Positions 1-64,000 of a stretch of 64,000 nucleotides of DNA are shown here, piece after piece. Made by a program: the position numbers and the translations under genes. The DNA is taken from positions 1 through 64,000 of the forward strand of contig CANQTO010000010.1 of NCBI GenBank assembly GCA_947626785.1. Direction: 5' to 3'. Below the pieces are notes generated by a model. It was not told where the DNA came from and did no database searches. It saw nothing but the letters and a program-made list of their open reading frames with translations. Each line of letters begins with the position of its first letter. The first letter of the stretch is position 1. This stretch comes from an uncultured Oscillospiraceae bacterium (GTDB lineage Bacteria; Bacillota; Clostridia; Oscillospirales; Oscillospiraceae).

Positions 1-1072
1 CCGCATCGCCCAGCTGCGCAGCCGGGAGATCCAGCTCCAGCAGGAGCTGGACGCCCTGAAGGCCAAGGGCCGGCCCAGGCTGACGGTGGATAACCTGGCC
101 CGGATCATCGAGCTGTGGACCAAGATCCCCGCCTCCAGCATCAAGGAGGATGAGCTGGAGCGGCTTGCCAAGCTGGACGAGAGGCTCAAGGCCCATGTGG
201 TGGGCCAGGACGCCGCCATCGACGCCCTCTGCGCCGCCATCCGGCGCAGCCGGGTGGGCCTGAAGGTCAAGCGCAAGCCGGTGAGCTTCATCTTCGTGGG
301 CGGCACCGGCGTAGGCAAGACGGAGCTGGTCAAGCGCCTGGCCGCAGATATGTTCGACAGCCCGGAGAGCCTGATCCGGCTGGACATGTCCGAGTTCATG
401 GAGAAGTTCTCCGTCTCCCGGATCATCGGCTCGCCCCCGGGCTACGTGGGCTATGACGAGGCCGGGCAGCTGACGGAGAAGATCCGCCGCAAGCCCTACT
501 CGGTGGTCCTCTTCGACGAGATCGAGAAGGCCCACCCGGACGTGATGAACATCCTGCTCCAGATCCTGGACGACGGCCGCATCACCGACGCCCAGGGCCG
601 GACGGTGAACTTCGAGAACACCATCATCATCATGACCACCAACGCCGGCAGCAACAACAAGACCGGCAGCGTGGGCTTCGGCGGCTCCCTCAGCGACATG
701 AGCCGGGAGCGGATCATGAAGGCCCTGAACGAGTTTCTGCGCCCGGAGTTTATCAACCGGGTGGATGAGGTCATCTGCTTCAACCAGCTGACGGAGGAGA
801 ATTTCCGCGCTATCGCCGCGCTGATGCTGGGCGAGGTTCGGGACGTGCTCCGGGACAAGGGCCTGGACCTGAGCTGGGACGAGGCGCTCATCGACGCGCT
901 GGTGAAGAAGGGCTACTCCGTCACCTACGGGGCCCGGAACCTGCGCCGGCTCATCCAGAAGGAGATCGAGGACGTGATCGCCGCCGAGATGATCGCCCGG
1001 CGGGGCACGGAGGTCCGCCAGGTGAAGCTCAGCGCCGGAGACGGCGGCCAGGTCAGCGTGACACTGGAGTAA
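1..1072 (+). CDS. Clp-family AAA+ ATPase, C-terminal part (5' end outside window)
   Basis: Reading frame is open from base 2, so the gene enters from the left edge; the GTG at 86 is internal, not a start. The visible 356 residues are the second AAA+ module of a ClpC/ClpA-type unfoldase: a coiled, charged stretch first, then Walker A (GGTGVGKT), Walker B (VVLFDEIEKA), sensor 1 (TTNAGS), FLRPEFINRVDE and sensor 2 (YGARNLRR). VGF follows sensor 1 at the position of the ClpP-docking loop, which argues for a protease partner rather than a ClpB disaggregase. The first AAA+ domain and N-domain lie outside. The exact paralogue (ClpC, ClpE, ClpA) cannot be decided from this end. Confidence 0.93.
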   Translation, partial: RIAQLRSREIQLQQELDALKAKGRPRLTVDNLARIIELWTKIPASSIKEDELERLAKLDERLKAHVVGQDAAIDALCAAIRRSRVGLKVKRKPVSFIFVGGTGVGKTELVKRLAADMFDSPESLIRLDMSEFMEKFSVSRIIGSPPGYVGYDEAGQLTEKIRRKPYSVVLFDEIEKAHPDVMNILLQILDDGRITDAQGRTVNFENTIIIMTTNAGSNNKTGSVGFGGSLSDMSRERIMKALNEFLRPEFINRVDEVICFNQLTEENFRAIAALMLGEVRDVLRDKGLDLSWDEALIDALVKKGYSVTYGARNLRRLIQKEIEDVIAAEMIARRGTEVRQVKLSAGDGGQVSVTLE

Positions 1073-1080
1073 AAAACACA

Positions 1081-1100
1081 CCAAAGCGAAGCTTTGGTTT
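1081..1100. terminator. Terminator-like hairpin, left copy flanking hairpin element 1
   Basis: CCAAAGC-gaa-GCTTTGG followed by TTT, eight bases behind the Clp stop codon. A near-identical hairpin with a full T-run lies at 1317-1338, on the other side of the insert. Confidence 0.7.
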
Positions 1101-1316
1101 CAGACTATAGACAAACCCTTGCAGAGATCAATATGAAGGTATAATTAGAATTTAGTTTGTTTTTGAGGCAGCTTTGCCGCCTCAAAAACACCCTAAGGCG
1201 AACAACGTGAGCCCTCGCGCCGACCAACCGAAGGGCGATAAGCGCGAGTAACTCAAATGCGAGCCCAACGTAGTGGGTCGCATTTGAAGCGTGTCGACTT
1301 TGGCGGCACGCTCAAA
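1101..1316. mobile_element. Hairpin-rich repeat element, copy 1
   Basis: A 216-bp non-coding insert that fills the gap between the Clp gene and the macrodomain gene. It starts CAGACTATAGACAAAC and contains consecutive stem-loops: GTTTTTGAGGC/GCCTCAAAAAC near 1159-1189, CTCGCGC/GCGCGAG near 1214-1248, CAAATGCGA/TCGCATTTG near 1254-1287, and GCGTGTCG/CGGCACGC near 1289-1312. Bases 1156-1313 are a clear homologue of 17817-17983, differing by one swapped hairpin and scattered changes that keep the stems. No open reading frame of note. It is bounded by two copies of a terminator hairpin. Confidence 0.8.
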
Positions 1317-1338
1317 CCAAAGCGACGCTTTGGTTTTT
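1317..1338. terminator. Terminator hairpin, right copy flanking element 1
   Basis: CCAAAGC-gac-GCTTTGG with a run of six T. It matches the hairpin at 1081-1100 except for one loop-edge base, and lies 34 bases upstream of the macrodomain start. Confidence 0.75.
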
Positions 1339-1372
1339 TGCGGTTGAAAGAAGAATACGGGAGAGAAAAGCT

Positions 1373-1897
1373 ATGCAAGAGAGGATCCAGATCATCCAAG
1401 GGGACATCACCCGCCAGAATGTGGACGCCATCGTCAACGCCGCCAACTGCTCCCTGCTGGGGGGCGGAGGTGTGGACGGGGCCATCCACCGGGCCGCCGG
1501 GCCGGAGCTGCTGGCCGAGTGCCGCACGCTCCACGGCTGTGAGACCGGCAAGGCCAAGATCACCAAGGGCTACCGGCTGCCCGCCAAGTACGTCATCCAC
1601 ACCCCCGGCCCCATCTGGCAAGGGGGACGCTACGGGGAGAGAGAGCTGCTGGCTTCCTGCTACCGCTCCTGCCTGGAGCTGGCCTCGGCCAACGGCTGCA
1701 AGACGGTGGACTTCCCCTCCATCAGCACGGGGGTCTACCATTTCCCCCTGAAGTGTGCCTCTCAGATCGCCATCCGGACCATCGCCGGCTACCTGGCCGG
1801 GCACCCGGAGATCGAGAGGGTGCGCATGGTCTGCTTTGACGCGGACACGGAGAGCTTTTACCGGAGGGCGCTGGAGGAGCTGGAGGCCGGCGTATGA
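1373..1897 (+). CDS. Macrodomain protein (MacroD-type ADP-ribosyl hydrolase)
   Basis: A 174-residue single-domain protein. Residues 18-50 carry the MacroD signature VDAIVNAAN followed by [16 protein letters not shown], and [12 protein letters not shown] near residue 118 is the second ligand-binding loop. MacroD-type enzymes remove ADP-ribose from acidic residues or deacetylate O-acetyl-ADP-ribose; the active loop residues are present. Start ATG 1373 follows GGGAGAG. Its stop overlaps the rhomboid start by four bases (ATGA), so the two are translationally coupled. It could serve as a general detoxifier of ADP-ribosylation; no direct link with the ADP-ribosyltransferase at 34 kb is visible. Confidence 0.92.
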
Positions 1898-2460
1898 GGC
1901 GGTGGAGGCTGCACTTGCAGTATAATTCGCCCGTGGTGCTGACCTTCGCGCTGCTGGCCCTGGCCGCCCTGCTTCTGGACACCCTGACCCAGGGCTGGAC
2001 CACCCAGAACCTGTTCAGCGTCTACCGCTGCTCCCTCTCAGACCCCCTGTCCTACCCCCGCTTCGTGCTCCACGTGCTGGGCCACGCCAGCTACTCCCAC
2101 TACATAAACAACATGATGATGATCCTGGTGGTGGGCCCTCCCCTGGAGGAAAAGTACGGCAGCGCCAGCCTCTTCTGGGCCATCTTCCTGACGGCCCTGG
2201 TGTCCGGCATGGTCCAGTGGCTGTTCTTCCCCAGCATCGCCCTGCTGGGGGCTTCGGGCATCGCCTTTATGATGATCGTCATGTCCTCCCTGTCCGGCAT
2301 GAAGGACGGCACCATCCCCATCACGCTGATTTTGGTGATGGTGCTGTACGTGGGCGGAGAGATCGTGGACGGCGTGGTCCTCAGCGACAACGTGTCCCAG
2401 CTGACCCACATCGTAGGCGGCCTCTGCGGCGCGATCCTGGGCCTGAGCATGCGGAGGTAG
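1894..2460 (+). CDS. Rhomboid family intramembrane serine protease
   Basis: 188 residues with about six membrane segments, the core size of bacterial rhomboids. The N-terminal [11 protein letters not shown] matches the rhomboid HxxxxHxxxN element, GASG in segment 4 (near residue 123) supplies the catalytic serine, and H-I-V-G-G in the last segment (near residue 171) supplies the histidine. It would cleave membrane proteins inside the bilayer. It overlaps the macrodomain stop by 4 bp and is followed after 9 bp by the DUF523 gene, so the three form one transcript. Confidence 0.88.
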
Positions 2461-2469
2461 GGGGGAGCC

Positions 2470-2910
2470 ATGAAGAGACTGCTGATCAGCGCCTGCCTGC
2501 TGGGCAGCCGCTGCAAATACGACGGGGGGCACAACGCCCTGCCGCCGGAAAAGCTGGCGAAGCTCCGGGAGAGATACCGGCTCGTGCCCGTCTGCCCGGA
2601 GACCGCCTCGGGCCTGCCCGCACCCAGGGAGCCCAGCGAACGGGTCCCCGGCCGGGTGCTGGGCCGGGACGGGGCCGATGTGACGGCGGAGTTTGAAAAG
2701 GGCGGGGAGACCGCCCTGGCCCTGGCGGAGCGCTTCGGCTGCCGCCTGGCTTTGCTGAAGGAGCGGAGCCCCTCCTGCGGCAGCGGCACCGTCTACGACG
2801 GCAGCTTTTCCCGGACCCTGGTCCCCGGCGACGGGGTGGCGGCGGAAAAGCTCCGCGCCGCCGGCCTCCGGCTCTACGGCGAGAGCGAAGTGAATAAGAT
2901 TTTGAAATGA
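2470..2910 (+). CDS. DUF523 family protein (TudS-like)
   Basis: 146 residues. Visible family motifs are SACLLGSRCKYDGG at the N-terminus, PVCPETASGLPAPREP near residue 39, and LKERSPSCGSG near residue 95. The conserved cysteines (9, 15, 41, 103 approximately) are those that hold an iron-sulfur cluster in the TudS 2-thiouracil desulfidase branch of DUF523. Whether this member desulfurates thiouracil is not shown by the sequence. ATG 2470 follows GGGGGAGCC. Last gene of the macrodomain-rhomboid cluster, followed by a terminator. Confidence 0.88.
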   Translation: MKRLLISACLLGSRCKYDGGHNALPPEKLAKLRERYRLVPVCPETASGLPAPREPSERVPGRVLGRDGADVTAEFEKGGETALALAERFGCRLALLKERSPSCGSGTVYDGSFSRTLVPGDGVAAEKLRAAGLRLYGESEVNKILK

Positions 2911-2913
2911 ACA

Positions 2914-2938
2914 AGCGCCCGCGGCATGCGGGCGCTTT
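2914..2938. terminator. Terminator between convergent DUF523 and MarR genes
   Basis: AGCGCCCGC-ggcat-GCGGGCGCT, a 9-bp GC-rich stem followed by TTT, placed between two convergent stop codons. Confidence 0.75.
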
Positions 2939-2940
2939 AC

Positions 2941-3459
2941 TTATTCCGTTTCTATTTCAAACTGTCCGCCCGGGGAGCGGCACTGGGTCGGGCCGCTGGC
3001 CGGGCTGTGGTGGACGGCGCTGTTCAGCGCCTCCTTGATCAGCGCCCGCTGGGCCGGGGGGATCTGGGCCAGGGAGGAGAACATGGGGGAGAAGTGGTAG
3101 CGCAGGATCTCCTTGGAATAGGCCTCATACAGCTCCCGGCCCCGGGCGTTGACCGACACGGCCAGTTCCTTCCGGCTGCCGGGGACGCTCTTCTTCTCCA
3201 CCAGGCCCTTGTCGGCCAGGCGGTTGATGATCTTCGTGAAGTTGCTGCGGGTGATGCCCAGGCGGGCGGCGATGGCGGACATGTTCTCCTGCCGCTCCTC
3301 GTTCTCCAGCAGATACTCCAGCACCTGCACCTGGGCAAAGGAGAAGGCCACGCCCTCATAGACCAGGTGCTCCGTCTTGTAGGAGGCGGCGTAGATGTTG
3401 CAGTAGTGTATCAGGGCCTCCACCACGTCCCGGTATTCGCCCATCCATTCCAGCTTCAT
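2941..3459 (-). CDS. MarR family transcriptional regulator
   Basis: 172 residues. The winged helix lies at about residues 40-110: ENMSAIAARLGITRSNFTKIINRLADKGLVEKK is the MarR helix-turn-helix, and SRKELAVSVNARGRELYE is the wing and the start of the dimerisation helix. ATG 3459 is preceded by GGAAGGAG. The gene is divergent from the hydrolase gene that starts at 3648, and a 17-bp palindrome at 3597-3613 sits on the start point of that gene, so this protein probably represses the hydrolase. Confidence 0.9.
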   Translation of the reverse strand: MKLEWMGEYRDVVEALIHYCNIYAASYKTEHLVYEGVAFSFAQVQVLEYLLENEERQENMSAIAARLGITRSNFTKIINRLADKGLVEKKSVPGSRKELAVSVNARGRELYEAYSKEILRYHFSPMFSSLAQIPPAQRALIKEALNSAVHHSPASGPTQCRSPGGQFEIETE

Positions 3460-3557
3460 AGCGCCCAGTCTCCTTCCAAATTGTCAGCTTCTGTCAGATC
3501 ACTATGTACTATACCATAAGACAGCTGCAAAAAGCTATGATTTTTTGTAAATAATGC

Positions 3558-3586
3558 TTGCATTTTTTGATGGACCGCGCTATAAT
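3558..3586 (+). promoter_or_regulatory. Sigma-A promoter of the hydrolase gene
   Basis: TTGCAT, 17-bp spacer, TATAAT (3581-3586). Confidence 0.8.
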
Positions 3587-3596
3587 GGATTTAGAT

Positions 3597-3613
3597 TGTT
3601 TCCAGTGGAAACA
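3597..3613. promoter_or_regulatory. Palindromic operator, probable MarR site
   Basis: TGTTTCCAGTGGAAACA: two perfect 8-bp arms around one base, starting ten bases after the -10 box, where repressor binding would block transcription. Assignment to the adjacent MarR protein is an inference from position. Confidence 0.6.
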
Positions 3614-3647
3614 AAACGCACATTTGTTGAGAGAAAGGATGGAAAAC

Positions 3648-5687
3648 ATGAAAAAGCACAAAAAGACCCTTGTGGTGCTGGCCGTGGCCCTGGTGCTGAT
3701 CCTGCTGGGCAGCATTTTGGCCAATGTGTTCAACACCAGTACCGGCAGTGTGTCCGTGTCCCGCATCAAGTTCGACGCGCTCCACGGCGAGCTGAGCGGC
3801 CTGCTGTACATGCCCAAGGACGCCTCCGCGGATAACCCCAAGCCCACGGTGATCGTCACCCACGGCTACCTGAACTCCGCCGAGATGCAGGACGCCAACG
3901 CCATCGAGCTGTCCCGCCGGGGCTTCGTGGTCCTGGCCCTGGACCAGTACGACCACGGCCACTCCAAGATCGACCCCTCCAACTACGCCAGCACCGACTT
4001 CTTCGGCCTCTGGCTGCCGTTCTGGGTCAACTCCATGAACGACGCGGTCCAGTACATGTATGAGCAGCCCTACGTCCTGAAGGACGCGGAGGGCAACGGC
4101 CTCATCGGCGTCACCGGGCACTCTATGGGCGGCTTCTCCTCCTCCATGGCCCTGGCGATGGACGAGATGGCCTACCCGGACACCGGCGTGCGCAAGATCT
4201 ACGCGGGCCTGTCCGAGGGCTCTGACTTCTCCTATACCGCCATCGCCGGCGTGGACGCCGCCACGGCCGACTCCCTGGGCGGCGGGCGCATCATGGGCAA
4301 GGTGGCCGCCCAGTACGACGAGTTCTTCTTTAACGACCCCGCCGAGACCGGCGGCACCGTCCGGCACAAGAACTACGTGGGCACCCCCGAGGCCCAGACC
4401 TGGCTGGAGCAGGAGGCCCCCGAGGCAGGTGTGTGGTATGACACCGCCGACGGCGGCCGCCGCATCATCTACCAGCCGGCCCAGACCCACCCCTGGAACC
4501 ACTTCTCCAAGGAGACCACGGGCTATGCCATCTCCTTCTACACCACCGCCTTTGCCGACTACGCGGGCCTGCTGAAGGATATCGCCCCCGATAACCAGAT
4601 CTGGCAGTGGAAGGAGTTCTTTGAGTGCGTGGCCCTGGTGGGCTTCGTGCTGCTGTTCGTCCCCGTGGTCACGCTCCTGACCGAGCTGCCCTTCTTCAAG
4701 CTGGCCAAGACCGGCGAGCTGGCCGTCCAGCCCTCCGTCTCCGGTACCGGGGCCAAGGCGGGCACCTTCGCCCTGCTCTTCGGCCTGATCCTGCTGCCCG
4801 CCTTCTTCTTCACCCCGCTTATCGACGGCGGCGTCGGCAGCGCCACGGTGAACTTCCTGTTCTACGCCGGCATCGTCTTCGGCCTGGCGGGCCTGATCGG
4901 CATCTTCTACAGCCTCAAGGAGACGGAGCACAAGAAGGCCCTGCTCACCGGCAGCATCTTCGTGACGGTGGCCAGCTCCTGCCTGGCCATCATCGCCCAC
5001 ACCCCCATGTATCAGAACCAGGCCTTCTGGACCTGCCCCGCCGTCAACGACATCGCCTACTGGACCATCGCCGCCACCTTCATCTCCCTGCTGGCCATGA
5101 GCGTGGTGTATCTGGTGTCCAAGGCCAAGAACGGCGCGAGCTTCGCCAACTACGGCGTGAGCTTCAAGCCCATGACCATCCTGGCCTCCCTGTGCACGGC
5201 CCTGGTGACCATTATCATCGCCTACGCGGTGCTGTTCCTGATGGACGCCCTCTTCAAGAGCGACTTCCGCATCTGGACCTTCGCCTTCAAGACCTGGGAC
5301 GCCAACATCCTGCCCGCGGTGCTGCGCTACCTGCCAACCTTCTTCCTGTTCTACCTGGTGTCCAGCGCCTCCATCTGCGTCAACACCAACACCGAGAAGC
5401 TTCAGGGCTGGAAGGGCTATCTGCTGGCGATCGCCCTGAACGCGGGCGGCATCGCCCTGTGGCTGGCAAACCAGTACGGCACCCTCTTCGCTACCGGCGT
5501 GTCCGTCCACCCCGAGTCCGCCCTGTCCGGCATCCTGCTGGTGGCCATGGTGCCCACCCTGGCCATCGCGGCCATCTTCTCCCGGGCCCTGTATAAGCGC
5601 ACCGGCAACATCTGGACCCCCGCCTTCCTCAACGGCATCCTCATGACGCTGATGAGCGTGGCGAACACCACCGTATTCTTCAAGTAA
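3648..5687 (+). CDS. Membrane-anchored alpha/beta hydrolase with polytopic C-terminal domain
   Basis: 679 residues from ATG 3648, chosen because GAGAAAGG lies nine bases upstream; ATG 3639 is too close to it. Residues 5-25 form a signal anchor. Residues 40-300 are an alpha/beta hydrolase: VIVTHGYLNS (oxyanion region), LALDQYDHGHS, the nucleophile elbow GVTGHSMGGFSS near residue 155, and a candidate catalytic His in THPWNHF. From about residue 325 the chain is a membrane domain with about nine helices. The fusion is known as a family in Firmicutes, but substrate is unknown; an ester or lipid in the envelope is plausible. Divergent from and probably controlled by the MarR gene. Confidence 0.85.
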   Translation: MKKHKKTLVVLAVALVLILLGSILANVFNTSTGSVSVSRIKFDALHGELSGLLYMPKDASADNPKPTVIVTHGYLNSAEMQDANAIELSRRGFVVLALDQYDHGHSKIDPSNYASTDFFGLWLPFWVNSMNDAVQYMYEQPYVLKDAEGNGLIGVTGHSMGGFSSSMALAMDEMAYPDTGVRKIYAGLSEGSDFSYTAIAGVDAATADSLGGGRIMGKVAAQYDEFFFNDPAETGGTVRHKNYVGTPEAQTWLEQEAPEAGVWYDTADGGRRIIYQPAQTHPWNHFSKETTGYAISFYTTAFADYAGLLKDIAPDNQIWQWKEFFECVALVGFVLLFVPVVTLLTELPFFKLAKTGELAVQPSVSGTGAKAGTFALLFGLILLPAFFFTPLIDGGVGSATVNFLFYAGIVFGLAGLIGIFYSLKETEHKKALLTGSIFVTVASSCLAIIAHTPMYQNQAFWTCPAVNDIAYWTIAATFISLLAMSVVYLVSKAKNGASFANYGVSFKPMTILASLCTALVTIIIAYAVLFLMDALFKSDFRIWTFAFKTWDANILPAVLRYLPTFFLFYLVSSASICVNTNTEKLQGWKGYLLAIALNAGGIALWLANQYGTLFATGVSVHPESALSGILLVAMVPTLAIAAIFSRALYKRTGNIWTPAFLNGILMTLMSVANTTVFFK

Positions 5688-5722
5688 AAATTCAAGTTTT
5701 TCCTCCCTCATACCCTCGCAAA

Positions 5723-5759
5723 ATGCCCCCGGCTTCTGCCGGGGGCATACTTATTTTTT
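5723..5759. terminator. Bidirectional terminator
   Basis: ATGCCCCCGGC-ttct-GCCGGGGGCAT with a T-run on the plus side, between the convergent hydrolase and ABC permease genes. Confidence 0.85.
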
Positions 5760-5765
5760 CCGTGC

Positions 5766-6395
5766 TTAAAACTCTTTCTTTTTGTAGATCCGGATGGACA
5801 GCAGCCAGGACAGGCCGAACAGCACGGCGGTGGCCAGAGGCATGGCGTAGAGCAGGGCGAGGCGCGAAAACGTCGAGAGCCCGCCGTCCGTCACAAAATC
5901 CAGCAGGCTCGCCCCGCCCAGCAGGACGCCGAAGAGGACGCCCCCCACTATGATATAGGCCGTGGAGCCCCGGCTGTAGCCCAGCTTCAGAATGCAGGGC
6001 AGCATGATGGCCGGCCACAGCAGCATCACGGTCAGGATCATGGGCAACCGCAGGAGAAAAGCGTCCAGCCCGCTGCCCTGCCAGAGGGTCCAGCCGCCCT
6101 GGATCAGCAGGTACAGCAGCGCCGTGCCCAGGGACAGCACCAGCATCACTAGGTACTTGGCGGAGACCAGCTGGGCCCGGGACAGGGGCAGGGCCGCGCT
6201 GTACACGTTCCAGCCGGACCTCTCGTCCATGTTGATCAGGTTCATCACGATAATACCCACGACCCAGGCGGGATAGAGGGAGATGAAGCCGTTGTCGGAA
6301 AAGTTGCCCGCGATCAGAAAAACCAGGGTGATGATCACGTAGGTTTTATAAGTCTTCCAGACCAGGGTCAGGTCCTTCCATATCAAACCCTTCAT
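5766..6395 (-). CDS. ABC-2 type permease
   Basis: 209 residues with about six hydrophobic segments, starting MKGLIWKDLTLVWKTYKTY, the usual ABC-2 membrane_2 opening. Contains NMDERSGWNVYSAALPLSRAQLVSAKYL, the cytoplasmic linker typical of this family (short enough here to be read as ERSGW near residue 58 and PLSRAQLV near 70). Last gene of the GntR-ATPase-zinc ribbon-permease operon; 18 bases separate it from the zinc-ribbon gene. It should form an exporter with the ATPase at 6632-7492. Confidence 0.88.
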   Translation of the reverse strand: MKGLIWKDLTLVWKTYKTYVIITLVFLIAGNFSDNGFISLYPAWVVGIIVMNLINMDERSGWNVYSAALPLSRAQLVSAKYLVMLVLSLGTALLYLLIQGGWTLWQGSGLDAFLLRLPMILTVMLLWPAIMLPCILKLGYSRGSTAYIIVGGVLFGVLLGGASLLDFVTDGGLSTFSRLALLYAMPLATAVLFGLSWLLSIRIYKKKEF

Positions 6396-6413
6396 AGTTT
6401 GCCAACTCCTTTC

Positions 6414-6635
6414 TCAGATAAAGCTGCGGCGGAGCTCTTGGCGCTGGGCGGACTGCTCCACCCAGTTCTCCGTATAGCCGCAGTTCAGACATACATAGCG
6501 GATGACAGGGACCTTCCCCGCCAGGGTGAGGCGGGAGGTGTAGATGTTGTTCCCGCTGGCGTGGCGGGCGGGGTTATCGGGCACCCGCAGGATCTCCCGG
6601 GCGCCGCATTTGGGGCAGGGGCGGCCGTCTTTCAC
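6414..6635 (-). CDS. Small zinc-ribbon protein in ABC operon
   Basis: 73 residues with two CxxC knuckles, CPKCG at residues 7-11 and CLNCG near residue 49, giving a single zinc ribbon. Function unknown. The ATG overlaps the stop of the ATPase gene by four bases, so it is made together with the transporter. It has no membrane segment. It could be a zinc-dependent cofactor of the transporter or a nucleic-acid binding peptide; nothing in the sequence decides this. Confidence 0.8.
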   Translation of the reverse strand: MKDGRPCPKCGAREILRVPDNPARHASGNNIYTSRLTLAGKVPVIRYVCLNCGYTENWVEQSAQRQELRRSFI

Positions 6636-7492
6636 CGTTCTCCGCCCTCCTTCCGCTTCCCCGAGGCCATGAGGACGAAGAGCTCTTCAATGTCCACCGG
6701 GGCGCTGTGCATCCCCGCCGGGACGGCGGCCTCCGGCACCAGGGCGCTGACGCCGTAGTCCGTCTCCCGCCGGCCCTTGATGAGGGCCGGGTCGATGCGC
6801 GCCAGCTCCGCCGGGGCGCACTGGACCAGGCGGTACTCCTCCAGCAGCCGGTCCTTCTCCTCGCAGAGCATCAGCCGCCCGTCCTTGAGAAAGGCGATAT
6901 AGTCGCAGAGCTTCTCCAGGTCGCTGACGATGTGGGAGGAGATGAGCACCGAGTGCCTCTCGTCCCGGGTGAAGTCCAGCAGCAGGCCCACCACCTTGTC
7001 CCGGACCACCGGGTCCAGGCCGGAGGTGGGCTCATCCAGCACCAGCAGCCGGGCGTGATGGGACAGGGCCGTGCAGATGGAGAGCTTCATCCTATTGCCC
7101 CGGCTCAGGTCCTTCAGGGGCTTCTCCACGGGCACCCGCAGCCGCTCCAGCAGGGAGGCGTAGGCCGCCGCATCCCAGCTGCGGTAGATGCTGGAGAGGA
7201 TCTTGCCGATCTGCCGGGCGTTCATGCTCCCGGGAAAGGCCGTCGGCTCCAATACCAGGCCGACCTCCTCCCGGGCCGAAACTGCCTCCCGGTCCAGGTC
7301 CCGGCCCAGGACCCGGAGCTGCCCGGCCTCCGGCCGGACCAGCCCCAAAAGGCACTTGATAGCGGTGGTCTTGCCGGCCCCATTCTCGCCCACCAGGCCC
7401 AAAATGCAGCCCTCCGGCAGCTCCAGGTCCAGCTTCAGGTCAAAACCCTTGTAGTGTTTCTCCAGGCCGTGTATCTCAATAGCCAGGCTCAT
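6632..7492 (-). CDS. ABC transporter ATP-binding protein (YtrB-like)
   Basis: 286 residues. Walker A GENGAGKT near residue 36, signature LSRGNRMK near residue 131, Walker B LLVLDEPTSGLD near 152, and a switch histidine in ISSHIVSDL. The C-terminal 80 residues are an extension typical of GntR-linked ABC exporters. It overlaps both neighbours by four bases (regulator upstream, zinc ribbon downstream). With a YtrA-type regulator ahead of it, the unit resembles bacterial transporters that answer cell-wall stress, but no substrate can be inferred. Confidence 0.93.
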   Translation of the reverse strand: MSLAIEIHGLEKHYKGFDLKLDLELPEGCILGLVGENGAGKTTAIKCLLGLVRPEAGQLRVLGRDLDREAVSAREEVGLVLEPTAFPGSMNARQIGKILSSIYRSWDAAAYASLLERLRVPVEKPLKDLSRGNRMKLSICTALSHHARLLVLDEPTSGLDPVVRDKVVGLLLDFTRDERHSVLISSHIVSDLEKLCDYIAFLKDGRLMLCEEKDRLLEEYRLVQCAPAELARIDPALIKGRRETDYGVSALVPEAAVPAGMHSAPVDIEELFVLMASGKRKEGGER

Positions 7493-7866
7493 GTCTCATC
7501 CTCCTCCAATATGTTCAGCATGTCGTTGATGTCCTGCCGGCTCAGGCCGCAGAGATCGGCCAGACGCCGGACCTCGGTCAGATGCTCCTCCAGCTGCCGC
7601 AGATGCTCCTCCCGGATCAGCTCCGTGTTCCGGGGCGCCACGAAGCAGCCCTTTCCCGCCACGGTGTAGAGGAAGCCCGCGTTCTCCAGCTCGTCGTAGG
7701 CCCGCTTGGTGGTGATGACGCTGATGCGCAGGTCCTTGGCCAGATTGCGGATGGAGGGCAGGGCCGCGTCCTCCTCCAGAGCGCCGCTGAGGATCTGGTC
7801 CCGGATCTGGGTGAAGATCTGCTCATAGATGGGCTGCCCGCTGCGGTTGTCGATCAGAATGGTCAT
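7489..7866 (-). CDS. GntR family regulator, YtrA subfamily
   Basis: 125 residues from ATG 7866, preceded by AAGGAGG. The first 75 residues are a GntR winged helix (IYEQIFTQIRDQILSGAL, LPSIRNLAKDLRIS, TTKRAYDELENAGFL); the remaining tail is short and helical, without a ligand domain, as in YtrA regulators that sit in front of ABC transporter genes. A 17-bp palindrome overlaps its own -10 box, so it is probably an autorepressor of the four-gene operon. Confidence 0.9.
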   Translation of the reverse strand: MTILIDNRSGQPIYEQIFTQIRDQILSGALEEDAALPSIRNLAKDLRISVITTKRAYDELENAGFLYTVAGKGCFVAPRNTELIREEHLRQLEEHLTEVRRLADLCGLSRQDINDMLNILEEDET

Positions 7867-7897
7867 GGGGTACCTCCTTGACTTACTGTTCATACAC

Positions 7898-7926
7898 AGT
7901 ATATACAGTATATACACTCTTGTCAA
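7898..7926 (-). promoter_or_regulatory. Promoter and palindromic operator of the GntR/ABC operon
   Basis: On the minus strand TTGACA (7926-7921), 17-bp spacer, TATACT (7903-7898). The palindrome GTATATACAGTATATAC at 7899-7915 covers the -10 box. Confidence 0.85.
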
Positions 7927-8046
7927 GCCCTTTTTGCAGAAAAACAGAAATTTCTACAAAATCGTGATGGACTCGTTTGCTCCTATAAACTTTCATTTAT
8001 CGGATCGCGGTCAATCGCTTTTTTTCTGTCATATAAAAAACTATTC

Positions 8047-8075
8047 TTGCAAAATCCGCGCGGAGAGACTATAGT
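8047..8075 (+). promoter_or_regulatory. Promoter of the small zinc-ribbon gene
   Basis: TTGCAA, 17-bp spacer, TATAGT (8070-8075). Confidence 0.7.
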
Positions 8076-8126
8076 ATAGAAAGACAATCAAAATCTTTCA
8101 ACTAATTCTCAAAGGAGGCTTTGCAT

Positions 8127-8372
8127 ATGAAATGTCCGCGCTGCGGAAGTGAGATGGTCCTGGATTCCCACCGGAAGATCCCGCTGGAGATGTGCTATGA
8201 GTGCGGCTATATCGAGGGGCGCAGCATCGAAGAGCAGGTCAGCCCCAAGGTCAGCAATTACGAGCACATGAAGACCCTGAACTTCAACGAGCTGGTGGCT
8301 TTTCTGACTACCGGGCTGGACCTGCCCGAGAAGCAGGTCTCCGACTGGCTGCTGGAGCTGACCAAAAAATGA
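8127..8372 (+). CDS. Small zinc-ribbon protein
   Basis: 81 residues from ATG 8127, with AGGAGG eight bases upstream (the TTG at 8121 is not needed). Residues 3-6 (CPRC) and near 24-27 (CYEC) form one zinc ribbon; the C-terminal half is acidic and helical (LNFNELVAFLTTGLDLPEKQ). Monocistronic, with its own promoter and terminator. No recognised function; a transcription-associated or housekeeping ribbon protein is possible. Confidence 0.82.
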   Translation: MKCPRCGSEMVLDSHRKIPLEMCYECGYIEGRSIEEQVSPKVSNYEHMKTLNFNELVAFLTTGLDLPEKQVSDWLLELTKK

Positions 8373-8374
8373 AC

Positions 8375-8426
8375 CCCGGCCGGTGGCCGTAGGCGTTTTT
8401 GCCTACAGCCGCCGGGCCTTTTCTTT
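8375..8426 (+). terminator. Terminator of the zinc-ribbon gene
   Basis: Nested GC stem (CCCGGC...GCCGGG outside, GTAGGC...GCCTAC inside) followed by TTTTCTTTTT. Confidence 0.8.
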
Positions 8427-8460
8427 TTGCGGGGAATTTAGACAAAGTTTTGACAATGTT

Positions 8461-8489
8461 TTGACAGATCGTAAAATGTGTAGTATAAT
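8461..8489 (+). promoter_or_regulatory. Consensus promoter of the TetR gene
   Basis: TTGACA, 17-bp spacer, TATAAT, all consensus. The sequence GTTTTGACA occurs twice here, 12 bases apart, the second copy overlapping the -35 box, and may be an operator. Confidence 0.85.
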
Positions 8490-8537
8490 AACAAAAAGTC
8501 CAGCGAGATCAGAAACACGGTAAAAGGAGAACAGACT

Positions 8538-9095
8538 ATGGCCTCCTCTACAAAAGACGCTTTAGCCTCCGCGTTAAAGCAGATGATGAGCGTCAAGCCC
8601 ATCGAAAAGATCACGGTCAAGGACCTGGTGGAGCTCTGTGGGGTAAACCGGCAGACATTTTATTACCACTTTGACGATGTATACGATCTGCTGGAGTGGG
8701 TCTTTGAACAGGACGCCAACCGGGTGCTGCCCAAAGAGGTGGTCTATGAGCACTGGCGGGAGGATGTGATGATCTTCTTCGAGTACCTGTACGACAACAG
8801 CGCCTTCGCCATGAACGTCTACAACTCCAGCAACCGCCTGTATATGCTCCGCTATCTGAAGACCCGGCTCCAGAGCTGCATCACCAGCTTTGCCGTCATC
8901 GTCTCCGAGGGGCGGAATGTAGACCGGCAGGACTTCGATTTCGTGGTGGAGTTCTACGCCAACGGCATCATCGGGCTCATCTCCCAGTGGATGGACCGGG
9001 GGATGCAGCTGCCCAAGGTGGTCACCCGGGAGCGCTTCCTGCGGGTGCTGGACAACAGCATTGAGAACATGCTGGAGCGCTTTCAGCTGAATTAA
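8538..9095 (+). CDS. TetR/AcrR family regulator (DhaS-like)
   Basis: 185 residues. N-terminal helix-turn-helix ITVKDLVELCGVNRQTFYYHF near residues 25-45 is the TetR type; the aromatic YYHFDDVYDLLEWVF continuation and the C-terminal region MLRYLKTRLQ...FYANGIIGLISQWMDRGMQ resemble the DhaS/TetR_C_8 group. ATG 8538 is preceded by AAAGGAGA. No obvious target gene is adjacent: the next gene is convergent. Its ligand is unknown. Confidence 0.9.
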   Translation: MASSTKDALASALKQMMSVKPIEKITVKDLVELCGVNRQTFYYHFDDVYDLLEWVFEQDANRVLPKEVVYEHWREDVMIFFEYLYDNSAFAMNVYNSSNRLYMLRYLKTRLQSCITSFAVIVSEGRNVDRQDFDFVVEFYANGIIGLISQWMDRGMQLPKVVTRERFLRVLDNSIENMLERFQLN

Positions 9096-9111
9096 TGAAT
9101 ATTGAAATGTA

Positions 9112-9141
9112 ACTGCCCCGGAGCTTTTGCTCCGGGGCAGT
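9112..9141. terminator. Hairpin between convergent TetR and exported-protein genes
   Basis: Perfect 13-bp stem ACTGCCCCGGAGC around a TTTT loop. There is no strong T-run on either side. Confidence 0.65.
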
Positions 9142-9148
9142 CAGCGTG

Positions 9149-9889
9149 TTAAGAAAGATCGGGGTAGAAGATCAGCAGCTGGTCCAGCTCCTTCATGCCC
9201 TCGTCCGGGAGGCTCCAGCTCCCGTCCGTCAGGCGCAGCTCCAGCTCCACCGTCTCCGGCTCCAGGTAGCCCGGCTCCGCCAGGGCCTCTCGGACCAGAG
9301 CGGCGATCCCCTGGGCCCACTCCGCGTCGTAGGCCTGGAAGGCCGCCTCGTCCATAGCGGACACGGTGTCCTCGGTGTATTTATCAAAGAACCAGTCCAT
9401 GGCCCCCGCGTCCAGCCGGCCGGCGGCCTGCTGCATGATGTCCAGGGGCCGGACCTCCACCGGGACCTTGCAGCGGTCCTCGCCCTGTAAGACGGCCTCG
9501 CCCACCGTGTAGCGGGCCTGGGCGTAGATCTCCTTATAGAGCTCGGTCAGCTCCTCTCTCAGACTATCGCTGGGCTCCGCGATCTCCCAGAAAACGCAGA
9601 AATAGTCCGCCTCCAGGGCCAGGCCGTCTTCATGGAGGGCCCGGCAGTCCTCCTCCGAAGCGCCGGACAGGCGCAGGAACGCGGGGTCGAGCTTGCCCAG
9701 GTACAGGGCGTCCAGGTTGCCCTGCACCAGCTTTTCCAGCTGCCCGGGCAGGCTGTCGCGCTTCCCGAAGAAAAAGCCCGCCGCTGCCAGTGCAAGGACA
9801 AGGACGGCCAGCGCGATCGCCAGGCCGGCGATCAGCCCCCGTTTGCCCTCCCACGTTTCCGGCCCGCCGGTCTCAGAACGCTCAGCCAT
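9149..9889 (-). CDS. Membrane-anchored protein, paralogue of the upstream lipoprotein
   Basis: 246 residues. Cytoplasmic start, one membrane helix at about residues 20-42, then an extracytoplasmic domain. The domain is related to that of the neighbouring lipoprotein: shared blocks are LDALYLGKLD, ELTELYKEIYAQARYTVGEA, PLDIMQQ, DAEWAQGIAAL and DGSWSLP. This resembles the DUF5105-type lipoprotein group. The two genes are five bases apart and co-transcribed, so they look like a tandem duplication in which one copy swapped a lipobox for a transmembrane anchor. Function unknown. Confidence 0.8.
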   Translation of the reverse strand: MAERSETGGPETWEGKRGLIAGLAIALAVLVLALAAAGFFFGKRDSLPGQLEKLVQGNLDALYLGKLDPAFLRLSGASEEDCRALHEDGLALEADYFCVFWEIAEPSDSLREELTELYKEIYAQARYTVGEAVLQGEDRCKVPVEVRPLDIMQQAAGRLDAGAMDWFFDKYTEDTVSAMDEAAFQAYDAEWAQGIAALVREALAEPGYLEPETVELELRLTDGSWSLPDEGMKELDQLLIFYPDLS

Positions 9890-9894
9890 CGCCC

Positions 9895-10608
9895 TTAGCC
9901 TTCCGCGGGGACGCCGTCCACCGGGAAGTAGACGACGTAATCGTCGATGGTGTAGATGTCGTTTTCAGACAGGGTCCAGCTGCCGTCCTCATTCCGGATG
10001 ACCTGGACGGCCAGCGGCTCCTCGTCCCGGTAGGACAGGTTTCCCAGCCGGTCCTTGGCCAGATCGATCACATAGCGGGCCCACTCGGCGTCCGCCTTCT
10101 GGTAGGCGCTCTCGTTCATGCTGTCAAAATCCGATCCGGCGTACTTGGTCCGGAAGGGCTCCATCCACTCGTCCCAGCCGTCCAGCATCTGCTGGGGCAG
10201 GTCGATGGGCTGGAGCGACACGTTCACGGCCCAGTTGTTCTCGTCGATCTGGGAGACCTCGCCGACCGTGTAGCGGGCCTGGGAGAAGAGCTCCTTGTAG
10301 AAGTCCACCAGCTCCGTCTTCAGCTCATCGGTCAGGTTGTCGATCTGAAAATAGCGGGCGAAATACTCCGCGTTGATCTCCAGGTTCTCCTGGTACTCCT
10401 GCTGGCAGGCCTCCGCTGTCGTGCCCATGGCCGCCAGGTAGCTCTCGCTGTACTGCCCCAGATAGAGCCCGTCCAGCTTGCCCTGGACCAGGGCCGCCAG
10501 ATCCTCAGAAGCCGCGGGGGCCGGTTCGTCCTTCTTGCCGCAGGCGCTCAGAGCGCACAGCAGCAGGACCGCCAGGAGCGCGCAGAGGACACGCTTCATG
10601 TTTTTCAT
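9895..10608 (-). CDS. Lipoprotein of DUF5105 type
   Basis: 237 residues with a lipoprotein signal (positive start, hydrophobic stretch, LSAC lipobox near residue 23). The mature part shares several blocks with the next gene: LDGLYLGQYS, YKELFSQARYTVGEVS, QPIDLPQQ, DAEWARYVIDL, DGSWTLS. ATG 10608 is preceded by AAAGGAGG at ten bases. Attached to the outer face of the membrane; no enzyme motif visible. Confidence 0.83.
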   Translation of the reverse strand: MKNMKRVLCALLAVLLLCALSACGKKDEPAPAASEDLAALVQGKLDGLYLGQYSESYLAAMGTTAEACQQEYQENLEINAEYFARYFQIDNLTDELKTELVDFYKELFSQARYTVGEVSQIDENNWAVNVSLQPIDLPQQMLDGWDEWMEPFRTKYAGSDFDSMNESAYQKADAEWARYVIDLAKDRLGNLSYRDEEPLAVQVIRNEDGSWTLSENDIYTIDDYVVYFPVDGVPAEG

Positions 10609-10647
10609 ATTATGTAAACCTCCTTTGTAAAAGGCCTATTCAGTCCC

Positions 10648-10676
10648 TTTATACCACTTTTCCCGCCATATAGCAA
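10648..10676 (-). promoter_or_regulatory. Promoter of the lipoprotein pair
   Basis: Minus strand TTGCTA (10676-10671), 17-bp spacer, TATAAA (10653-10648). Confidence 0.7.
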
Positions 10677-10722
10677 GCTTTTTTCGGGAAAAACAGGGCG
10701 GCGTTCCCCACCTGGCGGGACT

Positions 10723-12867
10723 TTACAGCCCCAGCAGGCGGGCGGCGGACGCGACGAGGGCGCAGAGCAGGGCGCCCGCCGCCGTGGGCAGCAGGGCGGC
10801 CACCGCCGTCCACCTCCAGCTGCCCGTCTCCTTGCGGACGGTCAGAAGGGTGGTGGAGCAGGGCCAGTGCATCAGGGAGAAGAGCATGACGCACAGGGCC
10901 GTGACCCAGGTCCAGCCGTTCTGCGCCAGCAGGGCCTTCACCTGGGCCAGCTCCCCCAGGGGGGCCAGACTCCCTTGAGCGGTATAGGCCATGAGGACGA
11001 TGGGCAGGACGATCTCATTGGCGGGAAAGCCCAGGATGAAGGCCAGCAGGATGACCCCGTCCATGCCCAGAAAGCGGCCCAGCGGGTCCAGAAGAGCCGA
11101 GAGCTGGGCCAGCAGGCTCTCCCCGCCCAGGCTCAGGTTGGCGAGCAGCCACAGCAGCGCCCCCGCCGGGGCGGCCACGGCGGCGGCCCGGCCCAGGACG
11201 AAGAGGGTCCGGTCCAGCACAGAGCGCAGCAGCACCCGCAGAAGCTGGGGCCGCCGGTAGGGGGGCAGCTCCAGGATAAAGGAGGAGGGCGTCCCCTTCA
11301 GGACCGTGGCCGACAGAAAGCGGGTGGCGGCAAAGGTGGCGGCGGTGCCCAGGAGGATGAGCCCTGTCAACAGCAGGGCCGACAGCAGAGTCGAAAGGGC
11401 CCCCGAGGCCGCGCCCACGAAGAACATGGTCAGCAGGGCGATGAGACCGGGGAAGCGGCCGTTGCAGGGGACAAAGGCGTTGGTCAGCTGGGCCAGCAGC
11501 CGCTCCCGCTCCGAGCCGATGATCCGGCAGCCCACCACCCCCGCCGCGTTGCAGCCGAAGCCCATGGCCATGGTCAAAGCCTGCTTGCCGCAGGCCCCGC
11601 AGCGCTGGAAGGGCCGGTCCAGGTTGTAGGCGATGCGGGGCAGGTAGCCCGCGTCCTCCAGCAGGGTGAAGAGGGGGAAGAAGATGGCCATGGGCGGCAG
11701 CATCACCGAGACCACCCAGGCCAGCACCCGGAAGGCCCCGTCGATGAGCAGGCCCTTCAGCCAGAGGGGGAAGCCCAGCCGGAGAGCCCAGGCCGCCAGC
11801 AGCTCCTGGAGCCGGAAGAGCCGGGCCATGAGCCAGTCAGAGGGGAGGTTGGCCCCGGCGATGGTCAGATAGAAGATCAGCGCCAGCAGCGCCAGCATCA
11901 GCGGATAGCCGAAGCGCCGCCCGGTGACCAGCCGGTCGATCTGCCGGTCCCGGCTCCCGTAGCCCTCCCGGCTCCCGCTCACCACCCCGTGGCAGAGCTC
12001 TTCCGCCGCCATGACCAGTCCGGCGGCCAGCAGGTCCTCGAAGCCGTCCCGGTCGATGCCCCGGGCCTCCAACGCCTGCCGCTCCTGTTCGGCGGCCCGG
12101 AGCAGCGCTCCGTCCCGGCTCAGAGCCCCCTCAAGAAAGGCGTCCGCCCGGTTTAGAAAGGCCTCGTCCCCCTCCAGCAGCCGGAGGCAGAGAAAGCGGG
12201 GCTCCATGCGCCCCTCTGCCGCCGCCTCCGCCAGAGGCAGCAGCCGGGCCAGAGCCTCCTCCACCGGGGCGCTGTAGCGCACCCGGTAGGCCCCTTCCTG
12301 CTCCGGGGCGTCCAGCAGGGCGTCCATGGCCCGCAGGACCTCCGCCCGGCTGCTCCGCTCCCGGGCCACGATCCCGATCACCGGCACGCCCAGCCGCCGG
12401 GACAGCTCCTCCAGGTCCACGGTGATGCCCTTCCGCCCGGCCTCGTCCAGCAGATTCACGCACACGAGCACCCGGTGGGACAGCTCCATGGTCTGGAGGG
12501 CCAGGTTCAGGTTCCGCTCCAGGCAGCCCGCGTCGCAGACCAGCAGCACCGCGTCCGCCCCGCCGAAGCAGAGAAAGTCCCGGGCCACCTCCTCCTCCGC
12601 CGAGTGGGCCAGGAGGGAATAGCTGCCGGGGATATCCACCATCAGATACTCCCGCTCTTCGCTCCGGCACAGGCCCTGGGCGCTGGTCACGGTCTTGCCC
12701 GGCCAGTTGCCGGTGTGCTGGTTCATGTTGGTCAGGCGGTTGAAGAGCGTGCTCTTGCCCACGTTGGGGTTCCCCGCCAGGGCGGCGACACTGCGCCCTT
12801 GGCGCAGTTCGCTGTCCATGCCGTCTCCCGCGGCCCTCCGGCCGGTGGAGCTCTTGGTCAGGCCCAT
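10723..12867 (-). CDS. feoB: Ferrous iron transporter FeoB
   Basis: 714 residues, normal FeoB length. G domain at residues 25-190: G1 GNPNVGKS, G3 DIPGSYSL, G4 NLLDEAG. Then the membrane domain with two Gate regions (PLFTLLEDAGYLPRIAYNLD and the later LLPTAAG end) and the cysteine-containing GFGCNAAGVVG stretch. It imports Fe(II) driven or gated by GTP. ATG 12867 follows GGAGG at eight bases. The feoA gene lies 61 bases upstream on the same strand. Confidence 0.96.
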   Translation of the reverse strand: MGLTKSSTGRRAAGDGMDSELRQGRSVAALAGNPNVGKSTLFNRLTNMNQHTGNWPGKTVTSAQGLCRSEEREYLMVDIPGSYSLLAHSAEEEVARDFLCFGGADAVLLVCDAGCLERNLNLALQTMELSHRVLVCVNLLDEAGRKGITVDLEELSRRLGVPVIGIVARERSSRAEVLRAMDALLDAPEQEGAYRVRYSAPVEEALARLLPLAEAAAEGRMEPRFLCLRLLEGDEAFLNRADAFLEGALSRDGALLRAAEQERQALEARGIDRDGFEDLLAAGLVMAAEELCHGVVSGSREGYGSRDRQIDRLVTGRRFGYPLMLALLALIFYLTIAGANLPSDWLMARLFRLQELLAAWALRLGFPLWLKGLLIDGAFRVLAWVVSVMLPPMAIFFPLFTLLEDAGYLPRIAYNLDRPFQRCGACGKQALTMAMGFGCNAAGVVGCRIIGSERERLLAQLTNAFVPCNGRFPGLIALLTMFFVGAASGALSTLLSALLLTGLILLGTAATFAATRFLSATVLKGTPSSFILELPPYRRPQLLRVLLRSVLDRTLFVLGRAAAVAAPAGALLWLLANLSLGGESLLAQLSALLDPLGRFLGMDGVILLAFILGFPANEIVLPIVLMAYTAQGSLAPLGELAQVKALLAQNGWTWVTALCVMLFSLMHWPCSTTLLTVRKETGSWRWTAVAALLPTAAGALLCALVASAARLLGL

Positions 12868-12892
12868 GTTTCCGTCCTCCTGTTATGTAAGA

Positions 12893-12926
12893 TAGCCGCC
12901 GGAATGACTCTTCCGGCGGCCTTTTT
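12893..12926. other. Hairpin between feoA and feoB
   Basis: GCCGCCGGAA-tgactc-TTCCGGCGGC. The T-run follows it on the plus strand, so it is not a proper terminator for feoA; it may stabilise or process the feoAB message. Confidence 0.5.
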
Positions 12927-12928
12927 AT

Positions 12929-13183
12929 TTATGCCGGGGGCAGGACCCGGATGCGGATCTGCCGGCTGTCCTCCCGCCGCAGGGCGATCGCTGCGCCCCG
13001 GACGCGGAAGGCGGCGGGGTCCCCGCCGGGGCTGACGCCCAGGCACTCGACCAGGGTATTCTCTATCAGGCCGATGTCCCGAAGCCGCCGGCGCATGGGG
13101 CCGCTGTTCTCCAGAGACTGCACCAGGGCCAGCTGGCCGGGCCGCAGCCTGTCGAGGGTGGAACTGTCATTCACGCAAAGCAC
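12929..13183 (-). CDS. feoA: FeoA domain protein
   Basis: 84 residues from GTG 13183; GTG 13174 is an equally possible start, and no ATG is in frame. SH3-like FeoA core: LRPGQLALVQSLE, MRRRLRDIGLIENTLVE, DPAAFRVRGAAIALRREDSRQI. FeoA binds FeoB and regulates iron uptake. First gene of a feoAB operon. Confidence 0.92.
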   Translation of the reverse strand: MLCVNDSSTLDRLRPGQLALVQSLENSGPMRRRLRDIGLIENTLVECLGVSPGGDPAAFRVRGAAIALRREDSRQIRIRVLPPA

Positions 13184-13291
13184 CTGCTTCCACTCTCAGT
13201 CTATTCCGCGCCCGCCGTTCCCGTTCCGGTTGACAAGGGCCGCCGCAGGTGGTAGCATGATTACTATAATAAATATGAAGGAGGCGCTGTC

Positions 13292-13666
13292 ATGTTTTGC
13301 TTTAACCATTTCAATTTCAACGTCCTGAGTCTGGAGCGGAGCCTGAAGTTCTATGACGAGGCCCTGGGCCTAAAGCCCGTGCGGGAAAAGCTGGCCGGGG
13401 ACGGCAGCTTCCGGCTGGTCTTCCTGGGGGACGGTCAGACCGGCTTCACCCTGGAGCTGACGGAGCTGAAGGACCGGACGGAGCCCTACGACCTGGGGGA
13501 GGGGGAGTTCCACCTGGCCTTCGAGACGGAGGACATGGAGGCGGCCCACGCCAAACACGCGGCCATGGGCTGCATCTGCTTTGAAAACCCCGGCATGGGC
13601 ATCTATTTCATCGAGGACCCGGACGGGTATTGGATCGAGATCATCCCCAAGCGGGACCGGACATAA
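13292..13666 (+). CDS. Glyoxalase/VOC superfamily protein
   Basis: 124 residues with one vicinal-oxygen-chelate fold: FNHFNFNVLSLERSLKFYDEALGLK at the start and IYFIEDPDGYWIEIIPK at the end. His5 and the Glu in WIEI are the usual metal ligands, so a lactoylglutathione-lyase-like isomerase is likely, though the substrate is not given by sequence. ATG 13292 is preceded by GAAGGAGG. A TTGACA (13229) with TAGCAT 17 bases on is a candidate promoter. Twelve bases separate it from the cysteine hydrolase gene. Confidence 0.87.
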   Translation: MFCFNHFNFNVLSLERSLKFYDEALGLKPVREKLAGDGSFRLVFLGDGQTGFTLELTELKDRTEPYDLGEGEFHLAFETEDMEAAHAKHAAMGCICFENPGMGIYFIEDPDGYWIEIIPKRDRT

Positions 13667-13677
13667 GGAGGCGCGCC

Positions 13678-14205
13678 ATGCGGGAGATCCTGATCGTAGT
13701 GGACATGCAGAAGGACTTCGTTGACGGCGCTCTGGGCACCGCCGAGGCGGTGAGCATCGTGCCCAAGGTCGCGGAAAAGGTCCGGAGCTTCCAGGGCCCG
13801 GTCCTCTTTACCCGGGACACCCACCCGGAGAACTACAGCCAGACCCAGGAGGGGCGGCGGCTGCCGGTGCCCCACTGCATCCGGGGCAGCGCCGGCTGGG
13901 AGCTCTGCCCGGAGCTTCGGGACCTGGCCCGGGGGGCGGAGGTGCTGGACAAGCCCACCTTCGGCTCGGTGCGGCTGGGGGAGCGGCTATTGGAGCTGGA
14001 CCGGGAGGAGCCCATCGGCGGCGTGACCCTCATCGGCCTGTGCACCGACATCTGCGTCATCTCCAACGCCCTGCTGGTGAAGGCCTTTCTGCCGGAGGTG
14101 ACGGTGACGGTGGACGCCGCCTGCTGCGCCGGCGTCACGCCGGAGAGCCATCGCAACGCCCTGGCGGCTATGAAGATGTGCCAGATCGATATTGTAAACG
14201 AATAA
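13678..14205 (+). CDS. Isochorismatase-family cysteine hydrolase
   Basis: 175 residues from ATG 13678, preceded by AAGGAGG; the frame extends upstream but without a better start. VVDMQKDF gives the catalytic Asp, a Lys is expected from VLDKPTF, and IGLCTDICVISNALLVK carries the nucleophile Cys. Nicotinamidases and related amidases share this triad. The metal-site histidines of true nicotinamidase (DxHxxxH) appear as DTHPEN, so nicotinamide is possible but not certain. Confidence 0.88.
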   Translation: MREILIVVDMQKDFVDGALGTAEAVSIVPKVAEKVRSFQGPVLFTRDTHPENYSQTQEGRRLPVPHCIRGSAGWELCPELRDLARGAEVLDKPTFGSVRLGERLLELDREEPIGGVTLIGLCTDICVISNALLVKAFLPEVTVTVDAACCAGVTPESHRNALAAMKMCQIDIVNE

Positions 14206-14210
14206 AAACC

Positions 14211-14239
14211 GAGAGGCAGGAGCGGAACTCCTGCCTCTC
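14211..14239. repeat. Terminator hairpin, left copy flanking element 2
   Basis: A 29-bp palindrome starting GAGAGGCAGGAG and ending CTCCTGCCTCTC around CGGAA, repeated without change at 14455-14483. Confidence 0.9.
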
Positions 14240-14454
14240 AGACTGTGGACAAACCTCATGCTGCACATGAGAAGTGAGTGAGCAGCGGGGGTGCGCGAGG
14301 GGGCAAGACCCACTCGCGTTTGGATCGCGCCAGCAAAATGCCCGCTTGCCGGGCTTTTGCCGAGCGCAGCGAGTTTTTTCAGAAGGGCAAACCCTTCTGA
14401 AAAAAGTGGCGCTGAAGCTTGTAGACAAAGTCCAAAGGACTTTGTCTACAAGCT
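14240..14454. mobile_element. Hairpin-rich repeat element, copy 2
   Basis: A 215-bp non-coding insert in the terminator between the convergent cysteine hydrolase and nfnB genes. Left end AGACTGTGGACAAAC; right end a perfect 18-bp stem (14416-14433 with 14437-14454) whose arm contains GTAGACAAAGTCC, so the two ends form imperfect inverted repeats around GACAAA. Inner hairpins include CTCATG/CATGAG near 14256 and a perfect 14-bp stem TTTTTTCAGAAGGG/CCCTTCTGAAAAAA near 14373-14404. The ends resemble copies 1 and 3, while the centre is different. Confidence 0.8.
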
Positions 14455-14483
14455 GAGAGGCAGGAGCGGAACTCCTGCCTCTC
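14455..14483. repeat. Terminator hairpin, right copy flanking element 2
   Basis: Exact 29-bp copy of 14211-14239. The left copy is preceded by AAAAACC and the right copy followed by GGTTT, so joining them restores one longer perfect terminator stem between the convergent genes. Confidence 0.9.
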
Positions 14484-14501
14484 GGTTTATATATTGTATG
14501 C

Positions 14502-15893
14502 TTATTTCTTGCTCTTGATGTACTCGTCGATGCTCTTGGCGCCGGCCTTGCCCGCGCCCATAGCCAGAATGACGGTGGCGGAGCCGGTGACCGCGTCGCC
14601 GCCGGCGAAGACGCCCTCACGGGCGGTCTTGCCGCCCTCGTCGGCCTCGATGCCGCCCTTGCGGGTGAAGGTCAGGCCCTTGGTGGTGTTGCGGATCAGG
14701 GGGTTGGGGCTGGTGCCGATGGCGATGACCACCGTGTCCACATCCAGGACCCACTCACTGCCAGGCACGGGCACCGGGCTGCGGCGGCCCTTGGCGTCGG
14801 GCTCACCCAGCTCCTGGCGCTGGAGCTCGATACCGGTCACGTGGCCATCCTCCCCTGCCAGGATGCGGGTGGGATTGTTCAGCAGCTGGAACTCGATGCC
14901 CTCGGCCTCCGCGTGCTCCACTTCCTCCTTCCGGGCGGGCAGCTCGTCCCGGCCCCGGCGGTAGGCGATGAACACGTGCTCGGCCCCCAAACGCTTGGCG
15001 ACACGGGCCGCGTCCATAGCCACGTTGCCGGCGCCCACCACGGCGACCCGGTGGAAGCGCTTGATGGGGGTGTCATAGTCGTCCCGGTAGGCCTTCATCA
15101 GGTTGACCCGGGTCAGCAGCTCGTTGGCGGAGTAGACGCCCAGCAGGTTCTCGCCGGGGATGTGCAGGAACTGGGGCAGGCCCGCGCCGGAGCCGATGAA
15201 CACGGCCTCGAAGCCGTCCTCAAACAGCTCGTCCACGGTCTCGCTCTTGCCCACGATGGCGTTGTTGACGATCTTCACGCCCATGGCCACCAGGTTATCG
15301 ATCTCCGCCGCCACGATCTCCTTGGGCAGACGGAACTGGGGGATGCCGTAGACCAGCACGCCGCCGGCCTTGTGGAAGGCCTCGAACACCGTCACGTCAT
15401 AGCCCATCTTGCGCAGATCGCCCGCGCAGGTCAGGCCCGCGGGGCCGGAGCCCACCACGGCGATCCTGTGCCCGTTGGAGGCGGGGACCACGGGGTCCTT
15501 CTTCTCGGCGTTAGCCATGTGCCAGTCGGCCACGAAGCGCTCCAACCGGCCGATGCCCACGCTCTCGCCCTTGATGCCCCGGACGCACTTGCTCTCGCAC
15601 TGCTTCTCCTGGGGACAGACCCGGCCGCAGACGGCGGGCAGGGAGTTGGTGGAGGTGACGATCTGGTAGGCGGCCTCAAAGTCCCCCTCCGCCACCTTGG
15701 CGATAAACTCCGGGATCCGGACCGCCACGGGGCAGCCGGACCGGCAGGGCATATTCTTGCAGTTGAGGCAGCGCTTGGCCTCGTCCATGGCGGCCTCGGC
15801 GCTGTAGCCCAGGGCGACCTCGTCAAAGTTCCCGGCGCGGACCACGGGGTCCTGCTCGGGCATGGGGTTCTTCTGCATCTTCATATTAGCCAT
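14502..15893 (-). CDS. nfnB: NADH-dependent ferredoxin:NADP oxidoreductase, large subunit
   Basis: 463 residues from ATG 15893 (GGGAGGAAAGAG upstream). N-terminal iron-sulfur domain with CLNCKNMPCRSGCPV and CGRVCPQEKQCESKCVRG (two [4Fe-4S] sites), then two dinucleotide folds: VVGSGPAGLTCAGDL near residue 143 and VVGAGNVAMDAARVAKRLG near 285. Annotated in many genomes as glutamate synthase small chain, but the adjacent NfnA-type gene favours NfnB. The pair bifurcates electrons between reduced ferredoxin, NADH and NADPH. It overlaps nfnA by 8 bp. Confidence 0.92.
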   Translation of the reverse strand: MANMKMQKNPMPEQDPVVRAGNFDEVALGYSAEAAMDEAKRCLNCKNMPCRSGCPVAVRIPEFIAKVAEGDFEAAYQIVTSTNSLPAVCGRVCPQEKQCESKCVRGIKGESVGIGRLERFVADWHMANAEKKDPVVPASNGHRIAVVGSGPAGLTCAGDLRKMGYDVTVFEAFHKAGGVLVYGIPQFRLPKEIVAAEIDNLVAMGVKIVNNAIVGKSETVDELFEDGFEAVFIGSGAGLPQFLHIPGENLLGVYSANELLTRVNLMKAYRDDYDTPIKRFHRVAVVGAGNVAMDAARVAKRLGAEHVFIAYRRGRDELPARKEEVEHAEAEGIEFQLLNNPTRILAGEDGHVTGIELQRQELGEPDAKGRRSPVPVPGSEWVLDVDTVVIAIGTSPNPLIRNTTKGLTFTRKGGIEADEGGKTAREGVFAGGDAVTGSATVILAMGAGKAGAKSIDEYIKSKK

Positions 15894-16752
15894 TTCTCTT
15901 TCCTCCCGTGATCTTGCAGATGTGCTTGGCGGCCTCATCCTGCTCGTCCTTGTAGAAGGCGGCCCGCTTGAGCAGAGAGTCGAAGTCCACCTGATGGGCG
16001 TCGAAGTCCGGCCCGTCCACGCAGGCGAACTTGGTCTCGCCGCCTACGATGACCCGGCAGCCGCCGCACATGCCGGTGCCGTCCACCATGATGGGGTCCA
16101 GAGAGATGATGGTGCTGATGCCGTAGGGACGGGTCACGTCGGCCAAAAACTTCATCATGATGTCCGGCCCGATGGCGATGACCCGGTCGAACTGGGGCTT
16201 GCCCTCGGCGATATTGGCCTCGATCTCGTTCTTCAGGAACACGGTGGTGAAGCCCTTCTCACCGTAGGTCCCGTCGTCGGTGCACATGATGAGCTTGTCG
16301 GAGACGGCCTTCAGTTCCTCCTTCAGAATCACGATGTCCGCGCTCCTAAAGCCGGCAATAAAGGTCACCTCGATGCCGCGCTCGTGCATCTCCTTGGCGA
16401 TGGGGTAGGCGATGGCGCAGCCCACGCCGCCGCCCACGACGCAGACCTTCTGCAGGCCCTCCATCTCGGTGGCCTTGCCCAGGGGGCCCACGAAGTCCGA
16501 GATATAGTCCCCCTGCTCCACGGTGTGGAGCATCCGGGTGGTGCGCCCGGCGGCCTGGACCATGACGGTGACGGTGCCCTTCTCCCGGTCGTACCCGGCC
16601 ACGGAGACGGGGACCCGCTCGCCCTGCTCGTCCAGGCGGAAGATCACGAACTGGCCCGCCTGCGCGTGCTTGGCCACCAGCGGGGCCTCGATCTCAAACA
16701 GGCAGATGGTCTTCGCGTCGTTGAGAAAACGCTTGGTTACTACTTTATACAT
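15886..16752 (-). CDS. nfnA: NADH-dependent ferredoxin:NADP oxidoreductase, small subunit
   Basis: 288 residues. Ferredoxin-reductase type FAD and NAD domains (QAGQFVIFRLDEQGERVPVS, VCVVGGGVGCAIAYPIAKE) and a C-terminal [2Fe-2S] motif DGTGMCGGCRVIVGGETKFACVDGP written here in parts: CGGC plus the later Cys. This is the NfnA/SudB/HydG-like fold; the overlap with nfnB identifies it as Nfn. First gene of a two-gene operon with its own promoter at 16794-16822. Confidence 0.92.
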   Translation of the reverse strand: MYKVVTKRFLNDAKTICLFEIEAPLVAKHAQAGQFVIFRLDEQGERVPVSVAGYDREKGTVTVMVQAAGRTTRMLHTVEQGDYISDFVGPLGKATEMEGLQKVCVVGGGVGCAIAYPIAKEMHERGIEVTFIAGFRSADIVILKEELKAVSDKLIMCTDDGTYGEKGFTTVFLKNEIEANIAEGKPQFDRVIAIGPDIMMKFLADVTRPYGISTIISLDPIMVDGTGMCGGCRVIVGGETKFACVDGPDFDAHQVDFDSLLKRAAFYKDEQDEAAKHICKITGGKRNG

Positions 16753-16793
16753 TTTACACCTCGATCAGCAAATTTTGCCGGATTTCTGCTTCC

Positions 16794-16822
16794 ATTGTAC
16801 CTTAAGAGAAGTGGAATGTCAA
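16794..16822 (-). promoter_or_regulatory. Promoter of nfnAB
   Basis: Minus strand TTGACA (16822-16817), 17-bp spacer, TACAAT (16799-16794). Confidence 0.8.
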
Positions 16823-16932
16823 ACACTATCGGCGCTTTGCGCACCAAAATGTTCAATTCTCCCGGCGCACTTCCGGAATTGTTTGATTGTTTTAAACAAA
16901 AAGAAGAAAAATAATTGGAAAAATACGGATTC

Positions 16933-17448
16933 TTACCAATGACCGTGGCAGAGGAGCCGCTCCGCGGCGAAGCTGAGGACCGTGGTGACGGTGTTGGAGA
17001 GGAGGAAGGCCCGGAGGAGCCGCCGGGGCCGCTCCGCTTTTTTCTCAAACAGGAAGTAGACGAAGGCCTCGGTGAGCAGGGTGAGGGCCAGATAGCCGCC
17101 GCCGATGGTCCAGGAGGGCCAGTGGTCCGCCTGCTTTTGCAGGGCCTCGGCGAAGGAATAGCCCATGCGCAGATTGCTCAGGGACATGAGCAGGTAGGGG
17201 GCCAGGAAGGAGATCAGATTGGCTATGCACACCGCCAGGAAGACCCGGGGGCGCAGGGACCGGTCCAGGCAGCGGCCGATCCAGACAGACTCGATCAAAA
17301 TCGTGGCCGCGGCGACCCAGGGCAGCACGTCCACGGGCCGGGTCTCCGAGATCCAGACCCAGGAGGAGTCGGCCCAGGCGCTGAGGCTGAACAGGGGCAG
17401 CATCAGCAGCGCCAGCGCCCCGGTGACGAAGGGCTTTTCGTTTTTCAT
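16933..17448 (-). CDS. Hypothetical membrane protein
   Basis: 171 residues from ATG 17448, preceded by GGAGATGAGCGC. A signal peptide (LLMLPLFSLSAWA, cleavage after AWA near residue 26) is followed by four hydrophobic segments: PWVAAATILIESVWI, VFLAVCIANLISFLAPYLL, GGYLALTLLTEAFVYFLF and LRAFLLSNTVTTVLSF. No family recognised. A dense chain of hairpins (17472-17676) lies immediately upstream, in its leader or promoter. Confidence 0.72.
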   Translation of the reverse strand: MKNEKPFVTGALALLMLPLFSLSAWADSSWVWISETRPVDVLPWVAAATILIESVWIGRCLDRSLRPRVFLAVCIANLISFLAPYLLMSLSNLRMGYSFAEALQKQADHWPSWTIGGGYLALTLLTEAFVYFLFEKKAERPRRLLRAFLLSNTVTTVLSFAAERLLCHGHW

Positions 17449-17471
17449 GCGCTCATCTCCTTTTTCTCCAG

Positions 17472-17676
17472 TATAATGATTATCGCATAGCGAAAACAAT
17501 CGCCAGTTCGATTGTTTTCGCTGCCAAACGGCAAGTTTGGCAGCCAATGATTCAAAGAATCATTGGCGCGATGCTCATTGCAATGAATAGTTGGCAAAAC
17601 AGCGATGCTGTTTTGCTGAGCAGCTTTGCTGCTCGGCGAAACGCTTCTTGCGTTTCGCCATCATATAGTCATTATA
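17472..17676. mobile_element. Chain of perfect short hairpins with terminal inverted repeats
   Basis: Bounded by TATAATGATTAT (17472-17483) and the inverted ATAGTCATTATA (17665-17676), one mismatch. Between them six hairpins stand almost end to end: 12-bp stem 17491-17520, 9-bp 17521-17543, 10-bp 17544-17566, 10-bp 17594-17616, 7-bp 17618-17634, 9-bp 17636-17658, with a weaker palindrome TCATTGCAATGA at 17575-17586. Loops are three to six bases. No coding potential. Looks like a MITE or a structured RNA; the inverted ends favour a mobile element. Confidence 0.7.
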
Positions 17677-17731
17677 ATGCTCTCCCCCGGAGCGGGTCAA
17701 CTTAAGAATTCTTAAGGCCGGACGGCTATGA

Positions 17732-17760
17732 AAAAGCCCGTGCGGTCCTGCACGGGCTTT
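17732..17760. repeat. Terminator hairpin, left copy flanking element 3
   Basis: 29 bp: AAAA, then GCCCGTGC, GGTCC loop region, GCACGGGC and TTT; identical to 17984-18012. Confidence 0.9.
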
Positions 17761-17983
17761 CAGACTGTAGACAAAGTCTCGTGATCTTCGTTGCGGAGCA
17801 GCGAAGAAGAATCATATTTGTTTTTGAGGCAGCTTTGCCGCCTCAAAAACACTCTAAGGCGAGCAAAGCGAGCCCTCGCGCCGACCAAACGGGGCATTGC
17901 CCCGTGCGATAAGCGCGAGTTGCTCAAATGCGAGCCCAACGAAGTGGGTCGCATTTGAAGCGTGTCGACTTTGCCGACACGCG
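17761..17983. mobile_element. Hairpin-rich repeat element, copy 3
   Basis: A 223-bp non-coding insert. Left end CAGACTGTAGACAAAGTC; right end carries TCGACTTTGCCGACACGC, so CAAAGTC appears inverted at both ends. Bases 17817-17983 are homologous to 1156-1313 of copy 1 and fold into the same stem order; an extra CGGGGC/GCCCCG hairpin replaces a shorter segment. The short ORFs that cross it have no family resemblance and are not called. Confidence 0.82.
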
Positions 17984-18014
17984 AAAAGCCCGTGCGGTCC
18001 TGCACGGGCTTTTT
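17984..18014. terminator. Terminator of the phosphoribosyltransferase gene, right copy flanking element 3
   Basis: AAAAGCCCGTGC/GCACGGGCTTTTT stem. The first 29 bases repeat 17732-17760 exactly. It lies 12 bases behind the minus-strand stop codon at 18026. Confidence 0.88.
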
Positions 18015-18025
18015 CACGGTATGGT

Positions 18026-18580
18026 TTACTCCTTGGGGCTGCCGTCGGGGTTGAAGAGAGGCAGGGGGGCCAGGAAAATGATGTCGTCCCGCTTGGCGGC
18101 GTCGCCCTCGGCCAAGACGGCCATCTTGCCGGCCACGATGCCGCCGGCCTTGGCCACCAGCTCCTCCATGGCCCGGAGGGACTCGCCGGTGGAGATCACG
18201 TCGTCCAAGATCAGCATCCGCTTGCCCTTGATCTGCTCGGCGTCGGCCGTGTCGATCACTAGGCGCTGGACGGCGGCGGTGGTGATGGACTTCACGGAGA
18301 CCTCAAACACGCCGGACATATAGGCCTTGGGGCCCTTGCGGGCCAGAAAATACTTGTCCGCGCCGCTCTGGCGGGCCATCTCGTACAGCAGCGGGATGGA
18401 CTTGGCCTCGGGGGCGATGATGTAGTCATACTCCGGGGCCCGCTTCAGCAGCTCCGCCGCGCAGTGGACCGTCAGCTCCACGTCGCCAAAAATGACGAAG
18501 GCGCCGATGTACAGCTCGTCGGAGACCGGGCAAAGGGTCAGCTCACGTTTTAAGCCTGCGATGTCTATCTCATAAGTCAT
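18026..18580 (-). CDS. Phosphoribosyltransferase family protein (adenine PRTase-like)
   Basis: 184 residues from ATG 18580 (GGAGG eight bases upstream). The PRPP loop MLILDDVISTGESLRAMEELV near residues 120-140 and the upstream hood region YDYIIAPEAKSIPLLYEMAR are those of adenine/xanthine PRTase-like proteins. It would make a nucleotide from a base and PRPP, or act as a PRPP-sensing regulator. The base cannot be read from the sequence. Monocistronic. Confidence 0.87.
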   Translation of the reverse strand: MTYEIDIAGLKRELTLCPVSDELYIGAFVIFGDVELTVHCAAELLKRAPEYDYIIAPEAKSIPLLYEMARQSGADKYFLARKGPKAYMSGVFEVSVKSITTAAVQRLVIDTADAEQIKGKRMLILDDVISTGESLRAMEELVAKAGGIVAGKMAVLAEGDAAKRDDIIFLAPLPLFNPDGSPKE

Positions 18581-18682
18581 ATTCTTATCCTCCAGCCTTG
18601 TATGGCACAAGATACCTCTATTTTACAGGAAAGCAAAAAAAAATCAAGAGGAATTTACAACTTGAAAGCAGACAGCGGTTTG

Positions 18683-18698
18683 AAAATGTATACATTTT
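18683..18698. promoter_or_regulatory. Perfect 16-bp palindrome between divergent genes
   Basis: AAAATGTATACATTTT, enclosed by AGCAG and CTGCT arms, in the 330-bp gap between the PRTase and surface-protein genes. A possible operator. Confidence 0.45.
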
Positions 18699-18739
18699 AA
18701 GACTGCTCCTGTTTTTTAAAAATAAAAGCATAATCTTTC

Positions 18740-18768
18740 TTGACTTATCGGGAAAAGGATGGTATTTT
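18740..18768 (+). promoter_or_regulatory. Promoter of the surface-protein/sortase unit
   Basis: TTGACT, 17-bp spacer, TATTTT (18763-18768). About 140 bases of leader follow; it holds no gene. Confidence 0.6.
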
Positions 18769-18911
18769 AAATAATGATACAGGCGTTGCTCTGTCTTTTT
18801 CCAGTTTTGGAAGGTATAGGTTTCAAACGGGCGGGAGAGAGCGGCGGCGGAGCGCGGGGCGCTCCGAACTATTGAGGGCCGAACGGCCCGAGTTTGAGGA
18901 GAGTGAGCGAT

Positions 18912-20951
18912 TTGAAAAAACTGTGGAAGACCCTTTTGGTGACGCTCCTGGTCGTGTCTATGTTGTCCGGCATGGTGACGGCTTTTGCCGACGAGGACCC
19001 GGTCGACAGCGAGCCCCAGCCTACCGCCGTCGATGAGCCCGAGGGCGTCGATGGTGACACTCCGACCTCTGTTGACGCTGACGAGGTGATCGACGAGCCC
19101 GAGGTGACCGATGATCCCGTCGATGACGAGGAAGAAGTTATCCCTCCCACTAAGAACGGCGAAGTCAAGGCGCAGGAAGTCGGCGGACCCAAGACGATCA
19201 TCGAGGAGCCCGGCACCACCCCGACGGCTGATACCTCCGAGGAGGATATGGGTGTGGTCCCTGCGTCGGAGGAGCTTGTCGATGAGCCCACGCCCCAGGC
19301 CGAGGAACCGATATATTTGAGCATAGGTACAGACTGCCTCGAAGGGAAGGTTTTGCCTGGCGGTGAGTTCACAGTAAGAATATCTGCTCCTGTTGATGAA
19401 CTCAAGGGCAGCTATACTGCCACCAACGTGAAAGAGCCTGCGAGCGGAGAATTTGAGCTTACAGGCGGTGAATTCACCAACTGCTCCAAAAGCATTGTAT
19501 TTACAGCAGGCGACACGATCGGGCCGGTCACTTTCAAAGTTGAAATTACGTCTGCCAAGGTCGGCGACAAGTCTGTGGAGCTTCAGTTTCCCAAGGAACT
19601 TATGCTGCTGGAAGTGGTCTCGGCAGACTCTGTAGCAAGCGAGGGTGAAAAAGCGGAGCTGCAGCAAAAGGTCAATGAAGTCAAAGCGGCCCTTGCCTAT
19701 ACCACGTTAGAAGGGAACTTTAGTTTCTTTGCCGCGCAAGAGGACTATACTATCAACGCCTGGAATGCGTTTCAAATGGCCTTTGATTTTGCTGATCACT
19801 GCGCCAAATCCGCCGCTGTCTCCGCGGAGGATGTGGGTAACGCGCTGGCTGAACTGACAGAGACGTATGAGGAGTTGCAGAATCACGTATATGATCATAG
19901 CAACTCTCTGGCCACGTCCATCGAGAGCCTGGAAGCGGCTCTGGAAAGGGCTTATGGGGCCTCTGACCTCAGCGCAGAAGCCGAGGATTTGCTGTCGAGA
20001 GTACAGTATGACTGCAACGAGGTTATGTTCATAAGACTCAATGAGGGCGAAGACTATTATGGCAAGCCCTACGATGAATATGTCAAAGATGCCCAGTATT
20101 GGACGGAGGTCGTCAACAACATAGCGGACAAGCAGATCCCGGCTAAGAAGGACGATTTGAGCAAGTTTATTGCTGACGTCGAGGGAGAAGGTTTGGACTC
20201 CGCTCTGTATACGGAAGACAGCTGGAATGCTCTTCAGGACGAGCTTGAACGTTCCAAGGAAACGATCGGAAACGAATATGCGACCCAGGCTGAGGTGGAC
20301 GATTGCCTGAGCTGCCTGGAGAACGCCCGGAACGGCCTTCTCAGAAAAATCGACGAAAATTACGTCAAATATATAGAGGACAAATTAAACGAGGAGCCCT
20401 CTGTCACGCTTACCGAAGACGGTCAGATGGCCTATGAGCGGGCCAAAGCGATGCTGCAGAGCTTTGTCGAGTCCTATTATAAGGCCGAGGACAAGAGTAA
20501 GTTTTCGTTCTATGACCCCCAGGGCAAAGATTACTCTGCTGTGCCTATGATCGTAAACACGCTGGAGCAGGCGTTCGATCTGGCTTTGCAGGGCAAGATG
20601 CCCGCCGACCGCACGGAGCTGAAGAAGGCCGTGGAGGATGCAAAGAAGGCTCTGGAGAAGCAGAAGGCCTTTACCTCCAACGAAGAGTATAAGAAGCTGG
20701 AAGCGGGAATAGCGGACGCCGAGTATGTCATCGACTTTAAGGCCCACCCGGACGCCACGCTCCGGATGCCTGGTCAGTTGAGTCAGATGGTCTCGAACCT
20801 CAAGGATCAGACTGCCAAGGTCCTGGCGCTGAAGAGCGACGAGGTGCCTAAGACCGGCGACCCGTTGGTGCCGGTGCTGGCGGGCGGCGTGGTCCTGATG
20901 ACGCTGCTGGCCGCCGCTTGGGTCGGCAAGAAGGCCCTGTACCGGAAGTAA
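18912..20951 (+). CDS. Cell-wall anchored surface protein (sortase substrate)
   Basis: 679 residues from a TTG start at 18912 (MKKLWKTLL after recoding), chosen for the GAGGAGAG ribosome site and because it gives a proper signal peptide ending VTAFA. Then an acidic, proline-rich spacer (residues 28-130), an Ig- or cohesin-like beta domain (130-240), and helical FIVAR-type modules such as YTEDSWNALQDELERSKETI near residue 430. The end is VPKTGD, a hydrophobic helix and KKALYRK: a sortase sorting signal. Composition is less GC-rich than the neighbours. The sortase gene follows, so the two form a substrate-enzyme pair. Confidence 0.88.
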   Translation: MKKLWKTLLVTLLVVSMLSGMVTAFADEDPVDSEPQPTAVDEPEGVDGDTPTSVDADEVIDEPEVTDDPVDDEEEVIPPTKNGEVKAQEVGGPKTIIEEPGTTPTADTSEEDMGVVPASEELVDEPTPQAEEPIYLSIGTDCLEGKVLPGGEFTVRISAPVDELKGSYTATNVKEPASGEFELTGGEFTNCSKSIVFTAGDTIGPVTFKVEITSAKVGDKSVELQFPKELMLLEVVSADSVASEGEKAELQQKVNEVKAALAYTTLEGNFSFFAAQEDYTINAWNAFQMAFDFADHCAKSAAVSAEDVGNALAELTETYEELQNHVYDHSNSLATSIESLEAALERAYGASDLSAEAEDLLSRVQYDCNEVMFIRLNEGEDYYGKPYDEYVKDAQYWTEVVNNIADKQIPAKKDDLSKFIADVEGEGLDSALYTEDSWNALQDELERSKETIGNEYATQAEVDDCLSCLENARNGLLRKIDENYVKYIEDKLNEEPSVTLTEDGQMAYERAKAMLQSFVESYYKAEDKSKFSFYDPQGKDYSAVPMIVNTLEQAFDLALQGKMPADRTELKKAVEDAKKALEKQKAFTSNEEYKKLEAGIADAEYVIDFKAHPDATLRMPGQLSQMVSNLKDQTAKVLALKSDEVPKTGDPLVPVLAGGVVLMTLLAAAWVGKKALYRK

Positions 20952-20979
20952 GGTACATAGACAAGTTGTAAAGCATTTT

Positions 20980-21008
20980 ATTCCCGCCCGCCATCCGGCG
21001 GGCGGGAA
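20980..21008 (+). terminator. Terminator-like hairpin after the surface-protein gene
   Basis: ATTCCCGCCCGCC around ATCC with GGCGGGCGGGAAT. A second, similar hairpin (CCCGCCTGCC/GGCGGGCGGG) follows at about 21030-21052, just before the sortase gene. Confidence 0.65.
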
Positions 21009-21095
21009 TAAGCGTATCTAAATGCCAACCCCGCCTGCCTTTTGGCGGGCGGGAATTTTCTGCTTAAGGCGTTTCGTCCGCCGAAGGAGGCAGCC

Positions 21096-21959
21096 ATGAA
21101 GGAAAACAACGAGGACCGGCCCCAAAAGCCCGGAGCGCGCCAGTATCTGACAGCGGCCGTCCTGGTCCTGGCGGTCCTCCTGCTGGGCGGGGTGGTGCTG
21201 ATGCGCTTGCTGAACGGAGAGATCGTTCTGCCCTCCAGCCCCTCGCCTAAGCCCACGGCCGTGAGCTCTCCTGGCTCTGACCCTAAACCGGGGGAACCCA
21301 CGCCCACGCCCCAGCCCACCGACGCGCTCTCCCTGCTCACGGCGCTCCACGCCGAGAATGAGGACGCGGTCGGCTGGATCCGCATCGAGGGGACGCGGGT
21401 CGACGATCCGGTCATGTTCAACCAGGAGGACCCGGAATTCTACCTCACCCGGGGCGCGGACGGCGAGGAGAATGTGGCCGGGGCCCTGTTTATCGACGAG
21501 GGCTGCTCCGTGGAACCCCGCTCCGCCAATCTGCTGATCCACGGGCACAACATGCTCAACGGCAGCCGGTTCCACGACCTGCTCGCCTATAAGGACAAGG
21601 AGTATTTCGACGAGCACCCGGTCGTCGAGTACACCACCCTGGAGGGGACCGAGACCTATGAGATCCTGGCCGTCTTCCTCTCCCGGGTGTTCGGCGAGGA
21701 TGAGACCTACGTGTTCCGCTATTATCGCTTCTACGACGCCGCCAACTCCCAGGAGTTCGACAACTATGTGGAGTCCTGCAAGGCGTCCGCCCTCTACGAG
21801 ACCGGGGTGACCGCCCAGTACGGGGATGAGCTGCTCACGCTCTCCACCTGCGAGTACACCCGGATCGATGGCCGCCTGGTGGTGGTGGCCCGCCACGCCG
21901 CCGGGACAGAGGACGAGACGAAGACGGAAGCAGAGGCAGAAACCGAGACAACAGCATAA
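21096..21959 (+). CDS. Class B sortase
   Basis: 287 residues from ATG 21096 (GAAGGAGG upstream). One N-terminal membrane anchor (residues 18-40), a Pro/Ser linker (55-80), then the sortase barrel with His in LLIHGHNM, the catalytic Cys in LSTCEY and Arg in GRLVVVARH. NAWxRIEGTxVDxPV-like opening and segment length point to class B. It should anchor the preceding protein to peptidoglycan through the VPKTGD motif. The tail is charged and probably disordered. Confidence 0.93.
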   Translation: MKENNEDRPQKPGARQYLTAAVLVLAVLLLGGVVLMRLLNGEIVLPSSPSPKPTAVSSPGSDPKPGEPTPTPQPTDALSLLTALHAENEDAVGWIRIEGTRVDDPVMFNQEDPEFYLTRGADGEENVAGALFIDEGCSVEPRSANLLIHGHNMLNGSRFHDLLAYKDKEYFDEHPVVEYTTLEGTETYEILAVFLSRVFGEDETYVFRYYRFYDAANSQEFDNYVESCKASALYETGVTAQYGDELLTLSTCEYTRIDGRLVVVARHAAGTEDETKTEAEAETETTA

Positions 21960-21961
21960 AA

Positions 21962-22003
21962 AAACACAGCTGCCGGTGAAACCGGCGGCTGTGTTTTTTT
22001 ATG
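21962..22003. terminator. Terminator between convergent sortase and upp genes
   Basis: AAAACACAGCTGCCGGT and its complement CCGGCGGCTGTGTTTTTTT, with one mismatch, followed by T. Confidence 0.8.
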
Positions 22004-22007
22004 TGCA

Positions 22008-22637
22008 TTATTTCGTTCCGAAGATCCGGTCGCCCGCGTCGCCCAGGCCGGGGACGATATAGCCGTGGTCGTTCAGATGGTCGTCCAGGGCGGCCACATA
22101 GATATCCACGTCCGGGTGATCGGCCTGCATGCGCTCCACGCCCTCCGGAGCGCCGATGATGCTCATGAGCTTGATGTGGGGCGCGCCGGTCTCCTTGATG
22201 AAGCGGATGGCCGCGGAAGCGGAGCCGCCGGTGGCCAGCATGGGGTCCACCACGATGACCTCCCGCTCCTGGATATCGGGGGGCATCTTGAAGTAGTACT
22301 TCACCGGCTCCAGGGTCTCCGGGTCCCGGAACAGGCCCACATGGCCCACCTTGGCGTTGGGGATCAGGCTCACCATGCCGTCCACCATGCCCAGGCCCGC
22401 CCGGAGAATGGGCACTACGGCCAGCTTCTTGCCGGCGATCCGGCGGCACTTGGCCATGGCCACCGGGGTCTCCACGTCTACTTCCTCCAGAGGCAGGTCG
22501 CGGGTGGCCTCAAAGCACATCAGCATAGCAATCTCGGAGATCAGCTCCCGGAATTCCTTCACGCTGGTGCGCTTGTCCCGCAGGACGGACAGCTTGTGCT
22601 GGATGAGGGGATGGTCGAATACGTATACCGTGCTCAT
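22008..22637 (-). CDS. upp: Uracil phosphoribosyltransferase
   Basis: 209 residues from ATG 22637, with AAAGGAG 11 bases upstream. [16 protein letters not shown] is the PRPP site, [11 protein letters not shown] the uracil PRTase hallmark, and the end [13 protein letters not shown] is invariant in Upp. Salvages uracil to UMP. Sixteen bases behind tsaB, so part of a tsaE-tsaB-upp operon. Confidence 0.97.
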
Positions 22638-22653
22638 GTTTTCTTTTCTCCTT

Positions 22654-23364
22654 TTATGATGATTTATTTGCTTCTTCTTTTGCCAGGCGCTCCTGCCGCT
22701 CCCGCTCCGCCTGGGACAGGCGGAGATAGACGGGCAGCAGCTCATGGGCGCTGTCGGCGGGCTTGCCCTGGGCGGCCAGTGCCACGCCCCAGGCGCTCTG
22801 CCAGACCAGGTTGTCCGGCGCTAAGCGGAAGGGGAGGCCCTCCTTCTCCAGAAAAGCCGCCGCCAGGGCCGCGCCGTCCCCCACCAGGAAGGGAGAGCGC
22901 CCCAGGCCCCGCAGCTCCTCCGCCAGCTCCGCCAGGGCGATAGGCCGGTCAGGGCAGAGGCGGCGGGGCCGCCCGGCCTCGATCTCAAACAGGGCATTAT
23001 AGACCTGGCCCCGCCGGGCGTCCATCACCGGGCAGATCAGGCCCCCGGCACTGAGGCCGTGCCAAGACATGGCCTCCAGGGTGGACACGCCCACGCAGGG
23101 CTTGTCCAGCGCCCAGGCCAGGCCCTTGACCGCAGAAACGCCGATGCGCACACCGGTGAAGGAGCCTGGGCCCTGGGCCACGGCGAACAGGTCCACCGCA
23201 TCCAGGCTCAGCTCCGCGTTCTTCAGCATATCCTCCGCCATGGGCAGCAGGGTCCGGCTGTGGGTCAGGCCGCTGCACTGGCTGGCCTGGGCCAGCAGCC
23301 GCCCGTCCTTCACCAGAGCCGCCGAGGCGGCCTTGGCCGAGGACTCTAAAGCCAATATCAGCAT
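22654..23364 (-). CDS. tsaB: tRNA threonylcarbamoyladenosine protein TsaB
   Basis: 236 residues from ATG 23364. ASKHA fold with [17 protein letters not shown] at the start, [12 protein letters not shown], and [22 protein letters not shown], which is diagnostic. TsaB scaffolds TsaD in t6A37 tRNA modification. Overlaps tsaE by 7 bp. The C-terminus is a charged extension. Confidence 0.95.
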
Positions 23365-23783
23365 AACTCCGCCCCCTCGATGCTGATCTTCCGCTCGGTC
23401 TCCCCGAGGCGTTCGATAGAGACGCGGACCTCGTCGCCCCAAAAGGCGTCTTCCACGTTCTCGCTCCACTCCACGGCGCACACGGCGCCCCGGTTCAGGT
23501 AGTCCTCCCAGCCGATCTCAAAGAGCTCCTCCGCGCCGCCCAGCCGGTACATGTCGAAATGGATCAGCTCCCGGGGGCCCAGGTACTCGTTGACGATGGT
23601 GAAGGTGGGGCTGGAGACCCGGCAGCTCAGGCCCATGCCCCGGGCCATGCCCCGGACAAAGGCCGTCTTTCCGGCCCCCAGGCCGCCGGTCATGGCGACC
23701 ACCGTGCCGCCGGGCAGCTTCTCCGAGAGCCGCCGGCCCAGCTCCTCGGTCTCCTGTTCGCTGTGGGAATAATAGACAGACAT
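23358..23783 (-). CDS. tsaE: tRNA threonylcarbamoyladenosine ATPase TsaE
   Basis: 141 residues. P-loop GGLGAGKTAFVRG near residue 33, VSSPTFTIVNEY and HFDMYRLGG are the TsaE signatures; AVEWSENVED near residue 107 completes the core. It drives the TsaB-TsaD cycle in t6A synthesis. First gene of the operon; its -10 box TATAAT (23824-23819) faces the divergent rodA promoter. Confidence 0.96.
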   Translation of the reverse strand: MSVYYSHSEQETEELGRRLSEKLPGGTVVAMTGGLGAGKTAFVRGMARGMGLSCRVSSPTFTIVNEYLGPRELIHFDMYRLGGAEELFEIGWEDYLNRGAVCAVEWSENVEDAFWGDEVRVSIERLGETERKISIEGAELC

Positions 23784-23828
23784 AGGTTCACTCCATACGA
23801 ATTGTTTACACTTTTGCCATTATAACAC

Positions 23829-23880
23829 CGAACAGGCCGTTGCGTAAAGAGAAAAGATGTGTTAAAATAAGGTCTGTTCG
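23829..23880 (+). promoter_or_regulatory. rodA promoter framed by an inverted repeat
   Basis: TTGCGT (23840-23845), 17-bp spacer, TAAAAT (23863-23868). CGAACAGGCC (23829-23838) and GGTCTGTTCG (23871-23880) form an inverted repeat, 9 of 10 matching, around it. Confidence 0.6.
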
Positions 23881-23901
23881 AGGAAAGGACGGTGATCGCA
23901 C

Positions 23902-25056
23902 ATGAAAAAGTTAAAGCCCTATATCAAGTATTTCTTCCAGCATGCGGACATGTTCCTCTTTACCATGTGCCTGATCTGCTCCTTCTACGGTCTGGCTATG
24001 GTCTCCCACACCCTGCCGGATATGTACGCCGCCCACTGGGTGGCCAGTACGCCCACCCGGATGATGATCGTGCAGATCTTCTCCATGCTGCTGGGCATCG
24101 GGGCCTTTGTGGTCCTGACGGTGGTGGACGCGGACCTGCTGGCCAAACAGTGGAAATGGCTGTGCCTTGTGAACTTGGGGCTGCTGGTGGCTCTGTACAT
24201 CTTCGGCCAGGACGACGGCACCGGCAATAAGAGCTGGATCCGTTTCGCCGGCATCGGCATCCAGCCCTCGGAGGTCATCAAGGTCATCTATATCATCGTG
24301 GCCGCCAAGCAGATGTCCTATCTGAAAGAGTATAAGGATATGAACGGCTTTCTGTCGGTGGTGCAGATGGTGGCCCACGCGGGCATCGTCTTCGTGCTCA
24401 TCGTCCTCGTCTCCGCCGACCTGGGCAGCGCCGCCATCATCCTGGGTATTCTGGTGGTCATGCTCTTCGCCCTGGGCCTGAAGCTCTACTGGTTTGCCGC
24501 CGGAGGCGCTGCGGCGGCCGCCATGATCCCTCTGCTGTGGACCTATTTTCTCAAGGACTACCAGAAGCAGCGCCTGATCGCCCCCTATGCCCGGGAGCTG
24601 GTGGACCCGGACGGCTGGGGCATCTCCTGGCAGACCGAGCAGAGCAAGCTGACTCTGGCCTCCGGCCGCCTCACCGGCGTGGACGCGGACCACACGGTCA
24701 CCACCTTTACCGGCAAGCACACGGACTTTATCTTCTCCTCCACCGGGGAGACTCTGGGCATGGTGGGCTGCATCGTCATCATGATCCTGCTGACCATCAT
24801 CATCGTCCACTGCGTCCGGGTGGGGCTCCACTCCGGCCGTACCTTCGATATGCTGCTGTGCGTGGGCGTGGCCGCCGGCATCACCTGCCAGACCTTCATC
24901 AACATCGGCATGTGCATCGGCATCACCCCGGTCATCGGCATCACGCTGCCCTTCTTCAGCTACGGCGGCTCGTCCATGATGACCACCTTCGCCGCCATGG
25001 GCCTGGTCTCCGGCGTCAAGTACAAGCCGAAGCCGCAATTGTTCTCCATGTTTTAA
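23902..25056 (+). CDS. rodA: SEDS family peptidoglycan polymerase (RodA/FtsW)
   Basis: 384 residues, about ten membrane helices. Family motifs: GNKSWIRFAGIGIQPSEVIK, SADLGSA (the catalytic Asp), GKHTDFIFSSTGETLG and NIGMCIGITPVIGITLPFFSYGGSSMM. Such proteins polymerise glycan strands with a partner class B PBP. RodA versus FtsW cannot be settled, but there is no division cluster around it. Monocistronic with a promoter inside an inverted repeat. Confidence 0.9.
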   Translation: MKKLKPYIKYFFQHADMFLFTMCLICSFYGLAMVSHTLPDMYAAHWVASTPTRMMIVQIFSMLLGIGAFVVLTVVDADLLAKQWKWLCLVNLGLLVALYIFGQDDGTGNKSWIRFAGIGIQPSEVIKVIYIIVAAKQMSYLKEYKDMNGFLSVVQMVAHAGIVFVLIVLVSADLGSAAIILGILVVMLFALGLKLYWFAAGGAAAAAMIPLLWTYFLKDYQKQRLIAPYARELVDPDGWGISWQTEQSKLTLASGRLTGVDADHTVTTFTGKHTDFIFSSTGETLGMVGCIVIMILLTIIIVHCVRVGLHSGRTFDMLLCVGVAAGITCQTFINIGMCIGITPVIGITLPFFSYGGSSMMTTFAAMGLVSGVKYKPKPQLFSMF

Positions 25057-25062
25057 AACGCG

Positions 25063-25095
25063 AAAACCGCGCCGGATGATCTCCGGCGCGGTTTT
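25063..25095. terminator. Bidirectional terminator
   Basis: Perfect 14-bp stem AAAACCGCGCCGGA/TCCGGCGCGGTTTT between convergent genes. Confidence 0.9.
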
Positions 25096-25097
25096 GT

Positions 25098-25871
25098 TCA
25101 CATGAGAGGGGGCTCCTGATCCCCGCCAAAGGGGAGGAAGACGGCGGTGCCGCCGGTGCGCAGGCGCTCATAATAGAGTGTGTAGCACATGTTCATATAG
25201 GGGACGGTCCAGATCTGCACCAGAGCCAGCAGGCCCAGACCGGGCGTGCTGGACAGAGAGGTCAGCAGCAGCCAGCCAAAGAAGCTCAGCTCCAGGATGA
25301 ACCGCTCCATCTTGTGCCCCGCCATCATGCGCTTGCTCTCCCGGATGCAGTCCATGACGGAGTACTCCGGGTGGTCGATGAGCAGATAGGGGGCCAGGCA
25401 GTACCGGTAGGCGGCGATGATGCCGGGGATGACGAGCAGCAGGCTCCACAGGCCCACCAGCAGGTTGGTGACGATCTCCAGCAGGATGATCCGCCAGAAG
25501 AAGCCGAAGCCGTCCAGCAGGTTGCCGTAGCTGGGGCTGTCGCCCCGGACGGTGCGCAGCAGGAAGATCAAAAAGCCCATCGACACGACGGAGAGCGAGA
25601 GCGAGAGCAGTATATAGATGGCGATCGCTCCGCCGCTGGGCATCATATCCTGAGCCAGGCGGGCGGCATAGTCCAGATTGCCGTTCTCTATATGCTCCAG
25701 CATCTGCTGATACCGGGACATGGACATGCTGCCGTACATGAGCCGGGAGGAGAGCAGCGAGAGGAGGATGTTCAGCGCGCAGTACAGCGCGCCGACCGCT
25801 ACCGCATTGGGTTTGGACTGGCTGATGATACGCTTGGCGCTGGCCTTCAGCGCGGCCGTGGAAAACGGCAT
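25098..25871 (-). CDS. DUF975 family membrane protein
   Basis: 257 residues, four to six hydrophobic segments. LLLVIPGIIAAYRYCLAPYLLIDHPEYSVMDCIRESKRMMAGHK is the DUF975 core, here recognised from IPGIIAAYRY, the acidic DHPE and SKRMMAGHK. ATG 25871 follows GCGGAGG. Function of the family is unknown. Monocistronic. Confidence 0.88.
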   Translation of the reverse strand: MPFSTAALKASAKRIISQSKPNAVAVGALYCALNILLSLLSSRLMYGSMSMSRYQQMLEHIENGNLDYAARLAQDMMPSGGAIAIYILLSLSLSVVSMGFLIFLLRTVRGDSPSYGNLLDGFGFFWRIILLEIVTNLLVGLWSLLLVIPGIIAAYRYCLAPYLLIDHPEYSVMDCIRESKRMMAGHKMERFILELSFFGWLLLTSLSSTPGLGLLALVQIWTVPYMNMCYTLYYERLRTGGTAVFLPFGGDQEPPLM

Positions 25872-25976
25872 GGAAGATCACCTCCGCAAAATAGCATTGA
25901 AATTTTGCCTGATTTCAATATAGCATCCCCGGCGGAGGATGTAAAGAAAAAATAGGAGAAGAACGCGAAAAAACTC

Positions 25977-26005
25977 TTGACAATCGGCCGGACTGATGCT
26001 ATTAT
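25977..26005 (+). promoter_or_regulatory. Promoter of tRNA-Leu
   Basis: TTGACA (25977-25982), 17-bp spacer, TATTAT (26000-26005). Confidence 0.8.
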
Positions 26006-26024
26006 AATCAAGCGTTCCAGAGAT

Positions 26025-26112
26025 GCGCGAGTGGTGGAATTGGCAGACTCGCTAGATTCAGGTTCTAGTGCTCACTCCGGGCGTGCGGGTTCAAGTCCCG
26101 CCTCGCGCACCA
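26025..26112 (+). tRNA. tRNA-Leu (anticodon CAG)
   Basis: 88 nt with encoded CCA. Acceptor GCGCGAG/CTCGCGC, D arm with GG in the loop, anticodon stem CTAGA/TCTAG around TTCAGGT (CAG at 34-36, reads CUG), the long variable arm of class II tRNAs, and T arm GCGGG-TTCAAGT-CCCGC. A strong terminator overlaps the CCA end. Confidence 0.96.
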
Positions 26113-26150
26113 ACAAAGAGGGCCGGTCGGCAGACCGGCCCTCTTTGTTG
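26111..26150 (+). terminator. Terminator of tRNA-Leu
   Basis: 18-bp perfect stem CAACAAAGAGGGCCGGTC with its complement around GGCA; the first two bases are the end of the tRNA CCA. Confidence 0.85.
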
Positions 26151-26164
26151 GTGCGGCCAGGGGG

Positions 26165-26269
26165 TGTGAATGGGTCCGTCCGCGCTCTGCGCGGGTTCGG
26201 GCGACGGCGGCGCTTTGCGCCGCCTAGTGCCGCGAAGCGGCGTCAAGTCCCGCAAAATTATTTCACATA
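26165..26269. repeat. Hairpin cluster with split T-arm sequence
   Basis: GTGTGAA (26165-26171) and TTTCACA (26261-26267 approximately) close a segment with hairpins CGCGC/GCGCG, GGCGGCGC-ttt-GCGCCGCC and GCCGC-gaa-GCGGC. GCGGGTTC (26191-26198) and AAGTCCCGC (26245-26253) together reproduce the T arm of the upstream tRNA-Leu, with 46 bases in between. No gene. Confidence 0.5.
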
Positions 26270-26277
26270 GAAACGAA

Positions 26278-26325
26278 AATCCGGCCGCTGTTCAGAAAAT
26301 GTGAGCAGAGGCCGGATTCTTTTTC
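26278..26325 (+). terminator. Orphan terminator-like hairpin
   Basis: AATCCGGCC/GGCCGGATT followed by CTTTTTC. No gene is recognised directly upstream of it. Confidence 0.55.
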
Positions 26326-26354
26326 TTTACAAGCTTTTTTTGCCGTGTTAAAAT
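26326..26354 (+). promoter_or_regulatory. Promoter of the leader RNA/SLOG gene
   Basis: TTTACA, 17-bp spacer, TAAAAT. The expected start point (about 26361) coincides with the first base of a long inverted repeat. Confidence 0.65.
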
Positions 26355-26359
26355 AACTC

Positions 26360-26526
26360 TGCCACACAAACTAAATAAAAGGCAAATATCATGGAGTCGC
26401 TTTTTTGTTTCGGCAAAAATGCAGACTTCTAATTTGGCGTTCTCCATGAGATTTGTCAAAGTTTGTGTGGCAGCAAATCGAAGCTCTGCGTTTTTCGGCG
26501 TGCGGCTTCGGCTGCACGCCTTTTTT
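26360..26526 (+). ncRNA. Structured leader or small RNA ending in a terminator
   Basis: From the predicted start point the transcript folds on itself: TGCCACACAAAC (26360-26371) pairs with GTTTGTGTGGCA (26461-26472), and CAAATATCATGGAG (26383-26396) with CTCCATGAGATTTG (26442-26455), one mismatch; the two helices are separated by an asymmetric internal loop. Then comes an intrinsic terminator, GGCGTGC/GCACGCC plus six T (26497-26526), 22 bases before the SLOG start codon. Either an attenuated leader or a free RNA of about 165 nt with a rod shape like 6S RNA. No known riboswitch class was recognised. Confidence 0.55.
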
Positions 26527-26548
26527 ATGTGGGAAAGAGAGCTGCAAA

Positions 26549-27064
26549 ATGAGAGAAAAATGCTGTGCCATACTGGGAAGCCCGCCCGCGACTTTTCCCT
26601 GGGGCTATGACGAGGAGGACCCGGCCTGCGCGTCCCTACGGCTGCTGCTCCTCAACCGGATCACCCTGCTGCGGACCCAGGGCGTCACGGACTTCTATGT
26701 GATCCTGGACGCCGGGGTGGGCCTCTACGCCGCGGAGAGCGTCGCCCAGCTGCGGGTAAATGACGAGGCCCTCCGGCTGATCTGCGCCGTCCCCTGGGAG
26801 GGCCAGGCCACCAAATGGACGCCGGAGCTGAGAGAGCGGTATTTCAATGTACAAGCTGTGTGCTCAGAGGTGATAACAGTCTCGTCGGTCCGGACCGCCG
26901 ACTGCGAGATCACCGCCATGCTCAACGCCATCGACCGGGCTGATACGGTGCTTGCCGTATCCGGCGAGGGGGACGCCCTGCTCCCGGTGGCCCTGCGCTA
27001 CGCGGAGCAGCTGCACCGCCGCATCATCTTGTTGGATTCTGACACGGAAAAACTGCGGGTATGA
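26549..27064 (+). CDS. SLOG-domain protein (DUF1273/YpsA-like)
   Basis: 171 residues from ATG 26549; the frame runs further upstream but through the terminator, and GGGAAAGAGAG precedes this ATG. The Rossmann-like layout fits the SLOG superfamily: N-terminal AILGSPPATF, then ITLLRTQGVTDFYVILDAGVGLYAAESV (the nucleotide-binding turn), LRLICAVPWEGQATKW and a late ADTVLAVSGEGDALLPVALRYAEQ. YpsA-like proteins bind nucleotide-type ligands. It sits alone behind a structured leader with a terminator. Confidence 0.72.
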   Translation: MREKCCAILGSPPATFPWGYDEEDPACASLRLLLLNRITLLRTQGVTDFYVILDAGVGLYAAESVAQLRVNDEALRLICAVPWEGQATKWTPELRERYFNVQAVCSEVITVSSVRTADCEITAMLNAIDRADTVLAVSGEGDALLPVALRYAEQLHRRIILLDSDTEKLRV

Positions 27065-27134
27065 CCCCGCTCAAGCAGAAAACAATGCCCTCCGCGGACA
27101 TAAGTTCCGCGGAGGGCGTTTGATGCTTTCCCGG

Positions 27135-27785
27135 TCAGTCGATGGCCTCCAGCAGCTTCTGCGCTACCCGAGACTGGACCTCGATGTAATAGGCCGTCTC
27201 GGCCGTGCTCATGTCTTCGCTCTCCCAGTTGTCAAAATCCTCGGCCAGCTCTGTGTATTTGGTCATATACGCCGCGTAGTCGGCCAGCAGGCTCAGATCT
27301 GTCCCGTCCGAAGCCTCGTATTTCTTCATGAAGGCCACGTACTCGTCGATGAAAGCCTCATAGCTGTCCATGGCCGCCTTGAAATCCGGGTCCAGCTCGC
27401 CGCTGTCCTCTTCCTCCGCAGGCTCCTCCCGGACATCCTCCTCGACCGGTTCAGAGGGCTCCGGCTCCGCTGTCTTTTCCGGCGCGGCGGTCTCGGGAGC
27501 GCGGGTCTCCCCGGCGATCCTGGCGGCGGGCGCGGGGGCATCGTCCTTCCGGTTGCGGATGTTGCTGACCACGACCACGAGAGCCACGATGACGATGAGG
27601 ATGAACCACCATCTCAGGAAGAAGGGCTTCTTCTTTTTGACCTTTCGCGCGCTCGGATAGGACTCGCCGGCCGGGTATTCCAGCTTCAGAGCGGGCGGCG
27701 TCTCAGGGGCCGCCGCGTCCGCCCGCGCCCCACATTCCGGGCAGAACCTGCCCTCAAATTCAGTCCCACATTGTTTGCATTTCAT
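27135..27785 (-). CDS. Zinc-ribbon membrane protein
   Basis: 216 residues. CKQCG (3-7) and CPECG (15-19) form an N-terminal cytoplasmic zinc ribbon. A basic stretch (KVKKKKPFFLRWW) leads into one membrane helix (residues 56-75), then an acidic Pro/Glu-rich linker and a helical extracytoplasmic domain with DPDFKAAMDSYEAFIDEYVAFMKKY written as repeated aromatic heptads. Similar proteins are annotated as DUF6591-type. It is 18 bases behind the MerR-like gene, same transcript. Function unknown. Confidence 0.75.
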   Translation of the reverse strand: MKCKQCGTEFEGRFCPECGARADAAAPETPPALKLEYPAGESYPSARKVKKKKPFFLRWWFILIVIVALVVVVSNIRNRKDDAPAPAARIAGETRAPETAAPEKTAEPEPSEPVEEDVREEPAEEEDSGELDPDFKAAMDSYEAFIDEYVAFMKKYEASDGTDLSLLADYAAYMTKYTELAEDFDNWESEDMSTAETAYYIEVQSRVAQKLLEAID

Positions 27786-27803
27786 GATAATTTCCTCCTG
27801 ATC

Positions 27804-28253
27804 TCAATTTATTTCGAGTTCGTTCAGTTCTCCAAGCGCCGGCATGCCCCTGTCCAGAATGGCGAGGACATCCCGGAACAGCTCATTCAGCGGCTGCGCG
27901 CCGCCGCCGGCCAGCCGGTCCCTCAGATACCGGGCCGCCAGCAGCCGGTTTTCGGAGAGCCGGCATTTCTCGGAGAGCCGGCAGATCTGCCGGTCCAGCT
28001 CTTCGAGCCGCAGATACTCCCGGCCGGCCAGCATGGCTTTGAGGGCCTCGTCGGGCCAGTCCAGCTCCTTGCAGAGGGCGATGACCAGAAGCTGCTCCAC
28101 GTCGATGTCCGAATAGAGCCAGTATCCGCTCTCGGATTTTTCCGACGGCAGGAAAATGCCCCGCTCGATGAAATACTTGATCTTGCGCCGCGGTATTCCG
28201 GTAAGCTTTTCCACCTCCCCCACCGTTTTAACGGCCGATTTCGTTGTGTTCAT
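27804..28253 (-). CDS. MerR-like transcriptional regulator
   Basis: 149 residues. Helix-turn-helix at residues 10-40: TVGEVEKLTGIPRRKIKYFIERGIFLPSEK, followed by YWLYSDIDVEQLLVIALCKEL, the MerR wing and linker; a long helix follows with no cysteine metal site. Divergent from the ABC exporter operon and in an operon with the zinc-ribbon membrane protein, so it may sense a stress that concerns both. Confidence 0.8.
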   Translation of the reverse strand: MNTTKSAVKTVGEVEKLTGIPRRKIKYFIERGIFLPSEKSESGYWLYSDIDVEQLLVIALCKELDWPDEALKAMLAGREYLRLEELDRQICRLSEKCRLSENRLLAARYLRDRLAGGGAQPLNELFRDVLAILDRGMPALGELNELEIN

Positions 28254-28284
28254 GTTCTTTCCCCTTCCATCATGATGCTAAAAC

Positions 28285-28300
28285 CGGCCGATATCGGCCG
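28285..28300. promoter_or_regulatory. Perfect palindrome upstream of the MerR-like gene
   Basis: CGGCCGATATCGGCCG, 32 bases before the ATG. Between here and 28553 there is also a stem GCGCGAAA/TTTCGCGC (about 28334-28384) and GTTCAT-N9-ATGAAC (28451-28471); no gene in the gap. Confidence 0.5.
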
Positions 28301-28553
28301 TCAAGCCCGAAATCCCGCTTTTTTTCGGGATCCTAGCCAGCGGCGCGAAAGGCCGGTCTTCCATGATGGAACGTGTTTTTCGCGCGAATGGGGAGAAAAA
28401 TCAAAGGCGGAAAAGCCCGGAGATCAGGAGTAATAATAAATTCATAATTCGTTCATGAAAACCCAATGAACTCCAAACAAAAATACGATATAAGTCAACT
28501 ATTACAGGTAATTCGTGCGGGAAATGAGCGCGCCGGGGGACAGGAGACAGGAG

Positions 28554-29258
28554 ATGCCGGAATTTATCACTTTTGAGAAGGTCAGGAAGACATATCAGGT
28601 GGGCGAGGTGGAGATCCACGCCCTGAAGGAGGCCAGCTTCACGGTCCGGCAGGGGGAGATCTGCGTGATCGTGGGGGCCTCCGGAGCAGGGAAGACCACC
28701 ATCCTCAACATCCTGGGCGGGATGGACACCGTGACCGGCGGCCAGGTCTGGCTGGACGGGCAGGAGATCTCCGCCTATAAGGAGAAGCAGCTCACCGCCT
28801 ACCGGCGCAGCGACGTGGGCTTCGTCTTCCAGTTTTACAACCTGATCCCCAACCTGACGGCCCTGGAGAACGTGGAGATGGCGGTACAGATCTGCAAGGA
28901 CCATCTGGACCCGGCGGAGGTGCTGGGGGAGGTGGGCCTCTCGGAGCGGCGGGACAATTTCCCCGCCCAGCTCTCCGGCGGGGAGCAGCAGCGGGTGGCC
29001 ATTGCCCGGGCCCTGGCCAAAAAGCCCAAGCTGCTGCTGTGCGACGAGCCCACGGGGGCTCTGGACTACGCCACCGGCAAGGCCATTTTGAAGCTCCTGC
29101 AGGACACCAGCCGCCGGACCGGGATGACCGTGGTGATCGTCACCCACAACTCCGCCCTCTGCGGTATGGCCGACCGGGTGATCCGGGTCAAGAGCGGCGC
29201 CGTCCAGTCCGAGACCGAGAACCCGGCCCCCGTGCCGGTCGAGCAGATCGAGTGGTGA
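28554..29258 (+). CDS. ABC transporter ATP-binding protein (MacB/LolD type)
   Basis: 234 residues from ATG 28554 (GGAGACAGGAG upstream). Walker [10 protein letters not shown] near residue 39, Q-loop [18 protein letters not shown], signature [16 protein letters not shown] and Walker [13 protein letters not shown]. FQxYNL and the GALD D-loop are typical for MacB/FtsE-type mechanotransmission ATPases. The permease gene starts four bases behind its stop codon. Confidence 0.94.
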
Positions 29259-29262
29259 GGGC

Positions 29263-31914
29263 ATGGGGGTCTTGCTGAAATCCACCCTCCGGGAGATCGG
29301 GGACAGCCTGGGCCGCTATCTGGCCATCTTAGTCATCATCGCGCTGGGCGTGGGCTTCTTTGCCGGGCTGCGGGCCTGCCGCCCAGCCTTTACCGGCACG
29401 GCGGAGGCGTATTTCGCCGCGCAGGACTTCTACGACTTCCGGCTTTTGTCCTCCCTGGGCTTCTCCCAGGACAGCGAGGAGGAGCTGGAACAACAGGAGG
29501 GGATCGCCTGCGCCGAGGGCGCGCTGTTCGAGGATGTGCTGGTAAACGGGGATGGGGGAGAGACGGTGCTCCGCTTCCACTCCATCACGGAAAAAGTCAA
29601 CCGCCTGACGCTGGTCTCCGGCCGGCTCCCGGCCTGTCCCTGGGAGTGCGTGCTGGACGCGGACGCCTTTGACGCGGGCTGCATCGGGCAGACGCTCAGT
29701 TTTTCAGAGAACAACAAACAGGAGACCCTGGACGCCTTTGCCGAGTCCAGCTTCATCGTGGTGGGGACGGTCCGCTCGCCGCTGTATATCAGCGTGGAGC
29801 GGGGCAACGCCTCCATCGGCGACGGACGGGTGGCGGCCTTCGCCTTCGTCCCCCGGGACGCGTTCACGGCGGACTATGTCACGGAGCTGTACTTCACGCT
29901 GTCCGGCCGGCCGGCGGCCTACAGCCAGGCCTACGAGGACCGGGCCGAGGCCTTTGAGGAGAGGGCCGAGGCTCTGGCGGCGGAGCTGGCGGAAGACCGC
30001 TACGAGGAGCTTCTCTCCACGGGCCGGGCCGAGATCGAGGACGCCCGGACCGAGCTTTCCGACGCCCGGAGAGAGCTGGACGAGAAGAAAGAGGAGGCCG
30101 TGGAGGAGATGGCCGGGCAGATGGCGGCCTACGGCGTGACGGACACATCGGACATCCGGGCGGCCATCGACGAGGCTTTCCAGCCCTTTGAGGAGGAGCT
30201 GGCCGAGGGCTATGAGGACTTAGCCCAGGCGGAGAAGGACCTGGCGGACATCGAAGAGCCCTCCAGCACGGTACTGTCCCGGAGCGAGAACGCCGGTTAC
30301 GCCGCCTTCGACCAGGACGCGACGATCATTGAAAATATCTCCGTCGTCTTTCCCGTGTTCTTCTTTCTGGTGGCAGCGCTGGTCTGCGCCACCACCATGA
30401 AGCGCATGGTGGACGAGCAGCGGACCCAGATCGGCGTGTGGAAGGCCCTGGGCTACCGGCGGGGGGCGGTCAGCGGCAAGTATCTGCTCTATGCCGGCTC
30501 CGCCGGCCTGATCGGCGCTCTGGGCGGCTTCATGCTGGGAACAGGCTATCTTCCGGGGATCTTCTGGAAGGCCTACCGCTCCATCTATAACTTCTCCGAG
30601 GTGCTGACCTACTCTTTTGACGCCTGGATGTTCGCCTTTTCCATGGCGGTAGCCATGCTCTGTACGGTGGGCGTGGCCTGGGTCTGCTGCCGCCGGACCC
30701 TGCGGGAGGTCCCCGCCTCCATCCTCCGGCCTAAGACGCCCAAGAGCGGCAAGCGCATTTTGCTGGAGCGCTTCACGCCCCTCTGGCGGCGGCTCAGCTT
30801 TCTCTACAAGGTCTCTCTGCGCAATACGATCCGCTACCGGCAGCGCTTTCTCCTGATGATCCTGGGCATCAGCGGCTGCACGGCCCTGGTGCTCACCGGC
30901 TTCGGCATCCGGGACTCCATCCAGAACGTGGCGGAATATCAGTACGGCGAGGTGGTCCGCTACGACGCGGAGCTCAGCTTCACCGAAGCCCTCAGCCCGG
31001 AGCAGCGGGAGGCCTTTGCCAAAAAGCACGCGGGGGCGGCGGAGAGCCTGCTGTTTCTCTCCCGGAACAACGCCAGCCTCCTGGCCGGCGGCAGCTCAAA
31101 GGACGCGGCCCTGACCTGGGCCTGCGGGGACCTGGCCGGGTTCATAGACCTGCACGCCGGGGAGGAGCCGGTCGCGGCCCCGGTCGACGGGGAGCTGGTC
31201 CTGAGCCGGGGCCTGGCCGAGGCCCTCCACGTGGAACAAGGAGATACCGTGACCCTGGCAGACGAGGATTTCCACACGGTCCCCGCCACGGTGACCGGCG
31301 TGTTCGACAACTACATCGGCAGCTATGCCTTTGTCTCGGAGAGGACCATGCGGGACCTGTTCGGAGAGGCTGAAGTCAACGCCGCCTATGCCGTCTTCCC
31401 GGAGGGGGCGGACCAGGGCCAGGCCTATACGGACCTGGCCGGGGACGAGGATGTGAGCTATGTTGCCCTGAACCGGGACACCCGGGACACCATCGAGACC
31501 TCCTTTGCCAGCCTGAATCTGATCGTGGCGCTGATCATCCTCTGTGCCGGGGCCCTGGCCTTCATCGTGCTCTTCAACCTCATCAACATCAACATCAGCG
31601 AGCGGAACCGGGAGATCGCCACGCTCCGGGTGCTGGGCTTTTTCAACCGGGGGTCCGCGGCCTACGTGTTCCGGGAGGTCAATATCCTGACCTGGACAGG
31701 GGCGCTGCTGGGCCTGCCCCTGGGCAAGCTCCTCCACGCCTTTGCCATGTCTCAGATCAGGCCGGACGGCATGAGCTTTGGCATCCGCATTGCCCCGCTC
31801 AGCTACCTGTTCAGCCTCCTCATGACGCTCTTTTTCGCCGCGCTGGTCAAGCTGGCCATGGGGCAGAAGCTGAAAAAGATCCACATGGCGGAAGCCTTGA
31901 AATCTGTAGAATAA
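29263..31914 (+). CDS. FtsX-like ABC permease with large extracytoplasmic domain
   Basis: 883 residues. First helix at about 15-38, then an extracytoplasmic region with a coiled coil (TELSDARRELDEKKEEAVEEM near 260-285), then an FtsX domain with ENISVVFPVFFFLVAALVCATTMKRMV (near 363) and EQRTQIGVWKALGYRRG, a second extracytoplasmic domain (540-750), and a C-terminal FtsX module with NININISERNREIATLRVLGF. With the ATPase it forms a MacB-like exporter or a lipid or lipoprotein mover. Substrate unknown. Confidence 0.9.
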   Translation: MGVLLKSTLREIGDSLGRYLAILVIIALGVGFFAGLRACRPAFTGTAEAYFAAQDFYDFRLLSSLGFSQDSEEELEQQEGIACAEGALFEDVLVNGDGGETVLRFHSITEKVNRLTLVSGRLPACPWECVLDADAFDAGCIGQTLSFSENNKQETLDAFAESSFIVVGTVRSPLYISVERGNASIGDGRVAAFAFVPRDAFTADYVTELYFTLSGRPAAYSQAYEDRAEAFEERAEALAAELAEDRYEELLSTGRAEIEDARTELSDARRELDEKKEEAVEEMAGQMAAYGVTDTSDIRAAIDEAFQPFEEELAEGYEDLAQAEKDLADIEEPSSTVLSRSENAGYAAFDQDATIIENISVVFPVFFFLVAALVCATTMKRMVDEQRTQIGVWKALGYRRGAVSGKYLLYAGSAGLIGALGGFMLGTGYLPGIFWKAYRSIYNFSEVLTYSFDAWMFAFSMAVAMLCTVGVAWVCCRRTLREVPASILRPKTPKSGKRILLERFTPLWRRLSFLYKVSLRNTIRYRQRFLLMILGISGCTALVLTGFGIRDSIQNVAEYQYGEVVRYDAELSFTEALSPEQREAFAKKHAGAAESLLFLSRNNASLLAGGSSKDAALTWACGDLAGFIDLHAGEEPVAAPVDGELVLSRGLAEALHVEQGDTVTLADEDFHTVPATVTGVFDNYIGSYAFVSERTMRDLFGEAEVNAAYAVFPEGADQGQAYTDLAGDEDVSYVALNRDTRDTIETSFASLNLIVALIILCAGALAFIVLFNLININISERNREIATLRVLGFFNRGSAAYVFREVNILTWTGALLGLPLGKLLHAFAMSQIRPDGMSFGIRIAPLSYLFSLLMTLFFAALVKLAMGQKLKKIHMAEALKSVE

Positions 31915-31925
31915 CGGCCAAGCAA

Positions 31926-31963
31926 AAACCCGCGCCGGGATCACGTTCCCAGCGCGGGTCTTT
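31926..31963 (+). terminator. Terminator of the FtsX-type exporter
   Basis: AAACCCGCGC/GCGCGGGTCTTT stem with an inner GGGA/TTCCC pair. It marks the left edge of the AT-richer island; 31964-32061 contain nothing recognised. Confidence 0.75.
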
Positions 31964-32061
31964 GGCCCTCTCTGCCTCATGGCATGGAGCGGCTGTGTTC
32001 TATGCCTTCTCGTCCGCAGTCGCGGCGGGAAATCAAACGCGGAGCCGTTTCAAAAGCCCCC

Positions 32062-33606
32062 TCACGGTCGCTCTTCCGCTTCCATCAGGCGGAGCAGGTC
32101 CTTTACTATGTCCGGACTTACCTTTGCTGCCCGGCATATTTCATCGATGTTATTTTCCCCGCTTGACAGGAGCTCTGTCACCTTCAGTATCTTTTTAAAG
32201 CTTATCTTCGCGTACAGCGGGTCCTCTCTCAACTGCCGGGAAGTGTTGCTGTCAAGCGTCAAAGATCTTACAGGACGGTCATGGCGGCCGGTCCGTTCCT
32301 CACGGACCGGCAAGGCCTGGCCGGCCGGAGCCCTGCGCTCATATTGCCTCAGGTATAGCGTTTGCCCATGCAGGGTCCGGGCCTCTGTGATCACGACGAT
32401 AACGGTCCTGCCCGTCGCGATCGTTTTGGAGCCGAGAACGTCTATCTTTCCGATCGGTGACGCGACAAGCCTTTCCTCGGCAACACGGCTGTTTTCCGTT
32501 AAGCGCATGGAGGCCTCCCACATGTTGTTTGACAGGAGGATCTCAGCCATATTCAGAAGACATCTGCGGTCCTGGACCTTCTTCCAACGGTCCGGGATCC
32601 AGGCGGCGCCGTTTATCATTCCGAGAAGCCCGCCTGTCATGGCGGCGATCGTGTCGGTGTCCGCTCCCACCGAATAAGCGGCCGTTTTGATCCCAAGAGA
32701 GGGATTGTTGGCGTATTTGGACGCAAGATAAATCGCGCACAGAGCCGTCGCATCTCCCGCTCCACGGAAATTTGAATATGCCCCCAGGTCTTCGAGCACG
32801 GCGCTGTCGTTGCTGAGCAGACCCTTTGAAAGGTCCGCGTTTATTCTCAAAAGTCCCGCTACTATATTCCGCGCGGTGGAATCCCATGCCGCCGCGAACG
32901 GATATTCCCTGTTGGCAAGCTCGATCCAGCCCTCCGGAAAACAGCTGCCGCGGAGAGCGCACCATTTGTTTGCCCCGTCGAGCGCTGACTGGACCAATTC
33001 TCCATATTGGAGCGTGCTTTTTTTGTTCAGGGCGATCCAAAGCGTGTACGCGTAACACAACGCGCCAATGATCGCCCGCGGATGTCCGTGTGTAAGGATG
33101 CTGCCGGCAATGACATCTCCGATAAGCTCATCTGCGTCAGGATCCTTCGCGTGGGCAAGTACATGCGGCAGTACCCGCATGGCGGCGCCGTTGCCTCCGG
33201 ACTGAAAATACTCCTTTGAAAAGTGGTCCTTCCAGGGCTCTCTTCCGTTTTTATACGCTTTGGCGGCGTTTTTTGTTGCCTTCCCGCCTCCGCGCTCGTA
33301 TTGAAGCCAATAAGGTAATTCCTTTAAGGAGAAAAAGCTCTGCCAATTACCTGAAATAATACTGCGCGCGACCGCCAGCATCAGTTGAGTGTCGTCGCTG
33401 TATTCTCCGGCCTTGATCTCTTCCGGATGGTTCCAGAATCTGCCGCCCTCCTGCCGTGTCCAATCCACAAATCCGCCTTGGGCCGCGGCTTTGCTCCGCG
33501 CGTTGTGTCTGGATCCTGTTTCGTTTGGCCAGCCCAAAGCGTCGCCGATGGCAAAAGCTACCATCGCGCCCGTACATTTTTCCGCGTTTGACAGTGTGTC
33601 CATCAT
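32062..33606 (-). CDS. DraG-type ADP-ribosylglycohydrolase with C-terminal extension
   Basis: 514 residues from ATG 33606 (AGAAAGGAG upstream; a second ATG follows directly). Residues 8-340 are a complete ADP-ribosylglycohydrolase: AFAIGDALGWPNE, YSDDTQLMLA (metal ligands), GGNGAAMRVLPHVLAH, ILTHGHPRAIIGALCYAY and GADTDTIAAMTGG (second metal site). Enzymes of this family cut ADP-ribose from Arg, Ser or DNA. About 170 further residues form a basic linker and a small helical end (NIDEICRAAKVSPDIVKDLL) that may bind nucleic acid. One base separates it from the DarT-like gene, so it is the likely antitoxin. Confidence 0.9.
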   Translation of the reverse strand: MMDTLSNAEKCTGAMVAFAIGDALGWPNETGSRHNARSKAAAQGGFVDWTRQEGGRFWNHPEEIKAGEYSDDTQLMLAVARSIISGNWQSFFSLKELPYWLQYERGGGKATKNAAKAYKNGREPWKDHFSKEYFQSGGNGAAMRVLPHVLAHAKDPDADELIGDVIAGSILTHGHPRAIIGALCYAYTLWIALNKKSTLQYGELVQSALDGANKWCALRGSCFPEGWIELANREYPFAAAWDSTARNIVAGLLRINADLSKGLLSNDSAVLEDLGAYSNFRGAGDATALCAIYLASKYANNPSLGIKTAAYSVGADTDTIAAMTGGLLGMINGAAWIPDRWKKVQDRRCLLNMAEILLSNNMWEASMRLTENSRVAEERLVASPIGKIDVLGSKTIATGRTVIVVITEARTLHGQTLYLRQYERRAPAGQALPVREERTGRHDRPVRSLTLDSNTSRQLREDPLYAKISFKKILKVTELLSSGENNIDEICRAAKVSPDIVKDLLRLMEAEERP

Positions 33607-33607
33607 G

Positions 33608-34285
33608 TTATGGCTCCTTTCTGACCCTGTACAACGTCTCGGCCGGATACACCCCATTATGGGCGAGGCGGCTCCAGGAGGTACTCAAAAGATCAGGCGA
33701 AATGTAGATCGGTATTTCTCCCACACGATTTACATTCAGCAGCGCGTATAGATGTGCGGCTTTTTCCTCGCTGCTCACCGCGAATCCGGTAAAGAAACGG
33801 ACCGGAATGTTGTCGCTGACCAGTATTTCAGCCTGATCGTCTGTGGGACAGCACGAAAGCAGCGTTTGTTCCCGCTTTCGCGACACGGTCTCATCAGCAT
33901 ATAACTTGCAGATCTCGATCGCGCTGCCGGAGATATGCCTGCCATTGGCGGTCGCGGCGTTACAGGGAGAAAACAGGATCTTCCTCTGATCCAGTATATC
34001 CAGATCGATAAAGATAACGACCCAGTCTGTAAAGATCCTGTCAGTATCGCGATTCTTTACGTCCCTGAGATACCAGGCGTTTGGGTATTGGACCGAACAG
34101 CAAACAAAATCCGGCTTTCCGTCGCTTCGTAAGGGATCGTTTTGCTTTATAATATCGGGGTCTATGTTTTGACTGGCCAAAATTCCGTCGCAGGAAGACA
34201 ATATGTGGACCAGATTTACCAGCTTTGTTAAATGACAAAGCCGCGTCACGCCGCGCGAGACAAGATAATCTTTTATGTACGTCAT
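33608..34285 (-). CDS. DarT-family (DUF4433) DNA ADP-ribosyltransferase
   Basis: 225 residues. N-terminal HLTKLVNLVHILSS and GILASQ match the DarT opening (NAD-binding His and the Nx(L)xxIL turn); SVQYPNAWYLRD and the DWVVIFIDLD strand follow; QAEILVSDNIP near residue 155 gives the catalytic Glu in the position known for DarT. DarT enzymes attach ADP-ribose to thymidine or guanosine in single-stranded DNA. The usual partner is a macrodomain protein (DarG); here the gene is framed by a helicase gene (4-bp ATGA overlap) and a DraG-type hydrolase (1-bp gap). Confidence 0.82.
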   Translation of the reverse strand: MTYIKDYLVSRGVTRLCHLTKLVNLVHILSSCDGILASQNIDPDIIKQNDPLRSDGKPDFVCCSVQYPNAWYLRDVKNRDTDRIFTDWVVIFIDLDILDQRKILFSPCNAATANGRHISGSAIEICKLYADETVSRKREQTLLSCCPTDDQAEILVSDNIPVRFFTGFAVSSEEKAAHLYALLNVNRVGEIPIYISPDLLSTSWSRLAHNGVYPAETLYRVRKEP

Positions 34286-35694
34286 AGTTTATCTCCATCT
34301 ATGTAGGCGCAAGAGGACAAGCCCGACGGAATAATAGGGGACAGTTTTTCATGATAAGACATGAACAGCCCATATTTGGAGCGCGTGGCCGCGACATACA
34401 AGAGCTTCAACTCATTTGCGTATGCCGCGCTTTCCGATTGAGCCTCTGAGACCGTTTCGGGATCCGGGAAAATACCCTCTGAAAGCAGGGGAATGAAAAC
34501 ATTATCATATTCAAGCCCCTTGGCGGAATGGAACGTACTTATATAGATCCCTTTCGCGTTTGCCGTAAAGCGGCTTCCTTTATCGATGGTCGAGCAGCTG
34601 AGGCCCTTCGCGTTGAGGAAAGAGCAGATCTTGTTGGCCGCGCTCCGGTTTCGGCAGATCACGATATTAGAAGCTTCCGGGGCGTGCTCAAGCTGCGCCG
34701 CCAACCACTCCAGCTCTGATTCCTGGTCCGAAAAACTGATCATCACTGGCTTAGGGCCACTGGCCGTAACCGGTGAAGGGGCAATTATGTCGTCGTCCTT
34801 TTCCCAATACTGGGTACTCATCAGATCATGAGCAAACGCGGTGATCGTTGAGGGATTGCGATAATTTTTGTCGAATCTCCAGATATTGCTCACCGTGATC
34901 CCGGCATCCCGCCAGGATAGCCGGCTGCCGTAAATCTGCTGAGCCGTGTCTCCGAAAAAGATAAATGAACCGGTCTTGTCGACCGCGCTCGTCAGGGCTT
35001 TCAGCATCATCGGAGAAAAATCCTGCCCCTCGTCGACAATAATGTGCTTGTACCGCCTTTCACGGCCGTCGGTTTGAAGCGCGCGATAGACATAGCAGGC
35101 CAAATCATCCCAGTCGTATAGGTATCCCTCTCGCTGCCGCAGCTCCAGATAATCCCTATAGATCTTGAAAAACCAGGGCCTGTTTTCCCTCTTGATATAC
35201 GTTTCCTTACGGCCAACACGCTCTATGGAACAGTATACGCTCTCTTCTGTCGCGCCAAATCTCTCCAGAAAGGAGATCTCGTCAACAAACACATTCAATG
35301 GGCGTTTAAATGTCGACTCATTAGGATACTCAGCCCGCGCTTTGTCCAGCGCCTGCTGAACCAGGAGCCTCTTTTTGCTTGGATAAACGATCCCACAAGA
35401 CGGGGGCATTTTCCCAAGGCTGCTCAAGTAGCCGCAGGCAAACTTGTGAAAATGCTCGATGGTAATATTTTGAGGATATTCACCGGCGAGCATTTTCATG
35501 TAGTTCACCAGAGCTCCGTTAAAAGTGACTACAAGGACTTTTGGCTTGTCGGGAAGCTGGGCCAAGAGCTCCGCTCTCAAGAGAGCCATGGTAGTTTTTC
35601 CGCTTCCGGCGGTCCCTAACACTACGTATTGCCCGGTCGGGGGTAACGCGTATACCTCGTTCTGTTTTCCTTTCGGCGTAATATTCTCTAACAT
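34282..35694 (-). CDS. UvrD-like superfamily 1 helicase, compact form
   Basis: 470 residues, shorter than PcrA/UvrD. Motif I GTAGSGKTTMALLRAELL, motif II VDEGQDFSP near residue 222, motif III FFGDTAQQIYG, motif IV NYRNPSTI, motif V STFHSAKGLEYDNVFIP and motif VI LLYVAATRSK are all intact, so it should be an active ATPase and translocase; the 1B/2B subdomains are reduced. First gene of the operon with DarT and DraG homologues. It may feed single-stranded DNA to the ADP-ribosyltransferase or act as the sensor; that is inference. Confidence 0.88.
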   Translation of the reverse strand: MLENITPKGKQNEVYALPPTGQYVVLGTAGSGKTTMALLRAELLAQLPDKPKVLVVTFNGALVNYMKMLAGEYPQNITIEHFHKFACGYLSSLGKMPPSCGIVYPSKKRLLVQQALDKARAEYPNESTFKRPLNVFVDEISFLERFGATEESVYCSIERVGRKETYIKRENRPWFFKIYRDYLELRQREGYLYDWDDLACYVYRALQTDGRERRYKHIIVDEGQDFSPMMLKALTSAVDKTGSFIFFGDTAQQIYGSRLSWRDAGITVSNIWRFDKNYRNPSTITAFAHDLMSTQYWEKDDDIIAPSPVTASGPKPVMISFSDQESELEWLAAQLEHAPEASNIVICRNRSAANKICSFLNAKGLSCSTIDKGSRFTANAKGIYISTFHSAKGLEYDNVFIPLLSEGIFPDPETVSEAQSESAAYANELKLLYVAATRSKYGLFMSYHEKLSPIIPSGLSSCAYIDGDKL

Positions 35695-35750
35695 AGGTAC
35701 TCTTCCTTTGGAGTATTTTCCTCTACGGAACAGACGATAAATCTGAACCT

Positions 35751-35780
35751 ATTATAGCACAATGAGGCGATCGATTGCAA
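35751..35780 (-). promoter_or_regulatory. Promoter of the helicase-DarT-DraG operon
   Basis: Minus strand TTGCAA (35780-35775), 18-bp spacer, TATAAT (35756-35751). Confidence 0.7.
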
Positions 35781-35835
35781 CGTTGAGGGAATAAGACCAA
35801 AAAAGGCCGGTCCCCTGGCACAGACTTTTGGTATC

Positions 35836-35864
35836 TTGCTTTTTATGAAAAAACCTATTATAAT
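35836..35864 (+). promoter_or_regulatory. Promoter of the tRNA-like RNA
   Basis: TTGCTT (35836-35841), 17-bp spacer, TATAAT (35859-35864). Expected start about 35871, at the base of the RNA closing helix. Confidence 0.8.
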
Positions 35865-35870
35865 AAAAAA

Positions 35871-36000
35871 CAGCATGGCAGCTAGCCAGATTTACTTCTA
35901 CCGCTTGGAGGGGGAGGTTGTGGGTTCGAATCCCACCGGGGCGTAATCGCCCCGTAGCTCAATGGTAGAGCGCCTTTTGAATCTGGCGATCCGCCATTGC
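35871..36000 (+). ncRNA. Circularly permuted tRNA-like RNA (YrlA-like architecture)
   Basis: Order of elements: 5' strand TGGC (35876-35879) and GCCAGATT (35885-35892); T arm GTGGG-TTCGAAT-CCCAC (35920-35936); acceptor stem CGGGGCG/CGCCCCG (35937-35943, 35948-35954) closed by the loop TAAT instead of free ends; TA; D arm GCTC-AATGGTA-GAGC (35957-35971); 3' strand AATCTGGC (35980-35987) and GCCA (35993-35996) pairing with the 5' strand. There is no functional anticodon arm; a helix of the RNA ends takes its place. Bacterial Y RNAs of the YrlA type mimic tRNA in this permuted way. The 3' end is uncertain: T-runs follow at 36044 and 36100. Confidence 0.8.
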
Positions 36001-36095
36001 GATTACTCATAGCTAGTGGGGCTTACTTCTTTCTACTTTCTACCTTTTTTAGTCCCACATTTCATGAGCGCTAACAGCTAGGCGGATTTACTTCT
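35880..36095 (+). repeat. Three 20-nt repeats with variable 6-nt centre
   Basis: AGCTAG-N6-TTACTTCT at 35880-35899 (N6 CCAGAT), 36011-36030 (TGGGGC) and 36076-36095 (GCGGAT). The first is the 5' strand of the tRNA-like RNA. Copies 2 and 3 are each followed by ACCTTTTTTAG. CCAGAT can pair with ATCTGG (35981-35986) and GCGGAT with ATCCGC (35989-35994) of the same RNA. The gap 36001-36163 contains nothing else that is recognised. Confidence 0.75.
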
Positions 36096-36163
36096 AACCT
36101 TTTTTAGGACATATTGTTTTAATTCGTCGATATCGTTAGCGGTTATACCTTTTGGAGGCAGAT

Positions 36164-38209
36164 ATGAAACAGATCTACAAAGAGCAGTTGTTTGAAAAAG
36201 GCTATCTGGTCTCGGAATGCGAACCGGACATCGAAAACACGTTTGAGGTGCTGTTCTCGCTGGCAGCGCTGTTTAACATCAGAATCGTTTCCGGTGAAAA
36301 ATTAGCTCAGAAAGAAATGATCTCTTTTGTTTCCGAGCAACTTGGGATCCGTGTCCCTGAGCCCTTCTACAGAGGTTTTCCTCAGTCTGTTAGAGGGCTT
36401 TCATCTCATGAGCTGCTTTTCGATCAAGTGTACCATTACGCGCAGACTTATGGATTCGGTTTGTTTGAAGGAGCCGGGCACTCTCTTTTTGAAACTTTTT
36501 TAGAAAGGACTGCCTTTAGAGAGAAGGCGAAAGTCAGAGATTATTATATCATTACAGAAGAGGAAGCAAGAGAAAAAATAGCGGACATCACCGGCAATCT
36601 TTTGCTTAGTTCAAGGCCGCTTAATGATGAACAATATGCTCTGGTTCTTGAGTATTTGAAGGATTTCGATTGCGATATAGCAAATTGCGCTTCTAAAAAT
36701 ACGGCCATTCGGCTTTTGGCAGACAGCCGCAACTTGAAACTCCTCCCGTTCATCTCAATGTCAGACGTTATCAAGCTTGTTGATGAGATCAATTATCGCA
36801 GTTATGGGAACGAGAACATCAAGAAGCTTAATCTGCGAAATAAGGATAGAAAATTCATCACGGAAGTGATCGACAGATTGTTTGATGCCCGTAGATGCGA
36901 CATCGAAACATGCAGTGAAAAGAAAGCCGTTTGGAGCGGCCTGCTTCACCATATTCATTATCAGCCGCGTGATGAGTTGGCTGAACGCTTTGCCGCGTGC
37001 ATGCGGGGAAAGGAAAATATCTCTGTCTACTCAAAATTTGAAAAAGCGCTCGCTGAACAGGACATAAAAGGCGCTGTCAAAATCCTTAAGGAAGGCAAAA
37101 GCGCGGCGACCGTCTTGAGAAATCTGGATTATATCGTCAGCCGGTGCTCCTCTCAGGAAGAGGTTGAGTTTGTCATTGAGAGTATAGACAGCCGCAATGT
37201 AATAGTATTGTTGCAGCTCATGTTACAATACGCGAACTATTCGTCAAAGCCGGCAACACGTGATTTTGTTTTCACTGCGCATAATAAGATGAAGGTACAT
37301 CACGAAACCGAAGAGGAAGCAAACAAGCGCAAGTCGATCATCACGGAAGAATACGCGAATGCCATTCTCGCCGGAATAAGCAAAAACCTTCGAAAAGTGC
37401 TGCAAGGCCGTTTGGGAAAGGTTTATATCGATCCGGCTATGCGATCCATAGCTCTTCCTCTTCAAGAGAATACTTCACAGGGCGGCGTTGGAGTTCTTCC
37501 TAAGGGTTCCAGGATCGCTATTGAAAAAGGAAAGAAAATCAGAGCGTTTACTTACTGGGAAAAAGTCAATGATATTGACCTTTCCGTGATCGGTCTCGAT
37601 GACAATGGCCGTCAGACAGAGTTTTCATGGAGAACCATGTTTAGGAACCAGTCCTCTGCAATTGCCTATTCGGGAGATCAAACCAGCGGGTTTAACGGAG
37701 GTTCTGAATACTTTGACATTGATGTTAAGGAGTTCAGAAAACTGCATCCCGAAATAAAGTATTTGATTTTCTGCGATAATGTCTTTTCAGACATGAATTT
37801 CAATAAGTGCTTTTGTAAGGCTGGATTCATGACCAGAGATATCAATGACTCCGGAGAGGTATATGAACCCAAAACGGTCCAATCCTCGTATTTGATCGAT
37901 TGTGAAAGCACATTTGCCTATCTGTTTGGTATTGACCTCGAGAAGAATGAATTTGTCTGGCTGAACATGGCCAGACAAAGCAACGCGAGAGTGGCGGGCG
38001 TCACTTCTCTGGATCATCTAACAAAGTATTTCGATGTCACTTCCATCATAAACATGTATTCGTTCTTTGAAATGATGTCGGCAGAGCTTGTAGACGATCC
38101 CTCCGAGGCAGAGATCATTGTTTCAGATCGTACCGTATATCATAACGAAAACGCGGAAGTGATCAGAAGCTGCGATTTCGATAAGGTGCTGGCGTTGATG
38201 AATCCCTGA
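36164..38209 (+). CDS. TerD-domain fusion protein of unknown function
   Basis: 681 residues from ATG 36164 with GGAGG five bases upstream (the TTG at 36152 is not needed). Residues 1-430 are helical and unrecognised. From about 440 a TerD-like calcium-binding domain is visible: GVLPKGSRIAIEKG, NDIDLSVIGLDDNGR, IAYSGDQTSGFNGGSEYFDI and IKYLIFCDNVFSD. This resembles the large TerD fusions of actinobacteria and myxobacteria (SCO0854/MXAN_6230 group). Base composition is clearly AT-richer than the rest of the window, a sign of transfer. It follows the tRNA-like RNA on the same strand and ends in a strong terminator; it may bind that RNA. Confidence 0.7.
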   Translation: MKQIYKEQLFEKGYLVSECEPDIENTFEVLFSLAALFNIRIVSGEKLAQKEMISFVSEQLGIRVPEPFYRGFPQSVRGLSSHELLFDQVYHYAQTYGFGLFEGAGHSLFETFLERTAFREKAKVRDYYIITEEEAREKIADITGNLLLSSRPLNDEQYALVLEYLKDFDCDIANCASKNTAIRLLADSRNLKLLPFISMSDVIKLVDEINYRSYGNENIKKLNLRNKDRKFITEVIDRLFDARRCDIETCSEKKAVWSGLLHHIHYQPRDELAERFAACMRGKENISVYSKFEKALAEQDIKGAVKILKEGKSAATVLRNLDYIVSRCSSQEEVEFVIESIDSRNVIVLLQLMLQYANYSSKPATRDFVFTAHNKMKVHHETEEEANKRKSIITEEYANAILAGISKNLRKVLQGRLGKVYIDPAMRSIALPLQENTSQGGVGVLPKGSRIAIEKGKKIRAFTYWEKVNDIDLSVIGLDDNGRQTEFSWRTMFRNQSSAIAYSGDQTSGFNGGSEYFDIDVKEFRKLHPEIKYLIFCDNVFSDMNFNKCFCKAGFMTRDINDSGEVYEPKTVQSSYLIDCESTFAYLFGIDLEKNEFVWLNMARQSNARVAGVTSLDHLTKYFDVTSIINMYSFFEMMSAELVDDPSEAEIIVSDRTVYHNENAEVIRSCDFDKVLALMNP

Positions 38210-38212
38210 CAG

Positions 38213-38257
38213 AAAAATGATATCGTGCTTTATCGATGAGCACGATATCATTTTTTT
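38213..38257 (+). terminator. Terminator of the TerD-fusion gene
   Basis: 17-bp perfect stem AAAAATGATATCGTGCT with its complement, then T-run. Right edge of the island. Confidence 0.92.
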
Positions 38258-38328
38258 GCGTGCCGGGGGCGAAGGATCCGGCGTTCCACGCCCGTCAGCT
38301 ATAGGGACATGCGCCGTTTTGCCGCCTT

Positions 38329-39270
38329 TTAGGGCCGTATCAGCTCGGCCGGCTGCCGGAGGCACAGGCCGTTTTCCGCGGCGTAGAAGCCGGTGAAGAC
38401 GGTGGGCTCCCCGTCCCGGAGCTCTATCAGCTCCCGGCCGGTCACCGGCAGGCCCTCCGGGTCCCGCTTGTGGGTCTCGGCCAGAACGTAGGCGCAGTCC
38501 TTTGACAGGCGGATCTGCTCCGGAAGCCGGCCGGGGACGTAGCTCTCCCGGCTCAGCTCCCGGCTGTCCTCGTCCATCTGGATCAGCACCAACTCCTCCG
38601 GCGCGAACATCAGCGCCAGGCGGACCGTCACGGAGCTGCTGCCGGCCTTGGCCGCCTGGCCGCTGACAGAAGAGGAGGTCTCGCTGCTCAGAGTCGTGGA
38701 GAACAGCTCCCCCTCGTCGTGGATGCCCTCGGAGCTCATGCCGCCGCTGCCGCCGGTGAGATACACCTGGCCCGCCGCCGTCTGATAGACCGGGTTGCAG
38801 TAGAGGCAGGCCCTGTCCGAGGCCGTGACGTACACCGTGCAGTCGATCTCGGTCCGGTCCCCCTCATCGGTGCTGGTCAGGTGCAGGCCGTTGGAGCAGA
38901 TGCCCTCGTCCAGGTGGCTGCCGATGTGGGTCCCCTCCTCTGTCTCCTCCACAGGGCAGTAACAGCCCAGCCCCTCCAGGCCGGGGAAGACCCAGTCCCC
39001 GTCCGCCGTCTCCTCCGCCCAGATGCGGCCGCTGTAGGCGGCGGTGTCGGCCTCGGAGAGGACCAGATCCCCGCCGGAGCTGAGCTTGCCGATGTGGTCG
39101 TTGAGATAGCCCTCCATGTCGAAGGTGTCCAGATAGTCCCAGGTGATATAGACGCCGATCAGCCGGTCGCCCTGGCCGGCCCCGGCCGCCTCGGGCTTTG
39201 CCAGCTGGCAGCCGGCGCCCGCCAGCGCCAGCGCCGCGCAGAGCAGCAGCGCCCCGATCTGTTTACGCAT
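38329..39270 (-). CDS. Lipoprotein of unknown function
   Basis: 313 residues from ATG 39270. Signal with lipobox LAGAGC near residue 21. The mature part has DRLIGVYITWDYLDTFDMEGYLNDH early, a CYCPVEE segment and a serine-rich middle (SSETSSSVSGQAAKAGSSS, a likely linker). No enzyme motif. It overlaps the Xre gene by 8 bp and belongs to the DUF2975-Xre-lipoprotein operon. Confidence 0.8.
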   Translation of the reverse strand: MRKQIGALLLCAALALAGAGCQLAKPEAAGAGQGDRLIGVYITWDYLDTFDMEGYLNDHIGKLSSGGDLVLSEADTAAYSGRIWAEETADGDWVFPGLEGLGCYCPVEETEEGTHIGSHLDEGICSNGLHLTSTDEGDRTEIDCTVYVTASDRACLYCNPVYQTAAGQVYLTGGSGGMSSEGIHDEGELFSTTLSSETSSSVSGQAAKAGSSSVTVRLALMFAPEELVLIQMDEDSRELSRESYVPGRLPEQIRLSKDCAYVLAETHKRDPEGLPVTGRELIELRDGEPTVFTGFYAAENGLCLRQPAELIRP

Positions 39271-39490
39271 CGTCGTCCCCCTCCAATTGCCCGTCAAATT
39301 TCAGAAGCTCCCCAACATCGCAGTCCAGGTAGTAGCAGATCCGGTTGATGGTGCCAAAGCGCACACCCTTGGCCTTGCCGCTGCGCAGGACGGAGAGATT
39401 GGCCTCCGTGACGCCCACCTTGGCGCACAGCTCCCGGGCGGTCATGTTCCGCTCCCGCAGGAGCTCATCCAAATACACACGTATCGCCAT
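39263..39490 (-). CDS. Xre/Cro-type helix-turn-helix regulator (YozG-like)
   Basis: 75 residues. The whole protein is one helix-turn-helix domain: LLRERNMTARELCAKVGVTEANLSVLRSGK, GVRFGTINRICYYLDCDVGELL. ATG 39490 lies five bases behind the stop of the DUF2975-type gene. Such small regulators commonly accompany DUF2975 proteins. It probably binds the pair of direct repeats that frame the operon promoter at 40472-40554. Confidence 0.9.
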   Translation of the reverse strand: MAIRVYLDELLRERNMTARELCAKVGVTEANLSVLRSGKAKGVRFGTINRICYYLDCDVGELLKFDGQLEGDDDA

Positions 39491-39495
39491 AGCCG

Positions 39496-40458
39496 TCAGA
39501 TAAACAGGTCGTTGTCGTCCTTGAGCCGCTTGCCCTCCCGGAAGAAGCGGGCCAGCAGCAGGGCGGCCAGGACCAGGACCACCGACAGCAGCGGCAGCTC
39601 CAGATGAAAGCTGACTGTGTGCAGCCGGGGCAGGAGCAGCAGCTGGACGAGCTGGACCCCCTGGCCCAGCAGCAGTCCGGCGTAGAGGGCCCGGACGCTG
39701 CGCCGGGAGAGGCGCTCCGCTGCCAGGACTGTCTCCGGACCGTAGGGCTCCCGGGCCCAGAGCCCCAGGAGCCGGTCCGCGGAGAAGAGCACCCACAGGT
39801 CCAGCAGGCAGACCGCCCCGCCGGCCAGGCAGCCTATGATCAGCACGGCCCGGCTGGGACCCAGGTCTACGGCCCCGGTGTTGGCCTCCTCCAGCGCCCG
39901 CAGGCTCTCCGACAGCCGGACCGGGCCCAGGGCGAAGGCGGAGAAGATCAGCGCTGCCCCCAGCAGGAACAGCACGGCGGCACAGCAGCGGCTGAGGCGC
40001 TCCCCATCCGCCGCCGCGCAGAAGCGCAGAAAGCGCAGGAGCAGCCAGGCCGCCAGCAGGCTGTAGAACATGCCGCCCAGCAGGGCGCCGCCCATGGGCT
40101 CCGCCGCTGCGGGGCCCAGCGCCTCCGGCATCAGGCTGGGGTTGACCATCCAGTACATCTGGAAAAACAGGAGGGCGCTCATGATGAGCAGCAGCGCGTC
40201 CTCCGACCTCCCTTTCCGCCGGAGGGCCAGGACCGTCAGCGCCCCGGCCGGAAGCAGGCAGAACAGGGTATAGAGGACCAGCGCGCAGACATTCCCCGCC
40301 CCGCCGGACAGGCTCAGGGCCCGCAACGCCCGGCCCATGGGCGCGAAGGGGAAGGCCAGCACCGCAGTGACGCCGCCCGCCGGGCGGAGCGCCAGCCCCA
40401 GGATCAGGCACAGCGCCGCCTCCAGGCAGAGCAGGCCCTTCAGCCTTCTGCCGATCAT
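39496..40458 (-). CDS. DUF2975-type membrane protein
   Basis: 320 residues from ATG 40458, with GGAGGG six bases upstream; the GTG at 40500 lies in the promoter region and is rejected. Eight or so hydrophobic segments. The C-terminal half (VLIIGCLAGGAVCLLDLWVL and the terminal LLSVVLVLAALLLARFFREGKRLKDDNDLFI, seen as a helix plus a charged end) resembles DUF2975, which ends in exactly this REGxxLKxDNDLxI pattern. Followed by the Xre gene, the usual partner. Confidence 0.8.
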   Translation of the reverse strand: MIGRRLKGLLCLEAALCLILGLALRPAGGVTAVLAFPFAPMGRALRALSLSGGAGNVCALVLYTLFCLLPAGALTVLALRRKGRSEDALLLIMSALLFFQMYWMVNPSLMPEALGPAAAEPMGGALLGGMFYSLLAAWLLLRFLRFCAAADGERLSRCCAAVLFLLGAALIFSAFALGPVRLSESLRALEEANTGAVDLGPSRAVLIIGCLAGGAVCLLDLWVLFSADRLLGLWAREPYGPETVLAAERLSRRSVRALYAGLLLGQGVQLVQLLLLPRLHTVSFHLELPLLSVVLVLAALLLARFFREGKRLKDDNDLFI

Positions 40459-40471
40459 TCCGCATCCCTCC

Positions 40472-40554
40472 AAAATTATCGTTTTATTTAAGTCCTGCAC
40501 CCAGTATAGCAGGCTTGTGTCTGACTGTCAACAAAAAATTATTGTTTTATTTAA
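40472..40554 (-). promoter_or_regulatory. Promoter flanked by two direct repeats
   Basis: Minus strand TTGACA (40531-40526), 17-bp spacer, TATACT (40508-40503). AAAATTATCGTTTTATTTAA (40472-40491) and a copy with one mismatch (40535-40554) stand on either side, 63 bases apart: likely binding sites of the operon's Xre protein. Confidence 0.75.
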
Positions 40555-40577
40555 CTTTTCGCGGGAGCGGACGCATG

Positions 40578-40607
40578 AAAAAACCGGCCGAGAGGGCCGG
40601 TTTTTTT
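40578..40607. terminator. Terminator of the gtrA operon
   Basis: AAAAAACCGGCC-gagag-GGCCGGTTTTTT, symmetric, so usable on both strands. Confidence 0.9.
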
Positions 40608-40614
40608 GGGTTAT

Positions 40615-41055
40615 TCACTCTTTTTCCTTTTGCGTCCCTTTAAAGACGAAGAAGCGCTGGCCGATGTAGTTGAGGGCCACGAAGAAGCACATGCCCGCCA
40701 GCATGGCCATGTTGTCCTGCAAGCTGGCCGAGGCGCGGGAGAAGATCCAGCGGGCCAGGGGCTTGGCCCCGCCGTAGGCCAGCAGGTAGCACACGGAGAT
40801 GTTCACCACGAAGCGGACCATGGTCTTGCCGGTGTTGGTCCTGCTCTTGAAGGTGAAGTACTTATTCAGAAAGTAGCTGAGGATGCTGCCAAAGAAGTAA
40901 TTGGAGGCGGAGGAGATCCAGTAGCTCAGGTGGAAGACGTTGTAGAACACGAACATGATGGCGGTGCCGAACAGAGTGTTGGCCACGCCCACCAGGATGA
41001 ATTTCCAGAAGGTGATGTCAAAAAACTTTTTGCAGAACTCTTTCAGTTTAGTCAT
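40615..41055 (-). CDS. GtrA family flippase-like membrane protein
   Basis: 146 residues, four membrane helices. FWKFILVGVANTLFGTAIMFVFYN, SNYFFGSILSYFLNKYFTFKS and the end YIGQRFFVF are GtrA features. GtrA proteins flip or chaperone polyprenyl-linked sugars for envelope glycosylation. It overlaps the GT2 gene by 8 bp; the pair equals the gtrA-gtrB arrangement. Confidence 0.93.
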   Translation of the reverse strand: MTKLKEFCKKFFDITFWKFILVGVANTLFGTAIMFVFYNVFHLSYWISSASNYFFGSILSYFLNKYFTFKSRTNTGKTMVRFVVNISVCYLLAYGGAKPLARWIFSRASASLQDNMAMLAGMCFFVALNYIGQRFFVFKGTQKEKE

Positions 41056-41971
41056 GGCTGCCTCCGCAGGTCTGAGAGATGATGTACCGGGGTCGGCCCT
41101 TCAGCTCGTCGTAGATGCGGGCGATATAGTAGCCGATGATGCCCAGGGAGATCATGATGAGGCTGCTGGAGAACAGCAGCAGCAGGATCACCGTGGTGAA
41201 GCCGCCCAGGGCCACGCCGGTGATCTTCTGCACCAGGGCGGTGATGCCCAGCACCACCGACACGGCCAGCATGAGAAAGCCCAGGACGGTGATGATGTGC
41301 AGCGGGGCGGAGGAGAAGGAGCTGATGTTGGTCAGGGCGTATTTGATGAGGGACTTGGTGGACCACTTGCTCTCGCCGGCGGTCCGCTCCCGGACGCAGT
41401 AGCGCACTTCGGCCCGCTTGAAGCCCACCCAGAAGGACAGGGCCCGGAAGAAGACGTTTCGCTCCGGCATCTGGTTGAGGGTGTCCACCACCTTCCGGTC
41501 CAGGAGCTTGAAATCCGAGGAGGAGCCCATGTCCATGCCGGTAGCCAGGCTGATGAGCTTATAGAAGCTGTTGGCGGCGAACTTGTGCAGCCCGCTCTCC
41601 TCGCCCCGGTCCTCCTTGATGCCTTCGACTACCTCATAGCCCTGCTCCCAAAGCCTGTACATCTCCACGATCTTCTCCGGCGGGTGCTGGAGGTCGCAGT
41701 CGAGCACCACGCAGCAATCCCCGGCGGCCCGCTCCAGGCCGGCGAACATGGCCGCCTCCTTGCCGAAGTTCCGGCTGAAGTGCAGCCCCCGGACGTGGGG
41801 GTTGGCCCCGGCCGCGGCCTGGATCTCCGCCCAAGTCCGGTCCTTGGAGCCGTCGTCCACGAACAGCAGCTCATGGTCGATATCCGCCTCTACTAAGAGG
41901 CCGGTGATGACCTCCGAGGCGGTGGCGATCATTTTTTCCTCATTATACGCGGGCAAAATGACAGAAAGCAT
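41048..41971 (-). CDS. Polyprenyl-phosphate glycosyltransferase, GT2 (GtrB-like)
   Basis: 307 residues. GT2 catalytic part: SVILPAYNEE, LLFVDDGSKD, VLDCDLQHPPE (DxD-type), FKLLDRKVV; then two C-terminal helices (LHIITVLGFLMLAVSVVLG, GGFTTVILLLLFSSSLIMIS). Domain layout as in GtrB and bacterial dolichyl-phosphate-mannose synthases: it loads a sugar onto undecaprenyl phosphate. Middle gene of the operon. Confidence 0.94.
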   Translation of the reverse strand: MLSVILPAYNEEKMIATASEVITGLLVEADIDHELLFVDDGSKDRTWAEIQAAAGANPHVRGLHFSRNFGKEAAMFAGLERAAGDCCVVLDCDLQHPPEKIVEMYRLWEQGYEVVEGIKEDRGEESGLHKFAANSFYKLISLATGMDMGSSSDFKLLDRKVVDTLNQMPERNVFFRALSFWVGFKRAEVRYCVRERTAGESKWSTKSLIKYALTNISSFSSAPLHIITVLGFLMLAVSVVLGITALVQKITGVALGGFTTVILLLLFSSSLIMISLGIIGYYIARIYDELKGRPRYIISQTCGGSHD

Positions 41972-41992
41972 GGTTTTTCTCCTTGGTGAGGT

Positions 41993-43588
41993 TCAGGTCA
42001 ACAAATAAGTCTCAGAGAGAGCGTAGGTATACAGCAGCTCGTAGGACTGGAAGGGACCGGCCGCCAGCAGGCGGGGGAGCACTTCCTCCGGATCAAAGCC
42101 GCTGGACCAGAAGGGATCCACATCGATAAAGACCACGCAGTCCCAGGTCTGACCGAAGGAGGCCAGATACTCCGGCAGGGCGGGGTCGGCCGGGTCAGCG
42201 GTGACAAAGACCCGGTCAAAGTCCAGCAAAAACAGCGCGTCCTGGGTCAGCGGGCCGGTGTAGCCGGTCAGATAGACGCAGGGGGAATCGCTGTGGGCGG
42301 AGAGGGCGGCGTGGTAGTCCGCGTGCTCCGGGTACAGATAGTCCGGCGGCAGGCAGCGGGCCTCCCACAGGGCCAGGGCCAGGATCAGGAGAAAGGCCGC
42401 GGCCCGGCCGGGCTCGGTCAGGCGCAGGCCCTCCAGGCTCCGCTCCAGCGCGTGCAGCAGAAAGCAGACGGCCAGCACGAAGAAGGGCGCCAGGTTATAG
42501 ACGTAGCGGATCTCGGTGACCGGGGAGATCACGGCCACCAGGAAAAAGGCGGGGAAAGCCGGCAGGATCACCAGCAGGGCGGAGAAGCGGAGCTTGCCCG
42601 CCTTAGCAGCGGCCCGGACCCGGCGGAAGCAGAGCAGCAGCGCCGCGGCGGCCGCCAGGGCCAGGTATACCGCCGCCTTCATCCGGTGGACCACCTCCCG
42701 GATAAAGAGCAGGAGCCGCCCGGCGTAGGCGGAGAAGGCAGTCAGATTCTCCAGGGCGTTGCCGCCGGAGACCAGAGAGTCGGCAAAGAGATGGTCCAGA
42801 CAGGCGGGAAAGACCAGCAGCAGCAGCGCCACGCCCCCGAAGGAGCAGAGGGTGAACACCCCCGCCAGCTTGAACTGCTTGGTGAACAGGGCCCAGAGCA
42901 GCAGAAAGCCGCAGAGGAAAAAGGCGTAAAAGACGAAGTAATACTGGGTCATGAGCCCCAGAAAGATCGTAAGCCCGATCCAGGGGCAGAGCCGGAGCCG
43001 CCGCTCCTCCAAAAGCCGGGCGGCCAGACAGGCCAGATCCAGGGAAAAAGCGGTGAGCAGCACGTACATGCGGATCATCAGCATGGTGGACAGGCCGATG
43101 ACGCTCAGCCCATAGAGCCCCACGGCGGCAGCGGACAGAAAGCGGCTGCCGAACAGCCGCATACAGAGCCGGTACAGGAGCAGCAGCGCCGCCATATAGA
43201 TCAGATAGTCCAGGATAAGGCCGGTCCACTTGGAAAAAACGCCGGGAGTCAGGGAGGAGGCCGCGTTGAAGAGCCAGTAGTACAGGGGCGGATGCACGTC
43301 CCGCACCTGGTTGTCGTACACCGAGGCCAGATCAAAGCCCTCGCCGGGATCCACGGTCAGGTAGCTCAACAGCTCCTGCCGGGTCAGGATCTGGTCGTCC
43401 GCCAGATTTTTAATAAAAGGGGTGTAATGCCCGTTGGACAGGCCGTAAGAATAGACCTCGTCGATAAACATGCCGGATTTGCGCCCGGCGAACAGGAAGC
43501 ACACACCGCTGACCAGCAGCAGCGCCAGACAGAGCGCGGCCCGCTGGGCCAGGGAAAATAACCGCTTTTTCTTTTCCAGGTCGTCCAT
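41993..43588 (-). CDS. Membrane glycosyltransferase (GT39/PMT-like)
   Basis: 531 residues, about eleven membrane helices. An early periplasmic loop carries MFIDEVYSYGLSNG (Asp-Glu, the catalytic pair of GT-C enzymes) and, further on, VRDVHPPLYYWLFN. These are the ArnT/PMT-type signatures. With GtrA and GtrB it should move a lipid-linked sugar to an extracellular acceptor. First gene of the operon. Confidence 0.85.
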   Translation of the reverse strand: MDDLEKKKRLFSLAQRAALCLALLLVSGVCFLFAGRKSGMFIDEVYSYGLSNGHYTPFIKNLADDQILTRQELLSYLTVDPGEGFDLASVYDNQVRDVHPPLYYWLFNAASSLTPGVFSKWTGLILDYLIYMAALLLLYRLCMRLFGSRFLSAAAVGLYGLSVIGLSTMLMIRMYVLLTAFSLDLACLAARLLEERRLRLCPWIGLTIFLGLMTQYYFVFYAFFLCGFLLLWALFTKQFKLAGVFTLCSFGGVALLLLVFPACLDHLFADSLVSGGNALENLTAFSAYAGRLLLFIREVVHRMKAAVYLALAAAAALLLCFRRVRAAAKAGKLRFSALLVILPAFPAFFLVAVISPVTEIRYVYNLAPFFVLAVCFLLHALERSLEGLRLTEPGRAAAFLLILALALWEARCLPPDYLYPEHADYHAALSAHSDSPCVYLTGYTGPLTQDALFLLDFDRVFVTADPADPALPEYLASFGQTWDCVVFIDVDPFWSSGFDPEEVLPRLLAAGPFQSYELLYTYALSETYLLT

Positions 43589-43621
43589 CTCCGCGCTCCT
43601 CCCGGTTTGTCCTGAATACTC

Positions 43622-43650
43622 AGTATACTATCTGAAAGCCTTTTTTGCAA
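43622..43650 (-). promoter_or_regulatory. Promoter of the glycosylation operon
   Basis: Minus strand TTGCAA (43650-43645), 17-bp spacer, TATACT (43627-43622). Confidence 0.78.
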
Positions 43651-43699
43651 CAGTTTTCGATATGTGTGTGTTCGAAGTGCTCCGCCTGAACGCAGATAA

Positions 43700-43737
43700 A
43701 AATCCGGGAAAACGCGGAACGGCGTTCTCCCGGTCAG
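43700..43737 (-). terminator. Terminator of the M16-lgt operon
   Basis: Minus strand CCGGGAGAACGCCG/CGCGTTTTCCCGG stem followed by ATTTTTAT. Confidence 0.75.
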
Positions 43738-43741
43738 GACC

Positions 43742-44200
43742 TTATTTTTCCGGCGTCTCCGGCGGGGCCTCGGCGGCGTCCTCCTCGGCGGAGACCACCC
43801 GGTCGAAGGCGTCGGGGGCGGGGTCCTCCTCCACCTGGATCTCTACCGAGATGTCCGCGTCCTCCGGGACCAGCGTGTCCTTGATGGCTTGGATCTCCGT
43901 CTCCTTGGCGGCGATGACGCCTCTCAGCTCCTCCGCCTGGGCGAAGAGCGGGGCGAAGAAGCCCTCCGGGTCCTCCCGGGCCTGCTCGAAATAGAGCTTG
44001 CCGATCTCGGTGTAGACCCGCTTGAGCTCCTCGGCGCTACCGTTCAGCTCCAGGCTGAGCTTGGCGATACGGCCGTAGGACTTGGCCCGGGAAGCGCCCT
44101 GCTCATAGACGCCGCGGACGCTGTCGCTGTTGGCGACCTCCTTGACCTTGTCCACGATATTGCCGATGGTGCCGGTGATGATGTCCTTATAATCTGCCAT
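43742..44200 (-). CDS. Conserved hypothetical coiled-coil protein
   Basis: 152 residues, no signal peptide. Residues 1-115 are helical (IVDKVKEVANSDSVRGVYEQG, RIAKLSLELNGSAEELKRVYTEIGKLYFEQ), with LSLELN and KLYFE as fixed features of small proteins seen in many Clostridia; the last 40 residues are acidic and proline-rich. Starts three bases behind lgt, with GGAGG in the lgt end. Role unknown. Confidence 0.78.
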   Translation of the reverse strand: MADYKDIITGTIGNIVDKVKEVANSDSVRGVYEQGASRAKSYGRIAKLSLELNGSAEELKRVYTEIGKLYFEQAREDPEGFFAPLFAQAEELRGVIAAKETEIQAIKDTLVPEDADISVEIQVEEDPAPDAFDRVVSAEEDAAEAPPETPEK

Positions 44201-44203
44201 GAT

Positions 44204-45115
44204 TCAAACCTCCTGTGAATTGATTGGTTCTTGTTCTTTTTCCGCCTCCTCCGGGCGGGGCCGGTTGACGTACAGGGCCTCCGGCGGGTGCTCCCGGCGG
44301 CTCTGGATCAGCAGAACGATCAGAGAGCCCAGACAGAGGACCAGAGACAGGGCCTGGGACACGCGGATGCCCGTGGAGCCGATGTAGAGGCTGTCGGTGC
44401 GCAGGCCCTCGATCCAGGCCCGGCCGGCCCCGTACCAGAGAAAGTACAGCAGCAGGCACTGGCCGTCGTAGCGCCGTTTTCCACGGCGCTCGAAGAGGAT
44501 CAGCAGCGCCAGGCCCACCAGGTTCCACAGGCTCTCGTAGAGGAAGGTGGGGTGGACGTAGATCGCGCTGCCGTCGGGGGCGATGAGCCCCATGCGGCAG
44601 AAGACGGTAGTCTCCGCCCCGAAGGCCTCCCGGTTCATGAAGTTGCCCCAGCGGCCCAGGATCTGCCCGATGAGCAGGCCGTAGACCACGCAGTCCAGCA
44701 GGGCGGTGATGGGGATCTTCTTGTGCCGGCAGAGGACCCAGGCGGTGACGATGCCGGCGATGACGCCGCCGTAGATGGCAAGGCCCCCCTCCCAGACGGC
44801 GATGATCTCTCCCGGGTGCTGCACGTAGTAGTCCAGCCGGAAGAGCACGTAATACAGCCGGGCGCCGATGATGGCGATGGGGATCAGCCAGATGAGAAAA
44901 TCGTAGATATCGTCCGGCTCCAGGCCGAAGCGGCGGCAGGTCCTGGCGCAGTACACGCCGGCCAGGATGAAGCCCAGGGCGATGAAGACCCCGTAGAAAT
45001 AGATCTCCCGGCCAAAGAGGCTGAAAGAGGCGGGGGGATTCAGGGTGAGACCGCCCAGCATGGGAAAGCAGATGGCGGAATCCCGCTGGATGGTCTGCAT
45101 CAGGATGGGAAACAT
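44204..45115 (-). CDS. lgt: Prolipoprotein diacylglyceryl transferase
   Basis: 303 residues, seven membrane helices. VWEGGLAIYGGVIAG, GQILGRWGNFMNREAFG (Lgt signature) and HPTFLYESLWNL are present. It transfers diacylglycerol to the lipobox cysteine, and would act on the lipoproteins encoded at 9.9 and 38.3 kb. ATG 45115 follows GAGGTATACCC. The C-terminus adds a charged tail. Confidence 0.96.
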   Translation of the reverse strand: MFPILMQTIQRDSAICFPMLGGLTLNPPASFSLFGREIYFYGVFIALGFILAGVYCARTCRRFGLEPDDIYDFLIWLIPIAIIGARLYYVLFRLDYYVQHPGEIIAVWEGGLAIYGGVIAGIVTAWVLCRHKKIPITALLDCVVYGLLIGQILGRWGNFMNREAFGAETTVFCRMGLIAPDGSAIYVHPTFLYESLWNLVGLALLILFERRGKRRYDGQCLLLYFLWYGAGRAWIEGLRTDSLYIGSTGIRVSQALSLVLCLGSLIVLLIQSRREHPPEALYVNRPRPEEAEKEQEPINSQEV

Positions 45116-45135
45116 GGGTATACCTCGTTTATCTA

Positions 45136-46407
45136 TTATACGGCGGGGGTCAGAATGGAGATAGCCAGGCGCTCGGGGGCCAGGACCTCCCGGATGAAGG
45201 CCTCGCAGTCGGCCGCCTGGATGCTCTCCAGCAGCTCGGCGGCGTCAAAGGAGCAGTAGCCCTCGAACAGGCCCATGGCCAGGGAGATGCACACGTTGTC
45301 GAAATCCTCCAGGCCCCGGAGCCGGGCGCCCAGGGAGGAGCGCTTGGCCAGCTCCAGGCGGCGGGGGTCCAGGCCCTCCCGGCCGATCCGCTCCACCTCT
45401 TTTTTCAGCTCCTCCAGGACTTGCTCCGGCTCGTTGCTCTCGCCGCCCAGGATGACGGTGCCCGTGCCGGCGGAGAAGTCCGCCTCATAGTCAAAGTCCC
45501 GGTTCAGCAGGCCCTGGGCATAGAGCCGGGCGTAGAAAGCGGAGGAGCGGCCGGCCAGCATCCGCAGGGCCAGTTGGGCCGTCAGGTGCTGGCGCAGGGC
45601 GCCCGGGCCCTCGGCCACGGGGATCTTGGCGCCGATGTAAAACTGCGGGGCGGAGACGGCCATGGCCTCTTTACGCAGGGGACTCAGGGGCAGGGGACCC
45701 TCCGGCGGGCCGAAGTCCGCCCGGGGCGGCTCCGCCTCCTCCTGGGGCAGCTCCTCCCGGGCGATCTGATAGATCCGCTCCGGGTCCACGTCCCCCTCCA
45801 CCACCAGGCACATGTTGCTGGGGGCGTAGAAGGCTTTGTGGCAGTCGTACAGGGTCTGGGCGCTGATCTGGGCGATGCTCTCCACCGTGCCGGCCACCCG
45901 GTCCCGGATGGGGTGGTGCTCGTACAGCAGGCCCAGCAGATTGTAGTAGATGGCGGAACCCGGGTCGTCCTCCCCCATGCGGATCTCCTGGCCGATGATG
46001 CCCTGCTCCTTCCGCACGGTCTCCGGCGTGAAATAGGGGGTGGAGACAAAGTGCAGCAGCATCCGCAGGTTCTCCTCGAACTTCTCCGTGCACTGGAAAT
46101 AGTAGCAGGTCACGCCGCTGGAGGTGAAGGCGTTGGGGTCGGCCCCGTTGGCCGACAGGAGGTTCAGGGCGTTGTCCCCGCTGGGCAGGTCGAACATCTT
46201 GTGCTCCAGAAAATGGGCCACGCCCGCCGGCGTGTCCACCGTCCGGCCCTCCAGGGTGAAGCGCCGGTGGGCCCCGCCGTAGTTGGTGGCAAAGACGGCG
46301 TAGTAGCTGCTGAAGCCCGCCTTGGGCACTACCCGCAGTTGCAGGCCGTTGGGCAGCCGGGCGGAGAACAGGGTCTCGCCGATGCGGGGATATGTCTTAC
46401 TCTCCAT
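45136..46407 (-). CDS. M16 family zinc peptidase (YmfH-like, active)
   Basis: 423 residues. HFLEHKMF near residue 66 is the inverted zinc motif HxxEH, with the third ligand Glu in the following helix (EEN). The typical C-terminal M16 half (FYARLYAQGLLNRDFDYE) is complete. Overlaps the upstream M16 homologue by 11 bp. Such pairs form heterodimers of one active and one inactive subunit. Confidence 0.93.
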   Translation of the reverse strand: MESKTYPRIGETLFSARLPNGLQLRVVPKAGFSSYYAVFATNYGGAHRRFTLEGRTVDTPAGVAHFLEHKMFDLPSGDNALNLLSANGADPNAFTSSGVTCYYFQCTEKFEENLRMLLHFVSTPYFTPETVRKEQGIIGQEIRMGEDDPGSAIYYNLLGLLYEHHPIRDRVAGTVESIAQISAQTLYDCHKAFYAPSNMCLVVEGDVDPERIYQIAREELPQEEAEPPRADFGPPEGPLPLSPLRKEAMAVSAPQFYIGAKIPVAEGPGALRQHLTAQLALRMLAGRSSAFYARLYAQGLLNRDFDYEADFSAGTGTVILGGESNEPEQVLEELKKEVERIGREGLDPRRLELAKRSSLGARLRGLEDFDNVCISLAMGLFEGYCSFDAAELLESIQAADCEAFIREVLAPERLAISILTPAV

Positions 46408-47707
46408 CCTCTTCGTCCTCCTCTTCCTTCTCGCCGCCGCCCTTCAGGAAATAGATCAGGTCGCACTCCACGCTCCGGGCGATCTCCACCACCTGACCTC
46501 GGGTCACGTTCTCCACCAGCTCCGCCAGCTCCGTGGGGGAGCAGCCGGCCCCGTCCAGGGCCTGGGAGAGGTAATAGCCCTCTAGCTCGCCCTGGCTGTC
46601 CGTCAGAGAGCGCAGGTCGGAGGCCACCCCGGAGCGGGCGGCGGTCAGCTCCTCGTCTGTGATCTCTCCGGCGCGCATGGCCTCCAGCTGGGCGAAGATC
46701 TCCGCCCTGGCGGCGTCGAATTTACTGAATTCGATGCCGGAGCTCACCAGCAGCAGGCCCTTGTGCACATCCACCAGGGAGCTGGCATAGTAGCACAGGG
46801 AGAGCTTTTCCCGCACGTTCATAAAGAGCTTGGAGGTGGTGCCGCTGCCGTAGACGGCGTTGAACACATAGAGACTGGCCAGGTCCGGCTCCTCCATGCA
46901 CTCGCCCAGGCGAAAGCCGATCACCAGCTTGCCCTGGGTCACGTCCAGCTCCTCCTCCACCAGGCGGGGCTGCTCCTCCAGGGCGTTCATGCGGATCTCG
47001 GTGCCGATGCCGTCGTCGATCTGGCCCCGGGGCAGGGTCACCAGCGCGTCCTTCAGCGCGGAGATGACCTGCTTCTCCTCCGCCCGGCCGCAGTAGAAGA
47101 TCTCGATGGGGCAGGTCTGGAGCAGGGAGCGGTACTGCCGCGTCAGCTTCTGGTAATGGATGGCGCGGCACTCCTCCTCGCCGCCCAGGCGGCCCACGGC
47201 AAAGTCCTCACAGCAGCACATCTCCTCGATGCAGCGGAAGAGGGAATAGCCCCGCTTGTCGTTGACCCGGCTGCGGATGATGTCCAGCAGCTTGTCCCGC
47301 TCGCTGTCCACATACTGGGGCAGCAGCAGGCCGCCCCGGGTGGCCGGGGAGAGCAGCATCTCCCCCAGCAGGGCCGCGGCGGGGCGCAGCACGTCCTCGC
47401 TGCCGGGCAGGAACTCCGCCTCCGGCAGGCTCAGATAAAAGCCCAGACACTGGATCTCGCCGATCCGGCGGACCACCGGCTCGATGGCCGTGCCGTAGAG
47501 CTCATCCAGCCGCTGGGACAGGGCCTCCATGTCCCCATAGCGGGTGGTGCCCCGGCGCAGGACATAGGGGATCAGGGCGTTCATGGCGGCGGTCTCCCGG
47601 CTGAGCTGGGTCAGCAGGGAGAGGCTCATGCAGGCGGTCTTGAATTTGTCGGAGTGGAGATAGCTCAGCCACACGCCGGGCATGAGCTCCGTCCTTCTCA
47701 GTTCCAT
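46397..47707 (-). CDS. M16 family protein (YmfF-like, inactive partner)
   Basis: 436 residues with the M16 fold but no HxxEH in the first half: the region reads IPYVLRRGTTRYGDMEALSQRLDEL, seen in short as RRGTTRY. The C-terminal half has the substrate-binding YxxASSL stretch (LCYYASSLVDVHKG). It is the expected non-catalytic partner of the next gene. A TATAAT at 47775-47770 on the minus strand is the likely -10 box of this four-gene operon. Confidence 0.9.
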   Translation of the reverse strand: MELRRTELMPGVWLSYLHSDKFKTACMSLSLLTQLSRETAAMNALIPYVLRRGTTRYGDMEALSQRLDELYGTAIEPVVRRIGEIQCLGFYLSLPEAEFLPGSEDVLRPAAALLGEMLLSPATRGGLLLPQYVDSERDKLLDIIRSRVNDKRGYSLFRCIEEMCCCEDFAVGRLGGEEECRAIHYQKLTRQYRSLLQTCPIEIFYCGRAEEKQVISALKDALVTLPRGQIDDGIGTEIRMNALEEQPRLVEEELDVTQGKLVIGFRLGECMEEPDLASLYVFNAVYGSGTTSKLFMNVREKLSLCYYASSLVDVHKGLLLVSSGIEFSKFDAARAEIFAQLEAMRAGEITDEELTAARSGVASDLRSLTDSQGELEGYYLSQALDGAGCSPTELAELVENVTRGQVVEIARSVECDLIYFLKGGGEKEEEDEEDGE

Positions 47708-47801
47708 AGGCGCCTCCGTCTCCGGCCGGGGCAGGGCTCCGGCCGGATCACTTAAAATTATTGTCCTATATTATAGCACAACAGAGTCGAAAATGGTAGA
47801 C

Positions 47802-50800
47802 CTAATTCGGCCCGGCGTCCGGATTTTCGCCAACTTTTTCCCCGTCTATGCGGACCTCGCCCTTTTCCACTATGATCTCGTGGCTCTGTCCGGCGCTGTC
47901 GGTCCATTTGACCCGGCAGCGGGGGAGGGCGGCGGGGAGCCGGGGCTCCACCGTCAGCCGCCCCTCCCGGAGCCGCAGGCCCAGCATCTCCTGGACCACC
48001 GCCCGGAAAGTCCAGCCGGAGGAGCCGGTGTACCAGGTCCAGCCCGCCTCTCCCTCGTGGCCGGGGGCGGTGTACACGTCGGCGGCCAGCACGAAGGGCT
48101 CTGCTTCATAACGGCGGGGGTCGTGGTTCTCCGGCAGCAGCAGGCGCAGCAGGGCCCAGGCCTCGTCGGGCCTGTTCTGCCGCAGCAGGGCGATGGCCAG
48201 CCAGATGGCTCCGTGGGTGTACTGGCCGCCGTTTTCCCGAAAGCCCTCCCCGTAGCTGGAGATATAGCCGGGGCTGGGCTCCTCCGGGCCGAAGGGCGGG
48301 TCGAAGAGCCGGACCAGGCCGGCTTTCTCGTCCAGCAGCCGCCGCAGGGCCTCATCCAGGGCCGTCTTGACCCGTTCAGGCGAGGCGAAGGGGTTCAGCG
48401 CCGCCCAGCTCTGGGGTAGGGAGTCGATGCGCCCGTCGCCGCCCAGGGGGCTGCCGTCGGGCCAGTAGCCCCGGCGGTACCAGCGGCCGTTCCAGGCCTC
48501 ATCTGCTGCCCGGCCCACCGCGCGGGCATAGTCCCCGTAGCGGCCGGCGTTAGGTTTACATAACTTTTCTAGGAGCGCGGAGAAGCGCAGGGCGCAGGAG
48601 GAGAAGAACCAGCCCAGCCACACGCTCTCGCCCCCGGCCCGGTCCATGCCGTCGTTCCAGTCCCCGCTGCCCATGAGGGGCAGGCCGTGGGGGCCGAAGC
48701 CCCGGGAGATGCAGCAGTCCAGAGCTGCCCGGGCGTGAAACAGCACGGAGGCGGAGGCCTGGGAGGGCTCGGGGATCTCATAGCGGTCCCGCTCGTCCTC
48801 CGCAAGGGGCGGGGAGCTGATATAGCGCACCTCCTGGCTGCACAGGCTCAGGTCCCCGGTGGCCTCGCAGTACTCGCACAGGGCCCAGGGCAGCCAGAGC
48901 AGATCGTCCGAACAGCGGCTGCGGATGCCCCGGTCCCCCTCCGGGTGAGGGTGCCACCAGTGCATCACGTCCCCCTCCACGTACTGGTGGGCGCAGCAGG
49001 CCAGGATCTGCTGCCGGGCGTAGTCCGGCGTCAGCAGCAGCAGGTTCACCGCGTCCTGGAGCTGGTCCCGAAAGCCGTAGGCCCCGCCGCTCTGATAGAG
49101 GCTGCCCCGGGCCTCCAGCCGGCAGGCCACTGTCTGGTAGGCGGCCCAATAGTTCATATAGTGATCCAGGGGGCTGTCCCCGGTGCTTGCCTCCAGCCGG
49201 GACAGGAAGCGGAGGGTCCTCCGGCCGGTCTCCTCCAGAGCGGCCTGGGCGGCAAACGGTTGACATAACGCAAGAAGCTCCTCCTCCGTGCAGCAGCCGC
49301 AGGCCAGCACCTGGCTCTCCCCGGCCACCAGGCCCATGAGCATAGCGGCAGGGCGGAAGTCCGTGCGGCAGGAGCAGGGGCCGCCGCTGCCGGCCAGAAA
49401 GACCGTGCCCGGCAGGGGAGAGGCCGGGTTTTCTGCCCGGAAAAGGCCGCCGTCAAAGCGGCAGAGCAGGGAGGAGGCGTCCTGGCCGTCCAGCCGGGGC
49501 TCCAGGGCCCAGCTCAGGCGCAGGCCCGCCGCCCCCCGGATGAGCAGCACCCGGGCGTCGATGCCCCGGGGGATGAAGGCGGTGGTCTCCACCCGGCGGC
49601 CGGCCAGCTCCTTCTCCCAGCGGGCCCAGCCGGGGCCGTAGCGCACCCGGCAGGGCAGACCGTCGTCGGCGGCGAAGAGGCTGACGGCCTGGCCGCCCGT
49701 GTCGGCCCAGAGGGCCTCCGCCCCCTGGACGGAATAGGGGTCCGAGGGCCGGGTGATGGGCAGCTCCCGGGCGTTGGTGTACCACAGGGCCGCCGGGCCC
49801 AGCTCGGTGACCACGGCGCTGAGGCGGCCGTTGGTCAGCAGCTGCTGCCAGGCCCGGGGCGGCAGAAAGTGGTTTACATAAAACTCAAAAGCCTCGCCGT
49901 TCCAGGCATAGAGGGGCAGGGGGCCCTCCCGGCGCTCCCGGCTGAGGACGGGGAAGGGCAGGGGCTTTTTCTCCTCCCGCTCCCGGCCCACGGCCAGGGC
50001 GGCCCGGCTCTCCACGGTCTGCCGGGCGGACAGGGGGACCAGGTGCACCCCGCCCCGGCTGCCCAGCAGGGGCTCCAGGCCCAGCCGGGCCAGAGCCTCG
50101 GCGATCTGCCGGGCGACGGGACTGCGGTACTCCCCCTGCTCGTCGCTGAAATAGACCAGTTCCGCCTCCGCCCCGCAGCTTTTCAGCAGGCAGAAGCGGC
50201 GCAGCAGGGGCAGGGCCTCCTGGGCCCGGCCCTCGCAGCAGAGGAGGGGGAAGTCCCCGGAGATCCCGTAGGGCCACAGGTCCTGCCGGGGCGGGGCGGC
50301 GCTGAGGGGCGCGTACAGGGCCGGCAGCAGCTCCATAGCGGCGCCGGTCTCGGCGGCGCTCATGCCCAGATGGGCCGCCGCGGCCCCCACCATGCGCCCT
50401 GCCTCCGCTCCCTCTAAGATGCGCGCGGCCCCTTCCAGGGCCTCGGCCCGGCTCCGGCCCAGGCAGAGGGCGAAGCGGATACGGCGCTCCTCTCCGGCGG
50501 AAAGCTCCAGGCGCAGCTCCGCGGAGGTCCGGGGATGGCTGAGCCAGCCGCTCTCCTGGCCCTCCTGGCCGGAGAAGACAGCGGGGCCGTCACAGGCCAG
50601 GCAGAGCCAGAGCTCCCCCCAGTCCCCCCGGGCCGCGCGGCGCAGGAGCAGCCGCCCCCTGTCTGCCTGAGCCTGGATGCCCAGCTCCCAGAAGGCCGGG
50701 TGACTGCGCACGTCGGCCAGGGGGGCCAGGATGGGCCGGAAGGACAGGCGCAGCAGGCCGGAGAAGTCCTCCCCAGCGCTGAGCTCCAGCTCCCGGCACT

Positions 50801-53800
50801 CGCCCATCTCCCCGGCGGCGGTCCAGGCGGAGACCGTGCAGCGCAGAAAGGCGGCGGAGACGGTCCAGCGGCAGCTCTCTTCTCCCAGCTCCCAGAGCTC
50901 CGGGCACCGGGAGGGGAGGAGGGGCAGGTGTTCGCCGCCCCGGCTCAGCTCCAGCCGGAGGCTGCTGTTCGAAAGGTCCTGCGGGTCGCCGTAGACGGCG
51001 ATAGGCCCGAAGGCGGCGGCGACAGCGCCCCGGTCGCTGAGTAACAGGTTATATGCGCCGTTGGAGAGGAGACAGAGCCGGCCCTTGGCGTCCTCCCCGT
51101 CCCCCCGGAGCTGCCAGAGCCGCCCCGGGCCCCGCTCCGGCTTCTCGCCGGGCTCGGCCAGCTCCCGCCGGAGGACCTGGGCGTCCAGGGGCAGCTGCTC
51201 CTGCAAAAGCAGGCTGTAGGCCCCCATGGCCGGGTCCGACATGAAGCGGCGGCGGATGCTGCCGGAGCAGAGGGCGTTGGCCGCGGCCAGTACGCTCATG
51301 CCCACGTGGTGGGCCATGACGCAGCAGACCTTCTCCCCCTGCTCCCCCCGGCAGCGGGCGGGCGTGAAGTCCAGGGCCTCGATAAAGCCGAAGCGGCCCA
51401 GGGCCCCGAAGCGCTCCAGCCGGCGCAGATTCTTCACCGCCCCCTGGGGGTCGATGGCCAGGGCCAGAAAGCTGCTGTAGGGGGAGACCACCAAGTCCGC
51501 GTCCTGCCCCCGCTTCAGGGCCAGAGCGGCGCAGCCGTTGGCCTTGTAGCGGTAGCTGAGGGCCGGGTCCAGGGAGTAGAAAGCGCTCTCGGAGACGCCC
51601 CAGGGCAGGCCGGGGGGCACCCGGCGCTTTTGCGCGTAGAGGCAGAAGCGGCCGCTCTCGTAGTACAGGCTGCCCCGGTACACCGGCAGGAAGAGGGCCG
51701 GCATCAGGTATTCAAACATGGTGCCCGTCCAGCTGGCAAGGCCCCGGTAGCCGTCCTTTTGCAGCTGGGCCCGGCTCAGCCGCCGCCAGTGCTTCAGGGG
51801 CACGTCCCCCCGGGCCACGGCCAGGTAGCTGGTGAGCATGGCTTCGCTTGCCATCAGGTCATACCAGCCCCCGGCCCCCCGCTCCTTCCCGCTGTCGTAG
51901 CAGATATAGAAGAGGTTCCGCTCAAAGTCGTACAGGGGCGCAAAGCTCATGGGCGCCAGCAGGGCCTCCACCCTTTCGGCCAGCTCCCCGTCCAGCTCCA
52001 GGAGGGCCTGGCGCAGGGTGATGAGGGCGGCGCAGAGGTTGCCGCTGTCCACGGTGGAGATGAAGGCCGGCTCCAGAGGGGCGAGGGTCTTCGTGTCGTA
52101 CCAGTTATAGAAGTGCCCCAGGTGCCGGGGCAGCTGCTCCAGGGTCCCCACCGTGCGCCGGATGCGCTCCAGCGCCTCCCCGGCGGAGACAAAGCCCATG
52201 TCCAGGGCGGCCAGGGCTGAGACCAGGGCCAGGCCGATATTGGTGGGGGAGGTCCGGCAGGCCAGACCCACCGGGGGCTGCTCCTGAAAGTTGTCCGGCG
52301 GGAGGAAGTGGTTCTCCTCATTGGCAAACTCCGCCAGATACCGGTAATTGGCCTGGGCGGCCCGGAGCAGATAGTCCCGGTCGGAGGCCGGGAGGGGCTG
52401 CTCCCTGTAGGCGGGCAGGGCCAGGGCGTAGGCGGCCAGGGGCGAGAGCAGCCACAGCAGCCCGGCGGAGCGGCCCAGAATCAGAGGCGAGAGGGCCAGC
52501 AGGGCCGCCCCCAAGAGAGCGGCGGGCCACATGGCCTTCAGGTGGGCGGTCAGCGAAGCGGTGCCGCCCTCGCTCTGGGCGGCGGTCTGCCACTGGAGGA
52601 GCTTTTTATGGCTCACCAGGCTCCGCCAGAGGGCGGCGCAGATAGCGGACAGGCAGACCCAGGCCTCATAGGGCAGCAGCCAGAGCCGGATAAAGGTCTG
52701 GACGATGGCCCCGCCCACGCCGGTCAGTAGCCGGGTATAGCGCCGCAGGCGTTGCCCCTGCCGCCGGGCAAAGCCCCCCTCCGCAAGCGAGACGAAGAGC
52801 CGGCTCAGCAGGGACAGCAGAGCCGCCCAGGCGGCCACCGCCGGGCCCGGCCCCGGCAGCAGGAAGCCGGAGAGGATGGCCAGCAGCGTCAGAGGCGGCA
52901 GCAGGCTCCGGCGCAGATTGTCGAAGAGCCGCCAGCGGTCCATGCCGGCAAAGTCCCGGCAGAGGACCCAGGGCAGGTTCTGCCAGTCCCCCCGCACCCA
53001 GCGGTGCAGGCGCTTGTAGTAGGCCAGGGGCCGGGAGGGGAAGGCGTCGGAGAACTCCGTGTCCCCCAGATAGGCCCCCCGCAGACAGGCCCCCTCCAGG
53101 GCGTCATGGGAGAGAATGCGGCCCTGGGGGAAGCGGCCCTCTGTGCAGTCGAGGAAGGCGCGGGCGTCCAGGATGCCCTTGCCGGCAAAGCCGCCGTTGC
53201 CGAAGGCGTCCATATACAGCTCCCCGCAGAGACTGCCGTAGGGGTCGCTGCCCCCGGCCCCGGCGAAAATGAGGGCAAAGTCGGTGGCGTTGGCGCTGGC
53301 AAGCTCGGTTGCGATGCGGGGGTGGATCAGGGCGTGGCCCCGGGTCACCACCCGGCGCTTCGGGTCTATGACCGGGCGGCAGAGGGGGTGGAGCATGGCC
53401 CCGATCAGTTCCCCCGCCGCGCCGGGATAGACGCGGGTGTCCCCATCCAGGGTGAGGATGTAGCGCGTGCCCCGCAGGGCGTCCCGCTCCCCGGTGACGG
53501 ACAGTGCGGAGGGCTCGTCGCAGAGCAGGCGGGCCAGCTCCGTGATGGCCCCGCGCTTGCGCTCGGGCCCCGCCCAGCGCTCCCCGTTGAAGCGGCGGGG
53601 CCGCTCGAAGAGATAGAAGCCGCCGCCGTATTTCCGGTTCAGGGCCTTGACCTCCGCCCGGGCGGCCCGCAGGACCTCCACGTCCCCCTCGGCGGTCTCC
53701 GCGTCCGCCTCCGGCAGATCGGCCAGCAGGCCGAAGGAGAGGGCGGGGCCCTCGTCCCGGCAGACCTGCCTCAGCTCCTCCAGGCGGCGGCCCAGGGCCC

Positions 53801-54872
53801 GGGCGCTGTCCGGATCGGTCAGCAGGGCGGAGACGACGCAGAGGGTCCGCCCCTCGGGGGGCACGCCCTTCTCCGTGTCCATCCGGGGCAGCCGCCGGGG
53901 CGGCACCAGACGCAGGAGGATGAAGTCCAAAAGGCTCTTGGTCAGCTCCGACACAGGCAGCAGCAACAGCAGCGCCGCCGCCGCGCTGTGCAGGGCGAAG
54001 CCAGGCAGCAGGGACAGAAAGAGGGTCAGGAGGAGGTTTGCGGCGATGTAGAGCTTTCCCCGGAGGGGGGAGGGCTCCCGGAACAGGTAAAAACCCAGAT
54101 GCCTGCCTTCGGCCTTAGCCTTCTTGACCAGCTGGCTGGCAAAGACATGCTCCTCCAGGCCCTGCCGCCGGGCCAGCTTCTCCACCCGGCGCTGATAATC
54201 CCGCCGGGTGGCGCTGTCCATCCTGGGGTAGTCCCCGGTGGGGTCGGCGGCCAGGATGGCCCCGGTCACGTCGGCGGCGTTCAGCAGCTTCTCCGTATCC
54301 AGCACGGAGAAGAGCCGCAGGGTGCCGAAGAGGGCCTCAAAGGCCCGGGCGCAGGGCTTCGAGTCCTCCGCGTAGGCCAGGTCCCGGCAGACCCGGGCGA
54401 TGGCCTCGATGGCCGCCGCCCGGAGCGCGGCGGGGAACAGGTCCAGCTCCGCCCGGCGCAGGACCGTCACGGACTGGAAGCCGTCCAGAAACAGCCGGCA
54501 GCGCTCCTCAGTGGCCCGGCCGTGCCCGGCCTCCAGCAGGCGGCGGGCAAGGCATAGGATCAGCGGCCCCTCCGGGCAGCGGCGCAGGCGGTGGACGGCC
54601 CGGAAGGCCGCCGCGGCCGCCGCGTACTCCCGCTGCACCATGTACCAGTTGTCCAGCAGCCACTCGCAGGCGGGGGGCGGGGAGGACAGCTCCGCGCAGC
54701 GCCTCTGAACGGCCCCGTGGACCCGGCGCAGCTCCTCCATGGGCCCCCTGAGCTGCCCGGCGGCGCTCCGCCCGGAGCAGAGCCCGGAGGGCCGCAGGCC
54801 CTCGGCGGCCCGGGCGGCAAATTCGTAAAGCCGGCCGTCCTCTGTGTACGGACCGGAGTAATAGCGTTCCAT
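47802..54872 (-). CDS. NdvB-type cyclic beta-1,2-glucan synthase-like protein (GT84-GH94)
   Basis: 2356 residues from ATG 54872 (GGAGG upstream). About residues 290-350 and 680-870 contain membrane helices. Between them is a GT84-like transferase (YILTLDGDTRVYPG near 470, HRWVRGDWQNLPWV near 622). A glycoamylase-like domain follows (NIGLALVSALAALDMGF near 877, GHFYNWYDTKTL). The C-terminal half has two GH94 beta-sandwich parts and the (alpha/alpha)6 phosphorylase core: MHWWHPHPEGDRGIRSRCSDD near 1970 and GSGDWNDGMD near 2070 with the catalytic Asp. This matches enzymes that make and size beta-1,2-glucans; in this phylum the product is uncertain. Monocistronic. Confidence 0.9.
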   Translation of the reverse strand: MERYYSGPYTEDGRLYEFAARAAEGLRPSGLCSGRSAAGQLRGPMEELRRVHGAVQRRCAELSSPPPACEWLLDNWYMVQREYAAAAAAFRAVHRLRRCPEGPLILCLARRLLEAGHGRATEERCRLFLDGFQSVTVLRRAELDLFPAALRAAAIEAIARVCRDLAYAEDSKPCARAFEALFGTLRLFSVLDTEKLLNAADVTGAILAADPTGDYPRMDSATRRDYQRRVEKLARRQGLEEHVFASQLVKKAKAEGRHLGFYLFREPSPLRGKLYIAANLLLTLFLSLLPGFALHSAAAALLLLLPVSELTKSLLDFILLRLVPPRRLPRMDTEKGVPPEGRTLCVVSALLTDPDSARALGRRLEELRQVCRDEGPALSFGLLADLPEADAETAEGDVEVLRAARAEVKALNRKYGGGFYLFERPRRFNGERWAGPERKRGAITELARLLCDEPSALSVTGERDALRGTRYILTLDGDTRVYPGAAGELIGAMLHPLCRPVIDPKRRVVTRGHALIHPRIATELASANATDFALIFAGAGGSDPYGSLCGELYMDAFGNGGFAGKGILDARAFLDCTEGRFPQGRILSHDALEGACLRGAYLGDTEFSDAFPSRPLAYYKRLHRWVRGDWQNLPWVLCRDFAGMDRWRLFDNLRRSLLPPLTLLAILSGFLLPGPGPAVAAWAALLSLLSRLFVSLAEGGFARRQGQRLRRYTRLLTGVGGAIVQTFIRLWLLPYEAWVCLSAICAALWRSLVSHKKLLQWQTAAQSEGGTASLTAHLKAMWPAALLGAALLALSPLILGRSAGLLWLLSPLAAYALALPAYREQPLPASDRDYLLRAAQANYRYLAEFANEENHFLPPDNFQEQPPVGLACRTSPTNIGLALVSALAALDMGFVSAGEALERIRRTVGTLEQLPRHLGHFYNWYDTKTLAPLEPAFISTVDSGNLCAALITLRQALLELDGELAERVEALLAPMSFAPLYDFERNLFYICYDSGKERGAGGWYDLMASEAMLTSYLAVARGDVPLKHWRRLSRAQLQKDGYRGLASWTGTMFEYLMPALFLPVYRGSLYYESGRFCLYAQKRRVPPGLPWGVSESAFYSLDPALSYRYKANGCAALALKRGQDADLVVSPYSSFLALAIDPQGAVKNLRRLERFGALGRFGFIEALDFTPARCRGEQGEKVCCVMAHHVGMSVLAAANALCSGSIRRRFMSDPAMGAYSLLLQEQLPLDAQVLRRELAEPGEKPERGPGRLWQLRGDGEDAKGRLCLLSNGAYNLLLSDRGAVAAAFGPIAVYGDPQDLSNSSLRLELSRGGEHLPLLPSRCPELWELGEESCRWTVSAAFLRCTVSAWTAAGEMGECRELELSAGEDFSGLLRLSFRPILAPLADVRSHPAFWELGIQAQADRGRLLLRRAARGDWGELWLCLACDGPAVFSGQEGQESGWLSHPRTSAELRLELSAGEERRIRFALCLGRSRAEALEGAARILEGAEAGRMVGAAAAHLGMSAAETGAAMELLPALYAPLSAAPPRQDLWPYGISGDFPLLCCEGRAQEALPLLRRFCLLKSCGAEAELVYFSDEQGEYRSPVARQIAEALARLGLEPLLGSRGGVHLVPLSARQTVESRAALAVGREREEKKPLPFPVLSRERREGPLPLYAWNGEAFEFYVNHFLPPRAWQQLLTNGRLSAVVTELGPAALWYTNARELPITRPSDPYSVQGAEALWADTGGQAVSLFAADDGLPCRVRYGPGWARWEKELAGRRVETTAFIPRGIDARVLLIRGAAGLRLSWALEPRLDGQDASSLLCRFDGGLFRAENPASPLPGTVFLAGSGGPCSCRTDFRPAAMLMGLVAGESQVLACGCCTEEELLALCQPFAAQAALEETGRRTLRFLSRLEASTGDSPLDHYMNYWAAYQTVACRLEARGSLYQSGGAYGFRDQLQDAVNLLLLTPDYARQQILACCAHQYVEGDVMHWWHPHPEGDRGIRSRCSDDLLWLPWALCEYCEATGDLSLCSQEVRYISSPPLAEDERDRYEIPEPSQASASVLFHARAALDCCISRGFGPHGLPLMGSGDWNDGMDRAGGESVWLGWFFSSCALRFSALLEKLCKPNAGRYGDYARAVGRAADEAWNGRWYRRGYWPDGSPLGGDGRIDSLPQSWAALNPFASPERVKTALDEALRRLLDEKAGLVRLFDPPFGPEEPSPGYISSYGEGFRENGGQYTHGAIWLAIALLRQNRPDEAWALLRLLLPENHDPRRYEAEPFVLAADVYTAPGHEGEAGWTWYTGSSGWTFRAVVQEMLGLRLREGRLTVEPRLPAALPRCRVKWTDSAGQSHEIIVEKGEVRIDGEKVGENPDAGPN

Positions 54873-54991
54873 GGCTTCCTCCTGCAAACGGCCCCGTCTC
54901 CGCCAGGGCCAAAATATGGTACAGTACATTTTCCCCAGGGAACAAAAAACTATGCAGATTTTTCCGGGAATGACGTGTCAAGAAAAAAACC

Positions 54992-55020
54992 TTGACATGG
55001 GAAAGGAAAGCGTGTATAAT
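54992..55020 (+). promoter_or_regulatory. Consensus promoter of the ylxM-ffh-rpsP-khpA unit
   Basis: TTGACA, 17-bp spacer, TATAAT: perfect consensus. Confidence 0.93.
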
Positions 55021-55044
55021 GCTCCAAGTGTTAAGGAGAAACGC

Positions 55045-55416
55045 TTGACAGGGGGCTTGCAGATGGAGGACGGCAGACTGATGCGGAGCATGCTGCTGGA
55101 TTTCTACGGCGAGCTTCTGACCCAGCGGCAGCGGCAGTGCTTCGACCTGCATTACAACGAGGACCTGAGCCTCTCCGAGATCGCCGAGCAGTGCGGCGTC
55201 TCCCGCCAGGGTGTGTGGGACAATATCCGCCGGGCGGAGGCCGCCATGCAGGCCGTGGAGGAGAAGACCGGGTTGGTGGCCCGCTTTCTGGAGCAGCAGA
55301 GGCTCCTGTCCCGACTCCGGGACCAGGCGCTCCGGCTCCGGGACCAGACCCAGGGCCCGGCCAGGGCGACGGCGGAGGAGCTGTTGCGGGGGATCGACGC
55401 TTTGATAGGCGGATGA
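55045..55416 (+). CDS. ylxM: YlxM family signal-recognition regulator
   Basis: 123 residues if it starts at TTG 55045, where AAGGAG sits six bases upstream; ATG 55063 (117 residues) is the alternative with a poorer site. Sigma-70 region 4-like helix-turn-helix: LTQRQRQCFDLHYNEDLSLSEIAEQCGVSRQGVWDNIRRAE. YlxM is nearly always paired with ffh, as here (10-bp gap). Confidence 0.93.
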   Translation: MTGGLQMEDGRLMRSMLLDFYGELLTQRQRQCFDLHYNEDLSLSEIAEQCGVSRQGVWDNIRRAEAAMQAVEEKTGLVARFLEQQRLLSRLRDQALRLRDQTQGPARATAEELLRGIDALIGG

Positions 55417-55426
55417 GGGAAAAGCC

Positions 55427-56803
<1,377 letters not shown>

Positions 56804-56863
56804 TAGTTTACAGCACCTTGCGTGTTTGTAATAGAGAACCTGTCATATGGAGGTGAAAGACAC

Positions 56864-57100
56864 ATGGTAAAGATCAGACTGCGCAGAATGGGCGCCAAGA
56901 AGGCCCCTTACTACCGCATCGTCGTCGCTGATTCCCGCAGCCCCAGGGACGGCCGCTTCATCGAGGAGATCGGCCTGTACGACCCCAAGGCTGAGGGCGC
57001 TAAGCTGAAAGTGGACATGGAGCGCGTCCAGTACTGGATCTCCAACGGCGCCCAGCCCACCGATACCGTCCGCGGCCTGCTGAAAAAGGTCGAGGCCTGA
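56864..57100 (+). CDS. rpsP: 30S ribosomal protein bS16
   Basis: 78 residues from ATG 56864 (GGAGG upstream). [29 protein letters not shown] is the S16 start, recognised from RLRRMGAKK and YRIVVADSR. It follows ffh and precedes khpA, the usual Firmicutes order. Confidence 0.98.
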
Positions 57101-57118
57101 GAAGGAGTTTAACCCGGC

Positions 57119-57349
57119 ATGAAAGAACTTTTGACCTACATCGTACAGAGCCTGGTGGATCATCCCGACCAGGTCTCTGTGACCGAGCGCAAAGCCGACG
57201 GCGAGACCGTGTTTGAGGTGCGGGTGGCCGACGGCGATATGGGCAAGGTCATCGGCCGGCAGGGCCGGATCGTCAAGCAGATCCGGATCCTGATGCGGGC
57301 CGTCGCCCAGCGGAAGGGCAAAAAGATATCCGTCGAGATCCTCGACTGA
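57119..57349 (+). CDS. khpA: KH-domain RNA-binding protein KhpA (YlqC)
   Basis: 76 residues. Single KH domain with the GxxG loop VIGRQGRIVKQIR near residue 42. KhpA works with KhpB as a global RNA chaperone in Gram-positive bacteria. AGGAG lies ten bases upstream. The hairpin element that follows separates it from rimM. Confidence 0.96.
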   Translation: MKELLTYIVQSLVDHPDQVSVTERKADGETVFEVRVADGDMGKVIGRQGRIVKQIRILMRAVAQRKGKKISVEILD

Positions 57350-57355
57350 TACGAT

Positions 57356-57389
57356 CAAATAGCCGAGACAACTTTGTCTCGGCCATTTG
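57356..57389 (+). terminator. Terminator-like hairpin, left copy flanking element 4
   Basis: CAAAT, then GCCGAGACA/TGTCTCGGC, then ATTTG: a long stem seven bases behind khpA, without a T-run. Confidence 0.65.
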
Positions 57390-57597
57390 CTCAACTGTCA
57401 AAAAAGGGCCGCCAGGCCCTTTTTTGACAAGGGGGATGCAGCCCGCGGCAGCGCACGACGGCCCCCGTTTTTACGGGGGCCGCGCACGTTTGCGGGCTGA
57501 GAAGAGTTTTTTCCGAGGCACATGTCCTCGGAAAAAACGATTTGAATGATTTCGCGCCTGCGGGCGCGAAACTCTGCGAGGCTTTATGAAAAGCTGG
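57390..57597. mobile_element. Hairpin-rich repeat element, copy 4
   Basis: A 208-bp non-coding insert between khpA and rimM. Left end CTCAACTGTCAAAAAAG is a relative of the CAGACTGTAGACAAAG end of the other copies. Hairpins: TGTCAAAAAAGGGCC and its complement (57396-57429), CAGCCCGC/GCGGGCTG, GGCCCCCGT/ACGGGGGCC, TTTTTTCCGAGG/CCTCGGAAAAAA (about 57509-57539), TTTCGCGCC/GGGCGCGAAA. Its centre is different from copies 1 and 3. Confidence 0.65.
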
Positions 57598-57629
57598 CAA
57601 ATAGTCAGGGCAGGTGTCTCGCCTATTTG
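57598..57629 (+). repeat. Diverged right copy of the hairpin flanking element 4
   Basis: CAAATAG and CTATTTG ends with GTCTCG inside, a degenerate version of 57356-57389; 17 bases before the rimM start. Confidence 0.5.
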
Positions 57630-57646
57630 TTCTATGTGAGGAAAAC

Positions 57647-58135
57647 ATGAGCAAACAGCCGTTTATCGAAGCCGGACGGGTGGTGAATACCCACGGCGTC
57701 CGGGGAGAAGTGAAGGTGGAGGTCTGGCTGGACAGCCCCGCCTTTATGCGCCGCTTCAAGACCTGGAACTTGGACGGGCGGAGCTATAAGGTCCTGTCGG
57801 CCCGGCCCCAGAAGGACTTCCTGCTGGCTAAGCTGGAGGGCGTGGAGGACGTGAACGCCGCCATGGCCCTCAAGGGCCGCACGGTCCGGGTGGACCGGGC
57901 GGAGGCCAAGCTGCCCGAGGGCAGCTTCTTCCTCCAGGACATCCTGGGCGCCCGGGTGCAGACCGAGACCGGGGAGCCGGTGGGGATCCTGGAGGACATC
58001 CTGGAGACCCCCGCCAACCGGGTCTACGTGGTGAAGGGGGAGACGGAGCACCTGATCCCCGCCGTGCCGGAGTTCATCCTGTCCACCGACCCGGAGGCCG
58101 GGCTCATCACCGTGCGTCTGATCGGGGGCATGTGA
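57647..58135 (+). CDS. rimM: Ribosome maturation factor RimM
   Basis: 162 residues from ATG 57647 (GTGAGGAAAAC upstream). EAGRVVNTHGVRGEVKVEVW and the PRC-barrel half (GSFFLQDILGARVQTETGEPVG, seen from FFLQDILG) are typical. RimM helps 30S assembly. Its stop overlaps the trmD start (TGATG). Confidence 0.96.
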   Translation: MSKQPFIEAGRVVNTHGVRGEVKVEVWLDSPAFMRRFKTWNLDGRSYKVLSARPQKDFLLAKLEGVEDVNAAMALKGRTVRVDRAEAKLPEGSFFLQDILGARVQTETGEPVGILEDILETPANRVYVVKGETEHLIPAVPEFILSTDPEAGLITVRLIGGM

Positions 58136-59427
58136 TGAGGATCGACATCATGACCCTGTTCCCGGAGACGGTGAACGCCTTCCTCCACGAGAGCATCCTG
58201 GGGCGGGCTTCCAAAAAGGGCATCCTGGAGATCAACTGCGTCCAGATCCGGGACTACACCGAGAACAAGCAGCGCCAGGTGGACGACTATCCCTATGGCG
58301 GCGGCTGGGGCTGCGTGCTGATGGCCCAGCCCCTGAAGAGCTGCCTGGACAGTATTATGTCAACCGCAAGCGGCCTGCGGAGCCGGGTGATCTATCTGTC
58401 TCCCCAGGGGACACCCTTCACCCAGGAGACCGCCAAGCGCCTCAAGCGGGACTACGAGCACCTGGTGTTGGTCTGCGGCCACTATGAGGGCGTGGACGAG
58501 CGCTTCATCGAGCAGTGCGTGGACGAGGAGATCTCCCTAGGGGACTTTGTGCTCACCGGCGGGGAGATCGCCGCCATGGCGGTGGCCGACGCGGTGTGCC
58601 GCCTGGTCCCCGGCGTTCTGGCCGACGAGCAGTGCTACACCGGGGAGAGCCACTGGGACGGGCTGCTGGAGTACCCCCAGTACACCCGGCCCGAGGTCTG
58701 GGAGGGCCGGGAGGTGCCGCCGGTGCTGCTGGAGGGAAATCACGACCGGATCGGGCTCTGGCGGCGGCAGAAGCAGCTGGAGCGGACCAGGGAGCGCCGG
58801 CCGGACATGTATGCCGCCTTTGTGCCTGCGGACAAGCAGGACCAGGAGCTGCTGCGCCGGGTGGAGCGGGCCCAGGATCGCGTCCGGCTGACGGAGCCGG
58901 TGCGCTGGCGGCCGGCGGAGGAGAGCGACCTGACCCGCATCCTGGAGATCGCCGCCTACGCCCGGAAGACCCTGCGGGCCCACGGCGTGGACCAGTGGCA
59001 GGGGGAGTACCCCACGGAGGCGGCCTTCCGGGCGGATATCCGGCGGGGGGAGTGCTTCGTGGTGACCCACGGGGAGGAGACGGCCGCCTTCTTCGTGCTG
59101 TCCCGGCTGCCGGAAGAGAGCTACGAGGAGATCCGGGACGGCAAGTGGAGCGGCGTTGAGCCTTGCGGCGTGCTGCACCGGGCCGCGGTGGCGGCGGAAT
59201 ACCGGGGCGGGGAGCTGTCCCACCGGATGCTCCGCTGCGCCGAGGAGCAGGCCCGGGCCTGGGGCCTCCGCTGCCTGCGGACGGACACCCACAAGAAGAA
59301 CAAGGCCATGCGCGCCCTGCTCCAGGACGCGGGCTTCCGCTACCGGGGCAACCTGACCATCTCCACCGAGCCGGGCCACGACCCGGCCCGCCAGGCCTAC
59401 GAGAAGAACCTGAAGGATAGAGCATGA
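58135..59427 (+). CDS. trmD: tRNA (guanine37-N1)-methyltransferase fused to a GNAT acetyltransferase
   Basis: 430 residues from ATG 58135, which overlaps the rimM stop; the GTG at 58132 is the alternative. Residues 1-240 are TrmD: RIDIMTLFPE, DDYPYGGG, VCGHYEGVDERF, EISLGDFVLTGGE, and the knot region SHWDGLLEYPQYTRP. From about 253 a GNAT domain follows (VRWRPAEESDLTRILEI, VLHRAAVAAEYRGGELSHRML, DTHKKNKAMRALLQDAGF). The join is in one frame without stop. TrmD alone is about 240 residues; the acetyltransferase half is extra. Confidence 0.93.
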   Translation: MRIDIMTLFPETVNAFLHESILGRASKKGILEINCVQIRDYTENKQRQVDDYPYGGGWGCVLMAQPLKSCLDSIMSTASGLRSRVIYLSPQGTPFTQETAKRLKRDYEHLVLVCGHYEGVDERFIEQCVDEEISLGDFVLTGGEIAAMAVADAVCRLVPGVLADEQCYTGESHWDGLLEYPQYTRPEVWEGREVPPVLLEGNHDRIGLWRRQKQLERTRERRPDMYAAFVPADKQDQELLRRVERAQDRVRLTEPVRWRPAEESDLTRILEIAAYARKTLRAHGVDQWQGEYPTEAAFRADIRRGECFVVTHGEETAAFFVLSRLPEESYEEIRDGKWSGVEPCGVLHRAAVAAEYRGGELSHRMLRCAEEQARAWGLRCLRTDTHKKNKAMRALLQDAGFRYRGNLTISTEPGHDPARQAYEKNLKDRA

Positions 59428-60293
59428 ATCTGACCGATCTGAACGAGATACGCCCCCTGCTGGAGCGGCACGGCTTTCGCTTTTCCAAATCCCTGGGGCA
59501 GAACTTCCTGACGGCGGCCTGGGTGCCGGAGCGCATCGCCGAAAGCGCCGGGCTGGATGAGCGGACCGGCGTGCTGGAGGTGGGCCCGGGCATCGGCTGC
59601 CTGACGGCCCAGCTGGCCGAGAGAGCGGGGAAGGTGCTGGCCGTGGAGCTGGACCGGGCTTTGAAGCCCGTCCTGGCGGAGACCCTGGCCGGGCGGGACA
59701 ATGTGGAGCTCCTCTTTGCCGACGCCTTGAAGCTGGACCTGCGGCAGCTTGCCGGGGAGCGTCTGCCGGGCCTGCGGCCGGTGGTCTGCGCGAACCTCCC
59801 CTACAACGTGACCAGCCCCCTGCTGACGGCTTTTTTGAAGGCCGGCTGCTTTGACACCGTCACCGTCATGGTCCAGCGGGAGGTGGCCCGGCGGCTCTGC
59901 GCCAGAGAGGGGACGGCGGATTACGGGGCCTTCGGCGTCTTTGTCCAGTGGCACGCGGAGGCGGAGCTGCTGTTTGAGGTGCCGCCGGATTGCTTCGTGC
60001 CCCGGCCCAAGGTGACCTCCGCGGTGGTGCGCCTGCGGCGGCGGGAGAGCCCTCCCGCGGCGGTGAAGGACGAGGCGGAGCTGTTCCGCGTCGTCCGGGC
60101 TGCCTTCAATATGCGGCGCAAGACCCTTGTCAACGCATTAAGTTCAGGAATAGGCGGTATTGGCAAGGAAGAAGCGGAAAAAGCTGTGAAAAAATGCGGC
60201 TTTGACCCCATGATCCGGGGCGAAGCCGTGGGAATTGGTGGATTTGCAAAAATTGCCGATGAAATAAGCGGAATTCGGAATACGGATTTGTAG
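59424..60293 (+). CDS. rsmA: 16S rRNA dimethyladenosine transferase
   Basis: 289 residues. SLGQNFLTAAWV, VLEVGPGIGCLTAQLA (SAM site) and NLPYNVTSPLL (catalytic NLPY) are present; PRPKVTSAVVRL and FNMRRKTLVNAL close the fold. Methylates A1518/A1519 near the 3' end of 16S rRNA. Overlaps trmD by 4 bp. The last 50 codons are AT-richer than the rest. Confidence 0.97.
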   Translation: MNLTDLNEIRPLLERHGFRFSKSLGQNFLTAAWVPERIAESAGLDERTGVLEVGPGIGCLTAQLAERAGKVLAVELDRALKPVLAETLAGRDNVELLFADALKLDLRQLAGERLPGLRPVVCANLPYNVTSPLLTAFLKAGCFDTVTVMVQREVARRLCAREGTADYGAFGVFVQWHAEAELLFEVPPDCFVPRPKVTSAVVRLRRRESPPAAVKDEAELFRVVRAAFNMRRKTLVNALSSGIGGIGKEEAEKAVKKCGFDPMIRGEAVGIGGFAKIADEISGIRNTDL

Positions 60294-60332
60294 AGAAAGT
60301 GTATTGATTATTTTGGGAACTTTGTGGTAATC

Positions 60333-60361
60333 TTAGCAATGGCTTAAAGGTCAAGTATAAT
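60333..60361 (+). promoter_or_regulatory. Promoter of ppdK
   Basis: TTAGCA, 17-bp spacer, TATAAT (60356-60361). Confidence 0.75.
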
Positions 60362-60384
60362 TTGATTATAGAAAGGAATAAAAC

Positions 60385-63024
60385 ATGAGCAAAAAGTACG
60401 TGTACATGTTCTCCGAGGGCAACGCGAATATGCGTGAGCTGCTGGGCGGCAAGGGCGCCAACCTGGCCGAGATGACCAACATCGGCCTGCCCGTCCCCCA
60501 GGGCTTCACCATCACCACCGAAGCCTGCACCCAGTACTATGAGGACGGCCGCCAGATCAACGACGAGATCATGGCCGAGATCATGCAGTACGTGGAGAAG
60601 ATGGAGCAGCTCAACGGCAAGAAGTTCGGCGACCTGAACAATCCCCTGCTGGTCTCCGTCCGTTCCGGCGCCCGGGCCTCCATGCCCGGCATGATGGACA
60701 CCATCCTGAACCTGGGCCTGAATGACGACGTGGTCGCCGCCATGATCAAGGGCAACCCCGACCCCAAGTTCGAGCGCTTCGTGTATGACTCCTACCGCCG
60801 CTTCATCCAGATGTTCTCCGACGTGGTCATGGAAGTGGGCAAGAAGTATTTCGAGCAGCTGATCGACGCCATGAAGGAGAAGAAGGGCGTCGTGTATGAC
60901 GTGGACCTGACCGCCGCCGACCTGAAGGAGCTGGCGGAGCAGTTCAAGGCCGAGTACAAGGCCCAGATCGGCGACGACTTCCCCTCCGACCCCAAGGTCC
61001 AGCTCTACGAGGCCATCCGCGCCGTGTTCCGCTCCTGGGACAACCCCCGCGCCAACGTGTACCGCCGCGACAATGACATCCCCTACTCCTGGGGCACTGC
61101 CGTCAACGTGATGCCCATGGTCTTCGGCAACCTGAACAACAACTCCGGCACCGGCGTGGCCTTCACCCGCGACCCCGCCACCGGCGAGAAGAAGCTGATG
61201 GGCGAGTTCCTGGTCAACGCCCAGGGCGAGGACGTGGTCGCCGGCGTGCGCACCCCCATGCCCATCGCTCAGATGGCCGGGCAGTTCCCCGAGGCCTATG
61301 CCGAGTTCGTCAAGGTCTGCGACACCCTGGAGAACCACTACCGGGATATGCAGGACATGGAGTTCACCGTGGAGAACGGCAAGCTCTACATGCTCCAGTG
61401 CCGCAACGGCAAGCGCACCGCTCAGGCCGCTCTGAAGATCGCCTGCGACCTGGTGGACGAGGGCATGATCGACGAGAAGAAGGCCGTCGCCATGATCGAT
61501 CCCCGGAACCTGGACACCCTGCTGCACCCCCAGTTCGACGCCGCCAAGCTCAAGGCCGCCACGCCCATCGGCAAGGGCCTGGGCGCTTCCCCCGGCGCTG
61601 CCTGCGGCAAGGTCGTCTTCTCCGCTGAGGACGCCAAGGCCTGGAAGGCCCGCAAGGAGCGGGTGGTCCTGGTCCGTCTGGAGACCAGCCCCGAGGATAT
61701 CGAGGGCATGAAGGCCTCCCAGGGCATCCTGACCGTCCGCGGCGGCATGACCAGCCACGCGGCCGTGGTTGCCCGCGGCATGGGCACCTGCTGCGTCTCC
61801 GGCTGCGGCGACATCAAGATGGACGAGGAGAACAAGCAGTTCACCCTGGGCGGTAAGACCTTCCACGAGGGCGACTATATCTCCATCGACGGCTCCACCG
61901 GCAACATCTATGACGGCATCATCCCCACGGTCGACGCCACCATCGCCGGCGAGTTCGGCCGCATCATGGCCTGGGCCGACAAGTACCGCCGTCTGGGCGT
62001 GCGCACCAACGCCGACACTCCCCGCGACGCCGCCAAGGCCCGGGAGCTGGGCGCCGAGGGTATCGGCCTGACCCGTACCGAGCACATGTTCTTCAACAGC
62101 GACCGTATCGCCGCTTTCCGCGAGATGATCTGCTCCGACACCCTGGAGGAGCGTGTGGCCGCTCTGGCCAAGCTGGAGCCCATGCAGCAGGCTGACTTCG
62201 AGGGCATCTACGAGGCCATGGAGGGCTGCCCTGTCACCATCCGCTTCCTGGATCCCCCGCTGCACGAGTTCGTCCCCACCGAGGAGGCCGACATCGAGGC
62301 CCTGGCCGAGGCTCAGCACAAGAGCGTGGCCGACATCAAGAACATCATCGCCTCTCTGCATGAGTTCAACCCCATGATGGGCCACCGCGGCTGCCGTCTG
62401 GCCGTCACCTATCCGGAGATCGCCGAGATGCAGACCCGCGCCGTCATCAAGGCCGCCCTGGCCGTTCAGGCCCGTCACCCCGAGTGGAAGATGGTCCCCG
62501 AGATCATGATCCCCCTGGTGGGCGAGGTCAAGGAGCTCAAGTATGTCAAGGACGTGGTCGTCAAGGCCGCCGACGCCCTCATCGCTGAGGCCGGTTCCGA
62601 CATGAAGTACCTGGTCGGCACCATGATCGAGATCCCCCGCGCGGCTCTGACCGCCGACGAGATCGCCAAGGAGGCCCAGTTCTTCTCCTTCGGCACCAAC
62701 GACCTGACCCAGATGACCTTCGGCTTCAGCCGTGACGACGCCGGCAAGTTCCTGGGCGCCTACTACGACAAGAAGATCTACGAGAGCGATCCCTTTGCCC
62801 GCGTGGACCAGACCGGTGTGGGCAAGCTGGTGGCTATGGCCGCCAAGCTGGGCCGGGCCACCCGTCCCGAGCTGCACCTGGGCGTCTGCGGCGAGCACGG
62901 CGGCGACCCCAGCTCTGTGGAGTTCTTCCACCGGGTGGGTCTGGACTATGTGTCCTGCAGCCCCTTCCGCGTTCCCATCGCCCGTCTGGCCGCCGCTCAG
63001 GCCGCCATCAAGGACATGGCGTGA
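60385..63024 (+). CDS. ppdK: Pyruvate, phosphate dikinase
   Basis: 879 residues, full length. N-terminal nucleotide domain (LLGGKGANLAEMTNIGLPVPQGF), the swivelling phosphohistidine domain GGMTSHAAVVARGMG (catalytic His near residue 457), and the TIM-barrel end CGEHGGDPSSVEF (catalytic Cys near 835). Interconverts pyruvate and phosphoenolpyruvate with ATP and phosphate, part of anaerobic glycolysis. Codon use is strongly biased, as expected for an abundant protein. Confidence 0.98.
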   Translation: MSKKYVYMFSEGNANMRELLGGKGANLAEMTNIGLPVPQGFTITTEACTQYYEDGRQINDEIMAEIMQYVEKMEQLNGKKFGDLNNPLLVSVRSGARASMPGMMDTILNLGLNDDVVAAMIKGNPDPKFERFVYDSYRRFIQMFSDVVMEVGKKYFEQLIDAMKEKKGVVYDVDLTAADLKELAEQFKAEYKAQIGDDFPSDPKVQLYEAIRAVFRSWDNPRANVYRRDNDIPYSWGTAVNVMPMVFGNLNNNSGTGVAFTRDPATGEKKLMGEFLVNAQGEDVVAGVRTPMPIAQMAGQFPEAYAEFVKVCDTLENHYRDMQDMEFTVENGKLYMLQCRNGKRTAQAALKIACDLVDEGMIDEKKAVAMIDPRNLDTLLHPQFDAAKLKAATPIGKGLGASPGAACGKVVFSAEDAKAWKARKERVVLVRLETSPEDIEGMKASQGILTVRGGMTSHAAVVARGMGTCCVSGCGDIKMDEENKQFTLGGKTFHEGDYISIDGSTGNIYDGIIPTVDATIAGEFGRIMAWADKYRRLGVRTNADTPRDAAKARELGAEGIGLTRTEHMFFNSDRIAAFREMICSDTLEERVAALAKLEPMQQADFEGIYEAMEGCPVTIRFLDPPLHEFVPTEEADIEALAEAQHKSVADIKNIIASLHEFNPMMGHRGCRLAVTYPEIAEMQTRAVIKAALAVQARHPEWKMVPEIMIPLVGEVKELKYVKDVVVKAADALIAEAGSDMKYLVGTMIEIPRAALTADEIAKEAQFFSFGTNDLTQMTFGFSRDDAGKFLGAYYDKKIYESDPFARVDQTGVGKLVAMAAKLGRATRPELHLGVCGEHGGDPSSVEFFHRVGLDYVSCSPFRVPIARLAAAQAAIKDMA

Positions 63025-63143
63025 GCTGAGTTTATAAGCGCCGCCCCTTCTCCGTGACCCGCAGGCGCGCGGATACTCCCTGTTCTGACAGCGTCAAGCA
63101 CGGGCCTATTAGGGGAAGGACGGCAGAATTGAGTTGCATACCT

Positions 63144-63189
63144 AAAAGGAGCTGTAGCGAAACGAACAAGTTGAGCTACAGCTCCTTTT
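63144..63189 (+). terminator. Terminator of ppdK
   Basis: 15-bp stem AAAAGGAGCTGTAGC/GCTACAGCTCCTTTT. The 120 bases between the ppdK stop and this hairpin contain nothing recognised. Confidence 0.85.
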
Positions 63190-63212
63190 CCATGCCCGCA
63201 AGAGGGAGGGTC

Positions 63213-63257
63213 TGAAAAAATAACACCGGGGCACTGCTTTTTGCAGTCCTCGGTGTT
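63213..63257 (-). terminator. Terminator of plsY
   Basis: Minus strand AACACCGAGGACTGC with an imperfect complement, then ATTTTTTC (63220-63213). Confidence 0.75.
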
Positions 63258-63283
63258 GTCTTTTCCGGGTGTAGCTCCCGGCT

Positions 63284-63925
63284 TTATGCTTGGATGTCTT
63301 TTTCTTTCTTCTTCCGGATGCGGGGCAGACGCTTGGCCGCCTTGAAATCCGGCTCTGTGCCCCGGATGAGCCGCCGGATGTTCTCCCGGTGCTGGAACAC
63401 CACCAGGCACATGCCGGCCACGCACAGCAGCATCTTCGGCGTGCTGACGCCCACCACCGCCGCGGCGATACTGATGCTCACGGCCGCGCAGATGGAGCCC
63501 ACCGACACCTTCCGGGTCAGCAGCGCCCCGATGAAGAAAGCGCAGACGATGGCGAGGAACACCCGCCAGTCCACCGCCAGGCCGATCGCCGCGCCCACGG
63601 ACACGCCCTTGCCGCCGTGAAAATGGTGGAACACCGGGAAGCAGTGCCCCAGCAGCACGGTAAGGCCGGCGGCGGCGATGCCCCAGTCGCCCAGCAGCTT
63701 CCAGCCCAGCCACATGGCCAGGGCGGCCTTCAGCACGTCGCCCAGGAGGGTCAGGACCCCCGCACCCATGCCGTAGATCCGGGCCATGTTGGTCGCGCCC
63801 GCGTTGCCGCTGCCTTTTTTGCGCACGTCCCCGCCCAGAATGGTGCGGGACATAAAGATGGACGTACTTAAGGAGCCCAGCAGATAGCCCCCGAGCAGTA
63901 CGAACAAAAATTTTAGCAGTTCCAT
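63284..63925 (-). CDS. plsY: Glycerol-3-phosphate acyltransferase PlsY
   Basis: 213 residues, five membrane helices. GSGNAGATNMARIYG, LGHCFPVFHHFHGGKGVSV (catalytic motif) and VFQHRENIRRLIRGTE are the three PlsY motifs. Makes lysophosphatidic acid from acyl-phosphate. A TATACT at 63996-63991 is a possible -10 box, with the -35 box outside the window. Confidence 0.96.
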   Translation of the reverse strand: MELLKFLFVLLGGYLLGSLSTSIFMSRTILGGDVRKKGSGNAGATNMARIYGMGAGVLTLLGDVLKAALAMWLGWKLLGDWGIAAAGLTVLLGHCFPVFHHFHGGKGVSVGAAIGLAVDWRVFLAIVCAFFIGALLTRKVSVGSICAAVSISIAAAVVGVSTPKMLLCVAGMCLVVFQHRENIRRLIRGTEPDFKAAKRLPRIRKKKEKDIQA

Positions 63926-64000
63926 GATCCGCTCCGAACAATATGCGGGAGTTTTCCAGCCATTTCTAACACTTAACTTCCAATATCTTTAGTATATCCC

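What the first reader, a model, noticed from the sequence alone, without database searches (positions are those of the whole stretch)
35871..36000. A promoter-driven RNA with a circularly permuted tRNA fold next to a TerD-domain gene
The T arm and 3' acceptor strand come first, a TAAT loop joins them to the 5' acceptor strand and D arm, and the transcript ends pair with each other (8 bp plus 4 bp) where an anticodon arm would be. All arms are perfectly paired, so this is a maintained structure, not a tRNA fragment. YrlA-type bacterial Y RNAs mimic tRNA with the same permuted order, but no Ro/TROVE protein gene is adjacent; the neighbour is a TerD-fusion protein. This may be a separate class of tRNA-mimic with its own protein partner.
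Basis: partly seen in the sequence, partly recalled or inferred. Interest (0 to 1): 0.9.

Follow-up and report, generated by a model that had tools for sequence, protein, structure and literature searches.

The report
Y RNAs paired with a TerD-like protein
Beside this gene the genome encodes three tandem small RNAs of the Y RNA type, one of them shaped like a rearranged tRNA, and the gene makes a different protein from the Ro60 protein that such RNAs are known to serve; the same pairing recurs in related bacteria and in some phages.

Summary
35875-35997(+) folds as a Y RNA with a permuted tRNA head and matches Rfam YrlA over its whole length (46.1 bits, below the gathering score of 69). YrlA RNAs beside four true TROVE/Ro60 genes in the same class score 42.0-50.9 bits, so as an RNA it is of the YrlA kind, not a separate one.

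The protein partner is unusual: a relative of the MXAN_6230/SCO0854 family (alpha-solenoid plus TerD-like C-terminus) without detectable TROVE similarity; no TROVE or RtcB gene was found in the genome. Of 31 family loci with usable upstream DNA, window included, 29 carry one to four modules within 750 nt upstream, same strand. 27 of 34 pairs of the tRNA-like form covary. Modules were found at 7 of 9 phage relatives and 0 of 6 plasmid relatives.

Most likely a Y-RNA ribonucleoprotein in which a TerD-fusion protein stands in for Ro60. Linkage and covariation are shown; binding, free RNA and function are inferred. A cis-acting leader is the main rival.

The parts
35836..35864 (+). promoter-like site: TTGCTT, 17 nt, TATAAT, ending 15 nt before AGCTA of module 1
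   Evidence: 9 of 12; not listed by the strict scan; coordinates from the sequence
35875..35997 (+). module 1: YrlA-type Y RNA with permuted tRNA-like head
   Evidence: R1 108.1 bits; the window is one of the 18 sequences the model was built from
35880..35898 (+). core of module 1: AGCTA, inner stem strand GCCAGATT, TACTTC
35920..35971 (+). tRNA-like head of module 1: T arm 35920-35936, acceptor hairpin 35937-35954 (no CCA), D arm 35957-35971
36006..36068 (+). module 2: short Y-like module (outer CTCAT/ATGAG, AGCTA, GTGGGGCT/AGTCCCAC, TACTTC, ATTTC)
   Evidence: R1 23.1 bits, E 0.024
36069..36141 (+). module 3: short Y-like module (outer CGCTAAC/GTTAGCG, AGCTA, GGCGGATT/AATTCGTC, TACTTC, GATATC)
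   Evidence: R1 42.3 bits
36164..38209 (+). 681-residue protein: N-terminal part, alpha-solenoid (about 122-432), TerD-like beta domain (about 440-610); related to NF041916 MXAN_6230/SCO0854
   Evidence: Shine-Dalgarno-like GGAGG at 36154-36158

Best explanation
A Y-RNA ribonucleoprotein that uses a TerD-fusion protein instead of Ro60. A promoter just before module 1 drives a transcript of three Y-like modules followed by the protein gene (anatomy shown; transcription inferred). Each module exposes one conserved core, AGCUA / 8-bp stem / UACUUC / AUAUC-like loop (shown), which the protein, probably through its alpha-solenoid, binds (inferred). The upper part of each module is exchangeable: a full permuted tRNA head in module 1, short loops in modules 2 and 3, a T arm alone in some relatives (shown). 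By analogy with Rsr-Y RNA-PNPase, the bound RNA tethers or gates the protein towards tRNA-sized or structured RNA, for repair, decay or decoy of damaged tRNA; the TerD-like domain would sense a ligand or partner in place of Ro60's vWA domain (inferred).
For: Full-length YrlA match. 18 tRNA-like modules: 92.6% of 609 cells paired, 27 of 34 pairs with double changes; slid controls at most 44.0% and 15. 32 short modules: 91.6% of 416 cells paired, 12 of 13 pairs with double changes, though 22 of 500 shuffles reach that last count. Census with a motif learned from these loci: 29 of 31 family loci (window included; 28 of 30 without L086, which was found by its RNA) carry modules within 750 nt upstream, 55 modules in 23,301 bases against 6 in 815,625 elsewhere, 2 of the 6 being L051's own displaced modules. 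Reverse direction: a YrlA hit in G110 found by RNA alone lies directly upstream of a homologue not seen before. R1 finds RNAs at 4 of 4 TROVE genes of the class sample and in phages Weasels2, RpAliso and RcXuper. Promoter-like sites before 18 of 29 first modules against 5.3% in mononucleotide shuffles. RNA-repair neighbours: two rtcB genes flank L045's system, rtcB within 4.4-6 kb upstream in L049 and L074, 3 of 34 family loci; rtcR three genes from the Variovorax homologue; tRNA nucleotidyltransferase beside the RpAliso gene.
Against: No binding data. No TROVE similarity by profile (probability about 1%), and no Ro60 among the 50 listed fold matches of the whole model or the solenoid, no match at E <= 0.001. 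0 of 6 plasmid homologues (Variovorax, Niallia, Streptomyces x2, Vibrio, Deinococcus) and 2 of 9 phage loci show no module, nor does the distant homologue of G303 (L089) in a simple scan, so the pairing is not universal. L053 has none; L051's lie 2.6 kb away. L072 and L073, which carry only the N-terminal part, have none. A tRNA-free RNA-like hit in G115 (R1 43.3 bits; no tRNA by ARAGORN) comes without a protein match in that genome and is unexplained.
Confidence: 0.7

Rival explanations
1. Cis-acting leader: the modules are 5'-UTR binding sites through which the protein regulates its own transcription or translation, and no free Y RNA is made.
For: Modules lie on the same strand just before the gene, down to -73 in L067-L069 and L071; in L060 the single module's outer stem is followed by a T run just before the gene, like an attenuator; module 3 of the window ends 12 nt before the Shine-Dalgarno-like GGAGG.
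Against: In phage Weasels2 the array lies behind the gene; in L051 it is 2.6 kb away; full tRNA mimicry and up to four copies are more than an operator needs; in Salmonella the Y RNAs lie in one operon with rsr (PMC7790460, passages read; that they accumulate as separate RNAs is recalled). Both could hold at once.
Confidence: 0.2
2. The protein is a highly diverged Ro60: the solenoid is a TROVE domain too far gone for the profiles, so this is an ordinary Ro/Y RNP with a swapped C-terminal domain. (This overlaps with the best explanation and is not exclusive of it.)
For: Same RNA family as TROVE genes; similar order, helical repeats then a sensor-like domain; weak likeness seen by eye ('VLRNL' in the family, 'MLRNL' in TROVE, consensus lines).
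Against: hhalign probability about 1% with 40 against 10 sequences; no PF05731 match in the genome up to E 10; no Ro60/Rsr in the Foldseek rows shown, although Ro60/Rsr entries are in the PDB. Only 50 rows of 498 and of 539 were visible.
Confidence: 0.25
3. Chance or tRNA-gene debris: a T half and a D half of neighbouring tRNA genes that happen to pair.
For: Junctions of tandem tRNA genes do give YrlA- and R1-like hits, up to 46.7 bits with R1.
Against: 108.1 bits against 46.7 (the window helped build the model); no tRNA gene at this place; outer and inner stems covary; tied to one protein family.
Confidence: 0.01

Closest known systems
YrlA bacterial Y RNA (Rfam RF02553)
   Same: Full model order, permuted tRNA head, two-part lower stem, tandem with other Y-like modules beside a protein gene
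   Different: Internal loops AGCUA / AUAUC-like, where 3 of the 4 TROVE loci read here have CAGUGCA / AUUUUC-like loops; below Rfam's gathering score, as those are too
Rsr/Ro60-Y RNA RNP (TROVE; Deinococcus Rsr-Y RNA-PNPase; Salmonella rsr-yrlBA-rtcBA)
   Same: Same RNA family, operon-like linkage, RNA-repair neighbours in some loci
   Different: No TROVE domain detected in the protein; TerD-like C-terminus where Ro60 has vWA (vWA recalled)
MXAN_6230/SCO0854 RING-domain protein family (NF041916)
   Same: Residues 287-614 match at 109.9 bits
   Different: Far below the equivalog cut-off of 600; no RING domain listed by Pfam; no module found at the 6 plasmid relatives read
Putative Rsr and abundant candidate Y RNAs of Listeria phage CKA15 (PMC12282133, passages read)
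   Same: Abundant phage RNAs near an RNA-binding gene
   Different: That protein is reported to match Rsr by HHpred; not compared here

Membership tests
YrlA / bacterial Y RNA | Full covariance-model match, lower stem plus permuted tRNA head | tested here: met
   1-114 of 114, 46.1 bits, E 3e-9; the 4 Ro-adjacent RNAs score 42.0-50.9
YrlA / bacterial Y RNA | Score at or above Rfam gathering score 69 | tested here: not met
   46.1 bits; the 4 TROVE-adjacent RNAs tested also fail
YrlA / bacterial Y RNA | Bound by a Ro60/Rsr protein encoded nearby | tested here: not met
   no PF05731 match in the genome up to E 10; the genome is 99.17% complete in 98 contigs. Binding itself not testable here
Ro60/TROVE protein | TROVE domain sequence or fold | tested here: not met
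   by sequence; by fold, only the top 50 rows visible
TerD domain | Pfam TerD match | tested here: inconclusive
   1 of 31 members at E 0.0027, not the window protein; best BFVD hit is named tellurium resistant like; two plasmid homologues are annotated TerD family protein
MXAN_6230/SCO0854 family NF041916 | Equivalog cut-off 600 bits | tested here: not met
   109.9 bits over residues 287-614: relative, not member
tRNA | Unpermuted cloverleaf with anticodon arm | tested here: not met
   Rfam tRNA only 14.4 bits with a broken anticodon arm

The most novel reading that the evidence does not exclude
Y RNAs are not Ro60's private partners. One RNA module (two stems with a UACUUC-type core and an exchangeable head, often a permuted tRNA) serves at least two unrelated protein families, TROVE and TerD-fusion, in bacteria and phages, as a portable tether or tRNA decoy in RNA repair and conflict.
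Probability: 0.6. Interest if true: 0.88.

Novelty: new variant of a known kind. Interest (0 to 1): 0.76.

Why it matters
Y RNAs are known as partners of Ro60, an autoantigen studied for decades. A second protein family tied to the same RNA module would show what the RNA itself contributes and give an independent system to test the tether, gate and decoy models. It would suggest a function for a set of unannotated TerD-like proteins in bacteria and phages, and tie TerD-like domains to tRNA damage.

Tried and rejected
Structure-only scan without motif: 27 of 31 upstream stretches hit, but 221 of 766 control windows too, so it was not relied on. Raw counts of Rfam YrlA and R1 hits across genomes (111 of 149 genomes; 207 of 295) were rejected as a co-occurrence test: of 13 YrlA-hit loci scanned with ARAGORN, 11 hold tRNA gene clusters; the two without are L016, which led to a homologue, and L017 in G115, unexplained. 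G349's 46.7 bits is a tandem tRNA pair. L131's weaker R1 hit (891-1020) overlaps an annotated tRNA and is not counted. Viral contig scan with the window protein: nothing. PDB sequence searches: chance-level hits only. The DarT, ADP-ribosylglycohydrolase and UvrD genes beside the window locus do not recur: in the flanks held, only weak UvrD matches in two loci.

Rows left out: L072 and L073 (N-terminal part only) were not given to the census; their upstream DNA was read by eye (no module) and by R1 (no hit). L054 was given but not counted (51 nt upstream). L044 was left out of the promoter count. L085 was tested for modules by R1 only.

Full report
What is there. It folds better than all 200 shuffles, is not a tRNA gene, and matches Rfam YrlA over its full length at 46.1 bits, E 3e-9, below the gathering score of 69. 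In its own genome the next YrlA match is 21.6 bits. Two more modules follow at 36006-36068 and 36069-36141. All three share outer stem, AGCTA, 8-bp stem, TACTTC, an apical part, and a 5- or 6-nt 3' loop. The gene for the 681-residue protein starts at 36164.

Is it conserved? A scan of genome contigs with an alignment of three homologues gave 32 related loci; by their titles they are Clostridia and similar, many from rumen or gut. A motif-plus-stem descriptor finds modules within 750 nt upstream, on the same strand, in 29 of 31 family loci with at least 200 nt upstream (window included): 55 modules in 23,301 bases, against 6 in 815,625 bases elsewhere. The descriptor was learned from these loci, so this measures position rather than discovery, and one of the 31, L086, was itself found by its RNA. 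Misses: L053, and L051 whose modules lie 2.6 kb upstream; L054 had too little DNA; L072 and L073, with only the N-terminal part, were not given to the census and show none. Independent of the descriptor, a YrlA search by RNA alone hit G110, and the gene directly behind that hit is a further homologue.

Covariation. In 18 tRNA-like modules 92.6% of 609 cells pair; 27 of 34 pairs show changes on both sides; slid controls reach at most 44.0% and 15. In 32 short modules 91.6% of 416 cells pair and 12 of 13 pairs change on both sides; for that last count 22 of 500 shuffles do as well, but none reaches the covariation score. Five of the 32 short modules carry a T-arm motif alone. The outer and inner stems, the T arm and the acceptor hairpin covary. 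Most modules were picked by a descriptor that asks for the inner stem, so that helix is favoured by selection; the outer stem was not required.

Which RNA family? A covariance model built from the 18 modules finds the RNAs upstream of genuine TROVE genes: 4 of 291 genomes of the class have TROVE, and all 4 loci carry a match at 50.8-62.7 bits. Three of these four proteins are close relatives. The same four RNAs score 42.0-50.9 bits with Rfam YrlA, also below gathering. So the window RNA is YrlA-type by the same measure as Ro-linked RNAs. The loops differ: CAGTGCA and ATTTTC- or CTTTTC-like in three of the four TROVE loci, AGCTA and ATATC-like here; TACTTC is common to both.

Which protein? It has no Pfam match over cut-off. 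NCBIfam NF041916 (MXAN_6230/SCO0854 family RING domain-containing protein) matches residues 287-614 at 109.9 bits, far under its cut-off of 600. The AlphaFold model (mean pLDDT 80.9, with residues 64-76 and 91-121 below 50) shows helical repeats then a beta-rich domain; its best viral match is a putative tellurium resistant like protein, TM 0.81. TerD by Pfam is reached by 1 of 31 members. I call the C-terminus TerD-like on that footing. TROVE is not detectable: no PF05731 match in the genome up to E 10, hhalign probability about 1%, and no Ro60 among the 50 listed Foldseek matches for the whole model or for the solenoid alone (mean pLDDT 88.9). Several listed solenoid matches are Pumilio RNA-binding domains, none significant.

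How far does it reach? In samples of the order and the class the protein is sparse: 4 of 295 and 2 of 291 genomes, the window's own genome included in each and one of the four a 159-base contig-end match. In the order sample R1 above 45 bits finds only the window, G349 (a tandem tRNA pair) and G050 (the short module before its homologue); below that tRNA junctions crowd in, and the listing is capped. tblastn finds relatives in 24 plasmid and 12 phage records, and 11 phage records with a phage query. Of 9 phage loci read, 7 show modules by model or descriptor (L080, L081, L082, L083, L084, L130, L131) and 2 do not (L085, by model only, and L132). In Weasels2 the array lies behind the gene and includes a full tRNA-like module. 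Of 6 plasmid loci none shows modules (L078 by model only), and neither does the distant homologue L089 of G303 in a simple scan. TROVE phage CcrPW has five tandem matches upstream of its TROVE gene, the weakest at E 0.022; of 6 TROVE phage loci searched, L140, L137 and weakly L139 match.

Function clues. Promoter-like sites precede 18 of 29 first modules, against 5.3% in mononucleotide shuffles; in 11 of the 18 the -10 box ends 8-15 nt before AGCTA. The window's own site is one of the 18 but misses the stricter scan. Two rtcB genes flank the system in L045; rtcB also lies in the upstream flanks of L049 and L074, 3 of 34 family loci in the flanks held. The Variovorax homologue lies three genes from rtcR. 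RpAliso has a tRNA nucleotidyltransferase beside it, and RcXuper a nucleotidyl transferase nearby. The window genome itself shows no RtcB. [quoted passage not shown] jumbo phages carry TROVE and, separately, TerD (PMC7824862, passages). Ro60's vWA domain is recalled.

Is it in print? Searches joining TerD with Y RNA, RtcR, TROVE, YrlA or Ro60, related searches without TerD, and one for SCO0854 or MXAN_6230 listed, in the rows shown, no title or abstract that joins Y RNAs to a TerD protein. Only openly licensed PMC papers are held; Chen 2014, Burroughs and Aravind 2016 and the 2020 Ro60 review were not available, nor was a 2018 chapter, so prior notice there cannot be excluded.

Verdict. A real, conserved Y RNA array tied to a TerD-fusion gene in place of Ro60. 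Linkage and structure are shown; binding and function are inferred.

Noticed in passing
window 32062-35694 (-): Divergent cluster of a UvrD-like helicase, a DarT-like ADP-ribosyltransferase and an ADP-ribosylglycohydrolase with a C-terminal extension; looks like a DarT-type toxin with a hydrolase as possible antidote.
   Followed up: partly
L045:5820-5897, L047:3929-4014, L048:2439-2524, L050:5909-5984, L052:5841-5920: Y-like modules whose head is a T arm alone, a possible intermediate between short and full tRNA-like heads.
   Followed up: partly
L072:4201-5067 and L073:1588-2460: Stand-alone genes for only the N-terminal part of the protein, about 290 residues, without modules.
   Followed up: partly
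L060:2011-2096: Single module whose outer stem is followed by a T run before the gene, like an intrinsic terminator or attenuator.
   Followed up: no
L082:1183-1404: Ruegeria phage RpAliso has a permuted tmRNA (RF04321, 129.5 bits) just upstream of its Y-like array.
   Followed up: no
L086:8796-11189: In G110 the gene is followed by a calcineurin-like phosphoesterase and a TIR-domain protein.
   Followed up: no
L017 / L094 (G115:C91:36740-36803): RNA-like hit (R1 43.3 bits, YrlA 32.3 bits) without a tRNA gene and without a homologue of the protein found in its genome.
   Followed up: partly
genomes: Rfam YrlA and R1 score junctions of tandem tRNA genes, up to 46.7 bits with R1, a source of false YrlA calls.
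   Followed up: partly
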